Shown: piece after piece, positions 1-34,122 of the stretch | Position numbering within the stretch: position 1 is the stretch's first letter | Layout: each line of letters opens with the position of its first letter | Virus record (IMG/VR): IMGVR_UViG_3300046692_000595 | Coordinates: 1 to 34,122 of that record | Source of the DNA: a virus | Reading direction: 5' to 3' (one strand) | Length of the DNA: 34,122 nt | Made by a program: the position numbers and the translations under genes | The notes under the pieces: generated by a model | What the model was told of the DNA's origin: nothing | What the model saw: the letters and a program-made list of their open reading frames with translations, nothing else | The model's database searches: none

Positions 1-411
1 TCACATCTTACGAAGCGGGGGATCGGCTTGAAGTGAACTTGCCACCGCTGTCACCAGCTCGTCCATCGACCACGGCTTTTCCAAGTACGTTGTAGAGGGC
101 GGTACGATGGTAGGATCCAATGAGTATCCCGAGGTAAGAATCGTGGCAGTGTTAGGCCATCTCGCCTTCACCACCGCGATAAAATCCGAACCTTTGAGCT
201 TGCCGGGCAAACCGTGATCTGCGATCACCAGTGGGTACGTGCGCGGCGTGCTGAGCATATGAATTAAAGCACCATCAGCGTTACCAAAGCTCTGCGAGCG
301 CAAACCTATTTCGGACAAAATATCTATCATCAGGCCGCGAAGTATAGAGTCGTCCTCAACGACGATTACCGGCTCAGCCAGATGCCAAGATTTTTCGTAA
401 TCCTCATTCAT
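1..411 (-). CDS. Single-domain CheY-like response regulator
   Basis: A 136-residue stand-alone receiver domain with no output domain. The acidic pocket is visible as E19-D20-D21 after a hydrophobic first strand. The phospho-acceptor is D65 in LVIADHGLPG, the conserved Thr is T93 in ILTSGY, and the Lys is K112 in the LEKPW motif. The frame stays open upstream to 606, but I choose ATG 411 because AGGAACG lies about 6-8 bases before it and the upstream residues do not resemble a receiver. Its stop is at the very window edge. By family it takes phosphate from a histidine or hybrid kinase and acts by protein contact. No partner kinase is visible. It is probably the chromosomal neighbour of the prophage, or a cargo gene at its end. 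Confidence 0.85.
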   Translation of the reverse strand: MNEDYEKSWHLAEPVIVVEDDSILRGLMIDILSEIGLRSQSFGNADGALIHMLSTPRTYPLVIADHGLPGKLKGSDFIAVVKARWPNTATILTSGYSLDPTIVPPSTTYLEKPWSMDELVTAVASSLQADPPLRKM

Positions 412-513
412 GACATCGTTCCTGACTCGACCAATTCTGCTACAGATTGATGTGTGGAGCTTATTATAAGCCTCACTGAAGATTAGGTATTGTTGAGGTG
501 AAATAAGTCCAAA

Positions 514-567
514 GTCCGCTATTGGCCGGTAGCGGGCGCTTCCAAACGTCCGCTCATGGCCGAAAGC
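514..567 (+). repeat. Imperfect direct repeat, two 20-base copies
   Basis: GTCCGCT-N2-TGGCCG-N2-AGC occurs at 514-533 and again at 548-567, with 16 of 20 positions identical and starts 34 bases apart. The first copy also holds an inverted repeat, CCGCTA (516-521) with TAGCGG (530-535). The intergenic location between divergent genes suggests a dispersed extragenic repeat. Its family is an inference. Confidence 0.45.
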
Positions 568-621
568 AGCCGCACCGCTACAGTTCGTCGCCTCACCCTC
601 GCCCACCTTTCTCGCCTAGAT

Positions 622-641
622 TACTGTACGCGCATACAGTA
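622..641 (+). promoter_or_regulatory. LexA (SOS) box
   Basis: The 20-mer has perfectly palindromic arms TACTGTA and TACAGTA around CGCGCA, which satisfies CTG-N10-CAG (624-639). It lies 22-42 bases before ATG 664, where it would overlap a promoter. This predicts repression by LexA and induction by DNA damage of the gene at 664. Confidence 0.85.
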
Positions 642-663
642 TTTGTACAGCGAACCCCGCAGC

Positions 664-1389
664 ATGAATTTCGACCAGGCAAAAACCCTACGGCTCCAGC
701 GATGGCGCGCGACTCTCGACGATCAGGACTTCCGTATGCAAAACCCAGAGGGACATCGGGAAACCCTCCACGAGATGGCAGCTACGCTTCGCGATGAGGG
801 CCTGATCGACCAGCTTGAGCAATTCGACATGAACGAAATGGCAAACGCCGCGTACTGGCACGCCGTCGAGGAGCTGCAGAACTCGCCCGGGCACTACCGC
901 GGCGCCTCTACCTATGATGTCGTTCAGATCGACAACGGGAATCTGCTGGGCACCATCAGCCGGTCAATCTTCAACTTCGAAAGCGATGAACCGCGCGGCG
1001 CTTCCTTCGCCTACGACGGCAAGGTCTATTCTGCTGCTGATGGTATGCGGCTGACTCTGAATCTTTCTCGGAAAATTGGGCGGATTTCAGGCTTGGTGCT
1101 GGAAATGAATGGCCGCCGATATCAGTTGGTAGAGACCGAACGAATGATCGCTGGCGTAACGCACCGACCACTATCCGATGTCGATGCTTACCGGGCGCTT
1201 ATAGATGCAGCACAGGTCGCTCAGGAGGAGCGGGATCTACGGGCTTTTGAAAAAGTGCGACCTCACATTGAATCGGCAGCTTTCTGTATTTGCCCGGATT
1301 GTCTCGACAACTTTAGTGCGCGGGATGACTGCTCGACCTGCGCCGGAAAGGGGTTTGTGACAAAGCTAGCTCCTGCAGGTCCACGCTGA
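664..1389 (+). CDS. SOS-box-controlled protein with C-terminal DnaJ-like zinc motif, function unknown
   Basis: A 241-residue protein I cannot name. The N-terminal half is charged and helical. The middle looks like beta-rich sequence. The last 30 residues carry two Cys pairs, CICPDC and CSTCAGKGF, the second matching the CxxCxGxG knuckle of DnaJ-type zinc fingers. The frame is open from 556, but the LexA box at 622-641 lies inside that extension, so translation most likely begins at ATG 664. No convincing Shine-Dalgarno precedes it, so the transcript may have a very short leader. It is the only plus-strand gene in the first 28 kb, divergent from the response regulator and facing the end of the phage late operon. 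DNA-damage induction is predicted from the operator; the molecular role is unknown. Confidence 0.8.
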   Translation: MNFDQAKTLRLQRWRATLDDQDFRMQNPEGHRETLHEMAATLRDEGLIDQLEQFDMNEMANAAYWHAVEELQNSPGHYRGASTYDVVQIDNGNLLGTISRSIFNFESDEPRGASFAYDGKVYSAADGMRLTLNLSRKIGRISGLVLEMNGRRYQLVETERMIAGVTHRPLSDVDAYRALIDAAQVAQEERDLRAFEKVRPHIESAAFCICPDCLDNFSARDDCSTCAGKGFVTKLAPAGPR

Positions 1390-1433
1390 AGAAGCCGTGC
1401 TAGGAATTGGCGGCCTGACCAATAAAGCATTGA

Positions 1434-1673
1434 TTAACTACGTGCCAGCGTTTTCAGGCGCTCCACCAGTGCGGCTTCGAAAATGATGTACAGCCTTTCA
1501 GCATCGCCGGCGCGCGGAGCCCCGCCGGTGTCCAGCCCAAGCACGAAGCCATCCGCTCGTGCTCCCGCCTTTACAGCGATGATCATCGAATCAGCTCGGA
1601 CAATTTGCGCCAGCAGCCGATCCGCTTCTCTCTGCATCTTCTCGCTCAGCACTACGCCTTCCAATTCAGCCAC
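1434..1673 (-). CDS. Small hypothetical phage-end protein
   Basis: A 79-residue protein with GTG start at 1673, supported by GAAGG six to seven bases upstream. It is mostly helical, with a basic middle segment and a C-terminal IIFEAALVERL helix. No family is recognised. It is the last minus-strand gene past the Rz/Rz1 lysis genes, in the position where lambda carries bor near the attachment site. It stops about 45 bases from the convergent end of the LexA-controlled gene. Confidence 0.6.
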   Translation of the reverse strand: MAELEGVVLSEKMQREADRLLAQIVRADSMIIAVKAGARADGFVLGLDTGGAPRAGDAERLYIIFEAALVERLKTLARS

Positions 1674-1685
1674 CTATTACCTTCA

Positions 1686-1772
1686 CTACGACATCCAATA
1701 CATCACGGAAAGAACGACTGAAACCCAAATAATCGTCATCAAAATTGAGTAGCCCGCCAGTTGCTTGTCCAT
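1686..1772 (-). CDS. Putative 28-residue single-span membrane peptide
   Basis: Starting at ATG 1772, the frame encodes MDKQLAGYSI followed by an uninterrupted hydrophobic stretch rich in I, L, V, W and M up to the TAG at 1686-1688. A basic residue precedes the segment, which would place the N-terminus inside. A weak GGTGAAC precedes the ATG. An alternative frame from ATG 1785 to 1666 would encode a 39-residue soluble peptide overlapping the next gene. The membrane version looks more protein-like. Existence is uncertain because of its size. Confidence 0.35.
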   Translation of the reverse strand: MDKQLAGYSILMTIIWVSVVLSVMYWMS

Positions 1773-1814
1773 GTTCACCATTCATCCAGTCCGAGTCTAA
1801 ATGATGGTTCACGG

Positions 1815-1846
1815 CTTGCGACCTCGCAAGAATGGCGCGGCGCCAT
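1815..1846. repeat. Two adjacent perfect inverted repeats after Rz
   Basis: CTTGCGA-CC-TCGCAAG (1815-1830) is followed one base later by ATGGCG-CGG-CGCCAT (1832-1846), which touches the Rz stop codon. Read on the minus strand, these would form back-to-back hairpins directly after the lysis genes. There is no T-run, so this is not a classical intrinsic terminator. It could be a processing or protection structure, or a protein site. Confidence 0.5.
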
Positions 1847-2349
1847 CACTGCTGCAGACTCTTCACATACGCCTGGCAAGCCTGCAGCGCGATCAGTCCG
1901 CGGTCGCCGGTGTCGGTGATTGCGACAATTCTTTGAGCATGCGCCGGGTCAAGTCGGGCGCGTACGACTGCATGATCCACGCCGCCGGCGCCGGGGGCGG
2001 CAGGCACTGAACAGCCACCGGCTGAACCCGTGTCGAGGAGGACTGACAGCCGCAGATCAGAAGTGGCAAGGCGATCGCGCAGGCGATCTTGATTCTTTTG
2101 GGCATCAGTCATTTTCTCGAAGTGTGCTTGCTCGCTGGTCGCCAGCCTCTGCTCGAGCGCTCGGCGCTTATCCTGCTCGGCCTGCTGTGATGTAGCGGCA
2201 GCTTGGGTGAGTTGATTGAAGTCTTCAGTGTGCAACCGGGATTGCTCGGCCAACTGTTTGTCGTAGCGCCAGTCCTGAAGCTGCCAGGCGCTGCCGAAGC
2301 CGGCGAGAACCAACACCAGCACGCCTAACGCTTTCCAAGGAACGACCAT
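1846..2349 (-). CDS. Rz-like i-spanin
   Basis: A 167-residue inner-membrane spanin subunit. Residues about 4-22 (WKALGVLVLVLAGFGSAW) form a signal-anchor. The rest is a periplasmic, charged, predominantly coiled-coil region. Together with an outer-membrane Rz1 lipoprotein it is expected to fuse inner and outer membranes in the last lysis step. I chose ATG 2349, which overlaps the endolysin TGA (ATGA), over the longer frame from 2415, because the anchor must be N-terminal. The frame contains a complete Rz1-type gene in another register, the classic Rz/Rz1 arrangement. Confidence 0.85.
   Translation of the reverse strand: MVVPWKALGVLVLVLAGFGSAWQLQDWRYDKQLAEQSRLHTEDFNQLTQAAATSQQAEQDKRRALEQRLATSEQAHFEKMTDAQKNQDRLRDRLATSDLRLSVLLDTGSAGGCSVPAAPGAGGVDHAVVRARLDPAHAQRIVAITDTGDRGLIALQACQAYVKSLQQ
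1893..2105 (-). CDS. Rz1-like o-spanin lipoprotein nested in Rz
   Basis: A 70-residue lipoprotein wholly embedded in the Rz-like gene in a different frame. It has a basic N-terminus (MPKRIK), a short hydrophobic signal and the lipobox LICGC, so the mature protein starts at Cys19. The mature part contains a proline run (LPPPAPAA) typical of Rz1. Nesting, lipobox and proline content together make this a confident o-spanin, with the mature N-terminus anchored in the outer membrane and the body meeting Rz in the periplasm. Confidence 0.85.
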   Translation of the reverse strand: MPKRIKIACAIALPLLICGCQSSSTRVQPVAVQCLPPPAPAAWIMQSYAPDLTRRMLKELSQSPTPATAD

Positions 2350-2774
2350 CACGGCACATCCTTGAAGAAGACGTGCCCGCCCAGCTTGAGCGTCTGCTTG
2401 GCCTTCGCCGACCATGCCGGCGCCTTGATACTGGTGGCGTAGTAATGCGTGGCACCGCCGGTTGGATCCTGCACCTTTCCGTCGATTACCTGGTCAGCAA
2501 CGATCCGGCATTGCGCCAGCTCACGAAACGGAATCTGCTTCACGCCGATCAGGAACTGATAGTTCGGGTCGGTCTTGTTCCAGCAACTCAACTGATAGGG
2601 CTTCTGGCAGACGCCGGCATAGCCCTCCCCCCACCACGAATTTGCCTTGCCGTCATTCACGCGGTTTTTGATCGTCCAGGCCACGGCAATCTGGCCGGCC
2701 GTCCCTTCACCGCGAGCCTCACCCCACAGCGTGCGGGCGAGGACGTCGCGGTCTTTCTCGGTTGCAGTCATCAA
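2349..2774 (-). CDS. Endolysin, SleB/CwlJ-type cell wall hydrolase
   Basis: A 141-residue murein hydrolase of the Hydrolase_2 (SleB/CwlJ) family. The diagnostic block is LARTLWGEARGEGTAGQIAV with the likely catalytic Glu at E19, followed by VAWTIKNRVND and the PYQLSCWN segment, and a C-terminal GGATHYYA motif. No signal peptide or membrane anchor is visible, so it should need the holin for release. The start MM at 2774 has GGAG seven bases upstream, just after a hairpin and T-run. It is followed by Rz/Rz1 with ATGA overlap. Its place after the tail fibre genes is unlike lambda, where lysis precedes the terminase. Confidence 0.9.
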   Translation of the reverse strand: MMTATEKDRDVLARTLWGEARGEGTAGQIAVAWTIKNRVNDGKANSWWGEGYAGVCQKPYQLSCWNKTDPNYQFLIGVKQIPFRELAQCRIVADQVIDGKVQDPTGGATHYYATSIKAPAWSAKAKQTLKLGGHVFFKDVP

Positions 2775-2784
2775 TTTTCTCCAG

Positions 2785-2811
2785 GCAAAAAAATACCCGC
2801 TCGATGGCGGG
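2785..2811 (-). terminator. Hairpin with T-run upstream of endolysin
   Basis: On the minus strand, CCCGC and GCGGG arms around a six-base loop (2796-2811) are followed by TATTTTTTT and then GCCTGGAGAAAA, the endolysin ribosome site. It is intrinsic-terminator-like, between the fibre-assembly gene and the endolysin. It would need antitermination or act as a partial attenuator. Confidence 0.65.
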
Positions 2812-2839
2812 CCGCGTAATGCAGGCTTGAATCACTTCA

Positions 2840-3199
2840 TCAAACGGCGCCGAACTCCTCTGGCGCGGCGACGATTACCGGGGTAGGAGGCTCAGCCGGC
2901 CAAACCGGTACGGCATACCAACTCGGCTGCACAGTCACCTTGCCCAGCGCGAACTTGTACGTTTTCCACGCCTTCAGGTTGAGCACCAATGCAGCCTGTT
3001 CGGCTTCGTCCTCTGCGGTTGCCTCGCCGATATCGATGCCGAAACCGATCGTATCGATTCGGTCTTGAATGCGGCCGATCTGAGCGACGGCCTTCGCGTT
3101 TTTTAAGGAAAGTTCTGCTTTGGCGAAGGCCAACTGCTCCGCCTGCACGGCGGCGTCCTTCATGGCTTTGGTAATGAGTTTGGTCCAGTCGATACTCAT
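2840..3199 (-). CDS. Tail fibre assembly chaperone candidate
   Basis: A 119-residue protein. The first two thirds are helical and Ala/Lys rich (TKLITKAMKDAAVQAEQLAFAK), then LNLKAWKTYKFALGKV, and the end is proline rich (WPAEPPTPVIVAAPEE). Helical body plus the KAWKxYK stretch and Pro/Trp-rich tail is the style of small tail fibre assembly proteins encoded after fibres in Pseudomonas phages. Start ATG 3199 overlaps the previous stop. Function is inferred mainly from position. Confidence 0.6.
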   Translation of the reverse strand: MSIDWTKLITKAMKDAAVQAEQLAFAKAELSLKNAKAVAQIGRIQDRIDTIGFGIDIGEATAEDEAEQAALVLNLKAWKTYKFALGKVTVQPSWYAVPVWPAEPPTPVIVAAPEEFGAV

Positions 3200-3531
3200 G
3201 ACTGCTCCTCGATGTTTTCCTGATCGTTGATGGCGGACAGCGGTTGCGGAAAAGCAATTTCACCGTCTGGAACATCTTCAATAGGCACAGGAAAGGCCTG
3301 CTCAGGGCTGAAGTTTCGCGGGATTGGGAAAAGCAGCGTCAGGATCAGCTCGTCATCTTGTTTCTCGACATCGGCCGGAAACCATGGGGAGTTGATCGCC
3401 TCGGCCGGCAATGTATCGCCATCCCCCATGGGCGAGAAATCGAACAGTTCTCCGTTGATGATCAATGAATCGCCCGATTTTGTGGCGACAATTTCCTGAT
3501 CGCTGCGTATTGGTGACAGATGAATTTTCAT
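3196..3531 (-). CDS. Small tail-fibre-associated protein
   Basis: A 111-residue acidic protein starting MKIHLSPIRSDQ at ATG 3531, which shares a base with the TAA of the fibre gene (TAATG). It contains a FDFSPMGDGDTLP segment, a WFPADVE turn and a hydrophobic strand LILTLLFPIP, and ends Glu rich. This layout recurs in proteins encoded directly after phage tail fibres that are thought to help fibre assembly or to sit on it. An upstream in-frame start at 3654 is rejected because it would overlap the fibre gene by over 100 bases. Confidence 0.6.
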   Translation of the reverse strand: MKIHLSPIRSDQEIVATKSGDSLIINGELFDFSPMGDGDTLPAEAINSPWFPADVEKQDDELILTLLFPIPRNFSPEQAFPVPIEDVPDGEIAFPQPLSAINDQENIEEQS

Positions 3532-4532
3532 TAGAACCACCGACCGTAAGCTATGCGATGAAGCGTCAATGACAGTGAGGAAACTTGCACCTGGCTGAAG
3601 GGGTAAACAGCAGACCAGAGCGAGCTTGTGCTGACCCCGGTAGTTGCCGCCCACACTTGGCCGGTACTTGGCTCAAAGTATTGATTGGTGGCCGGAACAC
3701 CGACGAATGCAGCGGGATAGACCTGTGACGGTGCCGGGGAACCATTGAACACCGCGCCAGCGACCGCAAGGATGCTGGTAGATGCGTAAACGGTCGACGA
3801 GCGACAGATCATCGTGCCGTCTGCGAACTTTGTGAATGTGCCGTTGGCTGTCGTACCCGGCTCAATAATCGAGCCTGTTGGCACGCCTGAAGACTGGCTT
3901 ACCGTGCCTACGATATCCGCGAGCGCCGCCTTTTTAAGGCCAAGGGCGGTGCGCGCATCCACCACCGTCGCGGCACCAGTTCCGCCCTGCGCGATCGATA
4001 CGGTTTTGTTCGTTCCGGACAGGTCGGCTTTTGTTGCCTGGAGCTTGCCGAGCGCCAGAAGAATGCTGTCCGTCGAAGCAACCGCTCCTGGCGTTACCAC
4101 ATCGATCCCGCTCAGGGTAATCGCCCGAACACCTGAGGCGGTCATGTACTTGTTGGTCGACCCCTCGGGAAGGCCATCTGTGTTGGTCAGGTTGAGAGCC
4201 GCGCGAACCCCGGCAGTCGTTGGTGTTTGACCGAGAACAGCCAGCACGCCACCAAACTGGTTAACGAGAGACCGCAGAGCGTCGGCCGAATCTTTGACGT
4301 AGCCCTGCATCGGTGCCAGTGCATATGCACCGCTCGCATTGGTTGCGCCTTGATAGATCGGTGCGATTGACAGAGCGGCATCGCTGGCAATGTTGGTCAC
4401 CTCGTACCAGCCGCCGTCCGGGCCACGGAAAGCATCACCGACGCGGGCGTTAGCAATGAATGCCGTGCCGGTACCGATGACCGCGTTGGAATTTTGGGTG
4501 ACAGAAACCGTTCCTGATTTGTACCAGGGCAT
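3531..4532 (-). CDS. Tail fibre protein
   Basis: A 333-residue fibre. The N-terminal 60 residues (WYKSGTVSVTQNSNAVIGTGTAF through DGGWYEVTNI) form the attachment-type domain common in siphophage side fibres. The middle has the repetitive T-rich/A-rich shaft with the recurring signatures LNLTNTDGLPEGSTNKY and SIAQGGTGAATVVDARTALGL. The C-terminal 100 residues are a Ser/Val/aromatic-rich tip, probably the receptor-binding part. Start ATG 4532 is 24 bases after the preceding gene. The two small genes that follow are its likely assembly partners. Confidence 0.85.
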   Translation of the reverse strand: MPWYKSGTVSVTQNSNAVIGTGTAFIANARVGDAFRGPDGGWYEVTNIASDAALSIAPIYQGATNASGAYALAPMQGYVKDSADALRSLVNQFGGVLAVLGQTPTTAGVRAALNLTNTDGLPEGSTNKYMTASGVRAITLSGIDVVTPGAVASTDSILLALGKLQATKADLSGTNKTVSIAQGGTGAATVVDARTALGLKKAALADIVGTVSQSSGVPTGSIIEPGTTANGTFTKFADGTMICRSSTVYASTSILAVAGAVFNGSPAPSQVYPAAFVGVPATNQYFEPSTGQVWAATTGVSTSSLWSAVYPFSQVQVSSLSLTLHRIAYGRWF

Positions 4533-4556
4533 GGCAACTTCCTATTCAGATTTCGT

Positions 4557-5240
4557 TTAAACAGCGAGTTTTGCGAATACCGCCGGGAGGAAAAAGGCGA
4601 TCGGGTTTGCTGCTGCGACAGTGATTGCGTAGAGCGTGTTGTTGGGAAAATCCCACCAACAATAAAGGTCGCGCGGGATCCCGCTGCCGGACGTCATGGG
4701 CATGCCGAAGCTGTTCAGCAGCATGAATTCGTTCTGCGGGAAGTTGAACGGCACTGTGTAATAGATCCGCGTCAAGCCTTGGTCAGTCTTGTCATCCCTG
4801 ACGTAAGTCCAGTTTTGGAACGACCGAGTGAAGGTTGCACAGGACGTCCCCGAATCGAATAGCAGCGTTCCGGAGCCATCCCATAACCTCATGCCGTACT
4901 GGGCCACCGGTTGCGCCCCAAACGCGGCAACGAAGTACTTTCCATTCGGCGGCGCCGTTGTCGCGTTGTAGGCTCTGACGTAAAAGCCGGTCCAATTGCC
5001 GGCAGAACCGATCAGGCGCATTTGGCAAAGACCTGCTACGCCTCCCACCGTATCGGGACGAACAAACACCAGTGGCGGCTCTTGCGAAGTCACCGGTCTG
5101 GCGAAATAAGTCGTTGAGCCCATCCCCGAATCCTCTCCTGTGGGAGCGAATCGGCCGGATGAGATCACCATCAAACGAGCGAACTCAGAATCGAGGGTTA
5201 CGACATTGTTGTTATTGATGAACTGAACGCCATACGTCAT
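4557..5240 (-). CDS. Tail-tip accessory protein with repeated YG(V/M)-type motif
   Basis: A 227-residue protein starting MTYGVQF at ATG 5240, which overlaps the preceding TGA (ATGA) and has GGTGGAG just upstream; a GTG at 5249 is the alternative. A second motif, YGMRLWDGSGTLLFDS, begins at about residue 115 and closely resembles the start of the upstream 108-residue protein (YGMRIWGADGALQIDE). The protein looks like two related beta-rich units in tandem. Placement between J and the tail fibre suggests a tip or fibre-connecting role; no biochemical function can be read from it. Confidence 0.65.
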   Translation of the reverse strand: MTYGVQFINNNNVVTLDSEFARLMVISSGRFAPTGEDSGMGSTTYFARPVTSQEPPLVFVRPDTVGGVAGLCQMRLIGSAGNWTGFYVRAYNATTAPPNGKYFVAAFGAQPVAQYGMRLWDGSGTLLFDSGTSCATFTRSFQNWTYVRDDKTDQGLTRIYYTVPFNFPQNEFMLLNSFGMPMTSGSGIPRDLYCWWDFPNNTLYAITVAAANPIAFFLPAVFAKLAV

Positions 5241-5566
5241 CAGCTCCACCTCATCACAATCAGCCGCATGGTTCCGGACGAGGTAGTGCTCGCCGCAAAG
5301 GTACGCGTGTGGTTATAGACGCGAGCGACACCGTCTAGCATTTCGGTTTCAAACTGCATTTGAGAAGCGCTGTATGCACCAGTCGGAACCACAATAGCGG
5401 TACCATTTCCGGGACCTACGCCAGGTACTGCAAAATCCTGACTTCCCTTCGACGCCCCTAACGCGAAAGTCACAAGTGTTGAAAGCGCGACGCGGATCGT
5501 GAACGAGTTCTCGTCGATCTGAAGCGCACCGTCGGCGCCCCAGATCCTCATTCCATAATTACTCAT
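5240..5566 (-). CDS. Small tail-tip accessory protein
   Basis: A 108-residue protein beginning MSNYGMRIWGADGALQIDENS at ATG 5566, directly overlapping the J stop (ATGA). It is beta-rich, Ser/Thr/Gly rich, with no Cys and no signal. It is related in its first 20 residues to two places in the next gene, so the pair probably arose by duplication. By position it may cap or decorate the J tip. The family is not named here with confidence. Confidence 0.65.
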   Translation of the reverse strand: MSNYGMRIWGADGALQIDENSFTIRVALSTLVTFALGASKGSQDFAVPGVGPGNGTAIVVPTGAYSASQMQFETEMLDGVARVYNHTRTFAASTTSSGTMRLIVMRWS

Positions 5567-8500
5567 GCGGCCAAGTTCCCCCATTGATAGCGCTTGACGC
5601 CGTTTTCATCAAACACCTTGCCGCCGTTGTTGTTGATCGTCTGGCGCGCACCGCCGCCCAGCGGGCTATTGAGTTCAAAATTGCCAGCCTTATCGATTCG
5701 CCACCCTTGAACTCCGGCGATGTAGTTGTCCGACTGGATGAAGAACCCAATCTTGGCGTTTCCGATGGAAGCGTCCGCGATAAACGCCGAGTTCATGAAC
5801 ACTTGGCCACCCTGAACCGCAAACGGCACCGAGATGGCGCCACCGGCGATGGTATTAACGATGGCGAATCGATCAGCTGCGACCAGAAACTGGCTTTGCA
5901 GGCCGGCGCCGGTATTTTCAATTCCAAGACCGATGCCGGCAGCGACGTACTGCCCGTTTGCAGTGATCTGCATCTTCACCGACCACATAGTGGTCAGCTT
6001 CCCATTGGTATCGGCGAACGCTGTCGAGGTTTCCTGAATGGCGGCGGTGTTCTCGCCGACTTTCACGTTCACCTGAGTGATCGCCTGCGCAGTGGCTTCC
6101 TTGTCCGTCGCTACCGTCTGACGCAGATCAGTGACATTGGCTTCGTTTTCACCAACTTTTACGTCGAGCGTTGTTATCTTCTGCGCGCTGGCGAGATTCT
6201 CCGAAGCTCTAACCTTTTCTTCCGTGGCAACCGCTGCAGTGGTGGACCAACCTTTCAGCGCATCCTCCAGTTCACCCTCCCCATCGTCATCACGGAAAGA
6301 GGCCCGCAGCGCCTGAAAGGCAGTTGACTGCGCCGTCACCGCGCCGTCGAGTTCGATGATCTCGGCAGTGTTGGTAGCCACCTGCTGCGCCAGGCCATTT
6401 GCGGTTTCTACCGTCTGCCCAACGTCGAGCCAGTAAGCGGGATTCGGCGGAGGCGTTTCTTTGGGTACTGGCCCGGTGGCTTGGTAGATCCGCTTGCCGA
6501 CGACCACAAGGTCGTATTCCTCGTAGATGTCGTCCGGGTTGTAAGTCTTTAGCCCGTCCAGTGCATCGATCTGCGCCTGAAGTCCGGGGATCTTGTCGAT
6601 CTCGTCGAGGATGTCCTGCCCTAACTCGGTACGGCCGATCTCGCCCGCGATCATTTCCAGAATCGCGGCAGCGTCAGAACTCGATTGCCCCTGCACACCG
6701 ATGCCGATCGGATACCAAGGCCCGATGTTGCCGATCTTGTCTACGATCCGTCCCCAGAAGTAGAACGTCACGCCGGCGCGCAGGCCGAGCATGGAGAAAT
6801 CGCTCTGCGGGTAAGCCAGGTCGGTCAGTTTGGTCGCGGCTTCCAGCACGGTCGTCGGACCGTGCCAGATCTCCGTGCGCTGGCTGTCCTCTGCACCTGG
6901 TGGGAAACCCCACTTCAGATAGATGCCGAACAGCAGCGGCGTGGCTGTCAGGTAGCTGAGCGCCGGTGGCAGACCCTGTTTGCCTTTAAGATTAGTCAGG
7001 ATCGAATTTCGCCAGATTGACGTGATGTCGAATGCGCTCACCGCGCGGACACGGGCCACATAGGCGCCAGCGTAGATCCCGACCACGTCGACGTTGGTCA
7101 TGCCGGTGCGCTGCAGCTTGATCCAGTTGCCGCTATCCTTGCGCCATTCGATGTCATATCCGACAGCACCATCCACGGCGGGCCAACTGATGGTCATCGT
7201 GGCCACGGCCAATCCTTGTACGACCGCCGAAGTTGAAACAACCGTGACGCTCGCCGGGGCAGGAACGACTGTAATAGGAATCACGCTGATCGGGCGCTCT
7301 TCAAGCCGAGCGCCAGTGTCGATGTAGGCAAACTTGCTCGGGTCGTATTGCAGCGCGCTGATTTCGAAGTCGCCCTCGGTGGTGCGTTTGGTGCGCAACA
7401 CGCGGTACAGCGGAATCGCGAGGTCATCGGCGTCGAGCGCCCATTGCAGTTGCGCGGTCGGCGGCTCGCTGTAGTTTGTGGTCACTGTCACAGCGCGCCC
7501 GTTGACGCTTTGCACCGTGCGGCCTTCGGCGCGCCCGCCCGGCAAGTTGATGATCAACCGGTCACCGGCCTTGGCCTGCGTATCACGGTCGAGCGTAACC
7601 ACGCGGCCAGAGGCGACCGAGATACGCCCGCCCACCTCGCGCCCAGCCAGCAGCGAATCCGCCACCGGAATGATGTGTCCTGGCAGAGGGATTACGCCTT
7701 CCATGCCGGTCTTGAACGACACGGTGCGATCTTGGTTGTTGCTGAGGATCGCCCACTTACCGCGCCGCTGCGCCTCAGATGCGCGAGTGCAGCCAATGGC
7801 GCTCAGCTCGGTCGGACGGTCGCCATAGCGGCGTTGCAGTTCGAGGTCGGCAAACGGAATGACATCAGTGTCGTAGTTGTTCGCCGGGTTGTCGTAGCTG
7901 ACCAATGCCCGGGTGTAACGGGTTTTAGCCGAAGCACTGCCGTAGGAGAACTTGCCGTCGATGACGTTCGCCCGAGTGAAGACGTAATCGAAGTCCTGCG
8001 CGCGCGGCATGTCCGCTTGCATCACCAGTTGCCCCTGCGCCCAGTAAGTCATGCCCCGATAGATGCCGGCGATATCGCGCAGCAATGACCAGGCGTCAGC
8101 CTTGCCCTGCAGGTTCATGTCGCAAAGAAAACGCGGCTCCAGTCCGCCCAACCCGTTCGGCACCATCTGGTCGCAATACTGGGCGATCCGGTAGAGCTCC
8201 CACTTGTCGACCATGAACGGCTTGATGCGCTTGCCTAGACCGAACATGTCGTTGGTGCACACGCCGTAGGTGATCCACGCCGGGTTATTGGTCCAGGCTG
8301 ATTTCATCGAGCCGTCCCACGTTCCGGTGTAGGAGCGCAGGATCGGGTCGTAATTGCTCGGCACCATCCAGCGCCGCGCCTTGCACTTCACAGTCACAGC
8401 CGGAATGTTGGTGAACTGCTCGGCGTCGAATTCAATGTAGAGCAGCGCGGTGTTCGGGTAGCGAAGCTTGGCGTCGATCACTTCGGTGTAACCTGCCACC

Positions 8501-9129
8501 AGCATGGTGTCAGCGATCTTGTTGCTGTTCTGGTTCGGCGTCAGGCGGCGCACTCGGATCTGCCAGCCAGTGGTTGCTTCGGGCAGATCGATACGGCGCG
8601 AGCGCTCATAGCGAGTGGTGGTCTTGCCGTCGACCGCGTCCACCAGCACCTGCTGATAGGCGCCGCCATCGGTGGCCACGTCAATGGCGTAGTCGATGCG
8701 ATACCCGCCGACGTTGCCTTCATCGTCAGCGCGCTGCAGGGCTGGCCATGCCAGACGCACGCGCACAGCCGAAAGCTGGGTGTTGGTGATGGAGCGCACC
8801 CACGCCGCATCGCTGCGCAGTTCGACATTCAGTGAAGTCTCGTTCTCCACGGAAGGGATGCCGGGGATGTACGTCTGGTTCACTGAGCCAGGGCGCCAAT
8901 CCCACTTCACACCGGGGAAGTTGTAGTTGCCGCTGGCATCGCGGATCGGCGTGTTGTCCAGGTAGATGTCGTATTCGGTCGGCACCGCGTCGAACTCGCC
9001 CTCGCCCACGGCGATGAGCAGCTTTGCCAAGTTGGTCGAGCGCAGGCTGTCGCTGGCTTCGACTGGCGACTTCGGCTTGCTGCTGCCGCCCTTCTCGCCG
9101 TGGATATCGATCTGTTCTGCTGCGCCCAT
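5563..9129 (-). CDS. Tail tip / central fibre host-specificity protein, lambda gpJ-like
   Basis: An 1188-residue homologue of lambda J. The N-terminal 600 residues contain the hub region, with characteristic stretches KLLIAVGEGEFDAVP, IYLDNTPI, NPAWITYGVCTND and PEFLCD-like PRFLCDMNLQG. Two fibronectin-III-like segments follow at about 610-720 and 725-815. A helical coiled-coil part rich in TAxAxTxxNV repeats spans about 910-1040. A beta-rich C-terminal domain of the DUF1983 type (MQITANGQYVAAGIGLGIEN onward) spans about 1048-1188. It should form the trimeric tip that contacts the host receptor; specificity usually resides in the C-terminal part. ATG 9129 has a strong GGAGGAAA site just after a terminator-like hairpin. 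The end overlaps the next gene by ATGA. Confidence 0.93.
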   Translation of the reverse strand: MGAAEQIDIHGEKGGSSKPKSPVEASDSLRSTNLAKLLIAVGEGEFDAVPTEYDIYLDNTPIRDASGNYNFPGVKWDWRPGSVNQTYIPGIPSVENETSLNVELRSDAAWVRSITNTQLSAVRVRLAWPALQRADDEGNVGGYRIDYAIDVATDGGAYQQVLVDAVDGKTTTRYERSRRIDLPEATTGWQIRVRRLTPNQNSNKIADTMLVAGYTEVIDAKLRYPNTALLYIEFDAEQFTNIPAVTVKCKARRWMVPSNYDPILRSYTGTWDGSMKSAWTNNPAWITYGVCTNDMFGLGKRIKPFMVDKWELYRIAQYCDQMVPNGLGGLEPRFLCDMNLQGKADAWSLLRDIAGIYRGMTYWAQGQLVMQADMPRAQDFDYVFTRANVIDGKFSYGSASAKTRYTRALVSYDNPANNYDTDVIPFADLELQRRYGDRPTELSAIGCTRASEAQRRGKWAILSNNQDRTVSFKTGMEGVIPLPGHIIPVADSLLAGREVGGRISVASGRVVTLDRDTQAKAGDRLIINLPGGRAEGRTVQSVNGRAVTVTTNYSEPPTAQLQWALDADDLAIPLYRVLRTKRTTEGDFEISALQYDPSKFAYIDTGARLEERPISVIPITVVPAPASVTVVSTSAVVQGLAVATMTISWPAVDGAVGYDIEWRKDSGNWIKLQRTGMTNVDVVGIYAGAYVARVRAVSAFDITSIWRNSILTNLKGKQGLPPALSYLTATPLLFGIYLKWGFPPGAEDSQRTEIWHGPTTVLEAATKLTDLAYPQSDFSMLGLRAGVTFYFWGRIVDKIGNIGPWYPIGIGVQGQSSSDAAAILEMIAGEIGRTELGQDILDEIDKIPGLQAQIDALDGLKTYNPDDIYEEYDLVVVGKRIYQATGPVPKETPPPNPAYWLDVGQTVETANGLAQQVATNTAEIIELDGAVTAQSTAFQALRASFRDDDGEGELEDALKGWSTTAAVATEEKVRASENLASAQKITTLDVKVGENEANVTDLRQTVATDKEATAQAITQVNVKVGENTAAIQETSTAFADTNGKLTTMWSVKMQITANGQYVAAGIGLGIENTGAGLQSQFLVAADRFAIVNTIAGGAISVPFAVQGGQVFMNSAFIADASIGNAKIGFFIQSDNYIAGVQGWRIDKAGNFELNSPLGGGARQTINNNGGKVFDENGVKRYQWGNLAA

Positions 9130-9143
9130 GCTTTCCTCCAGGC

Positions 9144-9169
9144 ATAAAAAAACCGCCTCGCGGGCGGTT
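9144..9169 (-). terminator. Hairpin with T-run between I and J
   Basis: Minus-strand arms AACCGCC and GGCGGTT (9151-9169) with a five-base loop, followed by a run of seven T and ATGCCTGGAGGAAA, which holds the J ribosome site. It is a strong intrinsic-terminator-like structure inside the late operon. Confidence 0.7.
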
Positions 9170-9187
9170 GGGGTTTTGCTGTACTGC

Positions 9188-9790
9188 TTACACTTTGTCT
9201 TCAGCCAGGATCGAGGCCGAGATGATCATCCCGCCCCACCGGCGTTCACCGATGCAGATCGGCACCGGGTTTCCGCTGGCGGTGGTGTTCTTGGCGCTGC
9301 CGAAGGCATAGGACGGGGAGTTTTCGGGGGATGCGCTTTGCTTCAGGCCTGAGGCTTGGGGGCTCAGCATTTGAATCACACCGCCCGCGACCAAGCCAAT
9401 ACCCGCGCCGATCAGCGGCGCCCCGAAGGGAGTTGTCGATAAAAACGTACCCGCAACAATCAGAACCGCACCGACAATGGTTTGAATCAACCCGGCTTTC
9501 TTGCTTCCGTGAATGACCGGCACGATTCGAATGTCAGTCGCCCCACCCAAGCCAAATTCCGTCTCGCCAACGTTCCTTCGATTGCGAAACACCGCGAAGC
9601 GCATACCCAGCCGATCAAGGCGCTGTATCTCCTCCTTGAATCCTTCAAGCGTCGCCTGCAACGCTCGGAATGCCTCCCAGGTCTGGCCAGAATCCAAGAC
9701 TCGACGATGAACTCTGCCAAACTTGGCCGCCAGAGACCCGGATAGCTTGATCGTGGTCATCGGCTGATAGTGAGCGGCGATCGACTGCAT
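9188..9790 (-). CDS. Tail assembly protein I, lambda gpI-like
   Basis: A 200-residue TapI-family protein located immediately before J as in lambda. The first 100 residues include the LSGSLAAKFGR and WEAFRALQATLEGF motifs of the N-terminal ubiquitin-like region. Residues about 120-155 form a hydrophobic glycine-rich hairpin (IVGAVLIVAGTFL and LIGAGIGLVAGGVIQML). The C-terminal part includes SYAFGSAKNTTASGNPVPICIGERRWGG. Lambda I assists assembly of the tail tip with J, L and K and is not in the mature virion. Start ATG 9790 has GGAGAAAG upstream after another hairpin/T-run junction. Confidence 0.9.
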   Translation of the reverse strand: MQSIAAHYQPMTTIKLSGSLAAKFGRVHRRVLDSGQTWEAFRALQATLEGFKEEIQRLDRLGMRFAVFRNRRNVGETEFGLGGATDIRIVPVIHGSKKAGLIQTIVGAVLIVAGTFLSTTPFGAPLIGAGIGLVAGGVIQMLSPQASGLKQSASPENSPSYAFGSAKNTTASGNPVPICIGERRWGGMIISASILAEDKV

Positions 9791-9803
9791 AACTTTCTCC
9801 AGG

Positions 9804-9827
9804 CATAAAAAAACCGCCCGAAGGCGG
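9804..9827 (-). terminator. Hairpin with T-run upstream of gene I
   Basis: Minus-strand arms CCGCC and GGCGG with a four-base UUCG loop (9814-9827), followed by seven T and ATGCCTGGAGAAAG. It closes the inserted lipoprotein/AbiTii segment and carries the ribosome site of gene I. A UUCG tetraloop makes the hairpin unusually stable. Confidence 0.7.
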
Positions 9828-9843
9828 CTGATTGCAAATTCAC

Positions 9844-10266
9844 TTACTGGTAATCGACGTAAGGGCCAATGATAAAGCCGCTCATGTCTCCACTGATTCG
9901 GTAGAGGCTTTCTTTGCCACTCTGCACATTGGCAGAGATCGTACGGATGGCTGCCCCGCCACAGAGCCCAGAGCCGGCAAGGCCTGCTCCGATACTTGGG
10001 TTGCCCGGCGGCAGGTAAAAGGAAGCGCGCTGTCCGGTTCCGATCTTTGCCGCCTTCCGGCCATCGACGTAAACCACGATGTCACAACCAGACCCAACCA
10101 TTCCCGAGTCCCGGACGACCGTCACCTTGCCGCTTTCGCCGCCCGGCTTATTTTGAAAGGCGTACAGCTCATCACGCGGCACCGGATCAGCCTGGCTAAC
10201 CGGAATTGCAGAAGAGGCACACCCCGCCAACAGCGCTACCGCCAGCGCTCCTACGATCAGTTTCAT
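9844..10266 (-). CDS. Prophage lipoprotein, possible exclusion factor
   Basis: A 140-residue protein with a lipoprotein signal: MKLIVGALAVALLAGC, lipobox LLAGC with Cys16, followed by ASSA (no Asp at +2, so outer-membrane sorting is expected). The mature part is glycine rich and beta-like, with VVYVDGRKAAKI and YLPPGNPSIGAGLAG segments reminiscent of small DUF2846-like lipoproteins. ATG 10266 has AGGAG eight bases upstream, preferred over ATG 10275. It lies between tail genes K and I, where lambda has nothing, together with an AbiTii gene. Phage lipoproteins at such sites often block superinfection or DNA injection; that role is inferred, not shown. Confidence 0.8.
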   Translation of the reverse strand: MKLIVGALAVALLAGCASSAIPVSQADPVPRDELYAFQNKPGGESGKVTVVRDSGMVGSGCDIVVYVDGRKAAKIGTGQRASFYLPPGNPSIGAGLAGSGLCGGAAIRTISANVQSGKESLYRISGDMSGFIIGPYVDYQ

Positions 10267-10352
10267 GCAGGTCACTCCTGTGAAAATTGATGCGATATAT
10301 CACTTGGGCAAAAATGCCCAACTTGTGCTGGGCTCCTAGCGATTCAGGATCA

Positions 10353-11219
10353 TCAATTCACCAGCGAATGAATTAACGGCGCAGCCGTCGCCAGTACATT
10401 ACCAGCGGCGCCTTCCAACACCCGCTGAATACTCAATGCTGTTTCCTTGATGATTGACGCTTTTGGTCGGGGGGACTCTGCTTGTGCCTCAAGAGTCTTG
10501 AGCTCTGCCGCGAGTTCAGCAGCTGAGCTCCCCTGAACCTCTTGGCGCTGAAGCGTCTCTTGAAGTAAAACTATCAACGAGTTAAGAGCCTCGGAGGGAT
10601 TACCCTGCACCATTTCTTGACTTGAGCCATTAGAACCTATCTGGATTTGAGATCCTGTCACATTGCCGAAATGATAGTGCTGCGCTGCCACAATATTTCG
10701 CTCCTCAATCGTAAAAGACAACCCTTCACCCAGCACGCCCTTCGATTCCAAATCCAGCGCCCACTGCAAAATGCGGCTACGCACCTGCTCGATCAGTCCG
10801 AAGAGCTGGGTTACCTGGGCTTCGACCGCCGGCCGGGTTTGGGGAGACATGCCGCTCCTGAGGGTTGCCTCTAACTTAGGCGGAAAGAACAACAACACAG
10901 AACCACCCTCAGCTACCAAGCGTTCAAGTTCAGGAATGGAAATGAAGATTGGCCGCTGAGAAAACATAGCATTCATAGCTGGATCGCGAACTTCAAGTGG
11001 CATCCACCCTCCAAGCTCGCTTTCACAAACCGGTACGCCTCGAACCTTTCGGTAGTCAGGTACGGGGCCAGCGTAACCGCTTAGCTCAGAGTTCAACCAA
11101 CTGACTAGATCAGGAAGGTTGAGTCTGCTCGCGGTCACCAGCGCTTGACGTAACAGACTTGCAACGGGCGTATCAGCTCTCATTGCATTGTTGACCAATT
11201 CCGTAACAAGAGCGGGCAC
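10353..11219 (-). CDS. AbiTii-domain protein, candidate abortive-infection factor
   Basis: A 288-residue protein. Residues 1-125 match the AbiTii domain pattern: helical VNNAMRADTPVASLLRQALVTASRL, then LPDLVSWLNSELSGY, PDYRKVRGVPV and a GGWMPLEV...DPAM...RPIFISIPELERL segment. A helix follows at 130-160, then the linker HYHFGNVTGSQIQIGSNGSSQ (182-201), a glycine/Ser motif I associate with AbiTii proteins, and a charged helical C-terminal region ending in a hydrophobic Ala/Leu stretch (267-287). There is no enzymatic motif. GTG 11219 is backed by a perfect AAGGAGG six bases upstream. It interrupts the K-I tail gene order. The AbiTii name is from abortive infection; its mechanism is unknown, and action here against competing phages is inferred. 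Confidence 0.82.
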   Translation of the reverse strand: MPALVTELVNNAMRADTPVASLLRQALVTASRLNLPDLVSWLNSELSGYAGPVPDYRKVRGVPVCESELGGWMPLEVRDPAMNAMFSQRPIFISIPELERLVAEGGSVLLFFPPKLEATLRSGMSPQTRPAVEAQVTQLFGLIEQVRSRILQWALDLESKGVLGEGLSFTIEERNIVAAQHYHFGNVTGSQIQIGSNGSSQEMVQGNPSEALNSLIVLLQETLQRQEVQGSSAAELAAELKTLEAQAESPRPKASIIKETALSIQRVLEGAAGNVLATAAPLIHSLVN

Positions 11220-11285
11220 TGAATGCCTCCTTAACTCACAAATTACATGGCGTACGAATTTCCGATTCGGCCATTTTGTATGTCT

Positions 11286-12080
11286 TTAGTCAATGGTAAC
11301 TCTGGCGGCACCTGCGTTATTTCGCTGTATCGCATTCCAATTCCTGAGAATTAGCCGGGTTCGATCTAGCCACGGCCCGCCGAAGACGATGATCTCGCTC
11401 GGACGGCCGTACAGGTGGTGCAATAGGAATGGGCCGGGGCCGAAGGTTGCCGCTTCCTCACCAGGTAGTGCCGGATCGGCGCCGAGGAATATCCCGGCGT
11501 GGTTTGGGTAAACGGTGCGCCCCACTTCCATCACGATCATGTCGCCGCGCTGCGGCTGGTCGACGCGGTAGAAGCCGGCGGACTCGTAGTTCGCCTCGTA
11601 CAGGCTGGTGTTGTCCTTGCTCTCCCACCAGCCATCGGCGCGCTTGAAGGCCTCGAACTCCAGACCCCACTCGCGCTTGTACCAGTCGGCGCAGACCTGC
11701 CAGCAGTCCCAGGCACCGTGCACAAAAGGCCGTTTCAATAGCGGCACCTCGCCGGACGGTATGACCGTTCGAAGATCGCCCTCGGGCCAGCTCAGGATGT
11801 GCCAAGGCAATGCGGTCGCTTCGCACATGGCGAGGTCACGTGGTGACGGCCTGCTGGTAGCGTCTGGATGCGAATGAACCACGCCGATCACTTCGCCAAC
11901 GTCTTCGGCCGCCGCGTACTCCTCCGGGTCGATTCGAAACTCTTCGTTGGGCTCGGTAGAGACGTTGGTGCAGGGAAAGTATTGTTGCTTGCGCCCGATC
12001 GCCAGCAACAGCCCGCAGCACTCTTTCGGGTACTCGGCTGCCGCGTGCGCCTGGATCGCGTTCAAGATGTGCTTTCGCAT
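11286..12080 (-). CDS. Tail tip assembly protein K: JAMM peptidase plus NlpC/P60
   Basis: A 264-residue homologue of lambda K with two enzyme-like domains. Residues 1-90 form an MPN/JAMM metalloprotease domain: E20 and the motif H69-x-H71-P with S79 and D82. Residues 120-264 form an NlpC/P60 cysteine peptidase domain with the WDCW motif (C126) and a likely catalytic His H194 in YPNHAGIF. In lambda, K is needed for tail tip assembly, and the peptidase domains may trim tip proteins or open peptidoglycan during entry. Start ATG 12080 lies one base after the L stop. All catalytic residues appear present, so both domains may be active. Confidence 0.9.
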   Translation of the reverse strand: MRKHILNAIQAHAAAEYPKECCGLLLAIGRKQQYFPCTNVSTEPNEEFRIDPEEYAAAEDVGEVIGVVHSHPDATSRPSPRDLAMCEATALPWHILSWPEGDLRTVIPSGEVPLLKRPFVHGAWDCWQVCADWYKREWGLEFEAFKRADGWWESKDNTSLYEANYESAGFYRVDQPQRGDMIVMEVGRTVYPNHAGIFLGADPALPGEEAATFGPGPFLLHHLYGRPSEIIVFGGPWLDRTRLILRNWNAIQRNNAGAARVTID

Positions 12081-12081
12081 G

Positions 12082-12831
12082 TCAGCTCCGCGCGATCAGG
12101 GAAACAGCCGGGAAGCCACCGTGTGGCAATGGATTGTTCTCACCGAAGCGAGGCATACAGCCCTTGCCCAGCGTGGCATCGCACTCGTCCAGTTCAGGGT
12201 TGTCGGTAACGACGCCATCCTTCGTAACGTACGGGCCGGTGTAGCCGCAGTTCGGTCCGCGATAACCGCCGGTGAGACACCAATGGCAAAGGGTTGTGGC
12301 CTGCCTCCCGATTGATTCATTACCCACATCGCCGGGGCTGGCCAACTCCCAGCTAACAGTCTCCCCGTCCTCGTTCATTTTCTGGTCGATGTACCAGACT
12401 TCGATCGTCTCTTGGGTCGGATCTGCCGTCGGATTGCCGACTGGAAAGTTCGTCGAGTCGAGGTAGGTGCCCAGGGTGTGTCGCATCGTCAGCTTGAACT
12501 CGAGCAGATCCTCGAACGCCAGACAGAGCGCAGTGATGCGCCCGTTGACGTTGCCAACCGAGAGCGTAGGGCGAACGGCAGTGCCGTCGCCGTTCGCCTC
12601 GATGCCGTCGATCTGCATGGGCCAGGCGCTGTACTCGTTGCCCTGCCAGTAGATAGCCTTCGCCGGCAGTTGGTCGGCATTGTCGCCGGCGGCGATCAGC
12701 TCGGCCGCCGTGTGCGGAATCGCGTGCCCGTGAAAGCGCAACACGTCCGCACCGTAGTCCGTACCGTCCAATTCAAAGAGCAGCACTTCGCTCCCAGGCT
12801 CAAGTATCTGGATGTCACTGATCAGCGGCAT
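12082..12831 (-). CDS. Minor tail protein L, Fe-S-type, lambda gpL-like
   Basis: A 249-residue tail tip protein. The N-terminal part is beta-rich (IQILEPGSEVLLFELDGTDYG). The C-terminal 70 residues carry a Cys set, C182, C185, C195, C217 and C225, in TLCHWCLTGGYRGPNCGYTG and ECDATLGKGCMPRFG. Lambda L is reported to bind a 4Fe-4S cluster through such C-terminal cysteines, so the same is expected here. Order M-L-K matches lambda. Start ATG 12831 is ten bases past the M stop. Confidence 0.9.
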   Translation of the reverse strand: MPLISDIQILEPGSEVLLFELDGTDYGADVLRFHGHAIPHTAAELIAAGDNADQLPAKAIYWQGNEYSAWPMQIDGIEANGDGTAVRPTLSVGNVNGRITALCLAFEDLLEFKLTMRHTLGTYLDSTNFPVGNPTADPTQETIEVWYIDQKMNEDGETVSWELASPGDVGNESIGRQATTLCHWCLTGGYRGPNCGYTGPYVTKDGVVTDNPELDECDATLGKGCMPRFGENNPLPHGGFPAVSLIARS

Positions 12832-12840
12832 GATTGCCCC

Positions 12841-13179
12841 TTATGGATGGAATGCACGCTCGAACGTGGCGGTGAGTTTGAAAACGCCGCCGCCCACCGG
12901 GGTGGGCACGGGGTTCTTGCAGGTAAACAGGCCAAGCTGGCCCAAAGGCGTCGTCCAAAGGAAGGCTTTTGCGCCGGCGTGCCGGTCGAGGAACGCCATG
13001 ATCTCCTGCACCTTGGCTTGGGAGCCGCTGTAGGTGATCGGGTAAGCGTCTTCCTTGTTGTTCGGCCCGTCGCCAACTTCCTGCTTGTAGCCGCCGCCAA
13101 ACTGCGAGGTGCGCACCCGATAGGTAATCTCGGGCGAGTCACCATGCTGAGTCGGCCAAGTAAATTTTTCGATGGCCAT
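12841..13179 (-). CDS. Minor tail protein M, lambda gpM-like
   Basis: A 112-residue tail tip protein. The recognisable features are FTWPTQHGDSPEITYRVRTSQFGGGYKQ near the N-terminus, AFLDRHAGAKAFLWTTPLG in the middle and a final TATFERAF strand, the style of the gpM / distal tail family. It joins the end of the tube to the tip complex. ATG 13179 overlaps the tape measure TGA by ATGA. Confidence 0.88.
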   Translation of the reverse strand: MAIEKFTWPTQHGDSPEITYRVRTSQFGGGYKQEVGDGPNNKEDAYPITYSGSQAKVQEIMAFLDRHAGAKAFLWTTPLGQLGLFTCKNPVPTPVGGGVFKLTATFERAFHP

Positions 13180-16100
13180 CAGCCCCTCCCATTTGTAAGG
13201 CGCCAGATCGAGCCACCTGGTTGAAGCGCTCGGGCAATAGCGGTTTCCGCCTCAGCTTTCGCGGCTTGTTGAATGCCCTTGCCCAATTGCGATGTGTCTT
13301 CAGTGCTCGCTGCGCCCCCGTTGCCTGCGTTTTGCACTGACACTGCCACGGGGAAGTTGTAGGTGTTGCCGCCACCGGTACCGGACATTGCGGCAAGCCC
13401 TGGCCCGCCACCGAAAGTCAGAGGTGTGACGCTACCGCCACTCGCGCCAGTCATGAGGTAAGACCTGCCGCCCTGATTGAAAAGCTCAGGCCCCTTTTCG
13501 TTCACTTCGTAGAAAGTGTTCGGTTCGACACCACCACCAACAGCACGACCACCACCGAAAGACACGGATGCTGAGCTGGCATCAAACTGACTGCCAAAAC
13601 TCTGAGCCCCGGCCTCCGCCCCGCCTGCCGTTGCAGACGCCGTCGCCCCGCCTCCTGTGAAGTAACTTGTAGCGGCCCCAACCAGACTGCTCAGCAATGC
13701 CGAACTGGCCTGCCGAGTGGCAATGCGCGCCATATCCGCCAGAATCGATTTGGTGAAGTCTGCGAACGACAGTTTCCCAGTCATGGCGAAATTGACGATC
13801 GCGTCTTCCATCGAACTGAAGGCGCTGGTGAACAAGCCCTTAGTCTGCCCCGCAACGTCCCGTGCGGAATCGAGGTAGTTCTGCCATGCCGAAGACGCTC
13901 CGGCACTCCAGTCACCCTGGGCTGCCGTCATCTCGTCGTAGTTGGCTTGAACCGTGTCGTGCAGGTCCTGTTGGGTTACGTTCAGTGCCGCCAGCTTCTG
14001 CGTGTACTCGTCGAGGTTCATGCCGCGCGAGCCATCGCCGTACTGGTTCGCCAGATCCAGCCTCTGCTGATTTAAGCGATCGTCGATGCCGTTCTGCTGG
14101 CTCATCAGATCGCGCTGACGATCACCCAGGCCGATGCCCGCCGCCGCACGCTGGCCCTGCTCACGCAGAGTTTTGACTTGTTGCTGCAACGCGCTGCTGT
14201 AGGTATTGACGGCATCGGCCTGCTTCTTTAGCCGACCTTCTTCGTTCTTCGCCAGCACGCTCAATTCGTTGTCAGCATCCTGCTGCACCTTGACCATGGC
14301 AGCCCGGGCGTCGGCGATTTTCTGGTCAAGCTGGATGCGCTGCGCGGCCGATGTACCTGCCTTGCTCTTAGCTGCTTCCAGTGCGGCGATCTCAGCCTCA
14401 TACGCAGCAGTGACCTCGTCGCGCTCGTTGCCGATCATGGCTTCGCGAGCTTGCAGATAATCAGCCTGCGAGATTAGCCCAGCCTTTTGTGAAGCCTCCA
14501 AATCCTTTTGAGCATTTTTGTACTCGGCGAGCACGGCATTGAGCGCGTTTTTCGAGTCATTGAAACCAGATAGATCGACGCTGCCTGCCGCTGCCTTGGG
14601 GTCCTTTTTCTGCTCGTCAATCGCCTTGCGCAGCTTGTCGTAGGCTCCACCAGTGAACTTCTCCCCGTCGTAGAACACGCCATCAAGCAACGGAGATTTC
14701 TGGCCGGTCTTATCGGAGTTTTCATAAAGCGTCTTGAACTGATCGTTGAGCTTTTTGTAAGCATCCTCACGCTTCGCAAGCGGATTGAGGTTGTCCATCT
14801 GCTTATCCAGTTCCTTCTGGACAGCGATCAACTCCTTGTTTGCCCGAGTCTCTTCACCGGTGGCGGCAGCGTTGTTTTCGCTTGCCGACAAACGAGCCTT
14901 CAGCCCTGCAAGCCTAGCCTCCAGCGCCGGCGTCGAATCGTCGTTTTGTCCCTCGCCCAGCCCCAAAGAAGAGTTCAGCCAACTCAATCCGTTCGATAAC
15001 GCGCCTGTGACACCGCCGCCCTTCCGGGTATCCAGCACGCGCTGGGTGATTTCGATCTGCTTGGCAAGATCTGGGAAAATCTCTGATCGGACTTCGGCGT
15101 AAGCGCCCTTGATGGCCACCTTAACCCGATCCCAATCGCGTTCGATATCGGACAGGGATTCGCGGTAATGCTTCAAGCGCTGCTGGGCCGACTGATTGAG
15201 ATCTTCACTCAAGGTGTCCAGCGCTCGCTGATGGTCACCCTGATCATCAATCGCCTTGATCGTCTGGTACTGCTCGTAGGTAAGCAGCGCATACTGGTCG
15301 CTGATCTTCTCCGCTGCTTCTGTGGCGGTGTCTCCGGCATTCGCAAGCGACTTGGCGATGTCTCCAGCGCCCTTCCCTGTCACTTCACCTATTGCTGCGG
15401 CGGCCTGAGCCAGGTTCTGCATCTGGACGCCGCTGTTAGCGGCACCGGAAGCCAGGGCAATCACCGCCTCGCGAGCGCCCGCAAAGTTCTCAGTGATCGC
15501 CCCGGAGGTGTCAGCCATCACCTTGAGACTGGCAATGCTCTGCCCAGCATCGTTCGATCCGCCATTGATGGCGACGTTGAACTCGCGGGCCTGCTTCTGT
15601 GCGTCGAAGTAGGCATAGCCCAGAGCGCCAAGGACGCCAGCCAGCAAGCCTGCAGGAATCAGTGCTGCGGCCAAGCTCTTGGCGGACGCGCCCGCACCAG
15701 CGCCCAACTGAGCAACAGCCCGCGCACCACTACCCCAATCCCCAGACTGCAGGGCATTGGTCAACTGCATCACGTTTTCTTGCGCCTGGCGGGTGCCGAG
15801 CTTCAGCTTGTCGAATGCAGTTTCTGTCGCGGTCAGGCCGTCACGGTCTTTACCGATCTTCGCCAGCGCCTCACCGTAACGAGTCGCGTCGATCTGGCCG
15901 GCCTTGTGCAGATCGTTGAGCGCTTTCTCCTGCGCCTCCAGCTTTGCCAGCTTCGCAGTGACCGGGTCGATGCCGTTGACCGTACGCTTCAACGCTTCGA
16001 TCTGACGGTTTTCAGCATCGATCAGCCGCTGCTTCTGAGCCATTTCCTTGGCTTCAGCTTTCTCGATCCGCTCATATGCCTTGCCAAGCCGATCCTGATA

Positions 16101-16502
16101 GGACTCCTGCTGCTCGATGGTGACGAGACCGCCCTTGCGAGCGCGCTCCAGCAAGCCTTCAGCCTGGATCAGTTGCTCCATGCTGCCGATGTTGCCGGAC
16201 ATCGCCTTGTCGAGCTGGCTGATGATTGCGATTTCACTAGCCGCGCTGGCACCGGCCTTGCGGCTGGCATCGACCTGGCGCTCTTTGGCGCCCGTGGCCT
16301 TGTCGATACCCTGAGCAACCTCGTTCTCGGCCTGACTGATCTTCTTGCCAGTGTTGGCCAGTCCTTCGCCCGACTTGCCGAGATCATCAATGGCTTTTTC
16401 AGCATCGACCGCCGAATCGACCAGCTTGTCGAGATCGTCAGCCGCCTTGGATGCCGACGAGGAGTTCACCTCAATGCCGAGGGACGCGAAGGTGGTGCTC
16501 AT
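13179..16502 (-). CDS. Tail tape measure protein, lambda gpH-like
   Basis: A 1107-residue tape measure protein that sets tail length. It is mostly heptad-rich coiled coil (about 15-270 and 330-880), interrupted by a hydrophobic segment at about 275-300 (LAAALIPAGLLAGVLGALGYAYF) that may enter the host membrane during DNA injection. The lambda-H type domain follows (REFNVAINGG, IALASGAANSG, IGEVTGKGAGDIAKSLANAGDTATEAAE). The C-terminal domain begins with LSFADFTKSILADMARIATRQASSALLSSL at about 906, then a glycine-rich tail with GGRAVGGGVEPNTFYEVNEKGPELF. Length predicts a tail somewhat longer than lambda's (lambda H is about 850 residues). ATG 16502 overlaps the T stop. Confidence 0.93.
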   Translation of the reverse strand: MSTTFASLGIEVNSSSASKAADDLDKLVDSAVDAEKAIDDLGKSGEGLANTGKKISQAENEVAQGIDKATGAKERQVDASRKAGASAASEIAIISQLDKAMSGNIGSMEQLIQAEGLLERARKGGLVTIEQQESYQDRLGKAYERIEKAEAKEMAQKQRLIDAENRQIEALKRTVNGIDPVTAKLAKLEAQEKALNDLHKAGQIDATRYGEALAKIGKDRDGLTATETAFDKLKLGTRQAQENVMQLTNALQSGDWGSGARAVAQLGAGAGASAKSLAAALIPAGLLAGVLGALGYAYFDAQKQAREFNVAINGGSNDAGQSIASLKVMADTSGAITENFAGAREAVIALASGAANSGVQMQNLAQAAAAIGEVTGKGAGDIAKSLANAGDTATEAAEKISDQYALLTYEQYQTIKAIDDQGDHQRALDTLSEDLNQSAQQRLKHYRESLSDIERDWDRVKVAIKGAYAEVRSEIFPDLAKQIEITQRVLDTRKGGGVTGALSNGLSWLNSSLGLGEGQNDDSTPALEARLAGLKARLSASENNAAATGEETRANKELIAVQKELDKQMDNLNPLAKREDAYKKLNDQFKTLYENSDKTGQKSPLLDGVFYDGEKFTGGAYDKLRKAIDEQKKDPKAAAGSVDLSGFNDSKNALNAVLAEYKNAQKDLEASQKAGLISQADYLQAREAMIGNERDEVTAAYEAEIAALEAAKSKAGTSAAQRIQLDQKIADARAAMVKVQQDADNELSVLAKNEEGRLKKQADAVNTYSSALQQQVKTLREQGQRAAAGIGLGDRQRDLMSQQNGIDDRLNQQRLDLANQYGDGSRGMNLDEYTQKLAALNVTQQDLHDTVQANYDEMTAAQGDWSAGASSAWQNYLDSARDVAGQTKGLFTSAFSSMEDAIVNFAMTGKLSFADFTKSILADMARIATRQASSALLSSLVGAATSYFTGGGATASATAGGAEAGAQSFGSQFDASSASVSFGGGRAVGGGVEPNTFYEVNEKGPELFNQGGRSYLMTGASGGSVTPLTFGGGPGLAAMSGTGGGNTYNFPVAVSVQNAGNGGAASTEDTSQLGKGIQQAAKAEAETAIARALQPGGSIWRLTNGRG

Positions 16503-16822
16503 CTACTGTCCCTCTGTTCCGCCATCACCCGCAGGGCTTCGGCTTCCATGACGCGGATATCTGGAAAGACGTCGGCGACCTCCGACCGGGTAAGCCCGAG
16601 GAAGCCGGCGACATGGCGAATTGACGTGTAATCGAGTCCGGTAGCGCCGCACGCGCCTGTACGCCACTGAGTGCCCATGGCCTCGAAGACCTTGAAGGCT
16701 TGCCAAACATCAGGCCAGACCTCGCAGACTTCGTCGGGTATGTCACGAAGGGAAAGGCCGAAGGCGGCCAGCGATTCGGCTGACGGCCCCGGCTCGTACA
16801 GAATGCGGGAGACGCTTAGGAG
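16499..16822 (-). CDS. Tail assembly chaperone T segment, made by -1 frameshift from G
   Basis: A 107-codon open frame with no plausible start of its own, in the -1 register relative to G and open through the G stop. It reads LLSVSRILYEPGPS, then LRDIPDEVCEVWPDVWQAF, then MGTQWRTGACGATGLDY and LGLTRSEVADVFPDI, which matches the pattern of small DUF1799-type tail chaperone domains. An internal ATG (the MGTQW Met, residue 49) would remove half the domain. After slippage at 16822-16828 the G-T product would have about 232 residues. In lambda the G to GT ratio, set by a frameshift, is needed to load tube subunits on the tape measure. The TGA overlaps the tape measure ATG. Confidence 0.85.
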   Translation of the reverse strand, partial: LLSVSRILYEPGPSAESLAAFGLSLRDIPDEVCEVWPDVWQAFKVFEAMGTQWRTGACGATGLDYTSIRHVAGFLGLTRSEVADVFPDIRVMEAEALRVMAEQRDSR

Positions 16823-17196
16823 TTTCCCAGGCGGGCGTTACTGAAGGCATCTGAATAGGCAGCCAGCACCGCACCCGGAGTGGCGGCGATGGAGCTGACC
16901 AGGATGCGCAGGTTTTCGTCGGTGAACTCTTCAGCGATATCCCAGCCGGCGACGATCGCCTTCAACTGCTCGACCTGCAGATCAATCAGCAAAGCCGTGA
17001 ACTGCTCAATGCCGGCCTCTTCCGCTTGTTCTTTGAGGGCCTTATGACGCTCTCCCCACTCCGCGTAGAGTCCAGCCAGTTCGGTGCGATCGCGATATTT
17101 GAATTCGAACTCAACGCTGACCGGGTCATCACCCACCGTTGGCAGCATGACGACGTGGTTGAAGGTTGGATTCCGGGCGAGTGTGAACTTTGCCAT
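16816..17196 (-). CDS. Tail assembly chaperone G
   Basis: A 126-residue protein starting MAKFTLARNPTFNHVV. It has a short beta N-terminus (VSVEFEFKYRDR), then helices (LKEQAEEAGIEQFTALLIDLQVEQL, VAGWDIAEEFTDENLRIL) and an Ala-rich end AAYSDAFSNARLGNS. Size, the YRDRTEL motif and position between tail tube and tape measure identify it as the G-type chaperone. The last codons CTG GGA AAC TCC TAA contain a slippery heptamer for the -1 shift into T. Confidence 0.9.
   Translation of the reverse strand: MAKFTLARNPTFNHVVMLPTVGDDPVSVEFEFKYRDRTELAGLYAEWGERHKALKEQAEEAGIEQFTALLIDLQVEQLKAIVAGWDIAEEFTDENLRILVSSIAATPGAVLAAYSDAFSNARLGNS
16822..16828 (-). promoter_or_regulatory. Programmed -1 ribosomal frameshift site GGGAAAC
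   Basis: The heptamer G-GGA-AAC sits in the X-XXY-YYZ register of gene G, two codons before its stop, and the -1 frame continues for 107 codons. Lambda uses GGGAAAG at the same gene junction. No strong downstream hairpin is obvious, which is also true of lambda. Confidence 0.85.
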
Positions 17197-17205
17197 GTGC
17201 CTTCC

Positions 17206-17862
17206 TTACGCCGAGGCGCTGTAACGGGTTGGTCGGCCGGTCAGCGCGATGCTGATGACGCGGGTCATCAGGTTGTTGCGCGACATGGTCGGGGTCGAAG
17301 TGATCGAGACGTAGCCGTTGTAGATGATCCGGCTGCCGCCTGGCAGGTTCAGGCGCAGAACGCGGGCCTGCTTGTCATCGTCCGCCGCTTCGCAGACATC
17401 GACGTAGGGCTGCGATGGATCGTCGGCGACCGTGATGGTGAGCGTGATCGGGTTCTTGGTGGTCGGCATCTGTCGGTCATCATCGTCAGCCAGGAAGCCG
17501 AACGTCAGAAACTGCTGGTCGCCGCCGCTCGACCCGAGCTCGGTGATTTTCGAGATCTCGGTGAAGGTCGTCACCTCGCGAGCGGTACCAACGCCCGAAC
17601 CGGCCGGATATTGCTGAATGTTCGTGGTGTTCACGCCATCGAGTGCAAAGGTGCCGCTGGCAATCTCGCCGACTTGCACGGCGCGGCCGTCCAGGCGGGT
17701 CCAACCAGAGCTGAGAGCGATAATGTCGCCCTCGGCCAGTCCGTGCGCTGCCGCGGTCACCACTGCCGGGTTCGCATTGGTAAGGGCGGTGAATGGGATT
17801 GCTGCGCCATAGGCGGAAGCAATTTCGAACGTTGCGCCGTTGGGCATTTGAATGCCGGCCAT
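17206..17862 (-). CDS. Major tail tube protein, lambda gpV-like
   Basis: A 218-residue tube subunit. It opens MAGIQMPNGATFEIAS, contains the AAHGLAEGDIIALSSGWTRLDGR segment with a short insert domain, then KITELGSSGGDQQFLTFGFLADDDDRQMPT and a final INGYVSITSTPTMSRNNLMTRVISIALTGRP-type strand pair. These and its place between terminator U and chaperone G support the call. ATG 17862 follows AGAGGAAAA after a hairpin at 17891-17910. It polymerises as hexameric rings around the tape measure. Confidence 0.9.
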   Translation of the reverse strand: MAGIQMPNGATFEIASAYGAAIPFTALTNANPAVVTAAAHGLAEGDIIALSSGWTRLDGRAVQVGEIASGTFALDGVNTTNIQQYPAGSGVGTAREVTTFTEISKITELGSSGGDQQFLTFGFLADDDDRQMPTTKNPITLTITVADDPSQPYVDVCEAADDDKQARVLRLNLPGGSRIIYNGYVSITSTPTMSRNNLMTRVISIALTGRPTRYSASA

Positions 17863-17885
17863 GGGGTTTTCCTCTCTTCAGAAAT

Positions 17886-17910
17886 GACAAAACCCGCTCA
17901 ATGGCGGGTT
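17886..17910 (-). terminator. Hairpin between U and V
   Basis: Minus-strand arms AACCCGC and GCGGGTT around a six-base loop (17891-17910), followed by TTTTG. The T-run is short, so it is a weaker terminator candidate. It sits directly before the tail tube gene, the most highly expressed tail gene. Confidence 0.5.
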
Positions 17911-17932
17911 CTGGGTTTGCCCAATGGGCGGA

Positions 17933-18349
17933 TTAGTTGGTGTCGGCGCGGTATGCGAACGAAACCGGAACGGTGTAGGTCGTGTCGTCTGGGATACCCG
18001 GCCCTTGATCGACTGGCGTCATGGTCACCACGGTCAGTGCATTCTTCGTGATTCGCTCGTACAGCGGAAACAGCGCGGCGATCTGGTCAGCCAGCGCGCC
18101 CGCCGCGCCGCGATACTTCCCTGCTGGTGTCACGATGCTGATCTGAAACACCCCCGTGAACAGCTTGTGATCACCGCCGAGGGTGTTGCTTGCGGTGTCG
18201 CCCGGCAGAGTGAAAGCTCGCAGGTAGGTGACGCCAGTTCCGGGTTCATAGGTCTCGTTTTCGACGACAATCTTGATGGGCACCGGCAGCGCTTTCGCCC
18301 AGGCGATCAGTCTGGCCTCGTAGATCGAAGCGATGATGTTGTGGCTCAT
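17933..18349 (-). CDS. Tail terminator protein, lambda gpU-like
   Basis: A 138-residue protein with N-terminal helix IIASIYEARLIAWAKAL, then beta strands with TYLRAFTLPGDT, FQISIVTPAGKYRGAAGALADQIAALFP and C-terminal VPVSFAYRAD. The single helix plus strands and the AxxxADxIxxLF motif are typical of siphophage tail terminators (DUF4128/gpU type). It stops tube growth and gives the head-binding surface. ATGA overlap with the previous gene. Confidence 0.82.
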   Translation of the reverse strand: MSHNIIASIYEARLIAWAKALPVPIKIVVENETYEPGTGVTYLRAFTLPGDTASNTLGGDHKLFTGVFQISIVTPAGKYRGAAGALADQIAALFPLYERITKNALTVVTMTPVDQGPGIPDDTTYTVPVSFAYRADTN

Positions 18350-18999
18350 ACCTGGTTGTTCCTGATGGCTTCGTCGACGATCTGCTGGAACCGTGCGAGC
18401 GTGATGCGCACCATGCCGCCCGGTGCCTGCTTGGAATGGCCGTACTCGAGTGGCGCCGCATATGGCAGGTTGTTCACGATGTACGCCGTTTGCCCTATCG
18501 TCAGTTGCTCGACCTGAAGCCTGAGCTTCGCCAGCGTGACGCCGCCAGACGGGTCGATCTGATCAAGCACGCCCTCAGCCGGCGAATCGATCGAGAACTG
18601 CCAGTTCCCGCGGAACCGGCCGCCGACGTAATCCTTGCCGGCAACCAGTCCATTCACGTTGAAGTTTTGATCGCGCTCGGTCTTCGTCAGCGGCTTGGCG
18701 TACTTCACGCCGCGCTTCAGTTTGCCGGCCTTGGTGAAGTTGCTGTCATCGAGATTGGTGAGGGTGTTGCGCACGGCAACCTTGAAATCGTAGTCGTCGG
18801 CGGCGCGGGTGTTGGTTGCGCGATGCGCCACGTTCGCGGCCCAGATCTCGGGATTGCCCACCGGCGACATCCGAATAACGCTGCTGCCGATCTCGATCAC
18901 GATTTCTCGGAAGGTGGCGTCCAGCCCTGCCTGAGCCTGCTCGGCGAACTGACGGATGTTCTCGGCGAAACTGCCGTTGAGGCCTGAGTATTTGCTCAT
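18346..18999 (-). CDS. HK97 gp10 / gpZ-like neck or tail completion protein
   Basis: A 217-residue protein. N-terminal helix FAENIRQFAEQAQAGLDATFREIVIEIGSSVIRMSPVGNPE is the HK97-gp10/minor tail Z type signature (a long helix followed by SPV). The C-terminal block YIVNNLPYAAPLEYGHSKQAPGGMVRITLARFQ is also characteristic. The insertion in the middle makes it longer than the usual 120-190 residues. Found at the head-tail junction side of the tail genes; in lambda Z completes the tail before joining. Confidence 0.83.
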   Translation of the reverse strand: MSKYSGLNGSFAENIRQFAEQAQAGLDATFREIVIEIGSSVIRMSPVGNPEIWAANVAHRATNTRAADDYDFKVAVRNTLTNLDDSNFTKAGKLKRGVKYAKPLTKTERDQNFNVNGLVAGKDYVGGRFRGNWQFSIDSPAEGVLDQIDPSGGVTLAKLRLQVEQLTIGQTAYIVNNLPYAAPLEYGHSKQAPGGMVRITLARFQQIVDEAIRNNQV

Positions 19000-19364
19000 G
19001 ACCGCACCTGCAGCTCAAACAGTATCGGCGTGCCGGCGGGATTGATCTCCTTGAGCGGCGGGACGATTGACCAGGTGCGGCCCTGAGCGACCACTTTGTC
19101 GAGCAAGCCAGGTACCCAGGACAAGCCCTGCGCGGCGATCTTCAGTTTCTTGTCGCCCTGCTTGATGAGGCTGTTGTTCTGGAATTCCTGACCGGTGAAG
19201 TCGAGCAGGATGCCCTGAGCGGTCTGCTCGATGGTGGCGCCCGGTGAATCGCCACCGGTCTCAGGGTCGTACTCGCCCGGCTCCGTCTTGGTGAGGGTCA
19301 CGGGTTGGCCAAACTCTGTGATCATCTCCAGAGCCATCACGGCCATTTCGTCGTAGAAGGCCAT
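18996..19364 (-). CDS. Head-tail joining / head closure protein candidate
   Basis: A 122-residue protein with N-terminal helix FYDEMAVMALEMITEFGQPV, then beta-rich sequence (VTLTKTEPGEYDPETGG, AQGILLDFTGQE, KLKIAAQGLSWVPGLLDKV) ending in IPLFELQV-like ILFELQVRS. Size, beta content and place between connector and Z-like genes fit a head closure protein (lambda FII-like). ATG 19364 has GGAG five bases upstream. It overlaps the next gene by ATGA. Confidence 0.7.
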   Translation of the reverse strand: MAFYDEMAVMALEMITEFGQPVTLTKTEPGEYDPETGGDSPGATIEQTAQGILLDFTGQEFQNNSLIKQGDKKLKIAAQGLSWVPGLLDKVVAQGRTWSIVPPLKEINPAGTPILFELQVRS

Positions 19365-19383
19365 GGTGGCTCCAGATGTGAAA

Positions 19384-19405
19384 AGCCCAGCGCGATGGCT
19401 GGGCT
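19384..19405 (-). terminator. Hairpin after the small head gene
   Basis: Minus-strand arms AGCCCAGC and GCTGGGCT with a six-base loop, followed by four T. It lies just after the stop of the gene ending at 19410 and before the ribosome site of the closure gene. Moderately terminator-like. Confidence 0.55.
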
Positions 19406-19409
19406 CCGT

Positions 19410-19613
19410 TTATTTCTTCTTACCAGTAATGAAGTCGTTTGCGGCGGTGAGTCGCTTATTGCGCTCTGCGAGCAGACCGTCCGCAAGGTCAGCTGCGACA
19501 GTTACTGCTTGCTCAGCGTGAGTGCCTTTTTGAATGGTTGCGGTTAATGCCGCAGCAGCATATTGGTCCCAAGCCGACAAGTCATTGGCAAACAACATTC
19601 TTACGTCTGACAT
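19410..19613 (-). CDS. Small head-region hypothetical protein
   Basis: A 67-residue protein starting MSDVRMLFANDL at ATG 19613, with AAGGA nine bases upstream, preferred over ATG 19622. It is predicted helical: WDQYAAAALTATIQKG, AVTVAADLADGLLAERNKRL, and ends in GKKK. No family recognised. Position between two connector genes suggests a small structural or assembly role. Confidence 0.65.
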   Translation of the reverse strand: MSDVRMLFANDLSAWDQYAAAALTATIQKGTHAEQAVTVAADLADGLLAERNKRLTAANDFITGKKK

Positions 19614-19651
19614 CTTGCACATCCTTATTTAGTGAAGGCACAAAGCTACCA

Positions 19652-20155
19652 CTAAGCTCTCACAGCGAACAACCCACGTCTTTGCAGGTAGTCAGCAAAT
19701 TGCGTAGCACTCGGTCGATCTGGCGCCGCCGGCAACAGTCGGCCACTGGTGTTCGGGATCGTCGAGTACTCGCGAGTTACCGCGCCCTCGACACGCTCAA
19801 GAGTTACCGCGCCTTTGCGCTTCTCGATCGGGTCGATATCGTCGGTGTGGATCTCGGCAGCCAGCGCCATTTGACCGTACTGGATTCGCGCCGGCAGGTA
19901 GTTGTCAGGCTTTATCTCGTAGTCCAACTCAACGCCGCGGCGTGGCCAGGACAGGGCCTGTTCGCTTTTGGACTTTCGCCCTTTCCACGTCATGCCATCC
20001 ATTGCCAGCGCGGCCCGGCGCAGCAGCGCTTCCTGTGCTGGTACATCTGCTGGGATGACCACGCCGAACTTCACGGCGTACATGGCCAAGTCCTCGGCGG
20101 ATGCGTAGCTTTCGGCGTCAGGCTTACTGGTACCGTCCTCAATGATGAGAGTCAT
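19652..20155 (-). CDS. Head-tail connector (adaptor) protein, DnaT-like family
   Basis: A 167-residue protein. It starts MTLIIEDGTSKPDAESYASAEDLAMY, continues QEALLRRAALAMDGMTWKGRKSKSEQALSWPRRGV and AARIQYGQMALAAEI-type helices, and ends with ATQFADYLQRRGL. This is the usual pattern of phage connector proteins (gp6/adaptor fold) which databases often label DnaT-like ssDNA-binding. The W-PR motif (SWPRRGVE) is a clear marker. Location directly after the capsid genes favours a connector role over DNA replication. Confidence 0.8.
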   Translation of the reverse strand: MTLIIEDGTSKPDAESYASAEDLAMYAVKFGVVIPADVPAQEALLRRAALAMDGMTWKGRKSKSEQALSWPRRGVELDYEIKPDNYLPARIQYGQMALAAEIHTDDIDPIEKRKGAVTLERVEGAVTREYSTIPNTSGRLLPAAPDRPSATQFADYLQRRGLFAVRA

Positions 20156-20212
20156 GAATCAGCTCGCTGTGATGTTTTGGATCGGATGCCACGTCACCGG
20201 GCACCCGGACTG

Positions 20213-20803
20213 TTACGCCTGCTGCAGATCAGCTACTGCCTTTTCCAGCGATTCTACCGAAGCATTTGCCCGATACGTCACGTTGGCAGCGTCGAGTTGC
20301 GCTTTGAGACTTGCGATCTTCTCAGCATTGTCGACCGGCTCTGCTGCCGCCTTGAGACGTTCGACTTCAGCGCGGAGCGATTCAACCTCGCCCGCCAGAC
20401 CATCGCGTTCGCCCTCGATAGTGACGACACCTTCGTGAATGGCCTTGAGTGCATCGAACAAGCGGATTGGCAGTTCGCCGGCGCCAGGGTGTTCCAGTTC
20501 AGTCAGGCCTTCGGCGGCGTCGATCAGCAACACGATGCCGTCACGCTCAGCGCGGAGCATGTCGTTGTCCTGCTCCAGGCTTGCGATGGTGTCGGCACGA
20601 TCCGAATTAACCGATTCGCTGATCAAAGGCTTCAACACCGAGACTTCGACGCCCTGCGCCTCATAGGCGTCGACCACCTTCGGCCAGTCGCCAATCACGA
20701 CCGCATGGGTCACACCCGCTTCAGGCCGATCAAAGTGCGCTGGATTGCGGTAACGCTTTTCCGGATCGAAGTCCGAGTTCTGAGTGGAGTAAACCAGTTC
20801 CAT
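20213..20803 (-). CDS. Capsid-adjacent coiled-coil protein with HeH/LEM-like C-terminus
   Basis: A 196-residue protein starting MELVYSTQNSDFDPEKRYRNPAHF at ATG 20803, with GGAG seven bases upstream; the longer frame to 20824 is rejected. Residues 30-60 are a small folded part, 65-160 are coiled-coil like (two long helices), and 162-192 (EKIASLKAQLDAANVTYRAN) match the HeH/LEM helix-extension-helix pattern. Such proteins recur just after major capsid genes of siphophages. The HeH part may bind DNA or capsid. Function unknown. Confidence 0.75.
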   Translation of the reverse strand: MELVYSTQNSDFDPEKRYRNPAHFDRPEAGVTHAVVIGDWPKVVDAYEAQGVEVSVLKPLISESVNSDRADTIASLEQDNDMLRAERDGIVLLIDAAEGLTELEHPGAGELPIRLFDALKAIHEGVVTIEGERDGLAGEVESLRAEVERLKAAAEPVDNAEKIASLKAQLDAANVTYRANASVESLEKAVADLQQA

Positions 20804-20848
20804 AAAATTCTCCGTAGCGGCCATCGCTGGCCGCTGTCAGGGCCAGTA

Positions 20849-21811
20849 TCAGCCGCCGGCTGGTGGCGTGGTGGTCAGGGTGATCAGCACACCAGCAGTC
20901 ACCTTATTGCTGTTGGAGTGCTTGACCCAGTTCGCAGCCGAACCCACGGCGGCAAGCGTTGGGTTGGCGCCGCCAGCGGTTTCCTTCCAGCTGTAGCCGA
21001 GAACATCGATGTTGACGGTGCCTTCAGCGCGGTATCCGATGCCGAGGTTCTCTTCGTCGTTCACCGCGTACGAACGGAAACCAGGCGCCTGAGACTCAGT
21101 GATCACCACGGCATTTGGCAGCAGGCCGAAGATCACATCAGCCGGCGCGGTGTCGGTCACCAGCACTGGCTTGCCGAGAGTGCCCGGCAAGCCGCCGTAG
21201 ATGACGACGCCCGCCTCTTCGTAGACCTTGTTTGCGATCGCCTCGTCGACAATGTCGAAGTAAGCACTGGAGTGCATGACCCACAGCGCGATACGACCGA
21301 ACTTATCACCGAACTTGCGCATGCCGCGGGTCAGTGTCTTCTTGCCGTCGGTTTCAATGTTGGCCGAAACCACCATGTCAGCGTTGGAGCTGATCGAGGC
21401 GCGCAGTGCAGCAGTGGCGTACTGGATGAAACCTTCCAGAGTAGCGTCGGCAACGTCGGCGCCGATGATCTGCGAGAACTCGTCGACCGGACGACCGCGG
21501 CGTTTGAATGCCTCTTCGGTGGTCTGGTACGGACCGTACTTCCACGGTGCCTTGACCCCGACGGCCTCACCGGCGCCGATCTTCTTCGCGGTCACCTTGC
21601 CGGTGGAGTTGACGTCGCGGTGCTCCAGCGAGCCACCGATCTTGTAAAACGAGCGCTTGCGGAAGTCGCCTTCGATCAGTTCGTTGTCGAGAACGATCGC
21701 GCCGTTGGACGATGCGTTGAACACATCGAGGTTGTCCTGGACACGCTCCAGGTATGCGGTTTGCGCCTCATCGTTGTAGATGATCAGGTCGCTGTTCACA
21801 GTCGTTGCCAT
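20849..21811 (-). CDS. Major capsid protein
   Basis: A 320-residue protein immediately downstream of the scaffold gene. It opens TTVNSDLIIYNDEAQTAYLERVQDNLDVFNA, has the E-loop-like region EGDFRKRSFYKIGGSLEHRDVNS and the spine-helix region DEFSQIIGADVADATLEGFIQYATAALRASI, then the A-domain with IALWVMHSSAYFDIV and KPVLVTDTAPAD. It ends in a beta/Gly-rich tail. I read it as an HK97-fold capsid protein of a type common in Pseudomonas and Burkholderia siphophages. ATG 21811 follows AAGGGG. No protease domain is present in the N-terminus. Confidence 0.88.
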   Translation of the reverse strand: MATTVNSDLIIYNDEAQTAYLERVQDNLDVFNASSNGAIVLDNELIEGDFRKRSFYKIGGSLEHRDVNSTGKVTAKKIGAGEAVGVKAPWKYGPYQTTEEAFKRRGRPVDEFSQIIGADVADATLEGFIQYATAALRASISSNADMVVSANIETDGKKTLTRGMRKFGDKFGRIALWVMHSSAYFDIVDEAIANKVYEEAGVVIYGGLPGTLGKPVLVTDTAPADVIFGLLPNAVVITESQAPGFRSYAVNDEENLGIGYRAEGTVNIDVLGYSWKETAGGANPTLAAVGSAANWVKHSNSNKVTAGVLITLTTTPPAGG

Positions 21812-21823
21812 GGGTGAATCCCC

Positions 21824-22552
21824 TTACTTGGGCAATTGCAGATATGCGGTTTGGCCGTGCTTGCGCTGGTAGTCGCGCTTTTGCTCAGCAGTCATTTCGG
21901 AGCGCTTGAATGCAGCCTGGCCGCCACCCCCGCCCGGGGCTTGTGTACCTGAAGCCCTTGGCCACAGGTGCGGTGCGCTTTCGCGCAGGGATTCCGCCCA
22001 TTCGAGCGGTGTCAGAGGGGTCTTGCCGTCTTTGCCGAGGATGACCTGGCCAGATTCATCAACGGCGACCGCTTCACCCTCTTCGTTCAGCGAGAACACG
22101 CCTTTGGCGCGCAGGATGATGTCGTCGGTTGCTTCCGGCAGTGCGCCGGCTTTCAAAGCCGCGCCGCGAACCGAATCTCCCAAGACCTTGCCCTGGAATT
22201 TGGCAGCAAACGCTTCAGCCTTCTCGGCACGTGCCGTGACGGCCTTCAACTGCTTGTCGTTGTCGGCACGCAGCCGCTCGGTGCGGCGATTGAAGACCTC
22301 ATCCACCTTGCCCTCAGTCAGCAGCTTGGTTTCTTCGTCTTGGCCGGCCCGACTGAGCAGACCTTTGACGGCGTCGATATCGATGCCTTCGAATTGCGTC
22401 TCGAACTGGTTCAGCTTCGTGGTGGCGTCTTTCAGCTTGCCGTGAAGCTCGGAGTTTTTACCCTTCAACCCAGCAACAGAGGTCTCAACGGCAGTCGCGA
22501 TAGCGGCCTTGATTGCCGGATTGTCCAGATCGATTTCGTTTTCTTCTGCCAC
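21824..22552 (-). CDS. Capsid scaffold protein
   Basis: A 242-residue, highly charged protein starting VAEENEIDLDNPAIKAAI. Residues 25-115 are coiled coil (ELHGKLKDATTKLNQFETQFEGID; RRTERLRADNDKQLKAVTARAEKAEAF). A Gly-rich hinge precedes a basic C-terminal helix KRSEMTAEQKRDYQRKHGQTAYLQLPK, the usual capsid-binding end. The GTG start at 22552 has AAGGG about ten bases upstream. ATG 22594 is in frame but directly follows a T-run and has no ribosome site, so I prefer GTG; this is not certain. Position before the capsid gene supports the call. Confidence 0.85.
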   Translation of the reverse strand: MAEENEIDLDNPAIKAAIATAVETSVAGLKGKNSELHGKLKDATTKLNQFETQFEGIDIDAVKGLLSRAGQDEETKLLTEGKVDEVFNRRTERLRADNDKQLKAVTARAEKAEAFAAKFQGKVLGDSVRGAALKAGALPEATDDIILRAKGVFSLNEEGEAVAVDESGQVILGKDGKTPLTPLEWAESLRESAPHLWPRASGTQAPGGGGGQAAFKRSEMTAEQKRDYQRKHGQTAYLQLPK

Positions 22553-22592
22553 GTTGATGCACCCTTGAGTTTGTGACGCCCGTTTCGCAGGC

Positions 22593-22616
22593 ATAAAAAA
22601 ACCCGCAAAAGCGGGT
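22593..22616 (-). terminator. Intrinsic terminator after the AT-rich orphan gene
   Basis: Minus-strand arms AACCCGC and GCGGGTT with a TTTT loop (22600-22616), followed by seven T and ATGCCTG. It lies 20 bases past the orphan gene stop and before the scaffold gene. Strong stem and T-run. Confidence 0.75.
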
Positions 22617-22636
22617 TATTCTGAAAAATAAAAAAC

Positions 22637-23209
22637 CTAGTAAGTCAGAATTTCGATTAGTTGCAGTTCTTTCTTCCCGTATGGCGCCGACCACAATGAG
22701 GTAGAAGCGACGTCCAAGATCCAAAGCCACGGATTTGGATTGCTCACTGAGTTACTCTTACGACCGCTATTTACTTTCTTCGCGACAAACTCTACCCACT
22801 CATTAAAACTGTTTTCTCGAATATCGCAAATAACCCCGATTGTTTTAGATAAATCGCCTGCGCTCATAGCGTCCTTCAAGAGCAAAAGAGCACAATCGAT
22901 CCTCGTATAGTTACTGCGATTTACTCTGCTAAAAACCGTAAACATCTCTAGACAATTCATCTTGGAGAAGAAACTTTTTCGCAAAGCGGGAGCACGTCTT
23001 ATTAAAAATACAAAAAAGAGGAAATCGTCACGCCTATTTATATCGAAAGAACCATCGGATGTCAGCAATGCGAGTTGCTCATCAATTTCAGCAACAACAG
23101 CCGCATCAGAGAGCTCATACGAAAACTCAAGCGTTCCTTTCCTTTGTTTTCGGAAACGCGTGCATCTTTTTAAACATTCCGTAAGTGATTTCGTTGTTTT
23201 CCTAAGCAT
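22637..23209 (-). CDS. AT-rich orphan gene inside head operon, unknown function
   Basis: A 190-residue protein I do not recognise. It is basic at the N-terminus (MLRKTTKSLTECLKRCTRFRKQRKG), then helical with an aromatic/hydrophobic stretch DDFLFFVFLIRRAPALRKSFFSK and CALLLLKDAMSAGD, and ends WLWILDVASTSLW...ELQLIEILTY. No signal peptide or catalytic motif is seen. I chose ATG 23209 with GAAGG about eight bases upstream; a GTG at 23230 is possible but lacks a ribosome site. Its DNA is clearly richer in A and T than the flanking head genes. It is bounded by the minor head gene and an intrinsic terminator, the layout of a recently acquired moron. Confidence 0.7.
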   Translation of the reverse strand: MLRKTTKSLTECLKRCTRFRKQRKGTLEFSYELSDAAVVAEIDEQLALLTSDGSFDINRRDDFLFFVFLIRRAPALRKSFFSKMNCLEMFTVFSRVNRSNYTRIDCALLLLKDAMSAGDLSKTIGVICDIRENSFNEWVEFVAKKVNSGRKSNSVSNPNPWLWILDVASTSLWSAPYGKKELQLIEILTY

Positions 23210-23281
23210 TCCTTTACCTTCGTCAGCCACATTTCAGGAGGGAAAGCTTAACTTATCGCATTACCAAGAGCATTTTTGACT

Positions 23282-24367
23282 TTATAAGCCAGCCGAGTGA
23301 AATGCTATAGGTTCTAGCTTTTTCATTTGCGCAAGTGAAAGTGGCGCGAAATTGCGATCAAGCTGTAGTTCTGCGAAACGCTCAATGCTCAATCCGCCCT
23401 CGCGCAACAGCTTTGCCCGTATCGGCCCGATTGCAACGTCTTGGAACGAAGCAGGCTGCTGCTGAAGCCAGTGGTAATAGTCGAGGCTTGCACTGACTTG
23501 CCCTGCTCCACCTGCACCCACCACCGCCCGCGTAGCGCCCTTGGCGAACATCTCGCTGAGTTTGGTCAGCAGGACGAACGTGGTGCGGCAATTCGGGTGA
23601 AACGGGGGCCGGGGACCGGAGTCGACCGGAAACCGTCGCTTATCCATTGATCGACACTGCTGGCTGGTCTTGCTATCAAGCGTGGCAACCATCTCGATCT
23701 CGGACACGATGTCCGTGTTGGCCTTAGCCACCTCCATGCGCGCCTGAGACGACACATGCTGAATTGCGGTGTGCACGACCGTGCTGGCATTGCGGTAGGT
23801 GGTCGCGAGAATGCCATCCTTGTAGCCGGTCGACTTCGTGCCGCGGATGTTGCGGATGATCTGGAAGTTCGTTTGTCCTTCGAAGAAGCCCTGCCGGATC
23901 GTGCCGGTGACCCGCTCGCGCTCGGCACTGGTCCAGCCCTTGATGAACGACTTCAGCAGCTTACCGCCGCCGGTGCCGCGCACACTGAGGGGATTGGTCA
24001 GCACCGCGGTGCGGATAGCCGCTGCCGTTGGCGCTACCACATTCAACGAAACACCCATCGGCGCCGACCGGGCCAGGCTCGACGCTTCAAACTCAGCCTC
24101 GTAGTTGGCGATGTCGATCAGGTCGAGATTCAGTTGCGCGCTGTAGCGGTCGAAGATGCCCAGTAACAGACTGTCGACCTCTTTCAGCAGCAATTCCAGC
24201 CGTTTGACGTTGTACTCGGTCAGATCCGACTGGGCGAGCCGATCGCGAATGGAGCGGTCGATCTCCTTCAGGAAGGGAGCGAACTTGCCGACCTCCCCTG
24301 CCTTCAGCTTTTCGAGGAAGACCGCGTGCCGAATCGTGGCGTCAAGGATTGCTTGGTTTGCCGCCAT
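23282..24367 (-). CDS. Minor head protein, Mu gpF / SPP1 gp7-like
   Basis: A 361-residue head morphogenesis protein. The diagnostic C-terminal block, about residues 225-262, reads EIEMVATLDSKTSQQCRSMD, then KRRFPVDSGPRPPFHPNCRT, the family signature with conserved Cys and His (TSxxCxxxD...PPxHxxCR). The upstream helix ATTYRNASTVVHTAIQHVSSQARMEVAKAN is also typical. It overlaps the portal gene by 26 bases and has GAGGA eight bases before ATG 24367. The family travels with the portal and may be injected with DNA. Confidence 0.9.
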   Translation of the reverse strand: MAANQAILDATIRHAVFLEKLKAGEVGKFAPFLKEIDRSIRDRLAQSDLTEYNVKRLELLLKEVDSLLLGIFDRYSAQLNLDLIDIANYEAEFEASSLARSAPMGVSLNVVAPTAAAIRTAVLTNPLSVRGTGGGKLLKSFIKGWTSAERERVTGTIRQGFFEGQTNFQIIRNIRGTKSTGYKDGILATTYRNASTVVHTAIQHVSSQARMEVAKANTDIVSEIEMVATLDSKTSQQCRSMDKRRFPVDSGPRPPFHPNCRTTFVLLTKLSEMFAKGATRAVVGAGGAGQVSASLDYYHWLQQQPASFQDVAIGPIRAKLLREGGLSIERFAELQLDRNFAPLSLAQMKKLEPIAFHSAGL

Positions 24368-25760
24368 CTACTTTGTCCTCGTCGTCCAGGCCCAAGCCGT
24401 CGCCCTGCTCTGCCAACTCGCCATCGATCTGCTGGTCTGTGCGCTCAGGCGCGATCAGGCCAAGTTTGCGAAGGTAGGCACGCAAATCCGCTTTGGCGAA
24501 TCCACCGTTCTGCCAGAGGCCGACCAGTGCGGTGATCATTTGCGGATCAGCCGTCAGTTCTACGAATTCCTGGTTGATCTGATAGGCGACCTTCGCGTCG
24601 TCGACGCCCATGTAGGTGCAGCACCACATGATCGCCCGGGTATAGGCCTCACTGACGTTGGCAACGCAGCCGGCGAGCACCGACGTCGATGCGGACTGAT
24701 CGCCGCGTGCTTCGGTCGCTGTCTTGGACGATAGAGATGCCACGACCATACGGGCGCCCAGCTCGATCATCATCTGGTTCTTGTCAGCCATGGCCTCCTT
24801 CACTAGCGTGTTCGGCAGTGGCTGGGCGTACCCGAACTGGCCACCGGCCGGCAGCATCATCGGGGCACGTGAGCCGACGTAAACGCCGTTCTTCTCCATC
24901 CAGTCGCGCCACTGTTCGTCCAGACCGGAAATCCATGGCTGTGCCTGGCCGCACCAGAAGACGCTGTCTTCGTAGTCGGCACTGTTCCGGTAATGACCCA
25001 GATTGATCATGGCGATGTCGTAGAGCGGCGACTCGTCAATGCTCGGATCGTTGTTCTGCGCACCGACGAAGGTGAATGGGATCTCCTTCAGGCGGCCAGC
25101 GCCGCCGGTGGGCCTGAACTCCTGAACAACGGCCAGCGGCCCGCCACCTTTCGGCCCGGACCTGCGCCAAACACGACAAACAAAACCATCATCCTCGAGC
25201 GCAAGCTCTCGGTATTGCTCGACCACCTTGAAACCAAATCCATCTTCGATCTCCGGCGACTCGCGCAGCACCACCAGGGTCAGTACGCTGTGACCGTTCA
25301 CCATGCCCGTGCGCCAGTTGATGATGTCCTCTGCGCAGTACGACAGGATCACGGAGTGGCCACCAGTTCCGGCATCTTGATGGTAATCGACGTACAGACC
25401 ATGCCGTCCAGCCTCAAGCACCTTTTCGAGCGTGCCCTGCGAATGCTGGTAAATGCTCACGCCTGACCCATTGGCATTGTCTTGCAGGTACTCCATCTTC
25501 TTCGCAACGACCAACGTCGGGTCTTTGTGAAACGCCAAACCAAGCAAACCGTTTCGCGTATGACCAGTGGCGTTCTTGAACACCGCCCGTTCTCGATAGG
25601 CCTTGTTGCGATCAACGTTCTCCGGCGACTTATCGTGAGCGTTGATGTAAGGCAGTCGGTCGACAACCCGGTGCTGTCCCGCGCAAACGTCGCGAACCGT
25701 TGACCAGCGATCCAATACTTCGATGTAGTCCGCCCGCTTGAAGGAAACGTCGTTGCTCAT
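24342..25760 (-). CDS. Portal protein, DUF4055 family
   Basis: A 472-residue portal. The start MSNDVSFKRADYIEVLDRWSTVRDVCAG at ATG 25760 overlaps the terminase TGA (ATGA); the longer frame from 25925 is a shadow of the terminase gene. Recognisable parts are RAVFKNATGHTRNGLLGLAFHKDP, GLYVDYHQDAGTGGHSVILSYCAEDIINWRTG, IDESPLYDIAMINLGHYRNSADYEDSVFWCGQAQPWISGL and the long C-terminal helix EARGDQSASTSVLAGCVANVSEAY. These fit DUF4055, a portal family of siphophages. The portal dodecamer forms the DNA channel and motor docking site. Confidence 0.88.
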   Translation of the reverse strand: MSNDVSFKRADYIEVLDRWSTVRDVCAGQHRVVDRLPYINAHDKSPENVDRNKAYRERAVFKNATGHTRNGLLGLAFHKDPTLVVAKKMEYLQDNANGSGVSIYQHSQGTLEKVLEAGRHGLYVDYHQDAGTGGHSVILSYCAEDIINWRTGMVNGHSVLTLVVLRESPEIEDGFGFKVVEQYRELALEDDGFVCRVWRRSGPKGGGPLAVVQEFRPTGGAGRLKEIPFTFVGAQNNDPSIDESPLYDIAMINLGHYRNSADYEDSVFWCGQAQPWISGLDEQWRDWMEKNGVYVGSRAPMMLPAGGQFGYAQPLPNTLVKEAMADKNQMMIELGARMVVASLSSKTATEARGDQSASTSVLAGCVANVSEAYTRAIMWCCTYMGVDDAKVAYQINQEFVELTADPQMITALVGLWQNGGFAKADLRAYLRKLGLIAPERTDQQIDGELAEQGDGLGLDDEDKVDGGKPSNP

Positions 25761-27058
25761 CGGGCGTATCCCATTTTGATAGCGGTGACCGGTTTGATGA
25801 TCGGGTACTCGCGGTGAATGAAGTAACCGCCGCCGTCGTTGGCGTGGTCGTTGCCTTGGCTCTTGTCCGGCTCGCCGTTCGGCGCCCAGATCTGCTGTTC
25901 CAGGCCATCGGCGTAGGTCGGGCATGTAAACGGGTTCACCAGGTACCGCCGTTCGCCCTGCGCGTTGCAGAACATGGCGTTCATGGCGTTGATCCGATCC
26001 TTCACCGGCGGGTTGGCCGCCGGCGCGATGACTGTGAAGCCCGCCTGCTTGAGCATGGCGATATCGGTGAGGCTGGCATTGACTGACTTGCGCGAGTCGC
26101 CAGAGGCGTCCGGGTAGATCCGGATCTCGCAGGTCTTCTTGTAGTCGTTGCCGGTGTGCTCCCAGTACCGCTCTTTGATGCGACGAATCATGTCCGGCGT
26201 GTCGTAGCCATCCATCAACTCGTCAACGGCGCGCGGCAGGCCCTGATCACGTTTGACGTGGGTGATTGCCGCCATCTTGCCGACGTTGAAGTCCATGCCG
26301 ATGAACAACGGCTCACCGGGCTGCACAGTGTCGAAGCACTGGTTCAGCTTGCGGTCGTAGGCGTGGTAGATCGATCCGGATGTCAGGTTGACGAACTGGC
26401 CATTCAGGTACGCGCGAATCAGTTGCTCGGGGTACGACTCCATCAACGATGCGATGTAGTCGTCAGGCAGGTTCAGTTCGTTGTCGAAGGTGCTGGCCTG
26501 GATCAGCCCATACATTTCCTTCAGTGCCGGCTTGTCGCGCAACTGCTTCACGAACTGGAGAAAAACGAACTTGAAGCCTTCCGGCGTCGTGGTCACGTCC
26601 ACGCCGTTTTTAAGCCCGGGCAGGTTGTAACGCATCCGGGCAATGATCTTGCGCCAAGCCTGCTGAGCCTTGATCGACGTCAGCACATCCAGTTCATCAA
26701 CCAGAGCGTGACCGATCTTGAAGCCGACAATGGTTTGCGGCTTCTCCATCGACCGGCAAATCACAGTGCCGCGATACTGCCGGCCGCTGTAAATGTGAAC
26801 CTCATGGTTCGCCTGGTTGATCTTGGTCTTTAGGCCCCAGTCGTAGGCCACCTCCTCCATCGTGGGATAGAAGATGTCGCGGATCTGCGGGTAAGTCGGT
26901 GCGAAGTAACCAGCGTTGACTCCCGGCCACTCCATGAAATGCTTGCTCAGTGCTGAGCATCCGACCCAGGTCTTTCCGGAGCCGAATCCAGCAACAAAGG
27001 CGCGAAACTTGTGGGGTAACAGAAGGAACTGCGACTGCGGAACATTAAGGCTCGGCAT
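25757..27058 (-). CDS. Terminase large subunit
   Basis: A 433-residue packaging motor. The ATPase part has Walker A GFGSGKT (residues 24-30), Walker B HALVDELD with D121-E122, and the coupling motif TTTPEGF at about 156. The nuclease part has D256 in FIGMDFNVG, further acidic residues in YPDASGDS, and a final acidic/His stretch NDHANDGGGYF. Start at ATG 27058 is preferred (GAGGAAG upstream) over 27073. It overlaps the small subunit gene by 14 bases and the portal gene by ATGA. It cuts concatemeric DNA and pumps it into the head. Confidence 0.93.
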   Translation of the reverse strand: MPSLNVPQSQFLLLPHKFRAFVAGFGSGKTWVGCSALSKHFMEWPGVNAGYFAPTYPQIRDIFYPTMEEVAYDWGLKTKINQANHEVHIYSGRQYRGTVICRSMEKPQTIVGFKIGHALVDELDVLTSIKAQQAWRKIIARMRYNLPGLKNGVDVTTTPEGFKFVFLQFVKQLRDKPALKEMYGLIQASTFDNELNLPDDYIASLMESYPEQLIRAYLNGQFVNLTSGSIYHAYDRKLNQCFDTVQPGEPLFIGMDFNVGKMAAITHVKRDQGLPRAVDELMDGYDTPDMIRRIKERYWEHTGNDYKKTCEIRIYPDASGDSRKSVNASLTDIAMLKQAGFTVIAPAANPPVKDRINAMNAMFCNAQGERRYLVNPFTCPTYADGLEQQIWAPNGEPDKSQGNDHANDGGGYFIHREYPIIKPVTAIKMGYAR

Positions 27059-27506
27059 TCGACTTCCTCGCATCCACTACGTCGACCTGGATGCGCGTCG
27101 GGATTGCCGGCTCATCGTCAGGTTCATCCTTCCGATTTCGATTGACGTAGACGTCGCCGACTTCCTTGGCGGCCTGCTCGAGGATCTGCATGGCCAGGCC
27201 GATGTTCTTCATCGTTTCGGCCTTCTCCACAAACCGGTTCATCGCACGAAGGCGGAACGCTCGGTTCGCGATCGGGATTTCGGCTGTCTCCTCGCGGAAG
27301 CGCTTGCGGGTATCTTCAAACACCGCTTTCCACTTCACGCCAAGGTCACGGCCGGCATGCTTCGTTGGGTCGTACTGCTCGCACTGCTGGCGAGATACCT
27401 CAACGCCAAATGTTTCCTTGACCGCCTGCACTACCTGAGTCGGCGTATCAAAGCAGGCCAACGCCTGCACAATGAAGCGCTTCACCTCATCTTTCAGGGC
27501 TGCCAT
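27045..27506 (-). CDS. Terminase small subunit, DUF2280 family
   Basis: A 153-residue protein matching DUF2280: it opens MAALKDEVKRFIVQALACFD, then TPTQVVQAVKETFGVEVSRQQCEQYDPTK as a helix-turn-helix-like segment, and continues FREETAEIPIANRAFRLRAMNRFVEKAE and ILEQAAKEVGDVY. It recognises phage DNA ends or pac/cos sites and regulates the large subunit. The C-terminal tail is acidic, typical for contact with the motor. Weak ribosome site. Confidence 0.9.
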   Translation of the reverse strand: MAALKDEVKRFIVQALACFDTPTQVVQAVKETFGVEVSRQQCEQYDPTKHAGRDLGVKWKAVFEDTRKRFREETAEIPIANRAFRLRAMNRFVEKAETMKNIGLAMQILEQAAKEVGDVYVNRNRKDEPDDEPAIPTRIQVDVVDARKSNAEP

Positions 27507-27538
27507 ATGGGTTTATTCCGTCAAGGTCCTGTCAAGGA

Positions 27539-28162
27539 TCAGGCCGACTTGAGCAGACAGGTTCCGCAGGCCCTCGATATGTTCAATTTCCCCACCTCAG
27601 CAGGATTGTTTGCAGCGTCCACCAACTCTTGAACTGCTGGGCTTGCACCGTAGCGACGGACAACACCGACGAACTCTTCAACGTCGTGTCCGCGCATCTC
27701 AAGCTTTGGCAAACCGTCTTGGGTGAACTTAGGTGCGCCGTACTGATCCTTCGCCTGAGCGATGTGATACAGCTCGTGCTCAACCAGAGCGCAGAAGTCG
27801 GCGTCAGAGCATTGGGAGCAGTAGTCGGCGGCCAGGGTGATGATGTAGGCCGGCACGTCGCCGAACCAATCCAGCATCTGCTGTTCCATCCGGGCTTTCT
27901 GCCAGCCACCAGCGCGGAATGCTACTTGCTCGGCTTGACCGACTACCGTGCGCCCCTTCTTCGTGAAGGCAGCAGACGCCCACATGACTCTCACGTCAGC
28001 ATCGATCAGATGGGCATGGTCTTCGTTGTGGATGCTGCCGGTGTCGGCAAGGATTTCCGTTTGCAGCCAGTCCCAAACCTCTGGGGCAGGAGTTAGTCGG
28101 ATGCCAAATTCGCAAAGACCGGACAAACCTAGCAGTGATGCTGATGGATGCGGTCTGCCCAT
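27539..28162 (-). CDS. Putative phage metallopeptidase, HELYH motif
   Basis: A 207-residue protein beginning MGRPHPSASLLGLSGLCEFG at ATG 28162. The zinc-binding motif HExxH is visible as H129-E130-L-Y-H133 in CALVEHELYHIAQA, preceded by a FTKKGRTVVGQAEQVAF region, the layout of the putative phage metallopeptidase family. A later H-rich/acidic segment (MRGHDVEEFVGVVRRYG) may supply a third ligand. Start choice is moderately certain; ATG 28177 lacks a ribosome site. Substrate unknown. It sits just before the terminase in the late operon, a frequent place for this family in Pseudomonas and Burkholderia phages. Confidence 0.82.
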   Translation of the reverse strand: MGRPHPSASLLGLSGLCEFGIRLTPAPEVWDWLQTEILADTGSIHNEDHAHLIDADVRVMWASAAFTKKGRTVVGQAEQVAFRAGGWQKARMEQQMLDWFGDVPAYIITLAADYCSQCSDADFCALVEHELYHIAQAKDQYGAPKFTQDGLPKLEMRGHDVEEFVGVVRRYGASPAVQELVDAANNPAEVGKLNISRACGTCLLKSA

Positions 28163-28268
28163 TGTTTTTTCTCTCATAAAATCAGAGCAGCGAGCGTCAT
28201 TTCAGGTGACCAATCTGGCCGCTCCCAGCTTGTAGACGTAGATCAGCAGAGAGTAGTGTTGCTCGTTT

Positions 28269-28718
28269 ATGTCACGGGGAAAAAGAGTGAACAGCACTAC
28301 AAAATGGATAATCAGTACGGTTGTAGGGGTTGTAGTTGGAAGTGGAGGCGGCGCATTTGCTTTCCTTCAATATTCGTCGCAGCAATCGCGAGAGATAGGT
28401 CGCATTGAGGCTGAGAACAGTTATTTGAGGGATCAAATCGCTCAACTCAAACAAGAAAAAGAAAAGCTCATCGTCGATTTGAAAGATTGGGACTCGGCGT
28501 ACCGTAAAATTGGCATAGAGTTTTCGAATGCCAGATCAAGGCTAGCTGCTTTGCAAAACGATGAATGTGAAACTATCTGGCTCGAGGTCCTAAGCCTAGA
28601 AAACACTGCAAGTAGAGCCGATATCATGGAGTCTAGTTCGGAGCGCAAGCAGGAAATACAGAATCAGATTTCAGAAACTAAAAAAACCCATCAGGTTTGC
28701 CTTTCTTCCCGAAAATAA
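28269..28718 (+). CDS. Plus-strand moron: membrane-anchored coiled-coil protein
   Basis: A 149-residue protein on the strand opposite to the late operon. Residues about 12-33 (WIISTVVGVVVGSGGGAFAFL) form one membrane span with a basic N-terminus, so the rest should be periplasmic. Residues 40-75 are a coiled coil (IGRIEAENSYLRDQIAQLKQ, then EKEKLIVDL) and a second charged helix follows near the end. No family recognised. ATG 28269 has a poor ribosome site; GTG 28287 with GGGGA upstream is an alternative. AT-richer than its neighbours, which fits an acquired accessory gene. Could affect superinfection or envelope, but this is a guess. Confidence 0.65.
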   Translation: MSRGKRVNSTTKWIISTVVGVVVGSGGGAFAFLQYSSQQSREIGRIEAENSYLRDQIAQLKQEKEKLIVDLKDWDSAYRKIGIEFSNARSRLAALQNDECETIWLEVLSLENTASRADIMESSSERKQEIQNQISETKKTHQVCLSSRK

Positions 28719-28741
28719 GCCTCGAAGCAGGAGTCTCACCA

Positions 28742-28921
28742 ATGAGGGTCAGGTTTGAAGTACATATGGATAACGGCGTCAAAAACGGAAAATGGACAGG
28801 AAAGGTCGTGTACGCCGTTGTAGATATGCAAGATCGCAGTGCACCCAAAACCGTTCTTTCCCACGAAACCGAAGAGGCAGCCCGGCTACATTGTGAGCGC
28901 CTTAATAGTACCGTTAGCTAG
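28742..28921 (+). CDS. Small plus-strand hypothetical protein
   Basis: A 59-residue protein beginning MRVRFEVHMDNGVKNGKWTG at ATG 28742, with AGGAG about ten bases upstream. It has two or three likely beta strands (KVVYAVVDMQD, APKTVLSHET) and a C-terminal helix EEAARLHCERLNS, a compact alpha/beta layout. It follows the membrane coiled-coil gene by about 23 bases on the same strand, so the two are probably one transcript. Function unknown. Confidence 0.6.
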   Translation: MRVRFEVHMDNGVKNGKWTGKVVYAVVDMQDRSAPKTVLSHETEEAARLHCERLNSTVS

Positions 28922-28966
28922 GTGCCCAGCGAGCGACGCTAAAATGTCGTGACACAATTTGCACTC

Positions 28967-28984
28967 TCGCGAAAGGTGTCGCGA
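28967..28984. repeat. TCGCGA-AAGGTG-TCGCGA inverted/direct repeat
   Basis: Two copies of the self-complementary hexamer TCGCGA, six bases apart, between convergent genes and just at the end of the spanin-like gene. They can pair as a hairpin. No T-run, so at best a weak terminator. Confidence 0.35.
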
Positions 28985-28985
28985 T

Positions 28986-29486
28986 CTACCTGTTCTTTTG
29001 CGCGGCCGCGTATGCAGCCTCGCAAGCAAATCCCGCTATTCGGCTTCGATCAAGCGCTTCTGCCAGTCTTCCCGCTTCTTCGTCAGCGCTACTACGCAGG
29101 TCGGCGAGCAGAACGGTAAGGTCGGCTCTTGCCTGGCTTCCGCTGGCAACCTCGGCAGCACAAGACTTTCGCTTGGCGAGGAGGTCAGTGATTTGCTGCT
29201 GCAGGCTGCGAGCCCGGTTATCAGCAACAACAACGGCAGCCGACACATGCTCAGTCTTGGCTTTCGCATCATCGGAGACTCGGTTGATGTCATTGGTGAT
29301 CTCGCGCTGAATGCGGAGCGTGTTGGTGAGCGAATCCACCCGGGCATTGGCAGTGTCGCGCTCGGCGGTGATGGCTGCTCGATCGTCCTTCACGCTATCG
29401 AGACGAAGCGATAGGTAACCCACAGCTGCGAGCGCTGCCAGCACTACCCACGCCCACGCCGGAACCAGCTTCAGCAACGCGTTCAC
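28986..29486 (-). CDS. DUF2514-like i-spanin candidate
   Basis: A 166-residue protein with an N-terminal anchor at about 10-27 (AWAWVVLAALAAVGYLSL) and a periplasmic, heptad-rich body: DDRAAITAERDTANARVDSL, ADNRARSLQQQITDLLAKRKSCAAE, then a second helix. This is the DUF2514 pattern, often found in Pseudomonas phage lysis regions and Rz-like in topology. A lipoprotein frame nested inside it supports the i-spanin interpretation. It overlaps the upstream membrane protein gene. Confidence 0.75.
   Translation of the reverse strand: MNALLKLVPAWAWVVLAALAAVGYLSLRLDSVKDDRAAITAERDTANARVDSLTNTLRIQREITNDINRVSDDAKAKTEHVSAAVVVADNRARSLQQQITDLLAKRKSCAAEVASGSQARADLTVLLADLRSSADEEAGRLAEALDRSRIAGFACEAAYAAAQKNR
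29036..29248 (-). CDS. Putative nested o-spanin-like lipoprotein
   Basis: In another frame of the DUF2514-like gene, ATG 29248 opens MCRLPLLLLITGLAAC, a short hydrophobic signal with a canonical lipobox LAAC, and a 55-residue mature part with several prolines (SPSESLVLPRLP; EPTLPF). Nesting inside a spanin-like gene is the Rz1 arrangement. The ribosome site is weak and only one basic residue precedes the hydrophobic stretch, so this needs support. Confidence 0.55.
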   Translation of the reverse strand: MCRLPLLLLITGLAACSSKSLTSSPSESLVLPRLPAEARQEPTLPFCSPTCVVALTKKREDWQKRLIEAE

Positions 29487-29821
29487 GGGGTCTGCCGTTC
29501 TACGGCTTCGTTGACCTTCTCCGCTGCCTTGCTCGCGGTATCGGCGGCATGGACGGCTGAGTTCGAAGCTTCCTGCACTTTCACCGCTGCATCCTGCGTC
29601 TTCTCGGCAAGGCTGTTGAGGCGAACGTCGCGGCTGCCCAGCGCTGCATCGTAGGCTGCGCGAACTTCGGCGAGCTGCTTCGTCTGGTCACTGCTGGCTG
29701 ACCACACTCCGGCTTGGTAGCCGAGGATCAGGCCGCCGGCCAGCAGCAGCGCTGCGATCACCCATACCTCTGCCCGACGCCACCAGCGGCGAGCAATGAA
29801 TTCCACAGCGCATCTGTCCAT
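29483..29821 (-). CDS. Single-span membrane protein of the lysis region
   Basis: A 112-residue protein. N-terminal basic segment FIARRWWRRAEVW, membrane span at about 19-36 (VWVIAALLLAGGLILGYQAG), then an Ala-rich helical periplasmic part with SSDQTKQLAEVRAAYDAAL and AVKVQEASNSAVHAADTASKAAEK repeats. It overlaps both neighbours by ATGA-type junctions. It could be a holin-associated or spanin-like protein; no certain family. Confidence 0.65.
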   Translation of the reverse strand: MDRCAVEFIARRWWRRAEVWVIAALLLAGGLILGYQAGVWSASSDQTKQLAEVRAAYDAALGSRDVRLNSLAEKTQDAAVKVQEASNSAVHAADTASKAAEKVNEAVERQTP

Positions 29822-30192
29822 CAGTTGATGCCTCCCAGCTTGGTACGCAGGCGGGCGATCTCTTCGCTCTGCGAGGTAACCGTGGCGGTGAGTTGTGCGA
29901 CTTGGCTGGTAAGGGCTTCGATCTTCCCCTCCATCCGCCCAACTGCTGCGGCAAGCTCGTTGCGCTCTTTGGCGAACTGGTCAGCGCGGGCTTCGGCTTC
30001 CTTTCGCGCAACACGCTCGGAGTCCAGCAACTCATTCAGCCGGCGAAGCGTGAAAATGTCGGCGTTATCCATCGCCCTGCCAGCAGCATCCTTTGAGAGA
30101 AATTTACGCAGCCAAAGGAAGGCGGCCAGCAGCACGGTTCCGGTACCGCCCAGCCAGGTAGCTGTGCCCGGGCCGAGGTCGGTAGGATCCAT
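29821..30192 (-). CDS. Holin-like membrane protein with coiled coil
   Basis: A 123-residue protein beginning MDPTDLGPGTATWLGGTG at ATG 30192, with GGAG seven bases upstream; the longer frame to 30264 is not supported. A single hydrophobic span lies at about 14-29 (GTGTVLLAAFLWLRKF), followed by a charged coiled coil (RRLNELLDSERVARKEAEARAD and later EGKIEALTSQVAQLTATV). Similar short proteins lie at the start of late operons in Pseudomonas phages and are often labelled holin. It is the first late gene in reading order, so it should be transcribed immediately after the late promoter. The holin role is not proven. Confidence 0.6.
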   Translation of the reverse strand: MDPTDLGPGTATWLGGTGTVLLAAFLWLRKFLSKDAAGRAMDNADIFTLRRLNELLDSERVARKEAEARADQFAKERNELAAAVGRMEGKIEALTSQVAQLTATVTSQSEEIARLRTKLGGIN

Positions 30193-30228
30193 AGTTACTC
30201 CAGAAAAAGGCACGCTATAACATGCGTT

Positions 30229-30257
30229 TCTATGAGATTGGTTAACTGAAAAACCAA
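30229..30257 (-). promoter_or_regulatory. Candidate late promoter with overlapping inverted repeat
   Basis: On the minus strand, TTGGTT (30252-30257) and CATAGA (30229-30234) are spaced by 17 bases, about 40 bases upstream of the holin-like gene. The inverted repeat TTGGTT-N8-AACCAA (30238-30257) covers the -35 and spacer. The match is weak, but position between the Q candidate and first late gene is where a late promoter is expected. Confidence 0.3.
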
Positions 30258-30301
30258 GTGTCACACGATTGAGGCATAATCAAAATTCAACAAACTAACA
30301 A

Positions 30302-30889
30302 ATGGATTCGCTAGTGAAGTCGACATACAAACGAGTTATTACCTACCACTGCATGGGCGCCATCTACTATCAAGGGCTGGCATTCGGCGAGGCCGGAAGA
30401 CATTTGATCGAGTCTGGCCAAAGCAATTTATTTGTGCCGGGCATGATTAATATTTGCCTAGCGACAGAAATATTTCTCAAATCAATCAACGCAACAATGA
30501 CTTACATACTCGACGAGGAGGAAGCGCAACCAGGCGGGGTAGCGTTATCGATTGGCCGTGACGACACTCTAAAAATCGCACCAGGGGGACAAGGTCACCA
30601 CCTGAGCAAACTTTTCGAAAAATTGCCAGAAGACGCACGTGAGTCAATAGGTGAATTTGCGAAAAGCGAAGGATATTTAGGTGATATTGGAGATGGCTTG
30701 CGTAAGTACGACAGAGTTTTTGTGGAGTGGCGTTACATCTACGAAAAAAACGACCCAGGTGTACTGGGAACTCATCCGCTACTCCAAATCTGCAATGCAA
30801 TTAACGCCTACTGCATGAGCAAGGTCGACCAGATGATAGGTGGGGTGGACGAAGAATACGACGACTCGGCAGACCACACGAAAGGATAA
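30302..30889 (+). CDS. HEPN-like plus-strand moron
   Basis: A 195-residue, acidic, mostly helical protein. Residues about 44-62 (FVPGMINICLATEIFLKSI) and 98-109 (GHHLSKLFEKLP) match the pattern of HEPN-like helical proteins (xLAxExxLK ... GHxLxxLFxxLP). A third helix holds FVEWRYIYEK. The catalytic R-x4-6-H of HEPN RNases is not visible, so it may be a non-catalytic HEPN. It is AT-rich, faces opposite to the late operon, has CATAAT at 30275-30280 as a possible -10, no clear ribosome site, and a strong terminator after it. HEPN proteins are common in anti-phage defence and toxin modules, but the role is inferred. Confidence 0.7.
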   Translation: MDSLVKSTYKRVITYHCMGAIYYQGLAFGEAGRHLIESGQSNLFVPGMINICLATEIFLKSINATMTYILDEEEAQPGGVALSIGRDDTLKIAPGGQGHHLSKLFEKLPEDARESIGEFAKSEGYLGDIGDGLRKYDRVFVEWRYIYEKNDPGVLGTHPLLQICNAINAYCMSKVDQMIGGVDEEYDDSADHTKG

Positions 30890-30903
30890 AAAACCAAACA
30901 CAC

Positions 30904-30929
30904 AAAACCCGGCTCGGTGGCCGGGTTTT
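30904..30929 (+). terminator. Bidirectional intrinsic terminator
   Basis: Arms AAAACCCGGC and GCCGGGTTTT around a six-base loop. It ends the HEPN-like gene on the plus strand, and the A-run on the other side makes it work for the minus strand too, downstream of the Q candidate. Confidence 0.85.
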
Positions 30930-31006
30930 AAAGTAGCTTCCGTGCACTTAGCGTTACTTGCGCACTATGGAAAAAGTACGCGCAAAACCCCTTCATGTCA
31001 ATATGA

Positions 31007-31684
31007 TTATGCCGCCTCTTGATCATTTTCCGCGTGGATCAACTGCCATAATGGTTGCTGAGCCTGAGTATCCACTTCCTTTATGACTTCTTTCAGGGAC
31101 TCCCACAGGTCGAGCCAGTCGCGCGTCCAGTTCTTTGGGTCAATGGTTACGCCAAAGAAAGTGTTCATCTCGCCGGCTACCCGTGCCGGGCCCCACTCGG
31201 CAGATCCGGCCACTTCCCCCTTATACGACTGCAGGGCCAGGGTAACCAAGTACTGCGCCTTTACGCGCTTGACGGAAGTCAGGTCAGGCAGCGCCGCTTT
31301 GGCGGTGACCAGCAGCACCGCATTCAGTAGGTGCCGCATATTCATAGCAGGGTGGTACAGGTAGTGACCGAACTGCTGCACCTGGAATGGCAGCGTGTCG
31401 ATGGCCCGCAGCACCTTGCCGATCGTGGCCAGGTGCGCGGCGCGGGCGGTGGACCGACCTACCGGCGTGCGCCGCGTCTCACTGATGCTGATCCTCTGGC
31501 GAACGATCTCGATGCGCTCTTCCTTGTCCTCGCCCAGCGCCGCAAACACCGCTTCATGCCGGCGCATCCGGGCGCCTTTCTTCACCGGCGCCGATGCACC
31601 ACGCTCAATGGCTACAGCGCTGATCGACGCGTTCGATTCGTGCTGAGCCTCAGTCCATACCTGCCTTGCGTTGATCAGTTTCAT
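31007..31684 (-). CDS. Candidate late antiterminator (Q position)
   Basis: A 225-residue basic protein starting MKLINARQVWTEAQHESNASI at ATG 31684, overlapping the NinG TGA; the longer frame from 31885 shadows NinG. Blocks seen are ISISETRRTPVGRSTARAAH, LPFQVQQFGHYLYHP and WTRDWLDLWESLKEVIKEV. I recognise no catalytic site and it is not clearly one of the classic Q families, but its place (directly after NinG, directly before the late leader) is that of Q, and the many hairpins in the late operon would need antitermination. Alternative: an unrelated nin-region protein. Confidence 0.5.
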   Translation of the reverse strand: MKLINARQVWTEAQHESNASISAVAIERGASAPVKKGARMRRHEAVFAALGEDKEERIEIVRQRISISETRRTPVGRSTARAAHLATIGKVLRAIDTLPFQVQQFGHYLYHPAMNMRHLLNAVLLVTAKAALPDLTSVKRVKAQYLVTLALQSYKGEVAGSAEWGPARVAGEMNTFFGVTIDPKNWTRDWLDLWESLKEVIKEVDTQAQQPLWQLIHAENDQEAA

Positions 31685-32262
31685 GCTGCTTCCTTTTTCA
31701 GTTCTCTGGTCTTTGCCCGATATTCGGCCTTGATGGTTTTGATTTCTTCGACAGTGTGTTTGCAGACCGGGTGCGGCCCTTCCAGCCAATCGACCTTTTC
31801 CGGGCCGATCAGCTGCATAAGCGAAAGCCGGTAATTCACCAAATTGCCGGACAGATGCGTGTTGCATGGGGCGCATTGCTTCCACACGTTGAGCGGTTCG
31901 AATCGCAGCTCGGGGTTCGCTCCCACAGAGCGATAGTGCCCAGCGTGGTATTGGCCTTCATGGTGGCGACCGCAGCTCACGCAAGGGCGATCGGAATCAC
32001 GCAGGCGGACCCACTCGTTGAACGCGGCCTGGGCTTCGCGCATGTGCTCCGCCCTGCTCTTCAGCTTCTCCTTGCGCACCTGGATCTCGCGGCGGTCGCG
32101 CTGGGCTATGGCCTTGCGGGCTTTGTCCTGATTCTTCGGCGCGTCGATCAATGCGCATGCCGGGCTGCAAACTGCCTGCCCCATCCGCGATGGGACGAAT
32201 GAGGCCCTGCAAGTAGCGACGCGGCATTTCTTCGGCCTGGGCTGCTTCCGTTCAATCGTCAT
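31681..32262 (-). CDS. ninG: NinG/Rap recombination protein
   Basis: A 193-residue protein with two Cys-rich parts: CRVATCRASF...CSPAC (C13, C18, C32, C36) and the HNH-like block C94-VSC97-GRHHEGQYHAGHY followed by C130-APC133-NTHLSGN. These and the FNEWVRLRD helix are the NinG (Rap) hallmarks. Lambda Rap is a Holliday-junction/D-loop nuclease acting in phage recombination. It overlaps NinB by ATGA and lies in lambda order. Confidence 0.9.
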   Translation of the reverse strand: MTIERKQPRPKKCRVATCRASFVPSRMGQAVCSPACALIDAPKNQDKARKAIAQRDRREIQVRKEKLKSRAEHMREAQAAFNEWVRLRDSDRPCVSCGRHHEGQYHAGHYRSVGANPELRFEPLNVWKQCAPCNTHLSGNLVNYRLSLMQLIGPEKVDWLEGPHPVCKHTVEEIKTIKAEYRAKTRELKKEAA

Positions 32263-32729
32263 GCAGCCTCCTGGCTCAACAGATCATCGAAGTACACGCC
32301 CTGCTGAGAGAAGCGCGCGACGATGCGGTCGGTGTAGGCCACGCCCTGTGCTCGGTTGAACAGGCTGGTCACCGGGAAGCCGTCCGGGCCAAACAGCTTG
32401 CAGCCGCCCATCATGGCCAGCTTCGTCTCGTACGGAAGGTGGCGCATGACGCGGTACCACTCAGCCTGAAACCCGGCATCCTCGTTCAGCAGGATCTGCA
32501 CGCCGACGTGCAACTTGCAGTACCGGCGAGCGTCGGCCTCGTCGCCGATCTGGGTCATCTCTGCGATGCGCTTGTACATCGCGAACCACAGCCGGTTTTG
32601 GTCGAGCGTGCGGTCCTTTCCCGCGCGTAGCGATACGACTACGAACTTCTTGTCGCGGTACATGGCGCTAAGCTTCGTGATGGCCTCGGAGAGTTTCGCC
32701 TGACAGTTCACGGAGATTTTGTCAGCCAT
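32259..32729 (-). CDS. ninB: NinB recombination protein
   Basis: A 156-residue protein with the NinB pattern: KKFVVVSLRAGKDRTLDQNRLWFAMYKRIAEM, ADARRYCKLHVGVQILL and LPYETKLAMMG, ending RFSQQGVYFDDL. In lambda, NinB (Orf) assists RecFOR-type loading on single-stranded DNA for Red recombination. Start ATG 32729 overlaps the preceding stop by eight bases. Confidence 0.9.
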   Translation of the reverse strand: MADKISVNCQAKLSEAITKLSAMYRDKKFVVVSLRAGKDRTLDQNRLWFAMYKRIAEMTQIGDEADARRYCKLHVGVQILLNEDAGFQAEWYRVMRHLPYETKLAMMGGCKLFGPDGFPVTSLFNRAQGVAYTDRIVARFSQQGVYFDDLLSQEAA

Positions 32730-32949
32730 GGGTGGCCACCTTGTTCGGCATTCCGTTGATCAGCTCGCCGAGTTGCTGTGTCAGTCGCTCGTTCTCGGCC
32801 AGCAACTCAAGCGCCACCTCTTCCACGGTTTTCTCCCCGAGGAATTCCTGCAGCGCCTCAGTGTTGCGCTTCCAGTCTGCGCAGTCGGCACGGTATGACG
32901 CAGCTTCGGCCCACAGCAGCTTCTGGAGTTTTTGTTTGTCGATGCTCAT
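32722..32949 (-). CDS. Small hypothetical early protein
   Basis: A 75-residue acidic helical protein (LQKLLWAEAASYRADCADWKRNTEALQEFLGEKTVEEVALELLAENERL). Start ATG 32949 with AAGGAG nine bases upstream. No named family. It sits between the replication-type gene and NinB with short overlaps, so probably part of the early operon. Confidence 0.7.
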   Translation of the reverse strand: MSIDKQKLQKLLWAEAASYRADCADWKRNTEALQEFLGEKTVEEVALELLAENERLTQQLGELINGMPNKVATHG

Positions 32950-33743
32950 TGAGCCGCACTCCTTGCTTGCAATTGTTCGGCCTGTTGAATGAGCAGAGCT
33001 CGGCGATCCGCCAGCTCATTGGCTGCCAGAATTCGCAGTTCTGTTTTCTCCTCAGCCGACGCTTGGCGCATGGCGAGCATCGAATCCTTCACCGCGGCGA
33101 GCCTCTCGCGCAGTTTTGGCGAAGGCCGCGCAACCTCACCGGTGAGCAGAGCGACGACAGCCCGACCGTCTTCTGTGACCGGCACGACACTCAAGTCGGC
33201 TAGGTACTGCTGAGCGCGCTCCTGAGGGATTCGCTGCATCTGCACGGCTTTGGTGATCGCCTGTGTGCGGCGGTTGGCGTCGAAGCCGACAGACACGTGC
33301 CAATTGACGTCTTTGTTGTCTTCCCGAGCCTGTCCGACCAGACGCTCGTAAGCGCTGTTGAACGCCATGCGCGCACCGACCTTGTCGCCGGCGTCGAGGA
33401 CAGGTTTCGCGGCTGCCAGCGCGAGCTGAATCTCGTCCGTCAGCACCACGGTTTCAAACTCGTCATTTGTGGTCATGGCGATGGCCCAAGCCTCGTCCTT
33501 GCCCGGCCGGCCGTCAGCAATCTGAACGCGCTGAAGAATGTCAGCCATTGCCAACTTGCCCTTCACCTCAAAGCGGCAAGCCTTCAGTGCGGTTTTCACC
33601 ACCGGTACTGGGTAAGCGCAGAGGTCTTCGGCCATGATCGCCGCAGTGCCTGGATTCATTTCCTGACCCATGGCCTCGGCGGTGGCGCAGATCGCTGCAG
33701 CGAGCCCGGCAACCTGCTGATCGTTCATTTCAAAGGTACTCAT
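32946..33743 (-). CDS. Replication-region protein, possible helicase-loader-like
   Basis: A 265-residue protein. The first 90 residues (QVAGLAAAICATAEAMGQEMN, then TAAIMAEDLCAYPVPVVKTALKACRFEVKGKLAMADIL) resemble the helical N-terminal domain of phage helicase loaders (the YPxxxVxxAL...LADI pattern). The rest is charged and helical, ending LQARSAAQ. No Walker motif. It follows a replication-type protein in the place of lambda P. ATG 33743 has GGGAG six bases upstream. The loader role is an inference from pattern and position. Confidence 0.6.
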   Translation of the reverse strand: MSTFEMNDQQVAGLAAAICATAEAMGQEMNPGTAAIMAEDLCAYPVPVVKTALKACRFEVKGKLAMADILQRVQIADGRPGKDEAWAIAMTTNDEFETVVLTDEIQLALAAAKPVLDAGDKVGARMAFNSAYERLVGQAREDNKDVNWHVSVGFDANRRTQAITKAVQMQRIPQERAQQYLADLSVVPVTEDGRAVVALLTGEVARPSPKLRERLAAVKDSMLAMRQASAEEKTELRILAANELADRRALLIQQAEQLQARSAAQ

Positions 33744-34122
33744 TGCGCTCTCCCGCTTGGCGCTTGGCCAAGACCATTTGCGCGGCCTGCTCGGCGGCGG
33801 AGACGTTCGCCTCGGTGCGCTCCATCTGGCGGGCAGTTGTCCCGTTGATGCGCTGACCGGTCACCCACTGCGTGTGGTAACTCTCGGCGTTGGCCAGTAG
33901 TTCGTTGAGGCTGTGGCACTTGCGCAGAACGGCGGCATCGCTGGTTTTCAGGAAGTGAGCTGCGACGTGATGAGCGACATCGGCACCGAGGCGGTCGACC
34001 AGTTGTCCAAGCTGGCCACCGACCTTGGCGTTCCACACCGGCCAAGTGCTGTAGCGCTTGCGGTAGGCCATGGCGTAGTTCGCCCAGACCTTGAAGGTTT
34101 TGCAGGACTGGTCTTTTGGACC
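33730..34122 (-). CDS. Replication-type protein, C-terminal part (cut by window edge)
   Basis: The frame is open to the window edge; the visible part has 130 residues and begins GPKDQSCKTFKVWANYAMAY. The segment KVWANYAMAYRKRYSTWPVWNAKVGGQLGQLVDRLGADVAHHVAAHFLKTSD is a typical C-terminal block of phage replication proteins in Pseudomonas (helix-turn-helix O-type proteins). The rest (LANAESYHTQWVTG, TARQMERTEAN) is helical. An internal ATG at 34071 is not a real start because the family signature extends beyond it. Overlaps the next gene by 14 bases. Confidence 0.75.
   Translation of the reverse strand, partial: GPKDQSCKTFKVWANYAMAYRKRYSTWPVWNAKVGGQLGQLVDRLGADVAHHVAAHFLKTSDAAVLRKCHSLNELLANAESYHTQWVTGQRINGTTARQMERTEANVSAAEQAAQMVLAKRQAGERNEYL

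Follow-up and report, generated by a model that had tools for sequence, protein, structure and literature searches.

The window analyzed here, a virus record of 34,122 bases, carries two genes between the lambda-like tail genes K and I, one encoding an AbiTii-domain protein and the other a lipoprotein. A first, sequence-only reading took the adjacency of K, I and J as the norm for lambda-like phages and interpreted the two intervening genes as a two-part exclusion cassette. The locus raises the questions of why extra genes are found at this position at all, and whether the two genes present here belong together.

Genes and signals between K and I

The tail genes of the window are located on the minus strand in the order tape measure, M, L, K, AbiTii, lipoprotein, I, J. 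Profile searches identified L, K, I and J, and the tape measure gene (13179-16502) and M were named by their size and their synteny with annotated relatives. The features of the region are as follows:

5563-9129, minus strand: central tail fibre gene J (Pfam FNIII-A_GpJ, E-value 2.1e-48; Phage_Tail_Tip, 4.8e-48)
9188-9790, minus strand: tail assembly gene I (phrog_32, E-value 1.1e-64)
9797-9813, minus strand: TTTTTTTATGCCTGGAG ahead of gene I; this 17-mer recurs before J at 9136-9152
9812-9829, minus strand: UUCG-loop terminator after the lipoprotein gene
9844-10266, minus strand: lipoprotein of 140 aa with lipobox LLAGC, PHROG 890 family (phrog_890, E-value 3.8e-43)
10294-10302, minus strand: TGATATATC, imperfect copy of an extended -10-like element conserved ahead of the lipoprotein gene (GnTAhAnT in relatives)
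10310-11343, minus strand: candidate exchanged cargo cassette, no nucleotide match in relatives (approximate boundaries by blastn)
10316-10333, minus strand: terminator-like hairpin after the AbiTii gene
10353-11219, minus strand: AbiTii protein of 288 aa with a GTG start (Pfam PF18864 and PADLOC AbiTii)
10356-10667, minus strand: low-confidence linker (aa 185-206) and AbiTi-like four-helix C-terminal module (PADLOC profiles; model helices 208-287)
10677-11210, minus strand: AbiTii alpha+beta domain (aa 4-181; profile; AlphaFold pLDDT mostly 80-94)
11226-11232, minus strand: AAGGAGG ribosome-binding site of the AbiTii gene, 6 nt ahead of its start
11286-12080, minus strand: gene for tail tip protein K, with JAB peptidase and NlpC/P60 domains (Pfam Prok-JAB, 2.7e-19; NLPC_P60, 1.3e-7)

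The description of the locus given in the sequence-only reading was largely confirmed. The AbiTii domain is present, as PF18864 matched with an E-value of 1.9e-35 and 123.2 bits against a cut-off of 27.6, covering positions 2-188 of the 189 in the profile, and the PADLOC AbiTii profile matched the same ORF with an E-value of 2.9e-37. The AAGGAGG site and the lipobox are where they had been reported, the flanking genes are indeed K, I and J, and the UUCG hairpin with its T-run closes the block; every one of the 26 close relatives that were aligned has kept it. The hairpin at 10316-10333, which separates the AbiTii gene from the lipoprotein gene, had been overlooked. No Rfam matches were found within 9000-12200.

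The TTGACT at 11288-11293 on the minus strand, noted earlier as lacking a good -10, overlaps the end of K. A consensus scan of the 160 nt upstream of the AbiTii gene, crude for Pseudomonas, detected no promoter-like site. AbiTii production may thus be confined to late lysis, and its expression may come via readthrough from the tail operon. It could then act in the lytic cycle of the phage itself, with co-infecting phages or satellites as possible targets, instead of in the lysogen. The position of the gene on the tail-operon strand, 66 nt after K and behind a strong ribosome-binding site, would suit such timing. However, on plasmids and chromosomes its homologues are solitary genes that belong to no late operon, and the failure to find a promoter depends on the crude scan. 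We consider a purely late role fairly unlikely and favor a gene that may be expressed in the lysogen.

The likely start of the lipoprotein is ATG 10266 rather than GTG 10275, because the signal peptide MKLIVGALAVALLAGC, which contains the lipobox, starts at this ATG and an AGGAG is found 8 nt ahead of it. The PHROG 890 match covers positions 1-131 of the 136 in the profile. The GnTAhAnT element occurs at -35 to -33 from the lipoprotein start codon in 30 out of 55 relatives; the pattern was picked after viewing the alignment, and it was found 0, 0, 0 and 1 times in four control windows and 0.66 times in shuffles. The copy of the window, TGATATATC, does not match the pattern. Since both the -10-like element in the relatives and the terminator are conserved, the lipoprotein looks independently transcribed.

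In addition to its exact copies before I and J, TTTTTTTATGCCTGGAG has a third copy with 2 mismatches at 2779-2795. Both exact copies are located immediately 3' of a terminator, forming a repeated terminator-RBS element that flanks gene I and could serve as a recombination joint. At the edge of the window, beyond an Rz-like lysis gene (1846-2415), a minus-strand ORF at 1-606 carries a response-regulator receiver domain (Pfam E-value 1e-7); this ORF is possibly host DNA or cargo.

The K-I interval among relatives

K and the lipoprotein were used to fetch related loci, annotated phages supplied further ones, and 144 distinct K-I intervals were compared. The survey used the best 80 loci per query, with genes called as the longest ORF, and the loci are not independent. 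The lipoprotein itself served as the query for half of the loci, which is why the 64 K-fetched intervals are the fair subset. The adjacency of K and I turned out not to be the norm among the relatives of this phage: all 144 intervals hold at least one gene and none is empty, the gap ranging from 434 to 6601 bp with a median of about 1.7 kb. Every interval has a lipoprotein ORF immediately upstream of I (142 by script and 2 by eye), including all 64 that were fetched via K. The distance from K to the lipoprotein varies from 38 to 6213 nt (median 1276).

Altogether 198 ORF clusters, toxin genes among them, occur in the intervals, and some of these clusters are certain to be antisense shadows. 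Among 92 representatives, Pfam and PADLOC hits were obtained for HEPN_AbiU2, HigB, YafO, SocA/Panacea, TIR, HSDR_N, Peptidase_M78 with HTH (CapP/CapH-like) and a superinfection immunity protein (PF14373), and also for Rha and P22 antirepressors, LysE and GNAT. Many of the cargo genes have no defence-like domain. Cargo ORFs of 85 aa or more were present in 58 K-fetched intervals, and in 44 of these such an ORF runs opposite to the tail genes, shadow ORFs being unfiltered in this count. The slot of Pseudomonas phage Medea1 (L004, 5308-8626) is filled with HTH, Arc-like and Rha antirepressor genes, which gives the impression of a regulatory module that has moved into the tail operon.

The variable segment has sharp edges. 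In 107 out of 142 cases the alignments of K stop at 11340-11349, within the last ~19 codons of the gene, and these codons vary together with the cargo. On the other side, nucleotide matches begin again at 10310-10240, which is at the lipoprotein start or slightly ahead of it, and no blastn alignment with the loci of any relative falls inside the AbiTii gene. The GC3 of the AbiTii gene is 0.52, compared with 0.755 for K, 0.753 for J and 0.68-0.76 for the neighboring tail genes. The gene is thus absent at the same site in close relatives and has a foreign composition, as is characteristic of morons. Such edges would be expected if cassettes had been exchanged through recombination within the genes on either side.

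Taken together, we consider it probable that the gap between K and I is a cargo slot with a fixed tenant, the lipoprotein, and a changeable moron cassette, which here carries AbiTii. The fixed tenant next to gene I would be an outer-membrane-type lipoprotein that has a -10-like element and a terminator to itself, and the space between K and the lipoprotein would be taken by the cassette, in this prophage a single AbiTii-family gene. Cassettes would be swapped through recombination in the flanking tail genes.

The distribution of the two genes speaks against the two-part cassette, in which a cytoplasmic AbiTii and an envelope lipoprotein cooperate. In the window they are neighbors on one strand, which speaks for such cooperation, but the lipoprotein family is found in nearly all intervals and AbiTii in just two of the 144 (best 80 loci per query). 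The second AbiTii interval, L006 (the same prophage as L166, from Pseudomonas costantinii), encodes a 68% identical protein located about 3.8 kb from a lipoprotein of a different type, with HTH- and HEPN-like ORFs nearby. A search of 50 records with PF18864 gave a sole further hit, in the L033 record, about 25 kb from its K-I region. A 75% identical relative, L195, is found in another phage some 8.5 kb upstream of gene L, outside the K-I interval, and its 56-kb record has no PHROG 890 gene. Among the other AbiTii carriers, five phage records and the four plasmids checked have no PHROG 890 gene. AbiTii exceeded the cut-off in 14 out of 399 Pseudomonas genomes, and the loci returned had no K, I or lipoprotein within flanks of ~1.5 kb, except for the known prophage. 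More distant relatives (~49% identity) are single genes on many mobilizable plasmids. Co-occurrence with the same lipoprotein, on which the sequence-only reading had made the pairing depend, was therefore rare, and the hairpin between the two genes likewise argues against the pairing. The INDEPENDENCE of the two genes is clear from this distribution: AbiTii and the lipoprotein are separate tenants. We consider the two-part cassette extremely improbable.

Elsewhere, AbiTii genes were seen in tail regions of three other phages, at L197 (4001-4885), L199 (3959-4804) and L195 (4001-4870), two of them adjoining tape-measure-like ORFs. Another phage contig, L198, carries two tandem AbiTii genes at 1-1840, near a resolvase/invertase-like ORF.

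The AbiTii gene and its slot have known counterparts in morons and, putatively, in phage defence hotspots. The hotspots of P2 and P4 similarly offer a single position to many alternative anti-phage cargos (PMC9122126), but they are found in another phage group and at another position; in contrast to them the K-I slot always keeps its lipoprotein, and its cargo may be defensive. A comparable case is Tab of phage JBD26, a defence moron inserted among the late structural genes of a Pseudomonas prophage; it encodes a protein of 83 aa, is located on the opposite strand between the terminase genes, and has a promoter to itself as well as an anti-Tab partner (PMC10884400). On present evidence, Tab and AbiTii are not homologous. 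No description of the K-I slot or of AbiTii-lipoprotein pairing was found in the literature, with limited reach into subscription papers.

The lipoprotein tenant

At least six types of mature domain are found behind a near-constant signal peptide of the lipoprotein, on similar K, I and J backgrounds. The mature domain of the window protein was modeled as a beta-sandwich, for which no PDB match was found at an E-value of 0.001 or below. In a second structural comparison the best matches were domains of HGSNAT and AlgF with Z-scores of about 8, which is not decisive. A coupling of the lipoprotein type with gene I or J was also considered. The first test was positive for I, but the coupling was dropped because the types follow two phage clades.

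The PHROG 890 family occupies the same place between K and I in the coliphages mEp390 and CharmingMan where, unlike in the window, K is followed by the lipoprotein without any cargo gene in between. HK639 has the family member between its tape measure gene and its tail genes. The members in Vibrio phage H20 and SSU5 adjoin a CI-like repressor and a transcriptional repressor, respectively, far from the tail genes. This spread fits a gene that is useful to the lysogen.

The lipoprotein could instead be a structural or lysis accessory, given that it always adjoins tail gene I in this phage group. Its location beside repressor genes in H20 and SSU5 and the multitude of mature domains on one signal peptide are not what such a role would predict, and we find it distinctly unlikely. 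Exclusion appears to be the likeliest role: the lipoprotein would work alone, most likely by blocking the adsorption or the DNA entry of related phages. This view draws on an analogy with the mEpimmI coliphages, whose lipoproteins from the structural gene cluster block phage infection when expressed (PMC11893012). Those exclusion lipoproteins (Lpp021, Lpp010) are likewise short, encoded in the structural cluster and of several sequence types.

The AbiTii protein and its C-terminal module

An AlphaFold model of the AbiTii protein (mean pLDDT 79.9, 8-sequence alignment) shows an alpha+beta domain that ends near aa 180, a linker of low confidence (aa 185-206) and four helices (aa 208-287). Foldseek returned no hits for the model at an E-value of 0.001 or below, and the PDB sequence search gave nothing useful. 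A second structural comparison was uninformative, as nearly all matches were helical bundles aligned to aa 203-288 and the AbiTii domain itself was barely covered. No HEPN match was detected in the protein with Pfam. We also considered a membrane-inserting C-terminal helix, which was not supported, the highest hydropathy over 19 residues being just 1.01.

The C-terminal module resembles AbiTi. In the window protein, the PADLOC AbiTi profile matches it weakly (E-value 0.019), though over nearly the full profile length, and in 7 out of 10 homologues scanned the match had an E-value of at most 0.05. The best was in L172 (6.7e-6, profile positions 3-104 of 114). PDC-M14B models fit the same module more strongly than AbiTi does, with E-values down to 4.9e-11 in L172. 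There is no separate AbiTi gene in the window, the sole match to the profile at an E-value of up to 10 being the C-terminus of the AbiTii protein. Similarly, no standalone AbiTi genes were found in 398 Pseudomonadota genomes, as both hits were AbiTii proteins of about 300 aa.

In Lactococcus, AbiT consists of two genes, abiTi and abiTii (PMC3985639), whereas the AbiTii domain and the weakly AbiTi-like module are here joined in one chain of 288 aa in a Gram-negative prophage. The simplest reading of these profile matches is that the protein may be a single-chain AbiT. Published fusions of AbiTii with HEPN (c2405 or Ymh) also have the AbiTii domain at the N-terminus (PMC3710099), as does the window protein, which differs in ending with the AbiTi-like four-helix module.

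The AbiTii gene of this prophage is a predicted anti-phage gene, and no defence test of any AbiTii protein with this architecture was found in the literature consulted. As a cytoplasmic, single-chain AbiT-like defence protein, it would sense the incoming phage with its N-terminal AbiTii domain and stop growth or phage development with the C-terminal helical module. On two Aeromonas plasmids (L185, NZ_CP026221.1; L186, NZ_KX364409.1), arrays of AbiTii paralogues occur, with up to 10 tblastn places per plasmid, interspersed with membrane-type proteins of ~92 aa. Within these arrays the C-terminal half is on average 65% conserved and the N-terminal half 46%, the difference being seen in 18 of the 21 pairs. 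Such a pattern would fit a constant effector and a variable sensor; among close phage relatives the higher conservation of the C-terminus was not consistent.

The arrays also bring up another interpretation, in which AbiTii is a self-protection or immunity-type protein instead of a defence protein, as the array of L186 (pAsa8) reaches a PAAR-DUF2235 gene. This linkage is seen on one plasmid only and most carriers have no such neighbor. Moreover, the prototype of the AbiTii family is a phage-resistance gene. The immunity-type interpretation is very unlikely in our view, and we retain a predicted defence function.

Putting slot and protein together, we tentatively propose, with somewhat less than even confidence in the whole, that Pseudomonas-type lambda-like prophages have in their K-I interval a previously undescribed exchange slot for defence cargo with a built-in, allele-swapping exclusion lipoprotein, and that its AbiTii cargo is a fused, single-chain AbiT with a variable sensor and an AbiTi-like effector. 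The interval is fixed and easily scanned in a common group of Pseudomonas prophages, and its varying contents include many defence-like genes, which makes it a place to look for new anti-phage genes. To our knowledge, the mechanism of AbiT has long been unsolved; if AbiTii is a one-gene AbiT, this mechanism could be tested with a single protein in Gram-negative bacteria. Some further Pseudomonas AbiTii genes (L169, L177-L180 and L181-L183) have a C-terminus unlike the AbiTi-like module and resemble the published AbiTii-HEPN fusions.
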